DNA of 35,180 nt from a bacterium. GTDB lineage: Bacteria; Zixibacteria; MSB-5A5; GN15; FEB-12. Of the stretch, positions 1 to 35,180 are shown one piece after another. Under the pieces are notes generated by a model. It made no database searches. It was not told where the DNA came from and was given only the letters and a program-made list of their open reading frames with translations. Position 1 is the first letter of the stretch. The number at the start of each line of letters is the position of its first letter. The translations under genes were made by a program, and so were the position numbers. The stretch covers positions 1 through 35,180 of the forward strand of contig JAUWIB010000131.1 in assembly GCA_030605565.1 (NCBI GenBank). Direction: 5' to 3'.

Positions 1-2183
1 TGGGCTACCAGTCGTTCGTCGAGAATATCCCGCGCGCAGCCATCATCGACTACTGGAAAAGATACTATCGACCTGACAACATGGTGCTGCTCATCATAGG
101 CGACTTTGAGACGGCCACCATGAAGAAGACGATCGCCGCGATCTTTGGAAGCATCCAGTCGGGCGACCCAAAGCCCGCTCCAACCAGCGACGACATCCAG
201 ACGAACATTGAGGGGCAGCAGGTTTTCGATACGGTGGCCGATGTCAGTTCGACCTATATCAATTTCTCTCTCGCCGCCCCACACTTCAATGATAGTTCCT
301 ATCTGCCGTTCGATTTGTTGATTCAGTATTACGGCATGGAAGGAGCCTCGCCATTGTTGCAGGAACTGACCGAGGGGGCCGCACCACTGGCCACCGAGGC
401 CGGTATCTATCTCAATACAAAAAGTGAGTTCTCCCGCCTGGAGTTATTTATTATCACCGAGAAGCCTGAGTATGTCGATACTATCCTGGCTGTCGTGCCG
501 CGATTGTTGAAACAAGCGAGCGGACACGTAGCCGAAGATGAGACTATCGCAGGCATAATCACCAGCGTGAAATGCCATGAGATATACAACTCCGAAAAAC
601 TCCACTACCTTGGCTTCATGATTGCTCCCATGCTGATGACGGCCGGATGGGACTTCGTGGAGAATTACGGCACCCTGCTTTCGCAAGTCAGTTGGAACCA
701 GGCTCGGCAGGCGGCGACCGAGTGGCTGGATGATCCGAATTACATCGCGACGGTAGTGCGACCGCGCAGTGATTCGACGCAGACAGCCTATGTACCGAAA
801 GGTCTGACCTCGGCGGAAGTGATCGCACATTTTGACCAGGCAACAATCCCCGAGCATGACGTCACAACCGGGCAACCCTTGGTGTACCCTGAACCGGACT
901 CGGTCAAGCTGGAACTTTCTGATCCGGCAGAATATCATCGCGTGGTGCTGCCAAATGGACTAACCGTTATCATCAAGAGCAGCCCGGACAGTCGAGTGTT
1001 CGGAGTCAGTCTGCTGGGCAAGAACCGCAACGGCAACGAACCTGTGGGCAAAGCCGGGGTCACTGATTTTGTCAATCACTGTCTCGAAAAAGGGACGGTC
1101 AACCGGGACGCCTCGGAGTTGTCGCGCGACCTGGCCGAGATCGGAGCCAATCTAACGCTCTACGATAATCCGTGGATACCTTACGACGATCACTACACGA
1201 CACGCCGCTTTGCTTTCGCAAAGTTCGAGACGATAGACGAATACGCGCGGGAGGGTTTCGAACTGTTCAGCGAACTGGTGCTGCAGCCGGCTTTCGATTC
1301 GCAGGAGGTCGAGAACGTCCGGGCGTCGCTCATGGGCTCACTCGGTCGCAGTGGGGCATCGGCCCGCAAAGTAGCGCGTAACCTGTTTTATGCAACGCTA
1401 CTCGGAGAAGAACCGTATGGTCAGCCGGTCATGGGAACGGCGCGGTCGATTGGCTCTATCACGCGCGATGATCTGGTAGCTCACCATGCCCGATTCTATT
1501 CGCCTGAAAACATGATTCTGTCAATCGGCGCCAATCTGCCGATTGATACGGTGATGAGCTGGGTCCAGAGCCGGTTTGGGCAGATCCCTGCCGCCGAAGT
1601 GGTTTCCGCATTTAGAGCGCAACCCCCTGTCTTGACTGAAGTCCGCGAAGGTCATTCTGAGATGGAGGCCAAGCAGATCAGTATGTATTTGGGCAGTCTT
1701 CTCCCGGCGGCCACGAGTGAGGAAGTGCCGGCTTTGTCAATCGCCACCTCGATTCTCAACCGACGCCTTTATCTAAACCTCCGCGAGAAGCAGGGGCTGG
1801 CGTACTCGGTTGGCGCCGGCTCAACTTACGATCGAGATTTCGGCTGGATGTACTGCGTCATGGGGACCTCGCACGAGAACTACCAGAAGGCGTTGAACGG
1901 AATTATCCTGGAGATCGATAAACTGAAACTTGATGGCCCGACCCACGAGGAGATCAATACCGCTCGCAATCAGATCTGGGGCAGTCTGGGCCGTGCCCGC
2001 CTGTCGCGGGTGAACCAAGCTTACTGGCTGGCGGTGAATGAATACCTCCGGCGGCAGATCGGCCACGATCAGATGTATCTCAAAGCACTCGGCGACGTAA
2101 CACCGGACGCGGTACGCCGGGTGACGGCGCGCTATTTCAACACCGATGTTTACGTGCTGGCCAGCGCCGGGAAAAAGGAGTAG
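1..2183 (+). CDS. M16-family (insulinase-like) zinc peptidase, 5'-truncated by the window edge
   Basis: The reading frame is open from the first full codon (base 3), before the first ATG at 81, so the gene starts upstream and about 726 residues are visible. The opening residues (YYRPDNMVLLIIGDF) are the usual end of an M16 N-terminal subdomain, so the first HXXEH site lies outside the window. A second M16 unit begins near residue 285 (counting from the ATG at 81), with VLPNGLTVIIK. Its zinc motif reads H333-C-L-E336-K337, with Lys in place of the second His, so this half is probably not catalytic. The paired C-terminal signature LREKQGLAYSV is present near 575-585. M16 proteins are usually periplasmic or processing peptidases with two homologous halves. 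The substrate is unknown. No terminator is obvious after the TAG. Family is confident; activity cannot be judged because the first half is cut. Confidence 0.9.
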   Translation, partial: GYQSFVENIPRAAIIDYWKRYYRPDNMVLLIIGDFETATMKKTIAAIFGSIQSGDPKPAPTSDDIQTNIEGQQVFDTVADVSSTYINFSLAAPHFNDSSYLPFDLLIQYYGMEGASPLLQELTEGAAPLATEAGIYLNTKSEFSRLELFIITEKPEYVDTILAVVPRLLKQASGHVAEDETIAGIITSVKCHEIYNSEKLHYLGFMIAPMLMTAGWDFVENYGTLLSQVSWNQARQAATEWLDDPNYIATVVRPRSDSTQTAYVPKGLTSAEVIAHFDQATIPEHDVTTGQPLVYPEPDSVKLELSDPAEYHRVVLPNGLTVIIKSSPDSRVFGVSLLGKNRNGNEPVGKAGVTDFVNHCLEKGTVNRDASELSRDLAEIGANLTLYDNPWIPYDDHYTTRRFAFAKFETIDEYAREGFELFSELVLQPAFDSQEVENVRASLMGSLGRSGASARKVARNLFYATLLGEEPYGQPVMGTARSIGSITRDDLVAHHARFYSPENMILSIGANLPIDTVMSWVQSRFGQIPAAEVVSAFRAQPPVLTEVREGHSEMEAKQISMYLGSLLPAATSEEVPALSIATSILNRRLYLNLREKQGLAYSVGAGSTYDRDFGWMYCVMGTSHENYQKALNGIILEIDKLKLDGPTHEEINTARNQIWGSLGRARLSRVNQAYWLAVNEYLRRQIGHDQMYLKALGDVTPDAVRRVTARYFNTDVYVLASAGKKE

Positions 2184-2258
2184 CGGGCGGGCGCCGTTTA
2201 TTCAGACACAGCCACCATCCCGCAGTGCCTGAAGACTCGGCGGGTACAGACCATAAAT

Positions 2259-2293
2259 GGGGCAGACCGGGAGAGGCTGCCGCCCACGGAATG
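2259..2293. repeat. Intergenic copy of a GGCAGACC...CCCACGGAAT repeat
   Basis: This stretch (GGGGCAGACCGGG, a short variable loop, then GCC-GCCCACGGAAT) closely matches bases 18241-18276, which lie inside the glycosyltransferase gene. GGCAGACC and the following GG.CTGCC form an imperfect hairpin. Two copies in one window, one intergenic and one coding, point to a dispersed repeat family. The boundaries are approximate because only two copies can be compared. Confidence 0.6.
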
Positions 2294-2337
2294 AAACCCA
2301 GACGAACGTCCGGGCCACCCAGTCAGACTGATGTACA

Positions 2338-2415
2338 CTCGCGTAGCGGCGGGGCTTGTCTCCGCCGGCCACAAGTGGCGTTCACTGGGGCGACGCAAGG
2401 CCGCCCCTACGCGAG
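2338..2415. repeat. Imperfect palindromic intergenic repeat (REP/BIME-like)
   Basis: The left arm starts CTCGCGTAG at 2338 and the right arm ends CTACGCGAG at 2415. These nine bases are exact reverse complements. The following GC-rich part of the arms (to about 2366, and from about 2387) pairs imperfectly, with one shift, around a loop of about 20 bases. It occupies most of the gap between the M16 gene and the phosphate cotransporter. No ORF with a ribosome-binding site is seen here. The rest of 2184-2480 holds only the neighbouring repeat. Confidence 0.6.
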
Positions 2416-2480
2416 GTTACGTTCTGTGCCCGGCTGATGTCCACATCTGCCGGATTCTGTCGAAAAGAGCAGCATTCTAC

Positions 2481-2508
2481 TTGACACGCAAATGGCGGCG
2501 GATATATT
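2481..2508 (+). promoter_or_regulatory. Sigma70-type promoter for the phosphate transporter/PhoU pair
   Basis: TTGACA at 2481-2486 is a perfect -35 box. It is followed after 16 bases by TATATT at 2503-2508, which matches five of six -10 positions. The predicted start near 2515 would leave a leader of about 38 bases before the ATG at 2553. It lies directly upstream of the only plus-strand gene pair here. Confidence 0.65.
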
Positions 2509-2552
2509 CCCGCCAATTATGGGACGAGGAACCACTGTGGTAGCACATCGAC

Positions 2553-3674
2553 ATGGCTGACGCCGATTCCGGCCATCTATATCGCTTAAGATTTCAAACC
2601 CGGGATCTGGTGATACTGAAGTTCCTGGCCATAGCCGGGCTGATTTATCTTTTCATTCTTTCCATCACTCTTCTGGGAGCATCATTCAAGCTTTTCGGTG
2701 AGGAGTTCGCCGAAGGTATCTTTCAAGTCACGGCCAATCCGATTGTCGGCCTGGTCATCGGGGTTCTGTCCACTGCGATTATTCAGTCGTCATCTACCAC
2801 GACCTCAATCGTTGTGGGATTGGTAGCCTCAGGCGTTCTTCCCTTCCAGGCAGCCATTCCAATGGTCATGGGGGCCAACATTGGAACCTCGATCACCAAT
2901 ACGATAGTCTCCATCGGCCACATCTCCAGACGCGCCGAATTCCAACGAGCTTTCACCGGCGCCATGCTGCACGATCTATTCAACGTCTGCGCCGTGGTAG
3001 TACTGCTGCCATTGGAAATCTACTTTCATATCATCGAGAAAGCCGCGCGCTTCCTGGAATCACTGTTCTCGGGCTTCGGCGGTCTGGAGTTTTCGTCACC
3101 AATGGCCACCGCGACCAAACCCGTGGCCGAAATGATCCTGCATATCACCGGTGACAATGGCTGGATTGGCGTAGTTATAGCCCTGCTTTTTCTGTTCATC
3201 GCACTACGCTATATCGTGAAGGTCTTAAAATCTATGGTCCTGGCTCGTGTCGAGAAGTTTTTTCAGCGTTACATTTTCCGCACCCCGGCGCTTGGGTTCA
3301 TCCTGGGTATAGCTATTACAACCATGGTTCAATCGTCCTCAATCACAACGTCGATCGTTGTGCCACTCCTTGGCGCCGGTGTCCTGACAACCGTTCAGAT
3401 CTACCCGTACCTGCTGGGAGCCAATGTCGGGACTACCATCACCGCTTTCCTGGCTTCATTCGTCACCGGATCGACCGACGCCGTCGCCGTTGCCTTTGCT
3501 CATCTGATGTTCAACGTGTACGGCATCGCGATTTTCTGGCCGCTCAAACGGGTGCCCATATTCCTGGCCACACAACTGGGCAACTTGACGGCCAGATCCA
3601 AACTGGTGCCGATAGCGTATATATTTGTGGTGTTCTTTGTGATACCGGGATTGATAATCTATTTTATGGAGTAG
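2553..3674 (+). CDS. Na+/phosphate cotransporter family protein (NptA/PF02690 type)
   Basis: A 373-residue polytopic membrane protein predicted to import inorganic phosphate with sodium across the inner membrane. The family hallmark is an inverted pair of QSSS motifs, and both are visible: TAIIQSSSTTTSIVVGLVASGVL near residues 73-95 and TMVQSSSITTSIVVPLLGAGVL near 255-277. Each is followed by a GANxGT signature (MGANIGTSITN, LGANVGTTITA). Length fits bacterial NptA-like proteins that lack a fused C-terminal PhoU domain. The PhoU domain is instead supplied by the next gene, four bases downstream. The ATG at 2553 follows a good promoter, but its ribosome-binding site is weak. Phosphate is inferred from the family and the PhoU neighbour; some relatives have other or unknown substrates. 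Confidence 0.9.
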   Translation: MADADSGHLYRLRFQTRDLVILKFLAIAGLIYLFILSITLLGASFKLFGEEFAEGIFQVTANPIVGLVIGVLSTAIIQSSSTTTSIVVGLVASGVLPFQAAIPMVMGANIGTSITNTIVSIGHISRRAEFQRAFTGAMLHDLFNVCAVVVLLPLEIYFHIIEKAARFLESLFSGFGGLEFSSPMATATKPVAEMILHITGDNGWIGVVIALLFLFIALRYIVKVLKSMVLARVEKFFQRYIFRTPALGFILGIAITTMVQSSSITTSIVVPLLGAGVLTTVQIYPYLLGANVGTTITAFLASFVTGSTDAVAVAFAHLMFNVYGIAIFWPLKRVPIFLATQLGNLTARSKLVPIAYIFVVFFVIPGLIIYFME

Positions 3675-3678
3675 ATAC

Positions 3679-4350
3679 ATGTTTGAAAAGTTCAAAGAAC
3701 TGTTCAGTTCGGAGAACCTGCTGGACTCCGCCTTCAAGACCACTCTTACGATGATGGAGTTCGATTACAAAATGTACGATGCGGCGCGCAAGACCCTTCG
3801 TGAATCCGACACCGACGAACTTCCTTTCGACGTACGCAAGACCGACCGCAAGATCAACAAGTTCGAACGGCAGGTTCGACGACAAGTTATCACCCACCTG
3901 ACGATCTCGGGCACGCAAAACCTGGCGCCTGGGCTGGCTCTGGTTTCGATTGTTATCGACGTTGAACGAATCGGTGACTACACCAAGAACATCGTCGGTC
4001 TGGCCACGCTGCACAAACATCGGCTGCACGGCGGAGCGTATGAGCAGGTTCTTCAGGAGATCGAGGCCGTCAACGAGGAGTCCTTTACCAAGGTTATCCG
4101 TATTCTGAAGACTCAGGACAAACGGGCGGCCCGGGAAGTGATGCAGTTGGAGGAGGATACAGCCAAGAAAGCCGAGTCAATTAATAGCGACTTGGTACGC
4201 GGTGTAGACAAGGAGCTTTCAACCTCCGATGCCGTGACGGTGAGTATGTACGCGCGATTCCTCAAGCGGATCAACGCCCACCTGACCAACATCGCCAGTT
4301 CGACGGTGAACCCGTTCCCACGGATCGGTTTCAGGGAAAAGAAAAAGTAG
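3679..4350 (+). CDS. PhoU-domain protein, partner of the Na/Pi cotransporter
   Basis: A 223-residue cytosolic, mostly helical protein. It carries two PhoU-like signatures: VERIGDYTKNIVGLA near residues 95-109 and FLKRINAHLTNIASS near 194-208, each with the acidic/Asn pattern that binds metal in PhoU. The start lies four bases after the transporter stop. A GGAG overlapping the end of that gene serves as ribosome-binding site, so the two are co-transcribed. In family members, PhoU restrains phosphate uptake; here it probably does so for the adjacent transporter, because no pst genes are visible. The gene ends two bases from the oppositely oriented exchanger gene, with no terminator between them. 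Confidence 0.88.
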   Translation: MFEKFKELFSSENLLDSAFKTTLTMMEFDYKMYDAARKTLRESDTDELPFDVRKTDRKINKFERQVRRQVITHLTISGTQNLAPGLALVSIVIDVERIGDYTKNIVGLATLHKHRLHGGAYEQVLQEIEAVNEESFTKVIRILKTQDKRAAREVMQLEEDTAKKAESINSDLVRGVDKELSTSDAVTVSMYARFLKRINAHLTNIASSTVNPFPRIGFREKKK

Positions 4351-4352
4351 TC

Positions 4353-5555
4353 TCAGCGTTCCTTCAAGCCCAGGCCGGTGCGCATGGCCGGTATGAGACA
4401 GCGCCGTTGCATGATGAGGTATACGGCGGCCAACAGCAGATAGAGCACCATAACTTCCATCCGGATTTCCGCAAAGATAAGCTGGGCGAAGAAAAGCACA
4501 GCTAACAAGACACCCTCGGAGCGATTAAACCGCAGGTTCATCAAAACAGCTACTCCGAAAAGCGACTGAGCCGCCGTGAGTAGCAGTTCGTGATCCTGCC
4601 GGACGTCCAGGATGAATGGCCGAGCGTATCCACTTGAGATCGAGAACACCAGGGGAATGGTGCCTACCAGCAGAGTCCACTGGTTCACCTTCGATGATAT
4701 CAGCGCCTTCAGGGCTGACCCGGCCGCGCCCCGAAGCGCCCAGGTGGCCGCCACGATGAATTCCGGCGCCTCCGATGCCAGAGGCGCCAACCACTGCACC
4801 AGGTAGAATTCATCGATTCCGAGAGTCGTTCCCATGGTGACCAGTGAGTGCGCGAACGGCTCCGCGGAAAAGAAAATCACCGCTCCTGCCCAGCCAAAGA
4901 AAAACACCGTTATAGTTCTACGTGGCCGGGTAGTCATATTTGCGATGATTTTGACCGGGCCGACCATCTCCGGTTCGACCGTTTCCATCTTAGCTATTCG
5001 TCGTGTGTAGAGAGCGAAAATCGTGACCAGGATTACCGTGTCGATCAGATTAAGGCTGCCTTTCAGGGGGATGGTGAACGAGTAGATCGTGGCCATCGCA
5101 AGATAGAATATCTCGACCCGCTGTGAGGAGTCCATGATGATCTCTTTGCGCCGTTTAACCCAGACGTACAGAAACAGAACCACCGGCCAACCCAGGCCAA
5201 CCAGCAGCCGGTTGGCGCCGGTCATGTTGGCAATAGCGTAGTGCGCTTGAGCGGGATCGTGGGCTGCCTTCCAGGTGAAAACAAAGTCGACTGCGTACTC
5301 CGGCAACACCGCCAGGAGCGCCAGAATAGCCACCGCCAGCGACTCCGAGATGTCAATCTGCGCCGCCTCGGCCGCCCAGGCCAGACAGAACGCCGCCCCG
5401 AAAATGGACATGCCGAACAGCAGGCTGCCGAGTATCGGGGAAACTTCGGTATGAGTCAGACCCAGATAGAAACCCGGAATGGTGGCGGCAAGAGTCGTCG
5501 CCATCATTACATAAAGTCCGGGGGAGGTTTCGTACTTACCGGAGGGGAGGCTCAT
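4353..5555 (-). CDS. Sodium/calcium exchanger (CaCA) family membrane transporter
   Basis: A 400-residue hydrophobic protein with about ten membrane segments. Two alpha-repeat-like signatures are recognisable. The first has LLAVLPEYAVDF followed by ANMTGANRLLVGLGWP; the second has LASEAPEFIVAAT followed by SSKVNQWTLLVGTIP. The acidic residues (PE) and the Asn-containing second helices match the cation/Ca2+ exchanger fold. It would exchange a cation, perhaps Ca2+, against Na+ or H+ at the inner membrane. It is the last gene of a minus-strand unit with the EIIA-CBS gene (48 bases upstream) and the DUF502 gene. The start is ATG at 5555, with AAGGA about 13 bases upstream. An in-frame Met pair near residue 17 is a less likely start. 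The transported ion is not shown by the sequence. Confidence 0.82.
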   Translation of the reverse strand: MSLPSGKYETSPGLYVMMATTLAATIPGFYLGLTHTEVSPILGSLLFGMSIFGAAFCLAWAAEAAQIDISESLAVAILALLAVLPEYAVDFVFTWKAAHDPAQAHYAIANMTGANRLLVGLGWPVVLFLYVWVKRRKEIIMDSSQRVEIFYLAMATIYSFTIPLKGSLNLIDTVILVTIFALYTRRIAKMETVEPEMVGPVKIIANMTTRPRRTITVFFFGWAGAVIFFSAEPFAHSLVTMGTTLGIDEFYLVQWLAPLASEAPEFIVAATWALRGAAGSALKALISSKVNQWTLLVGTIPLVFSISSGYARPFILDVRQDHELLLTAAQSLFGVAVLMNLRFNRSEGVLLAVLFFAQLIFAEIRMEVMVLYLLLAAVYLIMQRRCLIPAMRTGLGLKER

Positions 5556-5603
5556 GCTACCGCTGTATCCTTTTGGAATTCAATGGAAGGCTTGATGTTA
5601 CGG

Positions 5604-6509
5604 TCAACCCCTGATGACCATGCTGACGATATCCTTGCGCAGGAGAACACCAACCAAATTGTCGTCTTCAGCAACGAAAACTTTTCTGACATCCTTGAAG
5701 ATCATCATAGCCGCAACTTCAACAATGCGGGTGCTTGGACTGGTGACCTCGTAGTCGGAACGGTAGAGCTGCGAGACCTTGATCTTGTCCTCCTGCTTGA
5801 GCAACTCCTCGAACGGCTCTACGTCCATCGAATAGTTCAAATTCGAGATCAACGATTTGTAATCGGGCAAGGCCGCCTTAATCAGGTCGCGATCGTCGAT
5901 AACACCCAACAGTTTGTTGTTTTCGTCCACCACCGCCAGGGCCGAAAGCCGGTAGCGGAACATCTTGTTTGCAACATCCTTGAGCGTGTTGTCGGGTGTC
6001 ACACTGGCTACCTTGTGGCGCATGACGTCCTTGACCATCAATTCCTTGTCGACCTGGAGACCGGCATCGCTAACCAGCTTGATCACGTCAGCCGGTCGGC
6101 TGACGGCCAACACTTTTTCCAGCGTGCCGCTCACGCGTCCGAAGGCGGCCAGTCCGGACAGCATCTGAAGATACAGTTTAGCGATGGTAGAAGGAGTCAG
6201 GAGCAGACAGACAACATGTAAGGGAGTACCATCGGCGGTCTTGCCCTCAAGCCCCTGCCTTGAGACACCGATGAGGATATACAACTCGGACACTGCATCC
6301 GTTCGCGCGTGAGGAAAAGCAAAACCGTGACCATAGGAGGTGTTCTCGATTTCCTCACGTTCCCGTATTGATCTGAGGATGGCCTCGAAATCGAGTTGGA
6401 CCCCCTCGTTCCGGATCAAACCCAGCAACTCAACGACAGCCTCGTCCTTGGTCCTGGCCTGCAAATTGATCGATATCCGGCGTTCCATTATCAGGTTGGC
6501 CAGTTTCAC
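5604..6509 (-). CDS. PTS EIIA-like domain fused to two CBS domains
   Basis: A 301-residue soluble protein. Residues 1-145 form a fructose/nitrogen-type EIIA domain with the phosphorylatable site GFAFPHAR (His67). Residues about 157-215 (VKDVMRHKVASVTP...GVIDDRDLI) and 230-300 (VSQLYRSDYEVTSP...GVLLRKDIV) form a CBS pair, a module that usually binds adenine nucleotides. No PTS permease, HPr or EI lies nearby, so the role is regulatory rather than sugar uptake. The start is GTG at 6509, overlapping the TGA of the DUF502 gene as GTGA, with GAGAGG upstream; translation is therefore coupled. Position between DUF502 and an exchanger suggests it senses phosphorylation and energy state and controls the exchanger. 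That function is inferred. Confidence 0.88.
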   Translation of the reverse strand: MKLANLIMERRISINLQARTKDEAVVELLGLIRNEGVQLDFEAILRSIREREEIENTSYGHGFAFPHARTDAVSELYILIGVSRQGLEGKTADGTPLHVVCLLLTPSTIAKLYLQMLSGLAAFGRVSGTLEKVLAVSRPADVIKLVSDAGLQVDKELMVKDVMRHKVASVTPDNTLKDVANKMFRYRLSALAVVDENNKLLGVIDDRDLIKAALPDYKSLISNLNYSMDVEPFEELLKQEDKIKVSQLYRSDYEVTSPSTRIVEVAAMMIFKDVRKVFVAEDDNLVGVLLRKDIVSMVIRG

Positions 6510-7171
6510 TTGACTACCTCTCTATTCTCTTTCGGATTGTTGTGCGAGCGGAACTGAATGGTGGACGGTGATGCCACGCCACCTGAGACGAGGAATTTTA
6601 TACCCTCCTCTACAGTCATGGCGACCGGCCTGACTTCGTCGGCGGGGACGATTATAACGATTCCCGATATTGGGGTCGGGGTTGACGGAACAAACACGGA
6701 AACACACTCGCGGCTCTCTTCGTCCGATCCCAGCCGGACCCGTTTGGCGATAAAGCAGAGCGCATAAACGCCGCGACGTGGATACTCTACCAACGCCACT
6801 TCTTTGAACGACTGCACGGTCGGCAGGGCGATAGCCTCCAGCAGTTGTTTGGCCGCAAAGTAAACGGGACGAATGATAGGCATACGCACCAGTACTCTCT
6901 CGCCCATACGGTAGAAGCGCGCCCCGACAATGTTGCGCGTGAAGAACCCGGCCAGTATGATCAGCAGAATCGTCGTGACCACACCCAACCCCGGAACGAA
7001 GTATCCAAGAACAGCGTGCAGGATCGGTTGCAGGATACCATCAACGGCTTCAAAAAGGAACTTGAGTACCAGGTAAGTCAGAATCAGAGGAACGACCACA
7101 AGAACGCCGGAAACAAAGTGGCGCTTGACAACCGCGAGTACTGTGTTAAGTAAGGTCATACCAAAACCCAT
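6506..7171 (-). CDS. DUF502 family membrane protein
   Basis: A 221-residue protein with two strong N-terminal membrane segments, near residues 19-40 (SGVLVVVPLILTYLVLKFLF) and 57-77 (PGLGVVTTILLIILAGFFTRN). A conserved soluble part follows (YRMGERVLVRMPIIRPVYFAAKQL, then VALVEYPRRGVYALCFIAKR), which is typical of DUF502. No biochemical function is established for the family as far as I know. It is first in the unit with the EIIA-CBS and exchanger genes, and its stop overlaps the next start by four bases. The ATG at 7171 lies very close to the predicted transcript start, and ATG at 7159 is an alternative. Confidence 0.85.
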   Translation of the reverse strand: MGFGMTLLNTVLAVVKRHFVSGVLVVVPLILTYLVLKFLFEAVDGILQPILHAVLGYFVPGLGVVTTILLIILAGFFTRNIVGARFYRMGERVLVRMPIIRPVYFAAKQLLEAIALPTVQSFKEVALVEYPRRGVYALCFIAKRVRLGSDEESRECVSVFVPSTPTPISGIVIIVPADEVRPVAMTVEEGIKFLVSGGVASPSTIQFRSHNNPKENREVVK

Positions 7172-7191
7172 CCCTGAGCAACACCGATTTG

Positions 7192-7220
7192 ATTATAGCG
7201 GTGTGCCCCGAATGTGTCAA
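7192..7220 (-). promoter_or_regulatory. Perfect-consensus sigma70 promoter for the DUF502/EIIA-CBS/exchanger unit
   Basis: On the minus strand TTGACA (7220-7215) is followed by exactly 17 bases and TATAAT (7197-7192). All twelve box positions and the spacing match consensus. Transcription would begin near 7185, only about 14 bases before the ATG at 7171. ACACCG/CGGTGT repeats (7181-7186 and 7199-7204) flank the -10 box and could be an operator. The promoter sits just past the nuoN stop, which separates this unit from the nuo operon. Confidence 0.8.
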
Positions 7221-7233
7221 CTATTATCAATGT

Positions 7234-8742
7234 CTACCTGGGGATCACTCCGGCGGCAGCGGGAATATCCTTGACGAACTGCAGGATCGGCTCGGCATAG
7301 ATTCCAAACAAAACCACGCCGATCAAACCGATGGCAACCACCGCCACGGCCGGCGCGTTCGGTTTGATACGATACGGCGACTCTTCAGCCGAGAAGTACA
7401 TCTGCTTTATGATGTTGACATAGTAGTACAGCGCGAACACGGTCGTGAGCAAGCCGACCCCGGCCAGCCAATACAACCAGGTGTAATCCTGACTTTGTCC
7501 GGCCAGTGAAATGGCGGCTGCGAACACCTTGTACTTGGCCAGAAATCCTGCCAGCGGTGGAATGCCGGCCAACGACAACAAGAACACCGCCATACACGCC
7601 GCCAGCCCAGGCGACGATTGCGACAGACCGCGATAGGTTCCGATCTGACAGGAGCCGGTCTTGTCTTCGACTATAGCGACAATGGCGAAAGCACCCATGT
7701 TGGCGAATAGATAGGCAAAGACATAGAAGGCGACCGCTTCCAATCCCCATTCGTTGACAGCCACCATGCCGATCATAATGTAACCGGCCTGGGCAATCGA
7801 CGAATAAGCTAACATCCTCTTGATGTTGGTTTGACGGATAGCCACGACGTTGCCGTAAATCATGGCCGCACAGGCCAGGATACCGGTCAGATATCCCCAA
7901 TCATTGGGCGCCATCTCAGCGCCCCAGAAAGCCCAGAGTCCATTGACGAAAATCTTGGCAAAGGCAACCAGCCCGGCTGCTTTGGACCCGACCGACAGGA
8001 AGGCGGCGATCGGTGTCGGCGAACCCTCGTAGACATCCGGCGCCCACTGATGAAACGGCGGCAGGGATAATTTGAAACCCAAACCGGCAATAATCATAAC
8101 CATAGCCACCAGCGGCACTACCCCGAGGGATCCGTTCGCAATGAACAGAGCCGCCAGATTCATTTTCATCGCCACTATCTCGGTAGTGCCGGACATGCCG
8201 TAGAGAAACGAAAAACCATACAGCAACAAAGCCGATGAAAAAGCGCCGAACACGAAGTACTTTATCCCGGCTTCGACGGATAGCTTGTCATCCTTGAAGA
8301 ACGCAGCCAGAATAAAGAGTGGAATGGTGGTCAACTCCAGACCGATCCACAGCGACAACAACTCCTGAGAGGAAGCAAGGAACATCATCCCCACCGTCGA
8401 CAACAGGATCAGACCGAAATACTCGCCGCGATGATTGACGATCTTCTGCTTGATAATACCGAAAGAACTGCCGACCGCCATGAAAGCCGAACCGAGAAAT
8501 ATTATTTTGAAAAACAACGCCATCGGTTCGGAGAAGAACATATTGCCGAACCCGCGGCCGTAACCGGTAGTGGCCAAGAGTCCGCCACAGATAAGAAGCC
8601 CGAGCAGGGTGAGATATCCCACAGCCGATTCGCTCCGCCGCTTGCTCAGCAGATCGAACAGAAACACCACCAGCGCCCAGAGAAACAGGAATATCTCCGG
8701 GAGCATCATGCGCAGGTTGTATTCGGGCAGTTGGAATTCCAT
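7234..8742 (-). CDS. nuoN: Complex I antiporter-like subunit NuoN
   Basis: A 502-residue membrane subunit of NADH-quinone-type oxidoreductase, one of three proton-pumping antiporter-like subunits. Visible family residues include the Glu in WIGLELTTIPLF, the Lys in GIKYFVFGAFSSALLLYG, and PPFHQWAPDVYEGSPTPIAAFLSVGSKAAGL with its pumping-channel Lys. Fourteen hydrophobic segments fit the family. The start ATG at 8742 lies six bases after the nuoM stop. It is the last gene of the operon; a separate promoter follows for the next unit. Assignment as N rather than M or L rests on the HQWAPDVYEG signature and the terminal position. Confidence 0.96.
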   Translation of the reverse strand: MEFQLPEYNLRMMLPEIFLFLWALVVFLFDLLSKRRSESAVGYLTLLGLLICGGLLATTGYGRGFGNMFFSEPMALFFKIIFLGSAFMAVGSSFGIIKQKIVNHRGEYFGLILLSTVGMMFLASSQELLSLWIGLELTTIPLFILAAFFKDDKLSVEAGIKYFVFGAFSSALLLYGFSFLYGMSGTTEIVAMKMNLAALFIANGSLGVVPLVAMVMIIAGLGFKLSLPPFHQWAPDVYEGSPTPIAAFLSVGSKAAGLVAFAKIFVNGLWAFWGAEMAPNDWGYLTGILACAAMIYGNVVAIRQTNIKRMLAYSSIAQAGYIMIGMVAVNEWGLEAVAFYVFAYLFANMGAFAIVAIVEDKTGSCQIGTYRGLSQSSPGLAACMAVFLLSLAGIPPLAGFLAKYKVFAAAISLAGQSQDYTWLYWLAGVGLLTTVFALYYYVNIIKQMYFSAEESPYRIKPNAPAVAVVAIGLIGVVLFGIYAEPILQFVKDIPAAAGVIPR

Positions 8743-8748
8743 ATCGCT

Positions 8749-10239
8749 TTACCTGGCCATCAACGTTACCAGATTCTCCAAAGTAGCCCTCATCAGGTTA
8801 GAGAGCGGCGCGGGGTAGACGCCGATAGCCACCGTCAGCACCATCAGCGGCGCCACCGTGACGATTTCACGGAAGTTGATCTCCGTCAGGCCACCCCATT
8901 TAGCCTTGTCGAATTCGCCGAGGAATATCCGTTGCACCATGCGCAGCATATAAGCGGCGCCCAGCACGACACCAAGAACCGAAATGCCGACCAGCACTTT
9001 GCTCAAGGCTCCAAAGGCGCCGACAAAGATCATGAATTCACTGACGAAACCGCTCATCCCCGGCAGGCCCAACGCCGCCATCGAGAAGAATATCATGATG
9101 CCGGAATAAACGGGCAGCTTGGCGCCGATGCCGCCAAAGGCTGCTATTTCACGAGTGTGGGCGCGATCATAAAGGACTCCAACCAAGAGGAAGAGTGCGC
9201 CGGTGATAAGGCCGTGTGAAACCATCTGGAACATACAACCGGCAATCGCCGTCACCGATGAGAACGCCGCCAGCGCCAGCATACAGTAGCCCATGTGCGA
9301 GACCGACGAATACGCCACCAGTTTCTTAAGATCCTTCTGCGCCATCGAGACCAGCGCACCGTAGATGATGGCGATCACACCCAGAATGGCGATCCAGAAC
9401 GACAACGTGCGAAGAGCATCGGGGAACATCGGCCAACTGACCCGCAGCATGGCGTAAGTACCCATCTTCAACAAGACGCCGGCCAGGATTACCGACACCG
9501 CGGTCGGCGCTTCTACGTGCGCATCGGGCAACCAGGTGTGGAACGGCCAGACCGGGACTTTGATGGCAAAGGATATGAAGAAGAAGATGAAGCAGACCAT
9601 CTGCAGCGAATGCGACAGAGTCGGGCAGGTTTCGATCAGCGTCAACATGTTCAGTGTGTGCGGTTCGGATGTGAAGTACAAAATCAGGATCGATACTAAC
9701 ATGAAGATCGACCCGAACAGCGTGTAGAGGAAGAACTTGATCGCGGCGTATTCTTTTCGCGGTCCGCCCCAGACACCGATCAGGAAGTACATCGGCACCA
9801 GCATGATCTCCCAGAAGACGTAGAACAGGAAGAAGTCAAGCGATACAAACACGCCCATCATACCCGCCTCCAACAGCAGGAAGAAAGCGAAGTACTCCTT
9901 GACGCGGTTCGTGATGCCGAAGGACGCCAGCAGGGAGAGGGTAGACAAAAGCCCGGTCAAAAACAGCATCGGCACCGAGATGCCGTCAACACCCAGCAAG
10001 TACTGGACGTTCAAAGAGGGTATCCAACTGTACGGACCCTCCTGATAGGCCATGGCCGCCGAACCGGAGAAGTTGACGAAGTAATCCCAGGTGAGCCAGA
10101 AGGAGACCAGCATCGGGATCAGACTGATGATGGTCGCGGTCCACCGGATGGCCTTGTGGTTCTCCTTGGGGAGAAACATCACGACCACCATCCCGAATAT
10201 GGGTACGAATATCAATGAACTCAGATACGGAAATTCCAT
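8749..10239 (-). CDS. nuoM: Complex I antiporter-like subunit NuoM
   Basis: A 496-residue membrane subunit with the M-type signatures FYVFWEIMLVPMYFLIGVWGG (conserved Glu), AIKFFLYTLFGSIFML (conserved Lys) and PFHTWLPDAHVEAPTAVSVILAGVLLKMGTYAMLR. These residues form its proton half-channels. Length is normal for the family. It lies between nuoL and nuoN in standard order, 22 bases after nuoL. A GGAGG sits about 13 bases before the ATG at 10239, which is somewhat distant. Confidence 0.96.
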   Translation of the reverse strand: MEFPYLSSLIFVPIFGMVVVMFLPKENHKAIRWTATIISLIPMLVSFWLTWDYFVNFSGSAAMAYQEGPYSWIPSLNVQYLLGVDGISVPMLFLTGLLSTLSLLASFGITNRVKEYFAFFLLLEAGMMGVFVSLDFFLFYVFWEIMLVPMYFLIGVWGGPRKEYAAIKFFLYTLFGSIFMLVSILILYFTSEPHTLNMLTLIETCPTLSHSLQMVCFIFFFISFAIKVPVWPFHTWLPDAHVEAPTAVSVILAGVLLKMGTYAMLRVSWPMFPDALRTLSFWIAILGVIAIIYGALVSMAQKDLKKLVAYSSVSHMGYCMLALAAFSSVTAIAGCMFQMVSHGLITGALFLLVGVLYDRAHTREIAAFGGIGAKLPVYSGIMIFFSMAALGLPGMSGFVSEFMIFVGAFGALSKVLVGISVLGVVLGAAYMLRMVQRIFLGEFDKAKWGGLTEINFREIVTVAPLMVLTVAIGVYPAPLSNLMRATLENLVTLMAR

Positions 10240-10261
10240 GACTATGATCTATCCTCCAAAC

Positions 10262-12355
10262 TCAAACATGTTCTTCTTGTTTTGTTTCCTGGCCGGCCGG
10301 CTGTCGTCCGATAGTACGAGAGAGTATGGCCAGGAATATAATACCGACCGCCAGCAGAATGGTCAGGACGGGCCAGCCGACTTCTCTCTCCTGTGGGCCG
10401 ACCTCAAGCTTGAATAGGCTGACCAAAACCACCAGCAGCAGCGCGAAAAAGGTATAGGACTGCACGCGACCGGTCTGCAGGAAACGACCGATGTTACCGC
10501 TCTGCCGGACAATCCATCCGGAGCCGTTAACGGCGCCGTCGACGATCCATTTGTCAAACCATTGTTTCATATCCGCCCAGAACACGGTTGCCCAGGCTGT
10601 GCCGTTGACCAGGCCATCGATTACGACCGCGTCGAAACGCCACATGAGCCGCCCAAAGGCCATCACGGGGCGTATTAGCACCGCATCGTACAACTCATCG
10701 AAGTAGTACTTGTTGTAAAGAAGCGTGTAGAGCGGCTTGAATTTTTCAGCCACGCGGTCGGCGGAGATTGATTTCTTGTAATACATCAGGTAGGCCAGTC
10801 CGATTCCGGAGACGGCCATGATGGTCGAGATAATCATCAACCACCAGTTGGCGTGCGGATGATACGGCTCGCCGTGGTAGACGAACGATGCAAAACCATT
10901 CTGTAACCAGGGCAGGCCGACCCAACCGGCGAAGATCGCCAGGAAGGCCAGGAACACCAGCGGGTAGGTCATGGACTTCGGTGATTCATGAGCGTGTTCG
11001 TACTTCTCTTTATCGCGTGGCTCGCCAAAGAAGGTCAGGAAGCACAACCGGAACATGTAGAACGCTGTCATGAACGCGATCAGTAGAGTGAACACGAGGA
11101 AAACCGGATGATGCGACGCGGTGGCCACGATTTCATCTTTTGACCAGAAGCCGGACAGCGGGAAGATACCGGCGATAGACAGCGATGCGATTATGAATGC
11201 CGGCGCAGTCAGTTTCAACTTACTGAATAGCCCACCCATCTCCTGAATGTTGTTGGTACGAATGGCATGAATGATCGAACCTGCGGCAAGGAACAGGAGT
11301 CCCTTGAAGAAGGCGTGCGTCATCAGGTGGAAAGTTCCGGCGTAGAAACCGGGCGAATGGAGTCCCATGGCGGAATCGTAACCATACAACCCGAGCGCCA
11401 TCATCATGTAGCCGAGTTGACTGACCGTGGAGTAGGCCAGCACACGTTTGATATCGTTTTGCACCAGGGCAATCGACGCTGCCATGAACGACGTAATTAA
11501 TCCTATGATGGCTACCACCAACGAGGCTTCAGCCGACCCGACAAAAACAGTCATGGCGCGCGCCACCAGGTAGACACCCGCCGCCACCATGGTAGCGGCG
11601 TGGATCAACGCCGAAACCGGCGTCGGGCCTTCCATCGCATCCGGCAGCCATACGTGCAAGGGGAACTGGGCCGATTTGCCGACAGCACCGCAGAACACAA
11701 AGATAGCGATAAGCGTGACAATACCGGCGGGGATAACTCCGGCTGAGATTTGGTCGAAGACGCCGCCATAGTTGAACGTGCCGGCGTATACGGCAATGAG
11801 GAACAGTCCGACCAGGAAACCCAGGTCACCGATGCGAGTGGTGATAAAAGCTTTCTTGCATGCGTCGGCCGCCGATACTTTCTCAAACCAGAACCCGATC
11901 AGCAGATAACTGGTCAAACCGACCAACTCCCAGAAGATGAAGATCATGAAAAAGTTATTGGCCAGCACCAAACCAAGCATCGAGAACAGGAACAGCGACA
12001 GGTAAGCGAAGAAGCGGCTAAAACGCGGGTCGCCGTGCATGTATCCGACCGAATAGATTTCCACGCTGGCGCCGACAGTGGTAACCACCAGCAGCATCAC
12101 GGCTGCCAGCGGGTCAATCAGGATGCCGATCTCCGGAACAAAACTGCCCAGATCAATAAACTTGTAGTAGGCCTCGTACGGTTCGCCGTGACGAGCCAGC
12201 GTCTCGATCAGTACGATGATAGACATGACCCAGGAGGCCAGGATTATCATGATCGAGAATACAGCCGACAGCATCTCCTTCCACCTGAGAAAGAAGACTA
12301 TTATCAGGAAGGACAACAGCGGAAGCAGCGCAATCAGGTATGAGTGTTCGGTCAT
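10262..12355 (-). CDS. nuoL: Complex I antiporter-like subunit NuoL
   Basis: A 697-residue distal pump subunit of complex I. Diagnostic stretches are IFWELVGLTSYLLIGFW, GKSAQFPLHVWLPDAMEGPTPVSALIHAATMVAAGVYL and LAYSTVSQLGYMM. The C-terminal third is longer than in NuoM and NuoN and should hold the lateral helix that braces the membrane arm. The last hydrophobic stretch lies near residues 640-685, followed by a short charged tail. The ATG at 12355 is ten bases after the nuoK stop. Nothing appears truncated. Confidence 0.96.
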   Translation of the reverse strand: MTEHSYLIALLPLLSFLIIVFFLRWKEMLSAVFSIMIILASWVMSIIVLIETLARHGEPYEAYYKFIDLGSFVPEIGILIDPLAAVMLLVVTTVGASVEIYSVGYMHGDPRFSRFFAYLSLFLFSMLGLVLANNFFMIFIFWELVGLTSYLLIGFWFEKVSAADACKKAFITTRIGDLGFLVGLFLIAVYAGTFNYGGVFDQISAGVIPAGIVTLIAIFVFCGAVGKSAQFPLHVWLPDAMEGPTPVSALIHAATMVAAGVYLVARAMTVFVGSAEASLVVAIIGLITSFMAASIALVQNDIKRVLAYSTVSQLGYMMMALGLYGYDSAMGLHSPGFYAGTFHLMTHAFFKGLLFLAAGSIIHAIRTNNIQEMGGLFSKLKLTAPAFIIASLSIAGIFPLSGFWSKDEIVATASHHPVFLVFTLLIAFMTAFYMFRLCFLTFFGEPRDKEKYEHAHESPKSMTYPLVFLAFLAIFAGWVGLPWLQNGFASFVYHGEPYHPHANWWLMIISTIMAVSGIGLAYLMYYKKSISADRVAEKFKPLYTLLYNKYYFDELYDAVLIRPVMAFGRLMWRFDAVVIDGLVNGTAWATVFWADMKQWFDKWIVDGAVNGSGWIVRQSGNIGRFLQTGRVQSYTFFALLLVVLVSLFKLEVGPQEREVGWPVLTILLAVGIIFLAILSRTIGRQPAGQETKQEEHV

Positions 12356-12365
12356 GCTTGCTATC

Positions 12366-12665
12366 CTACCACTTCATTACGTTGACGTTATCCATGCCGA
12401 TTCCGCGCCAGTTGCGATATATCAACAGAACTATCGCCAGTCCCACGACTGCTTCGGCCGCGGCCACGACCACTATGAAAATCGCAAACATCTGCCCCAC
12501 CAGAGCGTCGGTGGCGACATATTTGTTGAAGGTGACGAAGTTTATGCAGGCGGCGTTAAACATCAGTTCCAGCGACATCAGAATCCCGATGACATTGCGA
12601 CGCGTCAGAACGCCGAACAGACCGATGGCAAAAAGAGCAGCCGCCAAAGCCAGATAGTAATACAT
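12366..12665 (-). CDS. nuoK: Complex I subunit NuoK
   Basis: A 99-residue protein with three membrane helices, the usual NuoK size. Both conserved membrane glutamates are present: E33 in SLELMFNAA and E71 in AAAEAVVGLA. In studied complexes these residues carry protons between the E-channel and the antiporter subunits. The ATG at 12665 shares one base with the nuoJ TGA (TGATG), which indicates coupled translation. Confidence 0.96.
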   Translation of the reverse strand: MYYYLALAAALFAIGLFGVLTRRNVIGILMSLELMFNAACINFVTFNKYVATDALVGQMFAIFIVVVAAAEAVVGLAIVLLIYRNWRGIGMDNVNVMKW

Positions 12666-13171
12666 CAGGAGCGCTCCTTTCTGGCCAGCACGATGGCGCC
12701 GATCAAAGCCGCCAGCAAGAGCACTGATACCAATTCAAACGGCAGCATGAAATCGGTCATGAGATACTTGCCGATACTGCCGACGTTGTCGCTGATCAAC
12801 TCACCCTTAGCCGGCATCCAGACGCCGGTATTTTTGATCAGGTAGGGGACACCGATAGCGAATAAGGCGCACACGACAAAGGCGATAGTGCCATTCTCGT
12901 TGTGCTGGATCAGTGATTCAGAAGCCAGATCGGATGTCAACATAACAGTGAACACAATCAGGATCGCCACCGCGCCGACGTAAATCAAGACCTGCGCTGC
13001 GGCCAGGAACTCCGCCTCAAGCAGCACATAGATGCCGGCCACTGCGAACAAACACAGAATCAGGCAGAGGGCGCAGTGGAACATGTTCCTGAGTGTCACC
13101 ACGAGAAACCCGGAAACCAGGATCACTACGGCGAGAATCCAGAAAACAATGCCGGGCTCAAGCGCTTGCAT
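12665..13171 (-). CDS. nuoJ: Complex I subunit NuoJ
   Basis: A 168-residue protein with five membrane segments. It has the conserved third-helix pattern EFLAAAQVLIYVGAVAILIVFTVMLT, which contains the pi-bulge tyrosine involved in coupling. The ATG at 13171 lies inside the 3' end of nuoI (14-base overlap), and the stop overlaps nuoK. Length and gene order are standard. Confidence 0.95.
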   Translation of the reverse strand: MQALEPGIVFWILAVVILVSGFLVVTLRNMFHCALCLILCLFAVAGIYVLLEAEFLAAAQVLIYVGAVAILIVFTVMLTSDLASESLIQHNENGTIAFVVCALFAIGVPYLIKNTGVWMPAKGELISDNVGSIGKYLMTDFMLPFELVSVLLLAALIGAIVLARKERS

Positions 13172-13943
13172 CGGTTTGATCTCCCTCTTTCTTGTCTTCA
13201 GTTTTGGGGATAGCCTTTTCCACGGGCGTCTCGGTGGGCGCCTCCGGTGAAGGCGGCGGCTTCTCTTCGGTCGGCTCAGTCGGCGTCGTTACATCGGTAG
13301 CAGGCTGCGGCTGTGGCTCCGCCACAGGGGTGTCGGCAGCTTCAGTCGCAGTATCGGCCGGTTTGTCGGCCACCGTCTCATCGGCAACCGGCGGCTTCTC
13401 TTCGGCTGCTGTTTCCGTATTGTCTTTTGCCGGCGCCGCCGGTTCAGTTGAGGCCTGTTTGTCTGAAACAGGCTTGGCCGGTTTCGGTTTTTTCTTCTTG
13501 CGGGTGTCTACGTAGTCGACGTCGAGACCGACTTCCTGCAATTTCTTCACATCCCAGGTCAGGTCGTCCTTGTCCAGCGTCGAGAATTCATACTTGGTTG
13601 CCATTTTAAGCGCGCTGAAGTTGCACGCCTCTTCGCACAAACCGCAGAAGCAGCACAGGGCGTTGTCGACGATAAATTGGTCGAGCACTTTTCTTTTGTT
13701 CTCGTCGCGATGCGAATCGATTCGGATTGCCGCCGTCGGGCAGGCCCGCATGCACAACTCGCAGGCGGTGCAGTTTAGTTCGCCGGTCTCCTTGTCGGAT
13801 AGAAGTACGACGATGCCGCGCGAGCCTTCCGGAATATCGTAACGCTGTTCGGGATACTGGATAGTGATCGCATGCCGACCGAGATGCTTTCCGGCAATAC
13901 CGAGACCTAAGAGAAGGTTCTTTATGTGGCTTATCAAATCCAT
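13158..13943 (-). CDS. nuoI: Complex I 2x[4Fe-4S] subunit NuoI with a long disordered tail
   Basis: A 261-residue peripheral subunit that passes electrons towards the N2 cluster. Two ferredoxin motifs are intact: C58-C61-C64-C68 (NCTACELCMRACP) and C97-C100-C103-C107 (LCCFCGLCEEACNF). The start is taken as ATG at 13943 (MDLISHIKNLLLGLG), eleven bases after the nuoH stop; an upstream in-frame extension overlaps nuoH and does not resemble NuoI. From about residue 148 the protein continues as a Lys/Pro stretch and then roughly 110 residues rich in Pro, Ala, Thr and Glu. This tail is absent from ordinary NuoI (about 150-180 residues), looks disordered, and has no recognisable domain. It overlaps nuoJ by 14 bases. 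Confidence 0.94.
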   Translation of the reverse strand: MDLISHIKNLLLGLGIAGKHLGRHAITIQYPEQRYDIPEGSRGIVVLLSDKETGELNCTACELCMRACPTAAIRIDSHRDENKRKVLDQFIVDNALCCFCGLCEEACNFSALKMATKYEFSTLDKDDLTWDVKKLQEVGLDVDYVDTRKKKKPKPAKPVSDKQASTEPAAPAKDNTETAAEEKPPVADETVADKPADTATEAADTPVAEPQPQPATDVTTPTEPTEEKPPPSPEAPTETPVEKAIPKTEDKKEGDQTDASA

Positions 13944-13954
13944 CCGAGAACTAC

Positions 13955-15019
13955 CTACTCCCAATATCCCAAGTATTTCAGTATTCCGGCCAGAATCAGA
14001 TTGGCAAACGTCACCGGCACCAGAAACTTCCAGGCGAATTCCATCAGTTGATCGACCCGCAATCTTGGATAGGTCCATCGAACGAGCATCAAGAGGAAAA
14101 CCATCGACAGCGTCTTGCCCATAAACCAGACCCACGACGGCAACCAGGGGCCGTTCCAGCCGCCGAGGAACACGGTCGCGGCGATGGCCGAAACCGTAAA
14201 CATATTGATAAATTCGGCCAGGAAGAACATGGCGAACTTCATGCCGGAGTATTCGACATTATACCCTGCCACCAGTTCCTGCTCGGCCTCGGGGATATCG
14301 AACGGCGTGCGGTTGGCCTCAGCGATGGCGGCCACGGTGTAGGTGACAAACGCAATGGGACCAAACGGCACGCGGAAAATGAACCAGTTGAACCAACCGG
14401 ACTGTGACTCAACAATGTCAACCATCGAAAGCGAGCCTACGTACAGAATAACCGCCAGGAGCGACACCACCATCGGCACTTCGTAGCTGATCACCTGCGC
14501 CGCCGAGCGCATACCGCCGAGAAGAGCGTACTTGTTGTTGGAACCCCAGCCGGCCATCAAGAGCGAGATCACGGTGAAGGTCGTCACGGCCATAATGTAC
14601 AGGATACCGATGTTGAGATCGGCTACGATCAGCCCGCGTCCGAACGGCATGCAGACATAGGCCGAAAAGGCCGCCACAAAACAGATTACGGGCGCCCAGA
14701 AGAAGACGACTTTGTCGCGGGTCGCCACGCGAATATCTTCCTTTTGCAGGAGCTTCAGCGCGTCCATGACCGTTTGATACCAGCCATGCCAGCCCACCCG
14801 CATGGGGCCGAAACGTTGCTGGATGTGAGCGGCGATTTTGCGTTCCCACCAGACCAGGAACAACGCAATAAGTGCGAGCAAGCCGAACACGGTCGCACTC
14901 AGGGCGGCGTACATGATCACGTCCTGCCACGGCTGCGGCAATCCGATCGAAACCAGCAACTCATTCAGCCACCTGAAAAGGCCGTCAAGCTCGCCAACCG
15001 CAAACACCGGAGAGATCAT
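13955..15019 (-). CDS. nuoH: Complex I quinone-site membrane subunit NuoH
   Basis: A 354-residue membrane subunit that, with NuoD and NuoB, forms the quinone chamber. Signatures present are WWERKIAAHIQQRFGPMRVG, AGWGSNNKYALLGGMRSAAQVISYEVP and AIAEANRTPFDIPEAEQELVAGYNVEYSG, including the acidic loop facing the quinone tunnel. The ATG at 15019 overlaps the nuoD TGA as ATGA and has a strong GGAGGTG ribosome-binding site. nuoD is thus joined directly to nuoH, where nuoE, nuoF and nuoG would sit in a 14-gene operon. Confidence 0.97.
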   Translation of the reverse strand: MISPVFAVGELDGLFRWLNELLVSIGLPQPWQDVIMYAALSATVFGLLALIALFLVWWERKIAAHIQQRFGPMRVGWHGWYQTVMDALKLLQKEDIRVATRDKVVFFWAPVICFVAAFSAYVCMPFGRGLIVADLNIGILYIMAVTTFTVISLLMAGWGSNNKYALLGGMRSAAQVISYEVPMVVSLLAVILYVGSLSMVDIVESQSGWFNWFIFRVPFGPIAFVTYTVAAIAEANRTPFDIPEAEQELVAGYNVEYSGMKFAMFFLAEFINMFTVSAIAATVFLGGWNGPWLPSWVWFMGKTLSMVFLLMLVRWTYPRLRVDQLMEFAWKFLVPVTFANLILAGILKYLGYWE

Positions 15020-16119
15020 CGATCCACCTCCGGCATGATGATATCAAGGGTAGCGAAAATCGCTACCACGTCGGCGATCAATACATCGGTGCTGATCTCA
15101 GGCACCAGCATCAGATGATTGTAGGAACTGCCGCGCAGCTTGACTCGCATCGGTTTGGTAGTGCCGTCGGAACGGATGTACACACCCATCTCACCACGAG
15201 CGCTCTCGATCCGTGAGTACACTTCGCCCTCAGGCGGCTTGAGTTTCGGCTTGACCTTGCATTTGATGTCACCCTCGGGCAGATTGTCCAGCGCCTGCTC
15301 GATAATCTTCAGCGACTCCTTCATCTCATCAAGTCGCTGGATGAACCGATCGTAGCAGTCGCCATTCGGCTGAGTGGGTATCTCGAAATCAAACTTGTCG
15401 TAGACGGAGTAAGGATCGTTGCGGCGGACATCGTACTTGACGCCCGATGCGCGCAGCACGGGTCCGGAAGCACCGTAGGCGATGGCCGCCTCAGGTGTAA
15501 GCACACCGATGTCCTTCATGCGTCCCAGAAAGATCGGGTTTCCGTTCAGCAGACCCTCGTAGTCTGAGAATTTACTCCACATCATCTTCACGAATTCACG
15601 ACACTTCGGCACGAATTCCGGCGGGATATCTTTGGAGACACCACCGATGCGAATGTAGTTATAGGTCAACCGCTGGCCGCAAGTGATCTCGAACAGGTCC
15701 ATGATGTCTTCACGCTCCCGCAGGCCGTACAGGAACGGTGTGTAGGCGCCGACATCCATCGCCGTCACTCCCCAGAATATCAGATGCGATGCGATCCGGT
15801 TGAGTTCGACCATGATAACCCGCAGGTACTCCGCCCGCTCGGGAACTTCGAGCCCGGCCAGTTTCTCGACAGCCAGGGCGTAGACGTGCTCTGTCGCCAT
15901 AGCCGTGACGTATTCAAAGCGATCCATCAACGGCGTACATTGAGGATAGGTGCGGTTCTCGCAGATCTTCTCGATGGCGCGATGAAGGTAGCCGATCACC
16001 GGTTCGATAGCCACGACCTTCTCACCATCCATAGTGAGTATCAATCGGCAAACACCATGCGTCGAGGGGTGGTGCGGCCCCATGTTGACCAGGAACTCTT
16101 CTGTTCTCAGTTCAGCCAA
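15016..16119 (-). CDS. nuoD: Complex I 49-kDa-type subunit NuoD
   Basis: A 367-residue subunit lining the quinone site, related to [NiFe]-hydrogenase large subunits but lacking the NiFe-binding cysteines. It has MGPHHPSTHGV (residues 13-23, with the quinone-site His) and IGYLHRAIEK near 42-51. I choose the TTG at 16119 as start. It has GGAG seven bases upstream, follows the nuoC stop directly, and gives the normal beginning (M)AELRTEEFLVNMGP. A TTG at 16143 would add eight residues that only read through the end of nuoC. The C terminus (DIIMPEVDR) is intact. It is not fused to NuoC. Confidence 0.95.
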   Translation of the reverse strand: MAELRTEEFLVNMGPHHPSTHGVCRLILTMDGEKVVAIEPVIGYLHRAIEKICENRTYPQCTPLMDRFEYVTAMATEHVYALAVEKLAGLEVPERAEYLRVIMVELNRIASHLIFWGVTAMDVGAYTPFLYGLREREDIMDLFEITCGQRLTYNYIRIGGVSKDIPPEFVPKCREFVKMMWSKFSDYEGLLNGNPIFLGRMKDIGVLTPEAAIAYGASGPVLRASGVKYDVRRNDPYSVYDKFDFEIPTQPNGDCYDRFIQRLDEMKESLKIIEQALDNLPEGDIKCKVKPKLKPPEGEVYSRIESARGEMGVYIRSDGTTKPMRVKLRGSSYNHLMLVPEISTDVLIADVVAIFATLDIIMPEVDR

Positions 16120-16120
16120 C

Positions 16121-16591
16121 CTATAGCTCCGGCATCCGCACAAAGTCGGGTGCGTCCCAGTCCTTGCGCATCGGGTATCCCTGGTCCCAGTCGTCGGGCA
16201 AAAGGAATCGTTTCAAGTTATCGTGGTTATTGATGTCGATACCGTACAGTTCCCAGATTTCACGCTCATGCCAGTCGGCGGCTGTCCAGATATCCTTGAC
16301 CGAATCGATAACCGCCTGGTCATACGAGAGCACTAACTTGAAATCAAGGCGAAGATTATTGCTGATGGACGACAGCGAGTAGACGACCTCGAACTGCTCA
16401 CCGGTATCGACCCCGGCGATGTTGTTCAGGAAATCGAACTTGAGTTGCTCGTCGTCGTAGAGCATCCGCGCGACCTTGGTCAGGTTAGCCGGCTTGACTT
16501 CGCACATCAGGTCAAAGACGCCTGTTTCCAGAGGGGTCAGCAGCCCGTCGTATTTCTTGAGGATATGTTCTTTGAGTTCGTCTCGGGTCAT
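16121..16591 (-). CDS. nuoC: Complex I 30-kDa-type subunit NuoC
   Basis: A 156-residue hydrophilic subunit of the connecting module. Its hallmark is DIWTAADWHEREIWELYGIDINNHDNLKRFLLPDDW, followed by YPMRKDW. The ATG at 16591 is chosen because it follows the nuoB stop by one base. An upstream in-frame start at 16615 would lie within nuoB. Length fits a stand-alone NuoC rather than a NuoCD fusion. Confidence 0.94.
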   Translation of the reverse strand: MTRDELKEHILKKYDGLLTPLETGVFDLMCEVKPANLTKVARMLYDDEQLKFDFLNNIAGVDTGEQFEVVYSLSSISNNLRLDFKLVLSYDQAVIDSVKDIWTAADWHEREIWELYGIDINNHDNLKRFLLPDDWDQGYPMRKDWDAPDFVRMPEL

Positions 16592-16592
16592 G

Positions 16593-17105
16593 CTACTTCT
16601 CGTGCCAGTCAGCAAGTTTTTGGGCCTTTACCTTCTTCTGAAGATGCAGGCATCCCTCAAGGAGAGATTCCGGCCGCGGCGGGCAACCGGGGATATAGAT
16701 ATCGACCGGCACAATATGGTCGATCCCTTTCTCGACGGCGTAGCTGTCATAGTAAAATGGGCCGCCTCTGATAGTGCAGCCACCCATAGCGATCACGTAG
16801 CGCGGTTCGGCCATCTGGTCGTAGAGGCGCCTGAGACGTGGGGCCATCTTTTTCGTAATAGTACCGGCGGCTATTATCAGGTCGGCCTGTCGTGGCGTGG
16901 GGCGGAAAATCATGCCGAGACGGTCAAAGTCATAGCGGGAAGCACCGGTGCACATCAGTTCGATAGCACAGCAGGCAGTCGCAAAAAGCAAATACCACAT
17001 CGAACATGCCTGGGCGTGACTGAGAACCGACTCAAGCTGCGTGGCTACAAACCCGCCACCGGGGACATGCTCGGCATATACCGGCACCTTCTTAATCAGG
17101 CCCAT
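16593..17105 (-). CDS. nuoB: Complex I N2-cluster subunit NuoB
   Basis: A 170-residue subunit carrying the terminal [4Fe-4S] cluster N2. All four ligands are visible: the tandem C45-C46 in FATACCAIELM, C110 in MGGCTIRGGPFY and C141 in YIPGCPPRPESL. The start is ATG at 17105, which overlaps the last ten bases of nuoA; a longer open frame to 17324 lies within nuoA and is discarded. The N terminus (MGLIKKVPVYAEHVPGGGFVAT) and the short C terminus are normal. Confidence 0.96.
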   Translation of the reverse strand: MGLIKKVPVYAEHVPGGGFVATQLESVLSHAQACSMWYLLFATACCAIELMCTGASRYDFDRLGMIFRPTPRQADLIIAAGTITKKMAPRLRRLYDQMAEPRYVIAMGGCTIRGGPFYYDSYAVEKGIDHIVPVDIYIPGCPPRPESLLEGCLHLQKKVKAQKLADWHEK

Positions 17106-17449
17106 TTCAGCACTCCCTTTTTCCAGGCATACAGAAGACCAAACAACAAAATGAAAATGAATATCACCATCTCGACCAGCGCGTACAGCCCCAATTGCCC
17201 GAAGGCCACCGCCCACGGGAACAGAAAAACCGCTTCGACGTCGAAAATCACAAAGATTAGTGCAAAGATATAATAGCGGTTGTGGAACTTGATCCAGGAA
17301 CTGCCGATGGGGAGTTCGGCGCACTCGTAGTTGACGTTTTTCTCCGGGTAGGGATTATGGGGCCGCAGGATGCGGGCCAGGAAGAAAGTAAACAGCACCA
17401 TCCCGGCGCCGACAAAGATAAAGATCAAGACCGCCAGGTACTCGGACAT
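17096..17449 (-). CDS. nuoA: Complex I subunit NuoA
   Basis: A 117-residue protein with three membrane helices. It has the conserved loop YECAELPIGSSWIKFHNRYYIFALIFVIFDVEAVFLFPW, where the Cys and acidic residues face the quinone site. It opens the operon. AAGGA lies about eight bases before the ATG at 17449, and a CRP-type palindrome lies 31-48 bases upstream of the start. Family recognition is secure. Confidence 0.95.
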   Translation of the reverse strand: MSEYLAVLIFIFVGAGMVLFTFFLARILRPHNPYPEKNVNYECAELPIGSSWIKFHNRYYIFALIFVIFDVEAVFLFPWAVAFGQLGLYALVEMVIFIFILLFGLLYAWKKGVLKWA

Positions 17450-17479
17450 CGCACGCTTCCTTAATTCTGCAAATCGGCC

Positions 17480-17497
17480 TTGTGACCGATTTCACAA
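17480..17497. promoter_or_regulatory. CRP/FNR-family operator-like palindrome upstream of nuoA
   Basis: TTGTGA-N6-TCACAA is a perfect 6+6 inverted repeat and contains the canonical CRP half-sites TGTGA-N6-TCACA exactly. It lies 31 bases upstream of the nuoA ATG. I cannot place a convincing -10/-35 pair for nuoA, so whether a bound regulator would activate or block is open. The rest of 17498-17630 shows only a T6/G6 stretch near 17550 and no gene. Confidence 0.55.
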
Positions 17498-17630
17498 ATA
17501 ATGTTGGCGAAAGAAGGGCGCAGCGGCCCATAAGTCAAGCGGTTTTTTGGGGGGAAATGGAAGGTAAGCAAGAATGGAGTTGTTATCGCTCGCTGCGGGG
17601 GAGGAAAATCGTGCGTGGTGTACGTCCTCG

Positions 17631-17691
17631 CTGGTGGCCCACCATTCATGGTGGGGCTAATTGATCCCACAGCAAGCTGATGGGCCACCAG
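17631..17691. repeat. Nested palindromic repeat (11-bp perfect arms)
   Basis: CTGGTGGCCCA (17631-17641) pairs perfectly with TGGGCCACCAG (17681-17691). Inside lies a second hairpin, CCACCA-TTCA-TGGTGG (17639-17654), sharing three bases with the outer arm, so two alternative folds are possible. No T-run follows on either strand, so it is not a typical terminator. It appears to be another intergenic repeat family. Confidence 0.65.
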
Positions 17692-17724
17692 TCTACGGAA
17701 TCTCTCCATGAGGTGTGAGGGTTG

Positions 17725-17829
17725 CTATCGTGAGGCGGCCTCGCGGACAATCTGCGCATACCGCGCCGCCAGGGGACCGGAGGTGTAGGTAGCGCGAGTA
17801 AACTCATGGCCGGCGGCGGCAAGCTTTGT
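17725..17829 (-). pseudogene. Diverged duplicate of the glycosyltransferase 3' end
   Basis: On the minus strand this reads TKLAAAGHEFTRATYTSGP...REAASR followed by TAG. It is a second version of the last 34 or so residues of the adjacent glycosyltransferase (TKLAAAGHEFAHATYASGP...DAAASV, 17871-17971). About 28 of 34 residues agree and the copies also align at DNA level, both starting TGAGGCGGCC on the plus strand. It has no start codon or ribosome-binding site of its own. Changes favour similar residues (L/I, D/E), which suggests it once encoded protein and is the tail of a lost paralogue or an old tandem duplication. Confidence 0.7.
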
Positions 17830-17858
17830 AGGGCGGGTCCGTCTTCGAACCCGCCGAT
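17829..17858. repeat. Short palindromic repeat between the two gene-end copies
   Basis: GGCGGGT (17832-17838) and ACCCGCC (17849-17855) form a hairpin with a ten-base loop. The TAGGGCGGGT start and the TTCGAACCCGCC end resemble the CGAAGGGCGGGTTTCGA segment of the repeat at 31309-31440. It lies between the glycosyltransferase stop and its duplicated tail. Confidence 0.5.
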
Positions 17859-17863
17859 ATTGG

Positions 17864-19279
17864 CTAAACTGAGGCGGCCGCGTCCTGCACGAGTTGCGCG
17901 TACCGTGCTGCCAAGGGGCCGGAGGCGTAAGTTGCGTGAGCAAACTCATGGCCGGCGGCGGCAAGCTTTGTGCGCAGGGGAGTGTCCTTGAGTATGCGGA
18001 TGAGGGCTGAGGCGAGTGCGGGCGCGTCGTCCGGTTCGGCCAGCAAGCCACGTTGTTCGTGTTCGATGATGTCGGTGATGCCGCCGGAGCGTACTCCGAC
18101 CACGGCCGTGCCGCACAGCATTGCCTCGGACAAAGCCAGCCCGAACCCTTCGCGATGGGAGTTTAGCACGACCACTGATGCGCGATTGTAGACGGTGCGC
18201 AGTTCGTCCTGTGGCAGAGGGCGGTGGATGGTCACCATTGGGGGCAGACCGGGGGGTCTGCCACCCACGGAATCGGGGGATCCGTCGCCCACGGAATCGG
18301 AAGGTCTCCTGCCCTCGGAATCGGGGGGTCTGCCGCCCACGGAATCGGTGGATCCGTCGCCCACGGATTTCGGGGCGCCCCAGGGCTTGCCCTGGGTTTT
18401 CGATTCGCGGGCAGATCCCACCGCAAGCGGTGGGGTACCCGAAACGGACCTGACGTCCAGAGAAAGGCCTCGGGATTCGATGAGTCGTTCGATGTCGGGC
18501 TGCAACGGCCCCTCGCCGTAAATCTCCAGTCTCGCCTCAGGGAATTCTTTCACCACCAATGCGAACGCCTCAATCAATACGTCCACCCGTTTCTGCTCGG
18601 TGAATCGAGTCACCGCCACCACCAAGGCAGCCTCTTTCACAACATCTGCGTCGCTGTAGAAAATTGATTCATCGTGCGGCAACGGCAGGACTTCAAGTCG
18701 GTTTTCAAGGTTGAGATCACGTGTCAGTATCTGGTCTTTGAGGTAGCTGGACACAAACGTCCACCGGTGCAGCCGGTGACAAAGGCTCTTGAAATAACGG
18801 TACGGCAGTCCACCAAACTTCTTCACAAGTCTGATATCAGTACCATGCGAAGACAAAATCATCGGAAGCGCAGAGTCCCTGGCCAGCGATTTCATCACAA
18901 TCCCAGCCGGGACCAGCCAGTGACCGGCGATGACGTCGATTTTCTCTTTCTCAATGATCTCTGTCGCCGCCGCGCGAAAGCATCTTACAAAACGTCGAAA
19001 ACGCACCACGCCACCCAAAGAACCGGTCACAATCGACTGCATATTGCCGCGATAAGCCAGGTTTTCCTCTTGATCCGAGCCGTAGCGAAAGCGGTATATC
19101 TTGACGCCGGAGTTTTCCTCATACTCGGCGGCACCGGAATCGTGCGGCGCCAGAACTATCGGTTGGATCGATTCATCCACCAACCGTCGGCACAACAATG
19201 AGATAAACACTCCGGCATGGTCGCGCGGGTAGCGAGGGTAGTTGTGCGTCAAAATGAGCAATCGAGTGTTTTTCTGCAT
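17864..19279 (-). CDS. GT4-family glycosyltransferase with an in-frame repeat-derived insertion
   Basis: A 471-residue GT-B glycosyltransferase that would transfer an activated sugar, probably in surface polysaccharide or glycolipid synthesis. The N-terminal domain starts LLILTHNYPRYPRDHAGVFISLL. The C-terminal domain has VAVTRFTEQKRVDVLIEAF, IYGEGPL and the EX7E motif EGFGLALSEA, followed by GTAVVGVRSGGITDII. Between LSLDVR and VTIHRPLPQDEL, where relatives have only a few residues, about 69 residues are inserted. These include five eight-residue repeats (SVGDGSTD, SVGGRPPD and variants) encoded by 24-base DNA repeats. Without the insert the length is normal. The ATG at 19279 is preferred over the overlapping GTG at 19282; neither has a clear ribosome-binding site. 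Sugar specificity cannot be read. Confidence 0.88.
   Translation of the reverse strand: MQKNTRLLILTHNYPRYPRDHAGVFISLLCRRLVDESIQPIVLAPHDSGAAEYEENSGVKIYRFRYGSDQEENLAYRGNMQSIVTGSLGGVVRFRRFVRCFRAAATEIIEKEKIDVIAGHWLVPAGIVMKSLARDSALPMILSSHGTDIRLVKKFGGLPYRYFKSLCHRLHRWTFVSSYLKDQILTRDLNLENRLEVLPLPHDESIFYSDADVVKEAALVVAVTRFTEQKRVDVLIEAFALVVKEFPEARLEIYGEGPLQPDIERLIESRGLSLDVRSVSGTPPLAVGSARESKTQGKPWGAPKSVGDGSTDSVGGRPPDSEGRRPSDSVGDGSPDSVGGRPPGLPPMVTIHRPLPQDELRTVYNRASVVVLNSHREGFGLALSEAMLCGTAVVGVRSGGITDIIEHEQRGLLAEPDDAPALASALIRILKDTPLRTKLAAAGHEFAHATYASGPLAARYAQLVQDAAASV
18257..18376. repeat. Five tandem 24-bp repeats inside the glycosyltransferase gene
   Basis: Units start at 18257, 18281, 18305, 18329 and 18353. 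They follow the pattern TCYG-CGCCCACGGAATCGG plus a variable end. Two subtypes alternate imperfectly (TCTGCC.. and TCCGTC..). Being 24 bases long they keep the frame and encode eight-residue repeats on the minus strand. The plus-strand flank 18241-18276 matches the intergenic repeat at 2259-2293. Confidence 0.85.
18379..18434. repeat. Two perfect 8-bp hairpins within the glycosyltransferase insertion
   Basis: CCCAGGGC-TT-GCCCTGGG (18379-18396) and CCCACCGC-AA-GCGGTGGG (18417-18434) are perfect inverted repeats with two-base loops. They lie next to the 24-bp repeat array, and with it make up the inserted block. Perfect palindromes in a coding region that lacks conserved residues suggest a mobile palindromic element rather than selected protein sequence. 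Confidence 0.7.
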
Positions 19280-19437
19280 CACTGTATAATGTTACAACAA
19301 TACAGTGCTCACGGAAGAATAAATTGGAAGAAACTTCTGTTTAGTAGGTATTAGCATTAAAACTTGCCAATGCGGTACTGCCACCCAATGAATGGGGCGA
19401 TTGGTGGAAACGTTGGTATAAGCTCTGGAGGTCCGTT

Positions 19438-20784
19438 ATGAGAACGTTGAAAACAGTCTGTCTATTGTTGGCGCTGCCGCTGGCGGCGTGGGCTGACGAC
19501 CTGGCGGTTACGGTCTACAACAACAACCTCGGCGTCATCAGTGAAACTCGCCTACTAAAGTTCGACAAAGGTGTCAATCGGCTGGCCTTTCGGGATGTCC
19601 CTTCGCAGATCGACGCCGCCTCGGTCAGATTCGAACTGATCGGATCAGGGCAAAAAGTCTCCATCTTGGAGCAGAACTATGCCTTCGATCTAGTCAGCCC
19701 GGAGCAAATGTACCGGAAGTATATCGACAAGGAAATCGAACTTATCGACAAAGAAGGTCGACTCTACGCCGGGACGCTACTGGCTTACCGCAGCGGCGCG
19801 GTGACATTGATGGAGTCGACCGGTCGCATTAAGATCGTGCTGCTGGATAATATCAGCGAGGTCAATTTCCCATCGTTGCCGGACGGTCTGATCACCAGGC
19901 CGACTTTGTTTTGGGAATACCAGTCCGACTATGACGGCGAACTAGACTGCCGCGTGGGTTACCAGACCGGCGGTCTGAGTTGGAGCGCCGAGTATGTCGG
20001 GCTTTTGAGTCCGGATGAAACCAAGCTCGATCTTTCCGGCTGGTCTTCGATCAACAACGTCTCCGGCAAGACCTATCGCGATGCCACGCTGAAACTCATC
20101 GCCGGCGATATAAGTCGCGCCGCCCCGCCGCCGCGAATGCTGACCAAAGGTATGGCCATGGCTGAGGCTGTTAGCGGCGCCGGGTTTGAGGAGAAGGCAT
20201 TCTTCGAGTACCATCTGTATACCCTGCCTCGAAAAGCTACGCTGGCCGACAAGGAGATCAAACAGATTTCGCTGTTCGATCCGGCCCAGACCGCAGTCGA
20301 GAAGATTTACACCTATCGCCCCGAGCGTCATCCTACCAACGTAGAAGTGTCGCTGAAGTTCGTAAATGCAAAAGAGGCCGGCTTGGGCATGCCGTTGCCG
20401 GCGGGACGCGTTCGCCTTTTCAAAGCTGATGACGACGGCTCGGTGATTCTTTTAGGTGAGGACCGTATCAAACACACGCCGCGTGATGAAGAAGTCAAGG
20501 TCAAGGTCGGCAACGCCTTCGATGTGGTCGCCGAAGAGCGGCTCATGAGTCAGACGCGCATTTCAACAAAGGTCGAAGATCGACAGTATGTAATCGAGTT
20601 GCGAAACCGTAAGGACTCGGATATTACCGTAAAAGTCGAAAAGAGGTTCTACGGTTTCTGGGAAATAATGGAGTCCAGCCTGGCCCATAAGCGCAAGGAT
20701 GCCAATACTGTTGAGTTTGATGTCCCCCTCAGGGCCGGACAGACGGTAGAGCTGGTCTGCGTGGTCCGTTTTACGACAAGATGA
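19438..20784 (+). CDS. Exported DUF4139 domain protein
   Basis: A 448-residue protein with a signal peptide (MRTLKTVCLLLALPLAAWADD, cleavage near residue 19-20), so it should be periplasmic or surface-exposed. The N-terminal part (VTVYNNNLGVISETRLLKFDKGVNRLAFRDVP) and the central segment GGLSWSAEYVGLL...LDLSGWSSINNVSGKTYRDATLKLIAGDI match the DUF4139 pattern. The second half is beta-rich, as in this family, and ends in a typical RAGQTVELVCVVRFTTR strand. GGAGGT precedes the ATG with good spacing. No molecular function is known to me. A TPR protein gene follows with its own promoter. Confidence 0.82.
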   Translation: MRTLKTVCLLLALPLAAWADDLAVTVYNNNLGVISETRLLKFDKGVNRLAFRDVPSQIDAASVRFELIGSGQKVSILEQNYAFDLVSPEQMYRKYIDKEIELIDKEGRLYAGTLLAYRSGAVTLMESTGRIKIVLLDNISEVNFPSLPDGLITRPTLFWEYQSDYDGELDCRVGYQTGGLSWSAEYVGLLSPDETKLDLSGWSSINNVSGKTYRDATLKLIAGDISRAAPPPRMLTKGMAMAEAVSGAGFEEKAFFEYHLYTLPRKATLADKEIKQISLFDPAQTAVEKIYTYRPERHPTNVEVSLKFVNAKEAGLGMPLPAGRVRLFKADDDGSVILLGEDRIKHTPRDEEVKVKVGNAFDVVAEERLMSQTRISTKVEDRQYVIELRNRKDSDITVKVEKRFYGFWEIMESSLAHKRKDANTVEFDVPLRAGQTVELVCVVRFTTR

Positions 20785-20796
20785 GCACTCCAGTGG

Positions 20797-20825
20797 TTGA
20801 CAAGGTGAACGGCAGCAGTTACATT
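20797..20825 (+). promoter_or_regulatory. Sigma70-type promoter for the TPR protein gene
   Basis: TTGACA (20797-20802), a 17-base spacer and TACATT (20820-20825) lie between the DUF4139 stop and the TPR gene. The -35 box is perfect and the -10 box matches four of six positions. A start near 20832 would leave a leader of about 37 bases before the TTG at 20869, so the downstream gene need not depend on read-through. Confidence 0.5.
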
Positions 20826-20868
20826 CCGGCCGATGATGAGTGACGGGACGTGTAGACAGGAGGTTCTC

Positions 20869-22254
20869 TTGAAACAGTTGGTTAGATCAATAGTAATCGT
20901 AGTAGTGACGACCTTAGTGGCTGGTTCGGCGCTGGCCGGTAAGAGAGTGCGAAAGCTGCCGGTGGATGCTTATATCAAGTCAGCCAAGATCGCTATTATA
21001 TCGGGCGATCTCAATCGTTACCCCGAAGCTATCGCCATGCTGGACTCGCTTTTCATGCATTACGGTCCCCATGCTGAAGGCCTGCATTGGATGGGGCAGA
21101 TCAATGTCGACTATATCGAGAAATCGGCCAGTCCGATGGAGAAACAACCGTATATCGACAAGATGGTTACCTATTTCGACTCTCTCCACCAGTGTTGTGA
21201 TAACGAGGAGATTAAGAAGAAGTACCGGAAGAACTGCAAGAAGTACATCAAGCACGCCGACTCGATCACAGTCAAGTACTGGCGCGAGTTTTACAACGCC
21301 GGCGTCGAACAGTTGACGGTCATGGATGAGATTGGCGATGAAATCGAACTAGCCGAGGATTCGGCCAGTCGTTCCTACCTCGAGTCGAACCTTCAGGCTA
21401 ACATGGACTCCTGCGTTGCCAACCTTGAACTGGCTATAACCATCGATCCCACCAACCACCAGACCTATATCGGTATCGGCAGCGCGTACGAAAAAGCAGG
21501 CAACCACGATAAGGCGCTTGAGTGGCAGGAGATCGGACTAGAAAAGTCACCGGACAGCGTCAAGGCCTCTATGTCGTTATCGATCGGTTATACCTATATT
21601 AACATGGATCAATACTGTGATGCCATCCCGCACCTCAAGAACTATCTCGCGGATAGTACCACCGACACTACCTGGATGTACAACCTGAGCATTTGTTACA
21701 ATAACTGCGGCCATTATGACTCCGCTCTGGCGATCTACGGCGCTATTCTTCAGATTAATCCGAATCACAATAAGGTGCTGAGCGGCGTTGGCCGTCATCA
21801 CAATGAATTGGCCAGACACTATTCCGATTCGGCCAATTTCTACTCGGACAAAGGGGATGAATCTCTGAAGCAGGAGTGGCTGGCTCGCAAGGATGAGGCG
21901 TTTGATTCGTCTCACACGTATTACAAAAGGGCATTTCAAGTAAATCCGGAGGATGAGTTCGTTGCCGATCAGTTCGCGCTGGTCAGTGCCTTGACGGGGC
22001 GGTTCGAAGATGCCGCTGGAGGTTACGCCCGGATTAGCGAACTCCGGCCAACCGATCCGGATAACTGGACCTATCTCGGTGATGTCAATGTTAGCCTCAA
22101 ACGGTTCCCTGAAGCCATTGCCGCCTACGAGAAGGCCGTTGAGTTCCAGCCGGACAAGGCCGACCTTTGGCAGCAGCTTGCCGACCTTTATCAGAACGAG
22201 GGCATGAACAAAAAGGAAGCTGAGGCCAGAGCGAAATACAAGGCACTTAAGTAA
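20869..22254 (+). CDS. Exported tetratricopeptide-repeat protein
   Basis: A protein of about 461 residues made mostly of TPR helices. I choose TTG at 20869 as start because it has an ACAGGAGG ribosome-binding site five bases upstream and begins directly with a signal peptide (MKQLVRSIVIVVVTTLVAGSALAG). An ATG at 20833 would put twelve hydrophilic residues before it. Recognisable TPR units include NHQTYIGIGSAYEKAGNHDKALEWQEIGLEKSPD, TTWMYNLSICYNNCGHYDSALAIYGAILQINPN and DNWTYLGDVNVSLKRFPEAIAAYEKAVEFQPD; others in the middle are degenerate and interrupted by Tyr/Ser/Asp-rich stretches. Such proteins scaffold envelope complexes. Its partner is unknown, and the preceding DUF4139 protein is a candidate by position only. 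Confidence 0.85.
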   Translation: MKQLVRSIVIVVVTTLVAGSALAGKRVRKLPVDAYIKSAKIAIISGDLNRYPEAIAMLDSLFMHYGPHAEGLHWMGQINVDYIEKSASPMEKQPYIDKMVTYFDSLHQCCDNEEIKKKYRKNCKKYIKHADSITVKYWREFYNAGVEQLTVMDEIGDEIELAEDSASRSYLESNLQANMDSCVANLELAITIDPTNHQTYIGIGSAYEKAGNHDKALEWQEIGLEKSPDSVKASMSLSIGYTYINMDQYCDAIPHLKNYLADSTTDTTWMYNLSICYNNCGHYDSALAIYGAILQINPNHNKVLSGVGRHHNELARHYSDSANFYSDKGDESLKQEWLARKDEAFDSSHTYYKRAFQVNPEDEFVADQFALVSALTGRFEDAAGGYARISELRPTDPDNWTYLGDVNVSLKRFPEAIAAYEKAVEFQPDKADLWQQLADLYQNEGMNKKEAEARAKYKALK

Positions 22255-22274
22255 GCTACCGTCGGTCCATCGGT

Positions 22275-22299
22275 CCGCCCGGTAGAGCACACCGGGCGG
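22275..22299. repeat. Perfect 9-bp inverted repeat downstream of the TPR gene
   Basis: CCGCCCGGT (22275-22283) and ACCGGGCGG (22291-22299) form a hairpin with a seven-base loop. The flanking CGGTC and GACCG can lengthen the stem imperfectly. There is no T-run, so it may be a repeat or a transcript-stabilising hairpin. Confidence 0.5.
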
Positions 22300-22331
22300 C
22301 CGACCGGCGGCGGCAAATAAAGAATCCCAGG

Positions 22332-22360
22332 GCGGTAGGTGAACACCTGCCGCTTTGTTG
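22332..22360 (+). terminator. Probable terminator between the TPR gene and priA
   Basis: GCGGTAGGTG (22332-22341) pairs with CACCTGCCGC (22344-22353), with one G-T pair and a two-base loop, followed by TTTGTTG. The stem is strong and the T-tract short, so termination may be partial. It lies just before priA. Confidence 0.5.
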
Positions 22361-22376
22361 TGCGGGGAATACCTGG

Positions 22377-24761
22377 ATGAGCCAAACCGATCGCATAGCC
22401 GAGATCGCCGTCTCGGGGCCGTTATGTCGCACCTTCACCTATCGCATCCCAATTGATATCGATTCTCTTACCCTCGGTCAGCGAGTCTTGGCGCCGTTCG
22501 GTCGTACCCGACAGATTGGATTCTACCTTGGTTCCGGTCAGTCCCAACCGGGCCTTCGTCTCAAAGAGATAATTCGGCCGCTTGATTCAGTCAGTTACTT
22601 CAACAGCGAACTGTTTCGGTTTTGTACCTGGGTTGCCGACTACTACCTGGCCAATCCGGCTGACTGTCTGGCCGCCGCCCTGCCGGGAGTTTTCAAGAGC
22701 GCCCGTTCCGCGCGCTACCGATGGCGCACTAACACCGATGGGCTATGTGATCTGCTGGGACGACCGGTAAAACCGGGCGGCCTGGTCTCGGCCGAAGCTT
22801 TGCGAGGGATCAGAAGTAAGAAGGGCTTGCTCGGGCAACTTCTGGAGCAATCAGTCATAGATGAAGACTTTGGCGATCAATTTACTGAGAGGCGACGGAT
22901 ATCCGGCTACCGGATGGCTGACAGCGAAGCGTACGAAGAGTTCTTTCGGCGACGCAAGACGACGCTGGAACCGTTTGATGGTATCCGGTCACGCTCCGAA
23001 CTCAAGCAAGCGAACTGGACCGACCACCTCATCCGTCAAGCTGTTAAAACCGCCACCTTGGTTCCGGTTTACGATGACGAAGCTGGTCCGGTACTCGATT
23101 TCGTGAAGGCACGCACCGATGTCGACAGCATCCGACTGAACAACGAGCAGGATCAGGTGGTGGCACGATTGACGGAGCAATTATCGCAGGGCTTCTCGTG
23201 CAGTCTGCTTCACGGCGTGACCGGTTCCGGGAAGACAATTGTCTACTGTCACCTTTGTCAGAAGATACTTGACCGTGGCCAAACCGCTCTCGTACTCACA
23301 CCGGAGATTGCCCTGGCCGGTAGTACTCTGTCGTACTTTCGCGGATTTTTTGGTGACCTGGTGACAATCATCCACTCCGCCATGACCGAGCGCGAACGGC
23401 TCGAAAGCTGGCGCGGCATCAGATCGGGGCGGTTCAAGATTGTGATCGGACCTCGCTCCGCTCTGTTTGCACCGGTGGCCGATCTGGGGCTGATCGTGGT
23501 CGACGAGGAGCATGACCCATCGTACAAACAGGATAATCCGTCGCCCCGGTTTCATGGACGCGATGCAGCTATAATGCGAGCCAGGATCGCCCGCATCCCG
23601 ATCGTGTTAGGGACGGCCTCGCCCTCCTTTGAATCGTATCACAACGCCCTAGCGGGACGATATCAACTTCTGCACCTGACCAAACGACCGCTCGGGGCTA
23701 CCCTGCCGACGGTGCGATTGGTCGATATGCGCACCGAGCGTCTGAAAGGCGACCTGCCGTTCTTCTCGTTTGCCCTCAAGCAGCAGATGGAGAAACGGTT
23801 CGACAAGGACGAGCAGGTCATTCTGTATCTTAACCGTCGGGGACACTCGCCTCAAATTAAGTGCGCCGCCTGTGGGTATGTTCCGCGCTGCCCGCACTGT
23901 CAAGTGAACATGACCTTCCACAAGGTCGGACACAAACTGTCATGCCACTACTGCGGCCACGTTGAGGCGACACCCAAGCGATGTCCTAAGTGCGGTAGCG
24001 ACAAGTTGTTATTCCTCGGCGCCGGGACACAGAAAATCGAAGAGAGCATTCCGCGCCTGCTTGCGTCGGCCCGGGTGGCGCGGCTCGATAGCGATAGCGC
24101 TTCCGGGCGCAAAGGCGCCTATCAGATACTCTCCGGTTTTGCGTCAGGAAAGAGCAACTTGTTGCTGGGAACCCAGATGGTGACGAAGGGGTTGGATTTC
24201 CCCGGAGTGACACTGGTCGGCGTGCTCTCGGCTGATTTCAGTATGGACCTGCCGGATTTTCGCGCCTCCGAAAAAACGTTCGCCCGGCTGTTACAGGTGG
24301 CCGGCCGTTCGGGTCGAGTGGCGCCGGGTGAAGTGTTGATCCAGACGTACTATCCGGAAAGCGAACTTATCGATGACGCTGCGCGACAGGATTACGAATC
24401 GTTTTACAAACGTGAGATCGAATCGCGTCGCGCCTTGTCTTACCCACCGTTTTCGCGCCTGGTCAACTTCAGACTGACGGGTAAAGATGAGAACAAACTT
24501 GAAAAGACAGCGCTGGAGTTTCGTGAGCGCTTGTTAGGGCGGATTGAATCAGCCGGTCTGAAACAGTCGGTGCTTCTGGGTCCGGCCCCCTGTCCGCTCT
24601 ATCGTTTGCGAGGGAACTACCGGCGCCATCTTTTTGTCAAGACGCGCCAGGTTATCAAGTTCGTCAGGCTGCTGCGCGAGTGGGAACTGTCCGAACCTCG
24701 TTTCAAACTACCCTCAACGATCAAGCTGGCCATCGACGTCGACCCTGACGATATGATGTAG
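22377..24761 (+). CDS. priA: Primosomal helicase PriA
   Basis: A 794-residue superfamily 2 DNA helicase that reloads the replisome at stalled forks. The N-terminal 3'-DNA-binding region is present (VSGPLCRTFTYRIP...GQRVLAPFGRTRQIGFYLG). Helicase motifs include Walker A GVTGSGKT (280-287) and the Walker B box DEEH (376-379). The zinc-binding insert has eight cysteines in four CxxC pairs (496/499, 505/508, 523/526, 536/539). Then come GTQMVTKGLDFPGV and QVAGRSGR motifs. Length is slightly above the usual 730 or so residues. The ATG at 22377 is preceded only by a weak GGGGAA ribosome-binding site. All key residues look intact. Confidence 0.96.
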   Translation: MSQTDRIAEIAVSGPLCRTFTYRIPIDIDSLTLGQRVLAPFGRTRQIGFYLGSGQSQPGLRLKEIIRPLDSVSYFNSELFRFCTWVADYYLANPADCLAAALPGVFKSARSARYRWRTNTDGLCDLLGRPVKPGGLVSAEALRGIRSKKGLLGQLLEQSVIDEDFGDQFTERRRISGYRMADSEAYEEFFRRRKTTLEPFDGIRSRSELKQANWTDHLIRQAVKTATLVPVYDDEAGPVLDFVKARTDVDSIRLNNEQDQVVARLTEQLSQGFSCSLLHGVTGSGKTIVYCHLCQKILDRGQTALVLTPEIALAGSTLSYFRGFFGDLVTIIHSAMTERERLESWRGIRSGRFKIVIGPRSALFAPVADLGLIVVDEEHDPSYKQDNPSPRFHGRDAAIMRARIARIPIVLGTASPSFESYHNALAGRYQLLHLTKRPLGATLPTVRLVDMRTERLKGDLPFFSFALKQQMEKRFDKDEQVILYLNRRGHSPQIKCAACGYVPRCPHCQVNMTFHKVGHKLSCHYCGHVEATPKRCPKCGSDKLLFLGAGTQKIEESIPRLLASARVARLDSDSASGRKGAYQILSGFASGKSNLLLGTQMVTKGLDFPGVTLVGVLSADFSMDLPDFRASEKTFARLLQVAGRSGRVAPGEVLIQTYYPESELIDDAARQDYESFYKREIESRRALSYPPFSRLVNFRLTGKDENKLEKTALEFRERLLGRIESAGLKQSVLLGPAPCPLYRLRGNYRRHLFVKTRQVIKFVRLLREWELSEPRFKLPSTIKLAIDVDPDDMM

Positions 24762-25011
24762 GGGGTGTAAGCTGGCAGATCAGCAAAACTTCCATCGCAC
24801 GGTCATTGCGGCAAATGGGCTTGTTGAAGAAGCTCCCATCCTTGTCTTTGCGAACGAGCCCGCCGCCGCCGGGCCAATCTCACACCATATGTCGCCCAAC
24901 GAATTGAGATTGCAGCGTTATCCTGGTTGTGCGCGAAGTGCAAGGAATCAGGTTTACTTGCCATTGAAGGAGCCCCACAAGCCCCAGGGTGACGTTACTT
25001 CCTTGCGAACG
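24762..25011. other. Convergent intergenic spacer with weak repeat traces
   Basis: This spacer separates priA from the convergent metallopeptidase gene. It holds a short inverted repeat, CAATCTC (24875-24881) and GAGATTG (24906-24912), and a GTCATTGCGG stretch reminiscent of common dispersed bacterial repeats. No gene with a ribosome-binding site and no strong terminator is seen. Confidence 0.3.
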
Positions 25012-26982
25012 TTACGGACAGGGCCAGGGTTCAGGGCCACCGGTAAACATGTAGTCCACCAGCCAGACCAGATCCGAGATGTCTACATCGTCATTGGGAT
25101 CGCCGGTGAGGGCGGCTTCCGCCATGCACGGCGGCTCCGGCCCACTAACGAACATGTAATCGACTAAATAGATCAAATCAGAGATGTCGATAGCATCAGT
25201 GGCGTCATAGTCCACGTTGCCGCGCATATCACCCATGCAGCAGCCTAAGTGAGTCGAGTCGCCGTGCTCATACCAGATATCACCCATCGCCACCGGGTGA
25301 CCAAGCGCCGGCTCTGTGAACCAGGCATCCCAGAACTCTTCGATATTGTCCGGGTGGTGTCCGCCGATCTTGCGGTCGTCATCCAACAGCGCCTCCAGAA
25401 TACCGAACATGCCGTCCGCAAGGGAGTCGCCTATGCTGTCAGCGGGTTGGCGAGGGAAAGTGAAATCGCCGAAGCTGTCGTAGTTATCGGGCGCGATATC
25501 ACAGATATCCCAGAGAATACCAGCCACAGCAGCCTCGCAACTGGTGCCGTAGTTGTTGGCGGAGTTAATCGGAATACCGTTCGGACTATGCTCGCCATTC
25601 TCTACGTTCAATTGATCGTAACTGTTGAAGTTGTTCCACCAGTTTCTCATGTGTGGGTCGTTGCCGACTACGGCTGACCAGAAATGACTGAATCCTTCGG
25701 CAGCTGCTAGCTCAAGTGAGTACAAGGAGTCCCAATAGTGTGTACCACCCTCACTTTCGTCGAAGAAATTGAAACAGTGGTAGGCCAACCAATGGCCATG
25801 TTCATGCAGAATGACGTGTTCATCATACGTATCCGGCGCACCCTTTAGAGGATAATCGGAGGTGTCTACCACAATGTGATCGGCCGTCAGCGGATTAGTG
25901 CCGTCGTAGTAGCTGCCGCATTGGTTGCCGAGGACAACTGGGCAGCTACCAATCTCCGTTCGAATGAACGTGCTATCCAGCCATGTCCGGTAGCCATCAA
26001 GCAACCTGTCGACAATGTGGAATGGTCCACTCTTGCTCACTGGTACAACGTACAGCCCGTAATCATAAGTGCCGCTCGCTACATTGTCTATCGTGGGTTC
26101 GCTATAGATGTGCCACTTGGGCAGGGTAGTGGCATTAGTCGTCACAAAGCCCGCATCATTGTGGGCGAAGATCTTCAGATAGATATCCTGGTGACCTGAT
26201 CCACCATAGTCGTTATTGGTGACTGTGTCGAACTGGAAAACGCCATCATCGTTGACGGTGGTTACAGCCAGAAAATCATCCTCGTCCCAGTCCTCATCCC
26301 ATAGTTGAACTTCAATATCTCTCATTGGAAAGTGGTTAGACGGACCTGGAAAGCGTGGGTTGTAGTAGTGCAACTCCCCGGTAACGACAAGGGTCGTATC
26401 TTCACCGACCTCGTAACAATGTGGTCCGTCCCAGGAAGGATAAAACGACCCCGCCTGGGCCACCGACCACTTCCAGATACCGGATGGCAGAAAGAAGGAG
26501 GAATCAAGACAGATCGTCTTGCCAACTGAGGCGGTCGCGATCGGGCCGATGGTTATAGTGTAGGCGGTGTCGTCAAACCACCAGGGGAGGCCGGTGTTGA
26601 AAAGTCGTGACCCTCCGAAGCCCACCGTATCGGCCCCGGAGCCGGTCTCACTGAAATAGTTGATCTGGAAGGTGAGGTCGAATCTCTCATCCCAGTTCAG
26701 AGTTGTCAGTGTATCACCCACCGTGCCGGACCAGGTAGCGCCGTCAGGTGAGTAAACACGGAAGCCGTTCATCATGCCGTCGACGTCATGGTAGGTGTTG
26801 TTGTCGATGTGCAGATAGAACGTGATCAATTGGTTGGTTGGCAACTTCCCTCCGCTGAGACCGTCAACTCCTGCCAGTGAGAACGCACCACTGCCGCGAG
26901 GTCCGTCTGGTGACTCAAGAGCTCCCTGTGTCTTAATTGTGTCGGTAGATGAATCGGGAGGGACGCTGTCAACGGGGGGGGG
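25012..26982 (-). CDS. Catalytic and dockerin part of a frameshifted secreted HEXXH metallopeptidase-like protein
   Basis: This frame carries the downstream part of a protein whose start lies in another frame at 27673. It joins at the C10 tract; its own open frame runs back to a GTG at 27072, but those residues are an out-of-frame reading of the upstream part. The middle contains LHEHGHWLAY (HEXXH, encoded at 25792-25806) and, about 25 residues on, LAAAEGFSHFWS, a plausible third zinc ligand as in gluzincins. A beta-rich region precedes it (TGELHYYNPRFPGPSNHFPMRDIEVQLWDEDW). The C terminus has two dockerin-like calcium-binding repeats (AIDISDLIYLVDYMF, DVDISDLVWLVDYMF). I cannot name a peptidase family, and activity is inferred from the motif. 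Confidence 0.72.
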   Translation of the reverse strand, partial: PPPVDSVPPDSSTDTIKTQGALESPDGPRGSGAFSLAGVDGLSGGKLPTNQLITFYLHIDNNTYHDVDGMMNGFRVYSPDGATWSGTVGDTLTTLNWDERFDLTFQINYFSETGSGADTVGFGGSRLFNTGLPWWFDDTAYTITIGPIATASVGKTICLDSSFFLPSGIWKWSVAQAGSFYPSWDGPHCYEVGEDTTLVVTGELHYYNPRFPGPSNHFPMRDIEVQLWDEDWDEDDFLAVTTVNDDGVFQFDTVTNNDYGGSGHQDIYLKIFAHNDAGFVTTNATTLPKWHIYSEPTIDNVASGTYDYGLYVVPVSKSGPFHIVDRLLDGYRTWLDSTFIRTEIGSCPVVLGNQCGSYYDGTNPLTADHIVVDTSDYPLKGAPDTYDEHVILHEHGHWLAYHCFNFFDESEGGTHYWDSLYSLELAAAEGFSHFWSAVVGNDPHMRNWWNNFNSYDQLNVENGEHSPNGIPINSANNYGTSCEAAVAGILWDICDIAPDNYDSFGDFTFPRQPADSIGDSLADGMFGILEALLDDDRKIGGHHPDNIEEFWDAWFTEPALGHPVAMGDIWYEHGDSTHLGCCMGDMRGNVDYDATDAIDISDLIYLVDYMFVSGPEPPCMAEAALTGDPNDDVDISDLVWLVDYMFTGGPEPWPCP

Positions 26983-27673
26983 GTAGCGTGTCGTCGAGTT
27001 GGCCTTCGACCATGCGGCCTTTGACACCTTCGACCTTGAGCTTGCGGAACTGCTCACGGGTGAGCCGTACACCGTAAAAGTGTTCCTGCTCCGTCGGTGT
27101 CAACTCGATCGGCAGACTCTTCACAAACTTGAGGCTTGCCTTTACGCGCAGGTCAAGGATGTACTCGTACAGAGTGCTGTCAAGCTGCAATTGAGTGGGT
27201 TGATCGCACGGTCGCAACTCAGTTACACCAATCCCGGGACGATAAGCAACTGGCCGACCGTGCCAGTATCCCACCGAATCACCTGTTGTAACGAAGGAGA
27301 GGATTGCATGGCCGGCATAGCCACAGCCGGCGATGTCCACCTGAATCAAACTTGTATCTTGGGGTGGAACATCTACCACCAAAGTCAACTCGGCCATCTC
27401 ATCGGCTCGCACACTGATTGTCTGGGGAACCCCACCGTCGTACCGCAGTTTCTCTGTAGCGATAGTGAGTTTCAAGTCTTCGCAGTCGAAGCCCGTCAGA
27501 ATGCTGAGCTTGAGTTCCTGTGAGCCTGCGGTCTTTGTTTTGCTCACCGGGTCGAGGCTTGCTCCGATTGGCAGTGCAGGCCAAGTCGCACGTGCCTTCT
27601 CGGTACTCAATCCAAACATCAAGACCACCAAGACGGCGGTCATGCATGGCCCTGTCTTTCTTAGTGAAATCAT
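26969..27673 (-). CDS. Signal-peptide and N-terminal part of the same frameshifted protein
   Basis: As sequenced this frame encodes 234 residues. They begin with a signal peptide (MISLRKTGPCMTAVLVVLMFGLSTEKARA) and end DDTLPPPR-stop just past the C10 tract. The body (LKLSILTGFDCEDLKLTIATEKLRYDGG...) looks like a beta-sandwich and is followed by a stretch ending LTREQFRKLKVEGVKGRMVEGQLDD. With nine or twelve C instead of ten, the frame continues into the catalytic part and gives about 886 residues. AAGGA lies ten bases before the ATG, and an in-frame stop just upstream fixes this as the first possible ATG start. The short form alone would be exported without catalytic or dockerin parts. Confidence 0.75.
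   Translation of the reverse strand: MISLRKTGPCMTAVLVVLMFGLSTEKARATWPALPIGASLDPVSKTKTAGSQELKLSILTGFDCEDLKLTIATEKLRYDGGVPQTISVRADEMAELTLVVDVPPQDTSLIQVDIAGCGYAGHAILSFVTTGDSVGYWHGRPVAYRPGIGVTELRPCDQPTQLQLDSTLYEYILDLRVKASLKFVKSLPIELTPTEQEHFYGVRLTREQFRKLKVEGVKGRMVEGQLDDTLPPPR
26974..26983 (-). other. C10 homopolymer tract at the reading-frame switch
   Basis: Ten G on the plus strand (C10 on the coding strand) lie exactly where the signal-peptide frame stops and the catalytic frame takes over. Removing one C restores one open frame. This may be a phase-variable tract, a slippage site, a true inactivating mutation or a sequencing/assembly error; a single sequence cannot tell. Confidence 0.8.
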
Positions 27674-27723
27674 TTCTTCTTGATCCTTTCATTTATGTTG
27701 TCCTTGCTGATAATGCGCGAGAT

Positions 27724-27735
27724 TCAAGACTCCAT
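27724..27735 (-). promoter_or_regulatory. Three-codon upstream ORF with a very strong ribosome-binding site
   Basis: AAGGAGGAG is followed after four bases by ATG-GAG-TCT-TGA, 51 bases before the metallopeptidase start. This is the best Shine-Dalgarno sequence in the region, yet it serves only a three-codon frame. It may be a leader mini-ORF, a remnant start or chance. It is out of frame with the downstream gene. Confidence 0.3.
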
Positions 27736-28086
27736 TGGCTCCTCCTTTCCATTCTGTTACAGGTTAAACCATAATAACTTCTCCATCTTCCCAAAAAAAG
27801 GCGCGTGTGGGGCTGCCTTCATCATTTGATATCACAGTCAGTACCGTATTGAAGCTGCATCTATTGGATACTGCTCTACAGTCTCGGTCGTTTACTCCCG
27901 TCACGTTGCTCGCGCTTGGTTTTGTTCCCGCCCAAATACACGCGCCACCACCCTTATTTAAAAGCAGTAAGTGTATTCTTCGTGTAATTTGATGTGTGTG
28001 TGGCCGTGAATGAAGACTCGGCCACCACAACGCGCACGAGGACATTTGGGTGCTGTCAGTCGTCACGAACCCGCTCGGCACACCAT
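27736..28086. other. Intergenic region without a recognisable gene
   Basis: This gap lies between rplY (which ends at 28144) and the metallopeptidase leader. It is visibly more AT-rich than its neighbours and contains an A7 run near 27790. A 105-codon minus-strand open frame (28081-27764) has a GTG start without a ribosome-binding site and no recognisable protein pattern. It probably holds the metallopeptidase promoter, but I cannot pick a convincing one. Confidence 0.4.
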
Positions 28087-28116
28087 AAGAAAAGGTCGCC
28101 GGGGAAACCGGCGACC
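28087..28116 (-). terminator. Intrinsic terminator after rplY
   Basis: GGTCGCCGG (28094-28102) and CCGGCGACC (28108-28116) are perfect 9-bp arms with a five-base loop. On the minus strand the stem is followed by TTTTCTTAT. It lies 28 bases past the rplY stop and closes the ispE-rplY cluster. Confidence 0.85.
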
Positions 28117-28143
28117 GTACACATCAATTCGATGAAGCTTGGG

Positions 28144-28860
28144 TTACTTGCCTTTTTTGCCTTTGCCTTTGCCTTCATCCTTGGATTCTTCTTTGGACCC
28201 TTCTTTGGATTCTTCCGTGGCTCCCTCTTCGCCTTCAGCAGCTTCGGCGCCTTCCTCGACACCCTCTTCGAGCTCTTCGCCTTCGGCGGCGGCCTCAGCC
28301 TTAACGACTGTCGGCGCGGCGATCACAACGATCGTGCGCTGTTCCGCCGAGAGTATCTGCACCTTGGGAACCTCAACATCGCGCACATGGATGGAATCAC
28401 CAATACCCAGATCTTCCACATTGACGACCAATGACTCCGGGATGTCGGTCGGCAGACATGATATCTCCAATTCACGCATAGTGATTTGCATAATGCCGCC
28501 GTCGGTCTTGACGCCTACCGGTGTACCATCGAACCGTATCGGGATGGAAATATTCAGCGGCTTGGTCATACTGATGGCGTGAAAATCAAGATGCATGATC
28601 TTGCTGGTGACCGGGTCACGCTGGATCTCGCGAAGGACGACTTTGTTCTCGTTACCTTCCACATCCAGATTGAAAATGGTGCCGGCGCCACTCGATGATT
28701 TCATGGCGGTCCGGAGGGCTCGTTCCTCTATGGCAATCGGGATGGGCTCCAGATCGGGACCGTAAACCACCGCTGGGATGGTACCGGCCATCCGCGACTG
28801 TCTGGCGGGGCCTTTACCCAGCGATTCGCGCCGCGAGGCGCTGATAGGGACTTCTTTCAT
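28144..28860 (-). CDS. rplY: Ribosomal protein bL25, long (Ctc-type) form
   Basis: A 238-residue large-subunit protein that binds 5S rRNA. The L25 domain occupies about residues 1-95 (GKGPARQSRMAGTIPAVVYGPD, VVLREIQRDPVTSKIMHLDFHAI). The beta-rich Ctc domain follows to about 190 (PLNISIPIRFDGTPVGVKTDGGIMQ...). The last 45 or so residues are a low-complexity Glu/Ala/Gly tail ending in a Lys/Gly-rich tip (DEGKGKGKKGK). Acidic tails are common in this family, but the basic end is less usual. ATG at 28860 follows prs by 39 bases, which is the common prs-rplY order. A strong terminator follows. Confidence 0.95.
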   Translation of the reverse strand: MKEVPISASRRESLGKGPARQSRMAGTIPAVVYGPDLEPIPIAIEERALRTAMKSSSGAGTIFNLDVEGNENKVVLREIQRDPVTSKIMHLDFHAISMTKPLNISIPIRFDGTPVGVKTDGGIMQITMRELEISCLPTDIPESLVVNVEDLGIGDSIHVRDVEVPKVQILSAEQRTIVVIAAPTVVKAEAAAEGEELEEGVEEGAEAAEGEEGATEESKEGSKEESKDEGKGKGKKGK

Positions 28861-28899
28861 AGCAGCTATTCGACCTCAAGAAATGAATGGTTATATTTT

Positions 28900-29859
28900 C
28901 TAACTTGTTAACGGTATCTCCTTGAACAGCGAAGAGACCGACTTTTCATCGAAAATGCGCTTGATCGCCTCGGCGATCAACTCGGAGCAGGTAAGAACCT
29001 CGACCTTGTCCGGCAGCGATCTGAGCGATTGGTCAATAGAATCCGTTATTATCATCCGCCTGATCGGCGAATCGCAGATTCGCTGGATAGCATCCCCCGA
29101 CAGCACACCATGCGTGGCAGCGGCGTAAACATCCAGCGCCCCGCGCTCTTTCACGAAATAGGCGGCTGAACAGAGCGAGCCGCCGGTGTCAACCATGTCA
29201 TCGCGGATCAGAACGTTCTTGTCTTTAACATCACCGATCAGATTCATCACCTTACACTCGTTAGCCCTGGAACGTCGTTTGTCGACAATAGCCAGATCGG
29301 TGTCGAGAGCAGAGGCGGTAGCTCGTGCCAGCTTAATCGAGCCGACATCCGGTGACACCAGGATCAAATTGTCGAGATTCATAGCCCGAAAATGGCCGTT
29401 GAAAATTACTGATGAGTAAAGATGGTCGTGCGGCAGATCGAAGAAGCCCTGAATCTGACTGGCGTGCAGGTCCATAGTAATGATCCGATCAGCGCCGACC
29501 GATGTTAGCAGATTGGCCACCAGTTTGGCCGTGATAGCTACTCGCGGGCGATCCTTGCGGTCGGCCCGGGCGTAACCGTAATAGGGAATCACAGCCGTGA
29601 TGCGCATCGCAGAAGCGCGTCGCGAAGCTTCGATGAGCATCAATAACTCCATCAGGTTCTCGGCCGGAGCGTTGGTCGGCTGGATTATGAACAGATCGGC
29701 GCCCCGGATGTTCTCGTTGATCTGCACAAAAACCTCACCATCGGCGAAAGTCGTCACCGTGCAATCGGTGAGTTGCTCACCCAAGTGTGAGGCTATTTTT
29801 TCAGCCAGCGGTCGATTAGACCGGCCGGTTACAAGTTTAAGTTCCTCGCGTATGATCAT
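28900..29859 (-). CDS. prs: Ribose-phosphate pyrophosphokinase (PRPP synthetase)
   Basis: A 319-residue cytosolic enzyme that makes PRPP from ribose 5-phosphate and ATP for nucleotide, His and Trp synthesis. Signatures present are FADGEVFVQINENIRGADLFIIQPT, YYGYARADRKDRPR, the catalytic flexible-loop region DKRRSRANE and the PRPP-binding loop LIRDDMVDTGGSL. I start at ATG 29859 (MIIREELKLVTGRSN), with GGAAAG six bases upstream. A TTG at 29889 would add ten residues unlike the family start. It sits downstream of tRNA-Gln and upstream of rplY. Confidence 0.96.
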   Translation of the reverse strand: MIIREELKLVTGRSNRPLAEKIASHLGEQLTDCTVTTFADGEVFVQINENIRGADLFIIQPTNAPAENLMELLMLIEASRRASAMRITAVIPYYGYARADRKDRPRVAITAKLVANLLTSVGADRIITMDLHASQIQGFFDLPHDHLYSSVIFNGHFRAMNLDNLILVSPDVGSIKLARATASALDTDLAIVDKRRSRANECKVMNLIGDVKDKNVLIRDDMVDTGGSLCSAAYFVKERGALDVYAAATHGVLSGDAIQRICDSPIRRMIITDSIDQSLRSLPDKVEVLTCSELIAEAIKRIFDEKSVSSLFKEIPLTS

Positions 29860-29946
29860 CGCTGTCTTTCCAGGTGTTGTCTTAAACAACCATGCCGGGC
29901 ACGGTCAGTTTTTCCTGTCGCACGTAATCGGCGGTCGTGAAACAAA

Positions 29947-30021
29947 TGGCTGGGGCGCCAGGATTCGAACCTGGGAATGCCAGCTCCAAAGGCTGGTGTC
30001 TTACCACTTGACGACGCCCCA
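29947..30021 (-). tRNA. tRNA-Gln (anticodon UUG), CCA encoded
   Basis: On the minus strand the 75 bases fold as a full cloverleaf. The acceptor stem is TGGGGCG/CGCCCCA, the D stem GTC/GAC, the anticodon stem CCAGC/GCTGG around loop CTTTGGA (anticodon TTG), and the T stem CCAGG/CCTGG around TTCGAAT. The discriminator is G and the 3' CCA is encoded. The loop and G discriminator fit tRNA-Gln. It lies between spoVG and prs, probably within their transcript. Confidence 0.97.
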
Positions 30022-30032
30022 GGATACCTTGG

Positions 30033-30311
30033 TCAATCCTGTCCTGCTTTGGCGTGGGCCTCGAGTTCCGCCTCGTAAGCCTGAAGCACTTTCTCCTCAA
30101 TCCTGTGACGCATTTCGGTTGTCACCGGGTGCGCGACGTCCTGATGGCTGCCGTCGGGCAACCTTCGACTCGGCATCGCCACAAAGTAACCGTTGTTACC
30201 GCTGATGACTTTCATTCCTCGCACTACGAAGGCGTCGTCAAAAGTGACGTTCACAAAACCCTTGAGTCGCTCCTCGTTGCGTAGTCTGACCCTAACCTCT
30301 GTAATTTCCAC
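30033..30311 (-). CDS. spoVG: SpoVG-family RNA/DNA-binding regulator
   Basis: A 92-residue protein with the family pattern MEITEVRVRLRN, LKGFVNVTFDDAFVVRGMKVISG and GYFVAMPSRRLPDGSHQDVAHPV. SpoVG proteins bind nucleic acids and act as global regulators in many bacteria that do not sporulate, so the name does not imply spores. The start is GTG at 30311, with GGAGGG five bases upstream. It lies 18 bases after ispE, and tRNA-Gln follows 11 bases after its stop. The ispE-spoVG-(tRNA)-prs-rplY order is widely conserved. Confidence 0.95.
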   Translation of the reverse strand: MEITEVRVRLRNEERLKGFVNVTFDDAFVVRGMKVISGNNGYFVAMPSRRLPDGSHQDVAHPVTTEMRHRIEEKVLQAYEAELEAHAKAGQD

Positions 30312-30329
30312 GCTGCCCTCCGCGGGGTT

Positions 30330-31223
30330 TCAAACTACCTTCAGCCGCCAGGTTATCGGCTTGACCGTAAACAGTCGCCAACAGTCCCGGTCGCATGTTG
30401 CATCCCGACCCAGTTCCGGCGCGTCCACAAAAAGCCCGAACATCGTCGGACCGGAGCCGCTCAAACGAGTCAGCACTGCCCCGGCTTGAAGCAGAACGTC
30501 CCGGATTCGGCCCGAATCTGGATAAGACGCACCAAGAACATCTTCAAAATCGTTGCCGGTCATTAGCAAAGCCGCAATCAACTCATTAACGTCCCGGCAG
30601 GGCGGCAAGGTAAAGGGAACCTTCGGTTTTGTCAAGTCCATTTTGAGGAGGTCATAAGCCTCGGCCGTTGAGACCGATTGCCCGGGGGTTACCAGCACCA
30701 GCGTGTATTTGGTCGGGAAATCCGCTGGTTTGACCGCTTCGCCGCGGCCGCCCACCAGCGCCTGCCCCCCAGAGAAGAAAAAAGGCAAATCAGAACCGAC
30801 CTCAAGGGCCAACCGGGCCATCTGGGTTTGAGATAACTTAAGATCAAACAGCAGGTTACATGCTATGATCGTTGCCGCACCATCGGCTGAACCTCCCCCC
30901 AACCCAGCGGCGATGGGAATTTGCTTGTCGAGATTGACATGAAGGCCGCGGGGCAGGTTGAATGCGTCTCTCACTGTGTTGTAAGCTCGACTGACCAGGT
31001 TCTCGTCACCGGTTGGCAGGTCGCCTTTGCCGGATAATTCGATTGTCACGCCCGGCTTGTCCGTGATGGAGAAAGCGAGTTCATCATACAGCGACACTGC
31101 CTGGAACAGCGAGTTAATGTTGTGATATCCATCCGGGCGCTTGCCCAGCACCTCAAGGAACAGGTTCACCTTGGCGGGCGCTTTGATGGTCAGCTGATTG
31201 CTGTTTAGTTTTTCAATGTACAA
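30330..31223 (-). CDS. ispE: 4-diphosphocytidyl-2-C-methyl-D-erythritol kinase
   Basis: A GHMP kinase of the MEP isoprenoid pathway that phosphorylates the 2-hydroxyl of CDP-methylerythritol. Visible features are IKAPAKVNLFLEVLGKRPDGYHNINSLFQAV, the ATP-binding loop IPIAAGLGGGSADGAATI, SDLPFFFSGG and the C-terminal LSGSGPTMFGLF. I prefer TTG at 31223, which has GGAG eight bases upstream, over GTG at 31250, which has no clear site; with TTG the protein is 297 residues. It heads the cluster with spoVG, tRNA-Gln, prs and rplY. Confidence 0.94.
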   Translation of the reverse strand: MYIEKLNSNQLTIKAPAKVNLFLEVLGKRPDGYHNINSLFQAVSLYDELAFSITDKPGVTIELSGKGDLPTGDENLVSRAYNTVRDAFNLPRGLHVNLDKQIPIAAGLGGGSADGAATIIACNLLFDLKLSQTQMARLALEVGSDLPFFFSGGQALVGGRGEAVKPADFPTKYTLVLVTPGQSVSTAEAYDLLKMDLTKPKVPFTLPPCRDVNELIAALLMTGNDFEDVLGASYPDSGRIRDVLLQAGAVLTRLSGSGPTMFGLFVDAPELGRDATCDRDCWRLFTVKPITWRLKVV

Positions 31224-31308
31224 TTGGCTGCTCCGGCCGACCACCAACACTGGTTCTTTCTATAGCAGTTCTTACAAATACATTCAGTTTGGGCGCAACT
31301 AAGTTCTT

Positions 31309-31440
31309 GTAGGTCGAAACCCCTGACCCGTAGGGTCGTCCTGAGCGCAGTCGAAGGGCGGGTTTCGACATCTTCGGCCGACAAGACAAAACAGAAGAAC
31401 CGGCTGCGCCGGTGTCGAAACCACAGGGGTTTCGACCTAC
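31309..31440. repeat. Nested palindromic element with 17-bp perfect outer arms
   Basis: GTAGGTCGAAACCCCTG (31309-31325) and CAGGGGTTTCGACCTAC (31424-31440) are exact reverse complements. Inside, GGTTTCGACA (31341-31350) pairs with TGTCGAAACC (31413-31422). Within the loop lies CCTGAGCGCAGTCGAAGG, a motif often seen in dispersed bacterial repeats. The 132-base unit lies between the large secreted-protein gene and ispE. It has no ORF of note and resembles a small non-autonomous mobile element. Confidence 0.75.
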
Positions 31441-31505
31441 GGTGCTTATGATAGCGTATTGTCACACCTTTTGAAAGCATATTGCGGGTGGGGGTGTCAC
31501 GGAGA

Positions 31506-31534
31506 AAGGGCAGAAGCGGTGGACTCCTGCCCTT
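31506..31534 (-). terminator. Possible terminator after the 1147-residue secreted protein gene
   Basis: AAGGGCAG (31506-31513) and CTGCCCTT (31527-31534) are perfect 8-bp arms with a 13-base loop. On the minus strand TTCTCC follows the stem, so the T-tract is poor. It lies 38 bases past the stop at 31572. Confidence 0.45.
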
Positions 31535-31571
31535 GGTTGATCTGTCGCAACTCACGCGAGTTATCTTTGGA

Positions 31572-34500
31572 TCACTTCAGTAAAACTAATTTCTTAGTGT
31601 CCGCGAAATCCCCAGCCACCATCCGGTAGAAGTAGATACCGGACGACACGGTGTTCCCTCTCTCATCACGTCCGTCCCACGTAACCAGCTTGTGACCTGC
31701 GGAAAGCCGTTCGTTTACCAGTCTCCTTATCCGCTTGCCCAAAACATTGTAAATGTCCATTGTGACTTGGGATGCCCGCGGCAATGCAAACTGAATGCGC
31801 GTTTCCATGTTGAAAGGGTTGGGGTAGTTTTGCTGCAAGGAAGACTGGCTTGGCAGAGATGAACTCGGTATATCCTCGACTTCGAGATAGTGAGCAGGCG
31901 ACGTGAAACCGGTTTCTCCGCCACCGGGGCATTCTGGAGGGATTAGTGATGCTACTCGCCAACAAAGAGGGGTGAACTCTGGAACATCCAGTGTGCAAGT
32001 GACTGGAGGGTGGTCAACCGTAATATCGAGGCACAGCGAACTGGGGTTTTCGAACGAGCATCCCGAGCAAGCTACTTGGAGTATGTACGCATAGGCAAGG
32101 ACCGGTTCATCCCAACTGAATGTAATGATATCGGGGCCGGTAGCACCATCTGGGGGGAGCAGGCTATGATCCGGTATTGGTATGTATCCTGGACAGCGAA
32201 GTACAAAACGCCGCTCAGGACTATTCCATGCACCCCAACCGCACTCATTATATGCCCTAACACGCCAGTACAGCCACCAACCGTAAGGTAGGCCAGATGT
32301 GTTGTAGTTAGACGAGACTGGTTGCTCATCAATCAGTGGATTGGAGAACGATTGATTTGTGTCCACCTGGACCTGATACATGTCAGCACCATTTACACTA
32401 CTCCAATCAAGATACATTGGTTCGACTTGATCGGTCGCACCATCCGGCGGACTCACATACGGTGGGGTTCCAGGTTCCTGTCTGACGTTTACTGGCTTAG
32501 AGCCGGGAGTTGAAGAACCACAAATATTATTGGCCGTTACCGATATCTGACATGATCCCGTATGTCCTGTCGGCGGCGTCCAGTTTGTCGGATTGCCGTT
32601 CGGCGGACTGAATGAGCCACCGCAACTTGAGTTCCAACTCCACCCCGTCGGATCACCGGATGCTGTAGCGGAATACTGGTAGCTTCCACCACCACAAACC
32701 TCGTCTGGACCAGCAATGGTTGGAATACCAGGTTCCTGTATAACGCTCACGGGCATCGACCCCGGTACTGAGGGCCCGCATATGTTATTGGCGGTAACCG
32801 AAATCTGGCATGATCCAGTGTAGCCCGTCGGCGGAGTCCATTGAGTCGGATTGCCGTTCGGCGGACTGAATGAGCCGCCACAATTGGAGCTCCAACCCCA
32901 ACTGGATACGGTTCCCGAGGATGTTGCAGTGTACGTTTCGGACTGGCCTCCGCAGACTTCACTTGGCCCGGATATGGAAGGTTGCCCCGGAACAGTCACT
33001 CCTGTACCTTCGGCCGCGGGGGAGTCACCTGACTCATCGCAACTGTTGTACGAACGTACCCAGAACTCATGGGTACCGGTAGTGTTATAAGTAAAACAAG
33101 TCTGGTTGGCGCCGACGTCACCTATCGGTCCCCAAACACCGAACATGTAGATCCGATATCCAGTCTCTCCCGACACGTTTTCCCAACATATCTCGATAGA
33201 CTCACATCTGTCGTCAGATGCTGTGCACCAACCAGGTGTCGGCGGTGGATCGCAATCGATTGTTATCGCCTGACCCCAGGCCCAAGAATCCGTCAAAGCG
33301 TAATTGCTATTGATCCATGTATCCACGGTGAGCCTTCTGAAATACGTTCCAGCCTCAGATAGGCCCAAGGTGAAAATGTATGTGTGTGTGCTGTGCGCAC
33401 CAATTGTACTGCCCTTCTGATCATAAAAATCATACGGAGCCGATTGATCACGATCCAACCATAGGTTTACTCGCGATGTCAACGCTTCATCACCATCATT
33501 AGTGACCCAAACTCTCGCCTCCAGTGGCGTGCCGAGCGGTACTGTACCACCGGTCACCTCTGTGCCTGTAGTCATGTCGTAGACTTTGAATTGATAAGCA
33601 TAGGGCGTGTGGCGTCTGATTATCGGATAAACATGGGTACACGACGGTTCGAAAACACACACTCCGCCCCAGAATTCACCGTTATAGTATGCTTCGAAAC
33701 ACCATTCCATACCGGGGTTTACATCACTCCACCACGCTCTCCCTGAACCATCTGTCGTTTTTTCGTCAACGTATTGCCAAGTACCTGGATTCTTATACCT
33801 TATCACGGTTGCACCTGACCTGCTCGCACCGTTCTGATCTTGCACTTGAACAGTTATGTCGAGTCCGTTGATATACTTGCTCTCCGTTCTGCAGTTGTTT
33901 GATTCGTTCTTTTCGTTTATTATTCCGGTATAATCAGCGCAAGCCTTGAGTTCGACAGTCCCCGGACTGCCGAATGTCACCGTTATGCACTCGGTATCAG
34001 TCTCACCAGGGTCAAGCCCGAAATAAACATCGTCCGTTCCGACTGCACTTCCATTGACGTAATACTGAATGTAGAATTTTCCACACGAACGCAACCCAAT
34101 GTTCTTAGTCTTCACACAGATAGTCGTCTGTGCACCAGCGCAGGGACTATCTGGTTCAGTCCAAATATCCTCTACGATCAGATCCGGTCTGCAATCTGTC
34201 CAGTCGAAATCTTCATCGCGACGATTGTTGCCTTCGTTAGTTTCGCTGACATCATAATCGCTATCAACGAAGACCTCGATATTGTGCCATCCTGGATCGT
34301 ATTCTGTGTAGCTAATGTTTTCGTCAGCTGTTGAGCCAGAGCCAAGACTCGATACGTAATCCTGTCCAATGTAACTGCTATCGACATAGTATTTCAGGTA
34401 AAACCCTCCAGCAGAGCCGGCGCCCTGGTTTTTCAATCTAGTCTTAATCGTCACCGACTCAAAGGCGCAGGCATCGTAAGGATCAAGCCATATATCCTGG

Positions 34501-35015
34501 ACTATTAGGTCAGGCTTGGGGTCATCTGTTTCCCAATGTACCCAGATTTCAAAATCATCAATACACCCCACATCCTCGGTCGCATTGTCCCAGGCGACAA
34601 GATACCAGGTGCCGTTGGGATCAAGGCCATCGAATTTTGACCATACCGTGTCTGTTTCGTGGATGTCGTTGGAACTGCCTCCTTCCCTATCCCAGAGTGT
34701 GTAATCATACCAAATACTGTTACGTTCCGTAGTTATTTGTACGATCAAATCACCAACATACGTGTGGTTTATATCGTATTTCACTACAACCTTAGTTATT
34801 ACCGCTCCGGCAGGCGCACCTGTTATGTCACAGTTTCTGTTCACTCTTCCTTCCCAGCCGCCGTTGTCCGGAATGTCCACACATCCCCACCAGCTTCGGC
34901 AGTGCTCATCACCGACTGCAAGTACGGCGCCAGTCTCGGCCACGGCCAATATTGGCAGTAATGTCGTCATTACACTGACAAGCACAACTAGAATAAAAGT
35001 TTTAGCAAGATACAT
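31572..35015 (-). CDS. Secreted multidomain surface protein: P-domain, two CARDB, Ig-like repeats, type IX-like C-terminal domain
   Basis: A 1147-residue exported protein. A signal peptide covers residues 1-26 (MYLAKTFILVVLVSVMTTLL...AVAE). Residues about 45-160 resemble a proprotein-convertase P domain (ITKVVVKYDINHTYVGDLIVQI, LDPNGTWYLVAWDN), but no protease domain accompanies it. Two CARDB-like domains follow (KPDLIVQDIW at 167, RPDLIVEDIW near 277). Cys-rich and fibronectin-like segments come next, then two near-identical PKD/Ig-like repeats (about 676-847). The end is a FlgD/type IX-like sorting domain (NYPNPFN, then DGRDERGNTVSSGIYFYRM). AGGAGG lies five bases before the ATG. It probably functions as a surface adhesin or binding protein; no catalytic motif is visible. 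By eye its DNA is less GC-rich than that of its neighbours. Confidence 0.85.
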   Translation of the reverse strand: MYLAKTFILVVLVSVMTTLLPILAVAETGAVLAVGDEHCRSWWGCVDIPDNGGWEGRVNRNCDITGAPAGAVITKVVVKYDINHTYVGDLIVQITTERNSIWYDYTLWDREGGSSNDIHETDTVWSKFDGLDPNGTWYLVAWDNATEDVGCIDDFEIWVHWETDDPKPDLIVQDIWLDPYDACAFESVTIKTRLKNQGAGSAGGFYLKYYVDSSYIGQDYVSSLGSGSTADENISYTEYDPGWHNIEVFVDSDYDVSETNEGNNRRDEDFDWTDCRPDLIVEDIWTEPDSPCAGAQTTICVKTKNIGLRSCGKFYIQYYVNGSAVGTDDVYFGLDPGETDTECITVTFGSPGTVELKACADYTGIINEKNESNNCRTESKYINGLDITVQVQDQNGASRSGATVIRYKNPGTWQYVDEKTTDGSGRAWWSDVNPGMEWCFEAYYNGEFWGGVCVFEPSCTHVYPIIRRHTPYAYQFKVYDMTTGTEVTGGTVPLGTPLEARVWVTNDGDEALTSRVNLWLDRDQSAPYDFYDQKGSTIGAHSTHTYIFTLGLSEAGTYFRRLTVDTWINSNYALTDSWAWGQAITIDCDPPPTPGWCTASDDRCESIEICWENVSGETGYRIYMFGVWGPIGDVGANQTCFTYNTTGTHEFWVRSYNSCDESGDSPAAEGTGVTVPGQPSISGPSEVCGGQSETYTATSSGTVSSWGWSSNCGGSFSPPNGNPTQWTPPTGYTGSCQISVTANNICGPSVPGSMPVSVIQEPGIPTIAGPDEVCGGGSYQYSATASGDPTGWSWNSSCGGSFSPPNGNPTNWTPPTGHTGSCQISVTANNICGSSTPGSKPVNVRQEPGTPPYVSPPDGATDQVEPMYLDWSSVNGADMYQVQVDTNQSFSNPLIDEQPVSSNYNTSGLPYGWWLYWRVRAYNECGWGAWNSPERRFVLRCPGYIPIPDHSLLPPDGATGPDIITFSWDEPVLAYAYILQVACSGCSFENPSSLCLDITVDHPPVTCTLDVPEFTPLCWRVASLIPPECPGGGETGFTSPAHYLEVEDIPSSSLPSQSSLQQNYPNPFNMETRIQFALPRASQVTMDIYNVLGKRIRRLVNERLSAGHKLVTWDGRDERGNTVSSGIYFYRMVAGDFADTKKLVLLK
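32473..32988. repeat. Two tandem 258-bp repeats inside the large secreted protein gene
   Basis: Units of about 258 bases start at 32473 and 32731, both with GGTTCCTGT. They share long stretches such as GGATTGCCGTTCGGCGGACT. Each encodes an 86-residue Ig/PKD-like repeat containing CGGSFSPPNGNP. Flanks are more diverged than the core, which suggests duplication followed by gene conversion or selection on the core. Confidence 0.8.
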
Positions 35016-35180
35016 AAGACCTCCTAAGCTTTATCAATTATGGCCCTTCAGGGAATCGTGTGGGTAGTGACAGCGATTCCACTTCACGTCAAGAGCCTCT
35101 TACGCTGGTTGGATAGAGGTCCAGTCCGCCCAGATGGAAATAGATCGCCCTGCGGAAACGACTCCGATTCCGATAACCGC

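Follow-up and report, generated by a model that had tools for sequence, protein, structure and literature searches.

Does the run of ten C that divides a gene of a Zixibacteria genome between two reading frames act as a length-dependent switch of an exported enzyme, or does it reflect a miscounted homopolymer or a gene that is being lost? The gene is located on the minus strand of the window, i.e., the entire analyzed DNA stretch of 35,180 nucleotides. Its neighbours in the window, including priA, rplY (ribosomal protein L25) and prs (ribose-phosphate pyrophosphokinase), are full length. The named relatives of the organism assign it to Candidatus Zixiibacteriota.

Reading frames at the tract

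The run consists of exactly ten C (26974–26983, minus strand) inside a reading frame and is directly followed by GTTGA; the C10 reading ends PPP-R-stop. The frame leading into the tract (N-part) starts with ATG at 27673 and ends with ...DDTLPPPR-stop at 26969 (234 aa), and the frame of the C-part is open from ahead of the tract down to the stop at 25012, confirming the split into two frames noted in a preliminary description of the sequence. Nine C would yield one protein of 886 residues in silico (230 + 3 + 653), as had been calculated; twelve C, for which the same length had been given, yield 887. Tract length sets read-through (in silico only): the C10 version stops at 26969 and the C9 version of the orthologue reads through.

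The best explanation of this arrangement appears to be a single gene for an exported protein, the domains of which lie in two frames at C10. Two separate genes were excluded, since linker and domains are continuous across the tract in the sister-species orthologue and also in the intact relatives G043 and G072. Independent translation of the C-part was likewise rejected, the earliest start past the tract being an internal TTG without signal peptide. The following features were assigned (positions in the window):

27674–27960, minus strand: 5' leader with AGGAGG and a very short ORF (ATG at 27735), conserved in all four genus copies bearing the N-domain
26969–27673, minus strand: N-part ORF, 234 aa, putatively exported N-domain product of the assembled C10 state (from translation and family)
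27587–27673, minus strand: signal-peptide-like segment MISLRKTGPCMTAVLVVLMFGLSTEKARA, read from the translation, with a predicted helix at residues 9–21
27260–27568, minus strand: Ig-like beta-sandwich domain, residues 36–138 (AF2 model, Foldseek, weak Pfam FixG_C match)
27011–27169, minus strand: small alpha/beta domain, residues 169–221 (AF2 model, pLDDT about 90)
26974–26983, minus strand: C10 tract in the linker between N-domain and C-part, counted on the sequence
25015–26973, minus strand: C-part frame after the tract, 653 aa by translation, without other interruption; stop codon at 25012–25014
26464–26886, minus strand: cohesin-like beta domain, about C-part residues 30–170 (Foldseek cohesin matches)
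26167–26331, minus strand: transthyretin-like domain, C-part residues 215–269 (Pfam TTR-52, Foldseek 3uaf)
25792–25806, minus strand: HEHGH zinc-binding motif (HEXXH), with His/Glu/His invariant in the family
25696–25698, minus strand: invariant Glu in the alignment, C-part residue 426, candidate third zinc ligand
25015–25227, minus strand: dockerin-like C-terminal repeats, two D-x-D-type segments (sequence; profile match 4fl4_A, E=0.0043)
24969–24985, minus strand: 3' element GGGGCTTGTGGGGCTCC immediately after the stop codon; most genus copies examined are followed by it as well

Domain composition of the N- and C-parts

The AF2 model of the N-part (mean pLDDT 73) comprises the signal helix, the Ig-like sandwich (residues 36–138 mostly at pLDDT 70–91) and the small alpha/beta unit, which ends about ten residues ahead of the tract prolines. 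The sandwich matches the FixG-related structure 2r39 in Foldseek (TM 0.63 by target), the corresponding Pfam match (FixG_C) being weak. Judged by inspection of the signal-peptide-like N-terminus and by the model, the N-part product is predicted to be exported. The N-domain family is present in 36 of the 80 genomes of the order, in some of them stand-alone as an exported-type protein of 260–290 residues. One genome (G043) contains two tandem stand-alone copies, and one N-domain protein there has a C8 run at its end, which reads SPPPQ-stop.

The C-part model (mean pLDDT 72) shows, in this order, cohesin-like, transthyretin-like and thermolysin-like HEXXH domains and the dockerin-like repeats. 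Cohesin matches of the first domain reach TM 0.48–0.55 by target at moderate model confidence; the second matches 3uaf in Foldseek and Pfam TTR-52 with E=4e-4, under the gathering score of that family. For the HEXXH domain, Foldseek retrieved 4ow3 (E=2.4e-5, TM 0.58 by target, model mean pLDDT 72), with thermolysin and vibriolysin matches of the C-part ranging from TM 0.47 to 0.58 by target. H390, E391, H394 and E426 are invariant in eight aligned family sequences, and none of the Pfam and NCBIfam peptidase families matches the window protein above threshold. The dockerin profile match (4fl4_A) was obtained with the family alignment; Pfam Dockerin_1 is matched in three of eight family members, the window protein remaining below the Pfam threshold. 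By these similarities, the C-part would act as a peptidase and bind via its dockerin-like tail. HEXXH motif and downstream invariant Glu are shared with thermolysin-like gluzincins (M4 fold), to which the Foldseek match also points, whereas fusion to cohesin-like, transthyretin-like and dockerin-like parts sets the window protein apart from these.

The preliminary description had placed the break between a signal part and a catalytic/dockerin part. The position of the break at the tract holds, but the upstream part carries the Ig-like and the small alpha/beta domain besides the signal, and the downstream part begins with the cohesin-like and transthyretin-like domains.

Genomes across the order each encode many copies of the cohesin-like beta domain (P0002 residues 63–222), beside dockerin-like tails; together they perhaps represent a cellulosome-like system of the Zixibacteria.

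Tract in sister genes and relatives

Among the seven genomes of the genus, four gene copies keep the N-domain, two in the window genome (G000) and two in the sister species G001. Searching the genome contigs with a single protein retrieved no relatives, which were recovered with an alignment query. Two further copies of the window genome (contigs C49 and C91) end at the contig edge before the linker; not being scorable, they were left out.

In each of the four N-domain-bearing copies, a long C run lies where the N-domain gives way to the C-part. In contrast to the C10 of the window gene (out of frame), the sister-species orthologue (G001 contig C6) has nine C and is in frame across the tract (...DTLPPPVD...). 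The paralogue on G000 contig C52 has a run of eleven C (C52:26093–26103) with differing N- and C-frames; its shift could be narrowed down no further than to a segment of about 190 nt with the tract inside it, the frame of about 640 aa after the tract being otherwise fully open. Thirteen C, read identically from two contig ends (contigs C7/C18), put the second G001 gene out of frame, and this paralogue shares the off-frame ending CCCCGTTGA of the window gene. The off-frame stop context C(n)GTTGA is common to three copies. The contig C52 gene and the second G001 gene represent different lineages, since they are only 25% identical in the N-domain. In a more distant gene (G036 contig C99), the same boundary of the N-domain carries a C10 run that is in frame.

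Across two species and three lineages of paralogues, the tract thus sits at one boundary and measures 9, 10, 11 or 13 C, as a slippage site of variable length would predict; these differences are between species and paralogues, with one genome per species. Since the paralogues carry the tract too, the observation is stronger than could be recognized from the window sequence. Because the paralogues share the leader and 3' elements, a single ancestral tract may have given rise to all of the tracts; the tract evidence may therefore represent retention, not independent origins. An uninterrupted orthologue free of the homopolymer, which the preliminary description had held to speak against a switch, is absent inside the genus, where tracts of C9–C13 are found instead.

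Frame breaks in this gene type recur across genera (L066, L067, L075, L077, L079, L080, L157, L225), mostly between the N-domain and the early C-part. Contigs C7, C18, C22 and C27 of G001 (L068, L067, L136, L138) have a long C run at their start or end, with a degraded tail rich in C; by their sequence, the poly-C contig ends of this genome are an assembly-breaking artefact.

Retention of the C run

Runs of C9 or longer are rare: the own genome (3.39 Mb) contains 15 and G001 contains 21, and by this density a coding-strand run of this kind in a given 150-nt linker has P of about 3e-4. Within the own genome, runs of at least C10 inside an identifiable gene were found only in the window gene and its paralogue. 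The other four runs of at least C10 were examined for genes, no convincing gene was found there, and they were dropped as further switch candidates. Non-coding runs of C10–C12 lie on contigs C4, C51 and C127. A chance homopolymer was ruled out by the recurrence at one boundary.

The spelling of the prolines points in the same direction. CCC makes up 23–25% of the Pro codons, and an all-CCC spelling of PPP is expected in 1.2–1.6% of cases; it was found in 4/4 tract copies versus 2/33 other poly-Pro stretches (Fisher P 2e-4). Between the own gene and the G001 orthologue, synonymous sites are saturated (pS 0.71–0.76) at dN 0.26–0.35, the C-part being under strong constraint (dN about 0.26). Outside the tract, these two genes use the same codon at only 10 of 33 conserved prolines, and just one of seven other CCC codons is kept. 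The pure-C run has therefore been retained, and its survival by chance is unlikely; on this evidence, it is conserved beyond coding need in all four genus copies.

A proposed slippage switch and its alternatives

The best fit to these observations is a slippage contingency locus resembling nalP/ausI of the meningococcus, a reading based on sequence and analogy that we hold with moderate confidence. The Pro linker would be encoded by an uninterrupted run of C, and slipped-strand replication would alter this run by one or more C. In-frame lengths (e.g., C9 of the sister species) would then yield the whole exported enzyme, and out-of-frame lengths (e.g., the assembled C10) only an exported N-domain with a stop two codons past the prolines. 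The tract would be kept because an enzyme that is costly or exposed at the surface profits from being switched at random. Since the C-part is constrained, the frames after the tract are otherwise open and neither own-genome copy has a second lesion, the out-of-frame state is recent or reversible. Slippage in living cells, its reversibility, selection for switching, export and peptidase activity are what we infer in this proposal. The on/off switch suggested in the preliminary description is thereby supported in part, namely by the break at the tract, the nine C of the sister orthologue and the four lengths at one boundary.

An error of tract length is unlikely but has to be taken seriously: in the cells the tract would be in frame and the enzyme intact, and the C run of the consensus would be off by one or two. 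Short-read assembly is unreliable at such tracts, and the sister orthologue is in frame at C9. Both contigs of one G001 copy end at the C13 tract, where the assembly broke, and further contigs of this genome also end in long C runs. Behind the C13 tract, the two contig ends match the true sequence at 35/54 and 17/24 positions, most of the wrong bases being C, a pattern typical of short reads that fail after a homopolymer. However, C9 runs in recognizable genes of the own genome (dnaJ, a dsbD-like gene, a pseudouridine synthase and a TPR protein gene) are in frame, indicating that calling at nine is not generally wrong. Moreover, the neighbouring window genes show no such damage, a miscount would be needed in both own-genome copies, and the conservation of the pure-C run would be left unexplained.

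Similarly unlikely is ordinary decay, in which the C run would merely be a mutational hotspot in a gene being lost, without a selected switch. Decay is a real rival, because relatives often have this gene family interrupted where there is no homopolymer. Among the genomes of the order, broken frames of this gene type were found in G001 (both copies), G036, G037, G053, G046 and G074; only the N-domain is left in G018, G015, G061 and G065, and the gene is intact in G043, G072, G040 and G077. Both G001 copies hold extra frameshifts outside the tract, and the breaks in G037, G053 and G001 contig C6 are at non-repeat sites. Since other genera have the gene broken without homopolymer or lack its C-part, it would seem dispensable. 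Against decay, the C-part is strongly constrained at saturated synonymous sites, neither own-genome copy has a second lesion (both lose the frame only in or near the tract), and a pure-C run kept in all four genus copies would not be expected. Some of the broken relatives are of low coverage (G036 about 3.8x, G046 about 2.8x) and may themselves be errors.

One may further speculate on a switch between two products, i.e., the full dockerin-type metalloenzyme and an exported stand-alone N-domain with a function of its own, with leaky +1 recoding at CCC-CGT-TGA providing low enzyme levels in the off state. A function of the N-domain alone is suggested by the stand-alone N-domain genes of relatives; this extended version is rather improbable.

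A PPP run would stall ribosomes (EF-P). Translational recoding as such, i.e., reading of C10 and C13 by a +1 shift of tRNA-Pro on CCC-C before the Arg codon and UGA with constant low output of full enzyme from the off genotype, is very unlikely: the +1 path at the junction CCC-CGT-TGA gives Pro-Val-Asp, exactly the downstream frame, and CCC-CGU-U is a sequence used in studies of +1 tRNA-Pro slips, but the rates of such slips, at most about 1% for the second codon in E. coli, are low at a distance from the start, +2 dominates for the UGG tRNA (PMC4519876), and the eleven C on contig C52 would need a different shift. No frameshift is required, because the C9 orthologue is in frame; the conserved need for a shift that would define a programmed +1 frameshift gene is accordingly absent.

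Comparison with known contingency loci

Returning to the slippage switch, nalP and ausI of the meningococcus encode secreted proteases switched by coding poly-C tracts (PMC5472700). The window gene would share with them an exported protease, a poly-C run within the reading frame whose length acts as the switch (here on sequence evidence) and an off state ending shortly after the tract. In contrast to these autotransporter serine proteases, the window gene encodes a predicted zinc (HEXXH) enzyme with a dockerin-like tail, its tract lies between domains, the off product would be an exported N-domain, and the case is known from assembled sequence. For Candidatus Mycoplasma girerdii, phase variation at mostly dinucleotide repeats was inferred from metagenomes and mixtures were proved by read counts (PMC5476646). 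Both cases propose repeat-length switching for an uncultured bacterium from genome-resolved data, the present one differing in that it builds on assemblies and comparative evidence.

A literature search for phase variation in Zixibacteria retrieved nothing relevant. To our knowledge, no contingency locus has previously been reported for this phylum; repeat-length switching is best known in host-associated pathogens and commensals. The locus suggests a known mechanism in a new phylum and gene family. If the proposed switch is real, control of a secreted enzyme by repeat length would also occur in an uncultured phylum of sediment or soil, implying that phage, predators, the expense of exported enzymes or similar pressures act there. 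Two warnings for metagenome assemblies would follow: gene callers divide genes of this kind, and poly-C sites break the assembly itself.

Flanking elements and probable gene conversion

The 5' leader with AGAAAGGAGGAG..ATG and the short leader ORF was found in the window (27674–27960) and at L065:5083–5364, L066:4760–5050 and L068:4160–4454; within the genus it occurs only ahead of these genes. An Rfam search of the leader gave no match, and it is possibly an unrecognised regulatory element. At the other end of the gene, the 3' element GGGGCTTGYGGGGYTCC (24969–24985) recurs after the stop of most genus copies examined.

The 3' ends of the window gene (24928–25401) and of the paralogue on contig C52 (L065:7635–8101) share 82% DNA identity over 478 nt. 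The proteins have about 60 near-identical residues at this end, and elsewhere about 48% identity. Judging from the sequences, gene conversion is the likely origin of this similarity. The copies on contigs C49 and C91 are 93% identical over 326 nt.
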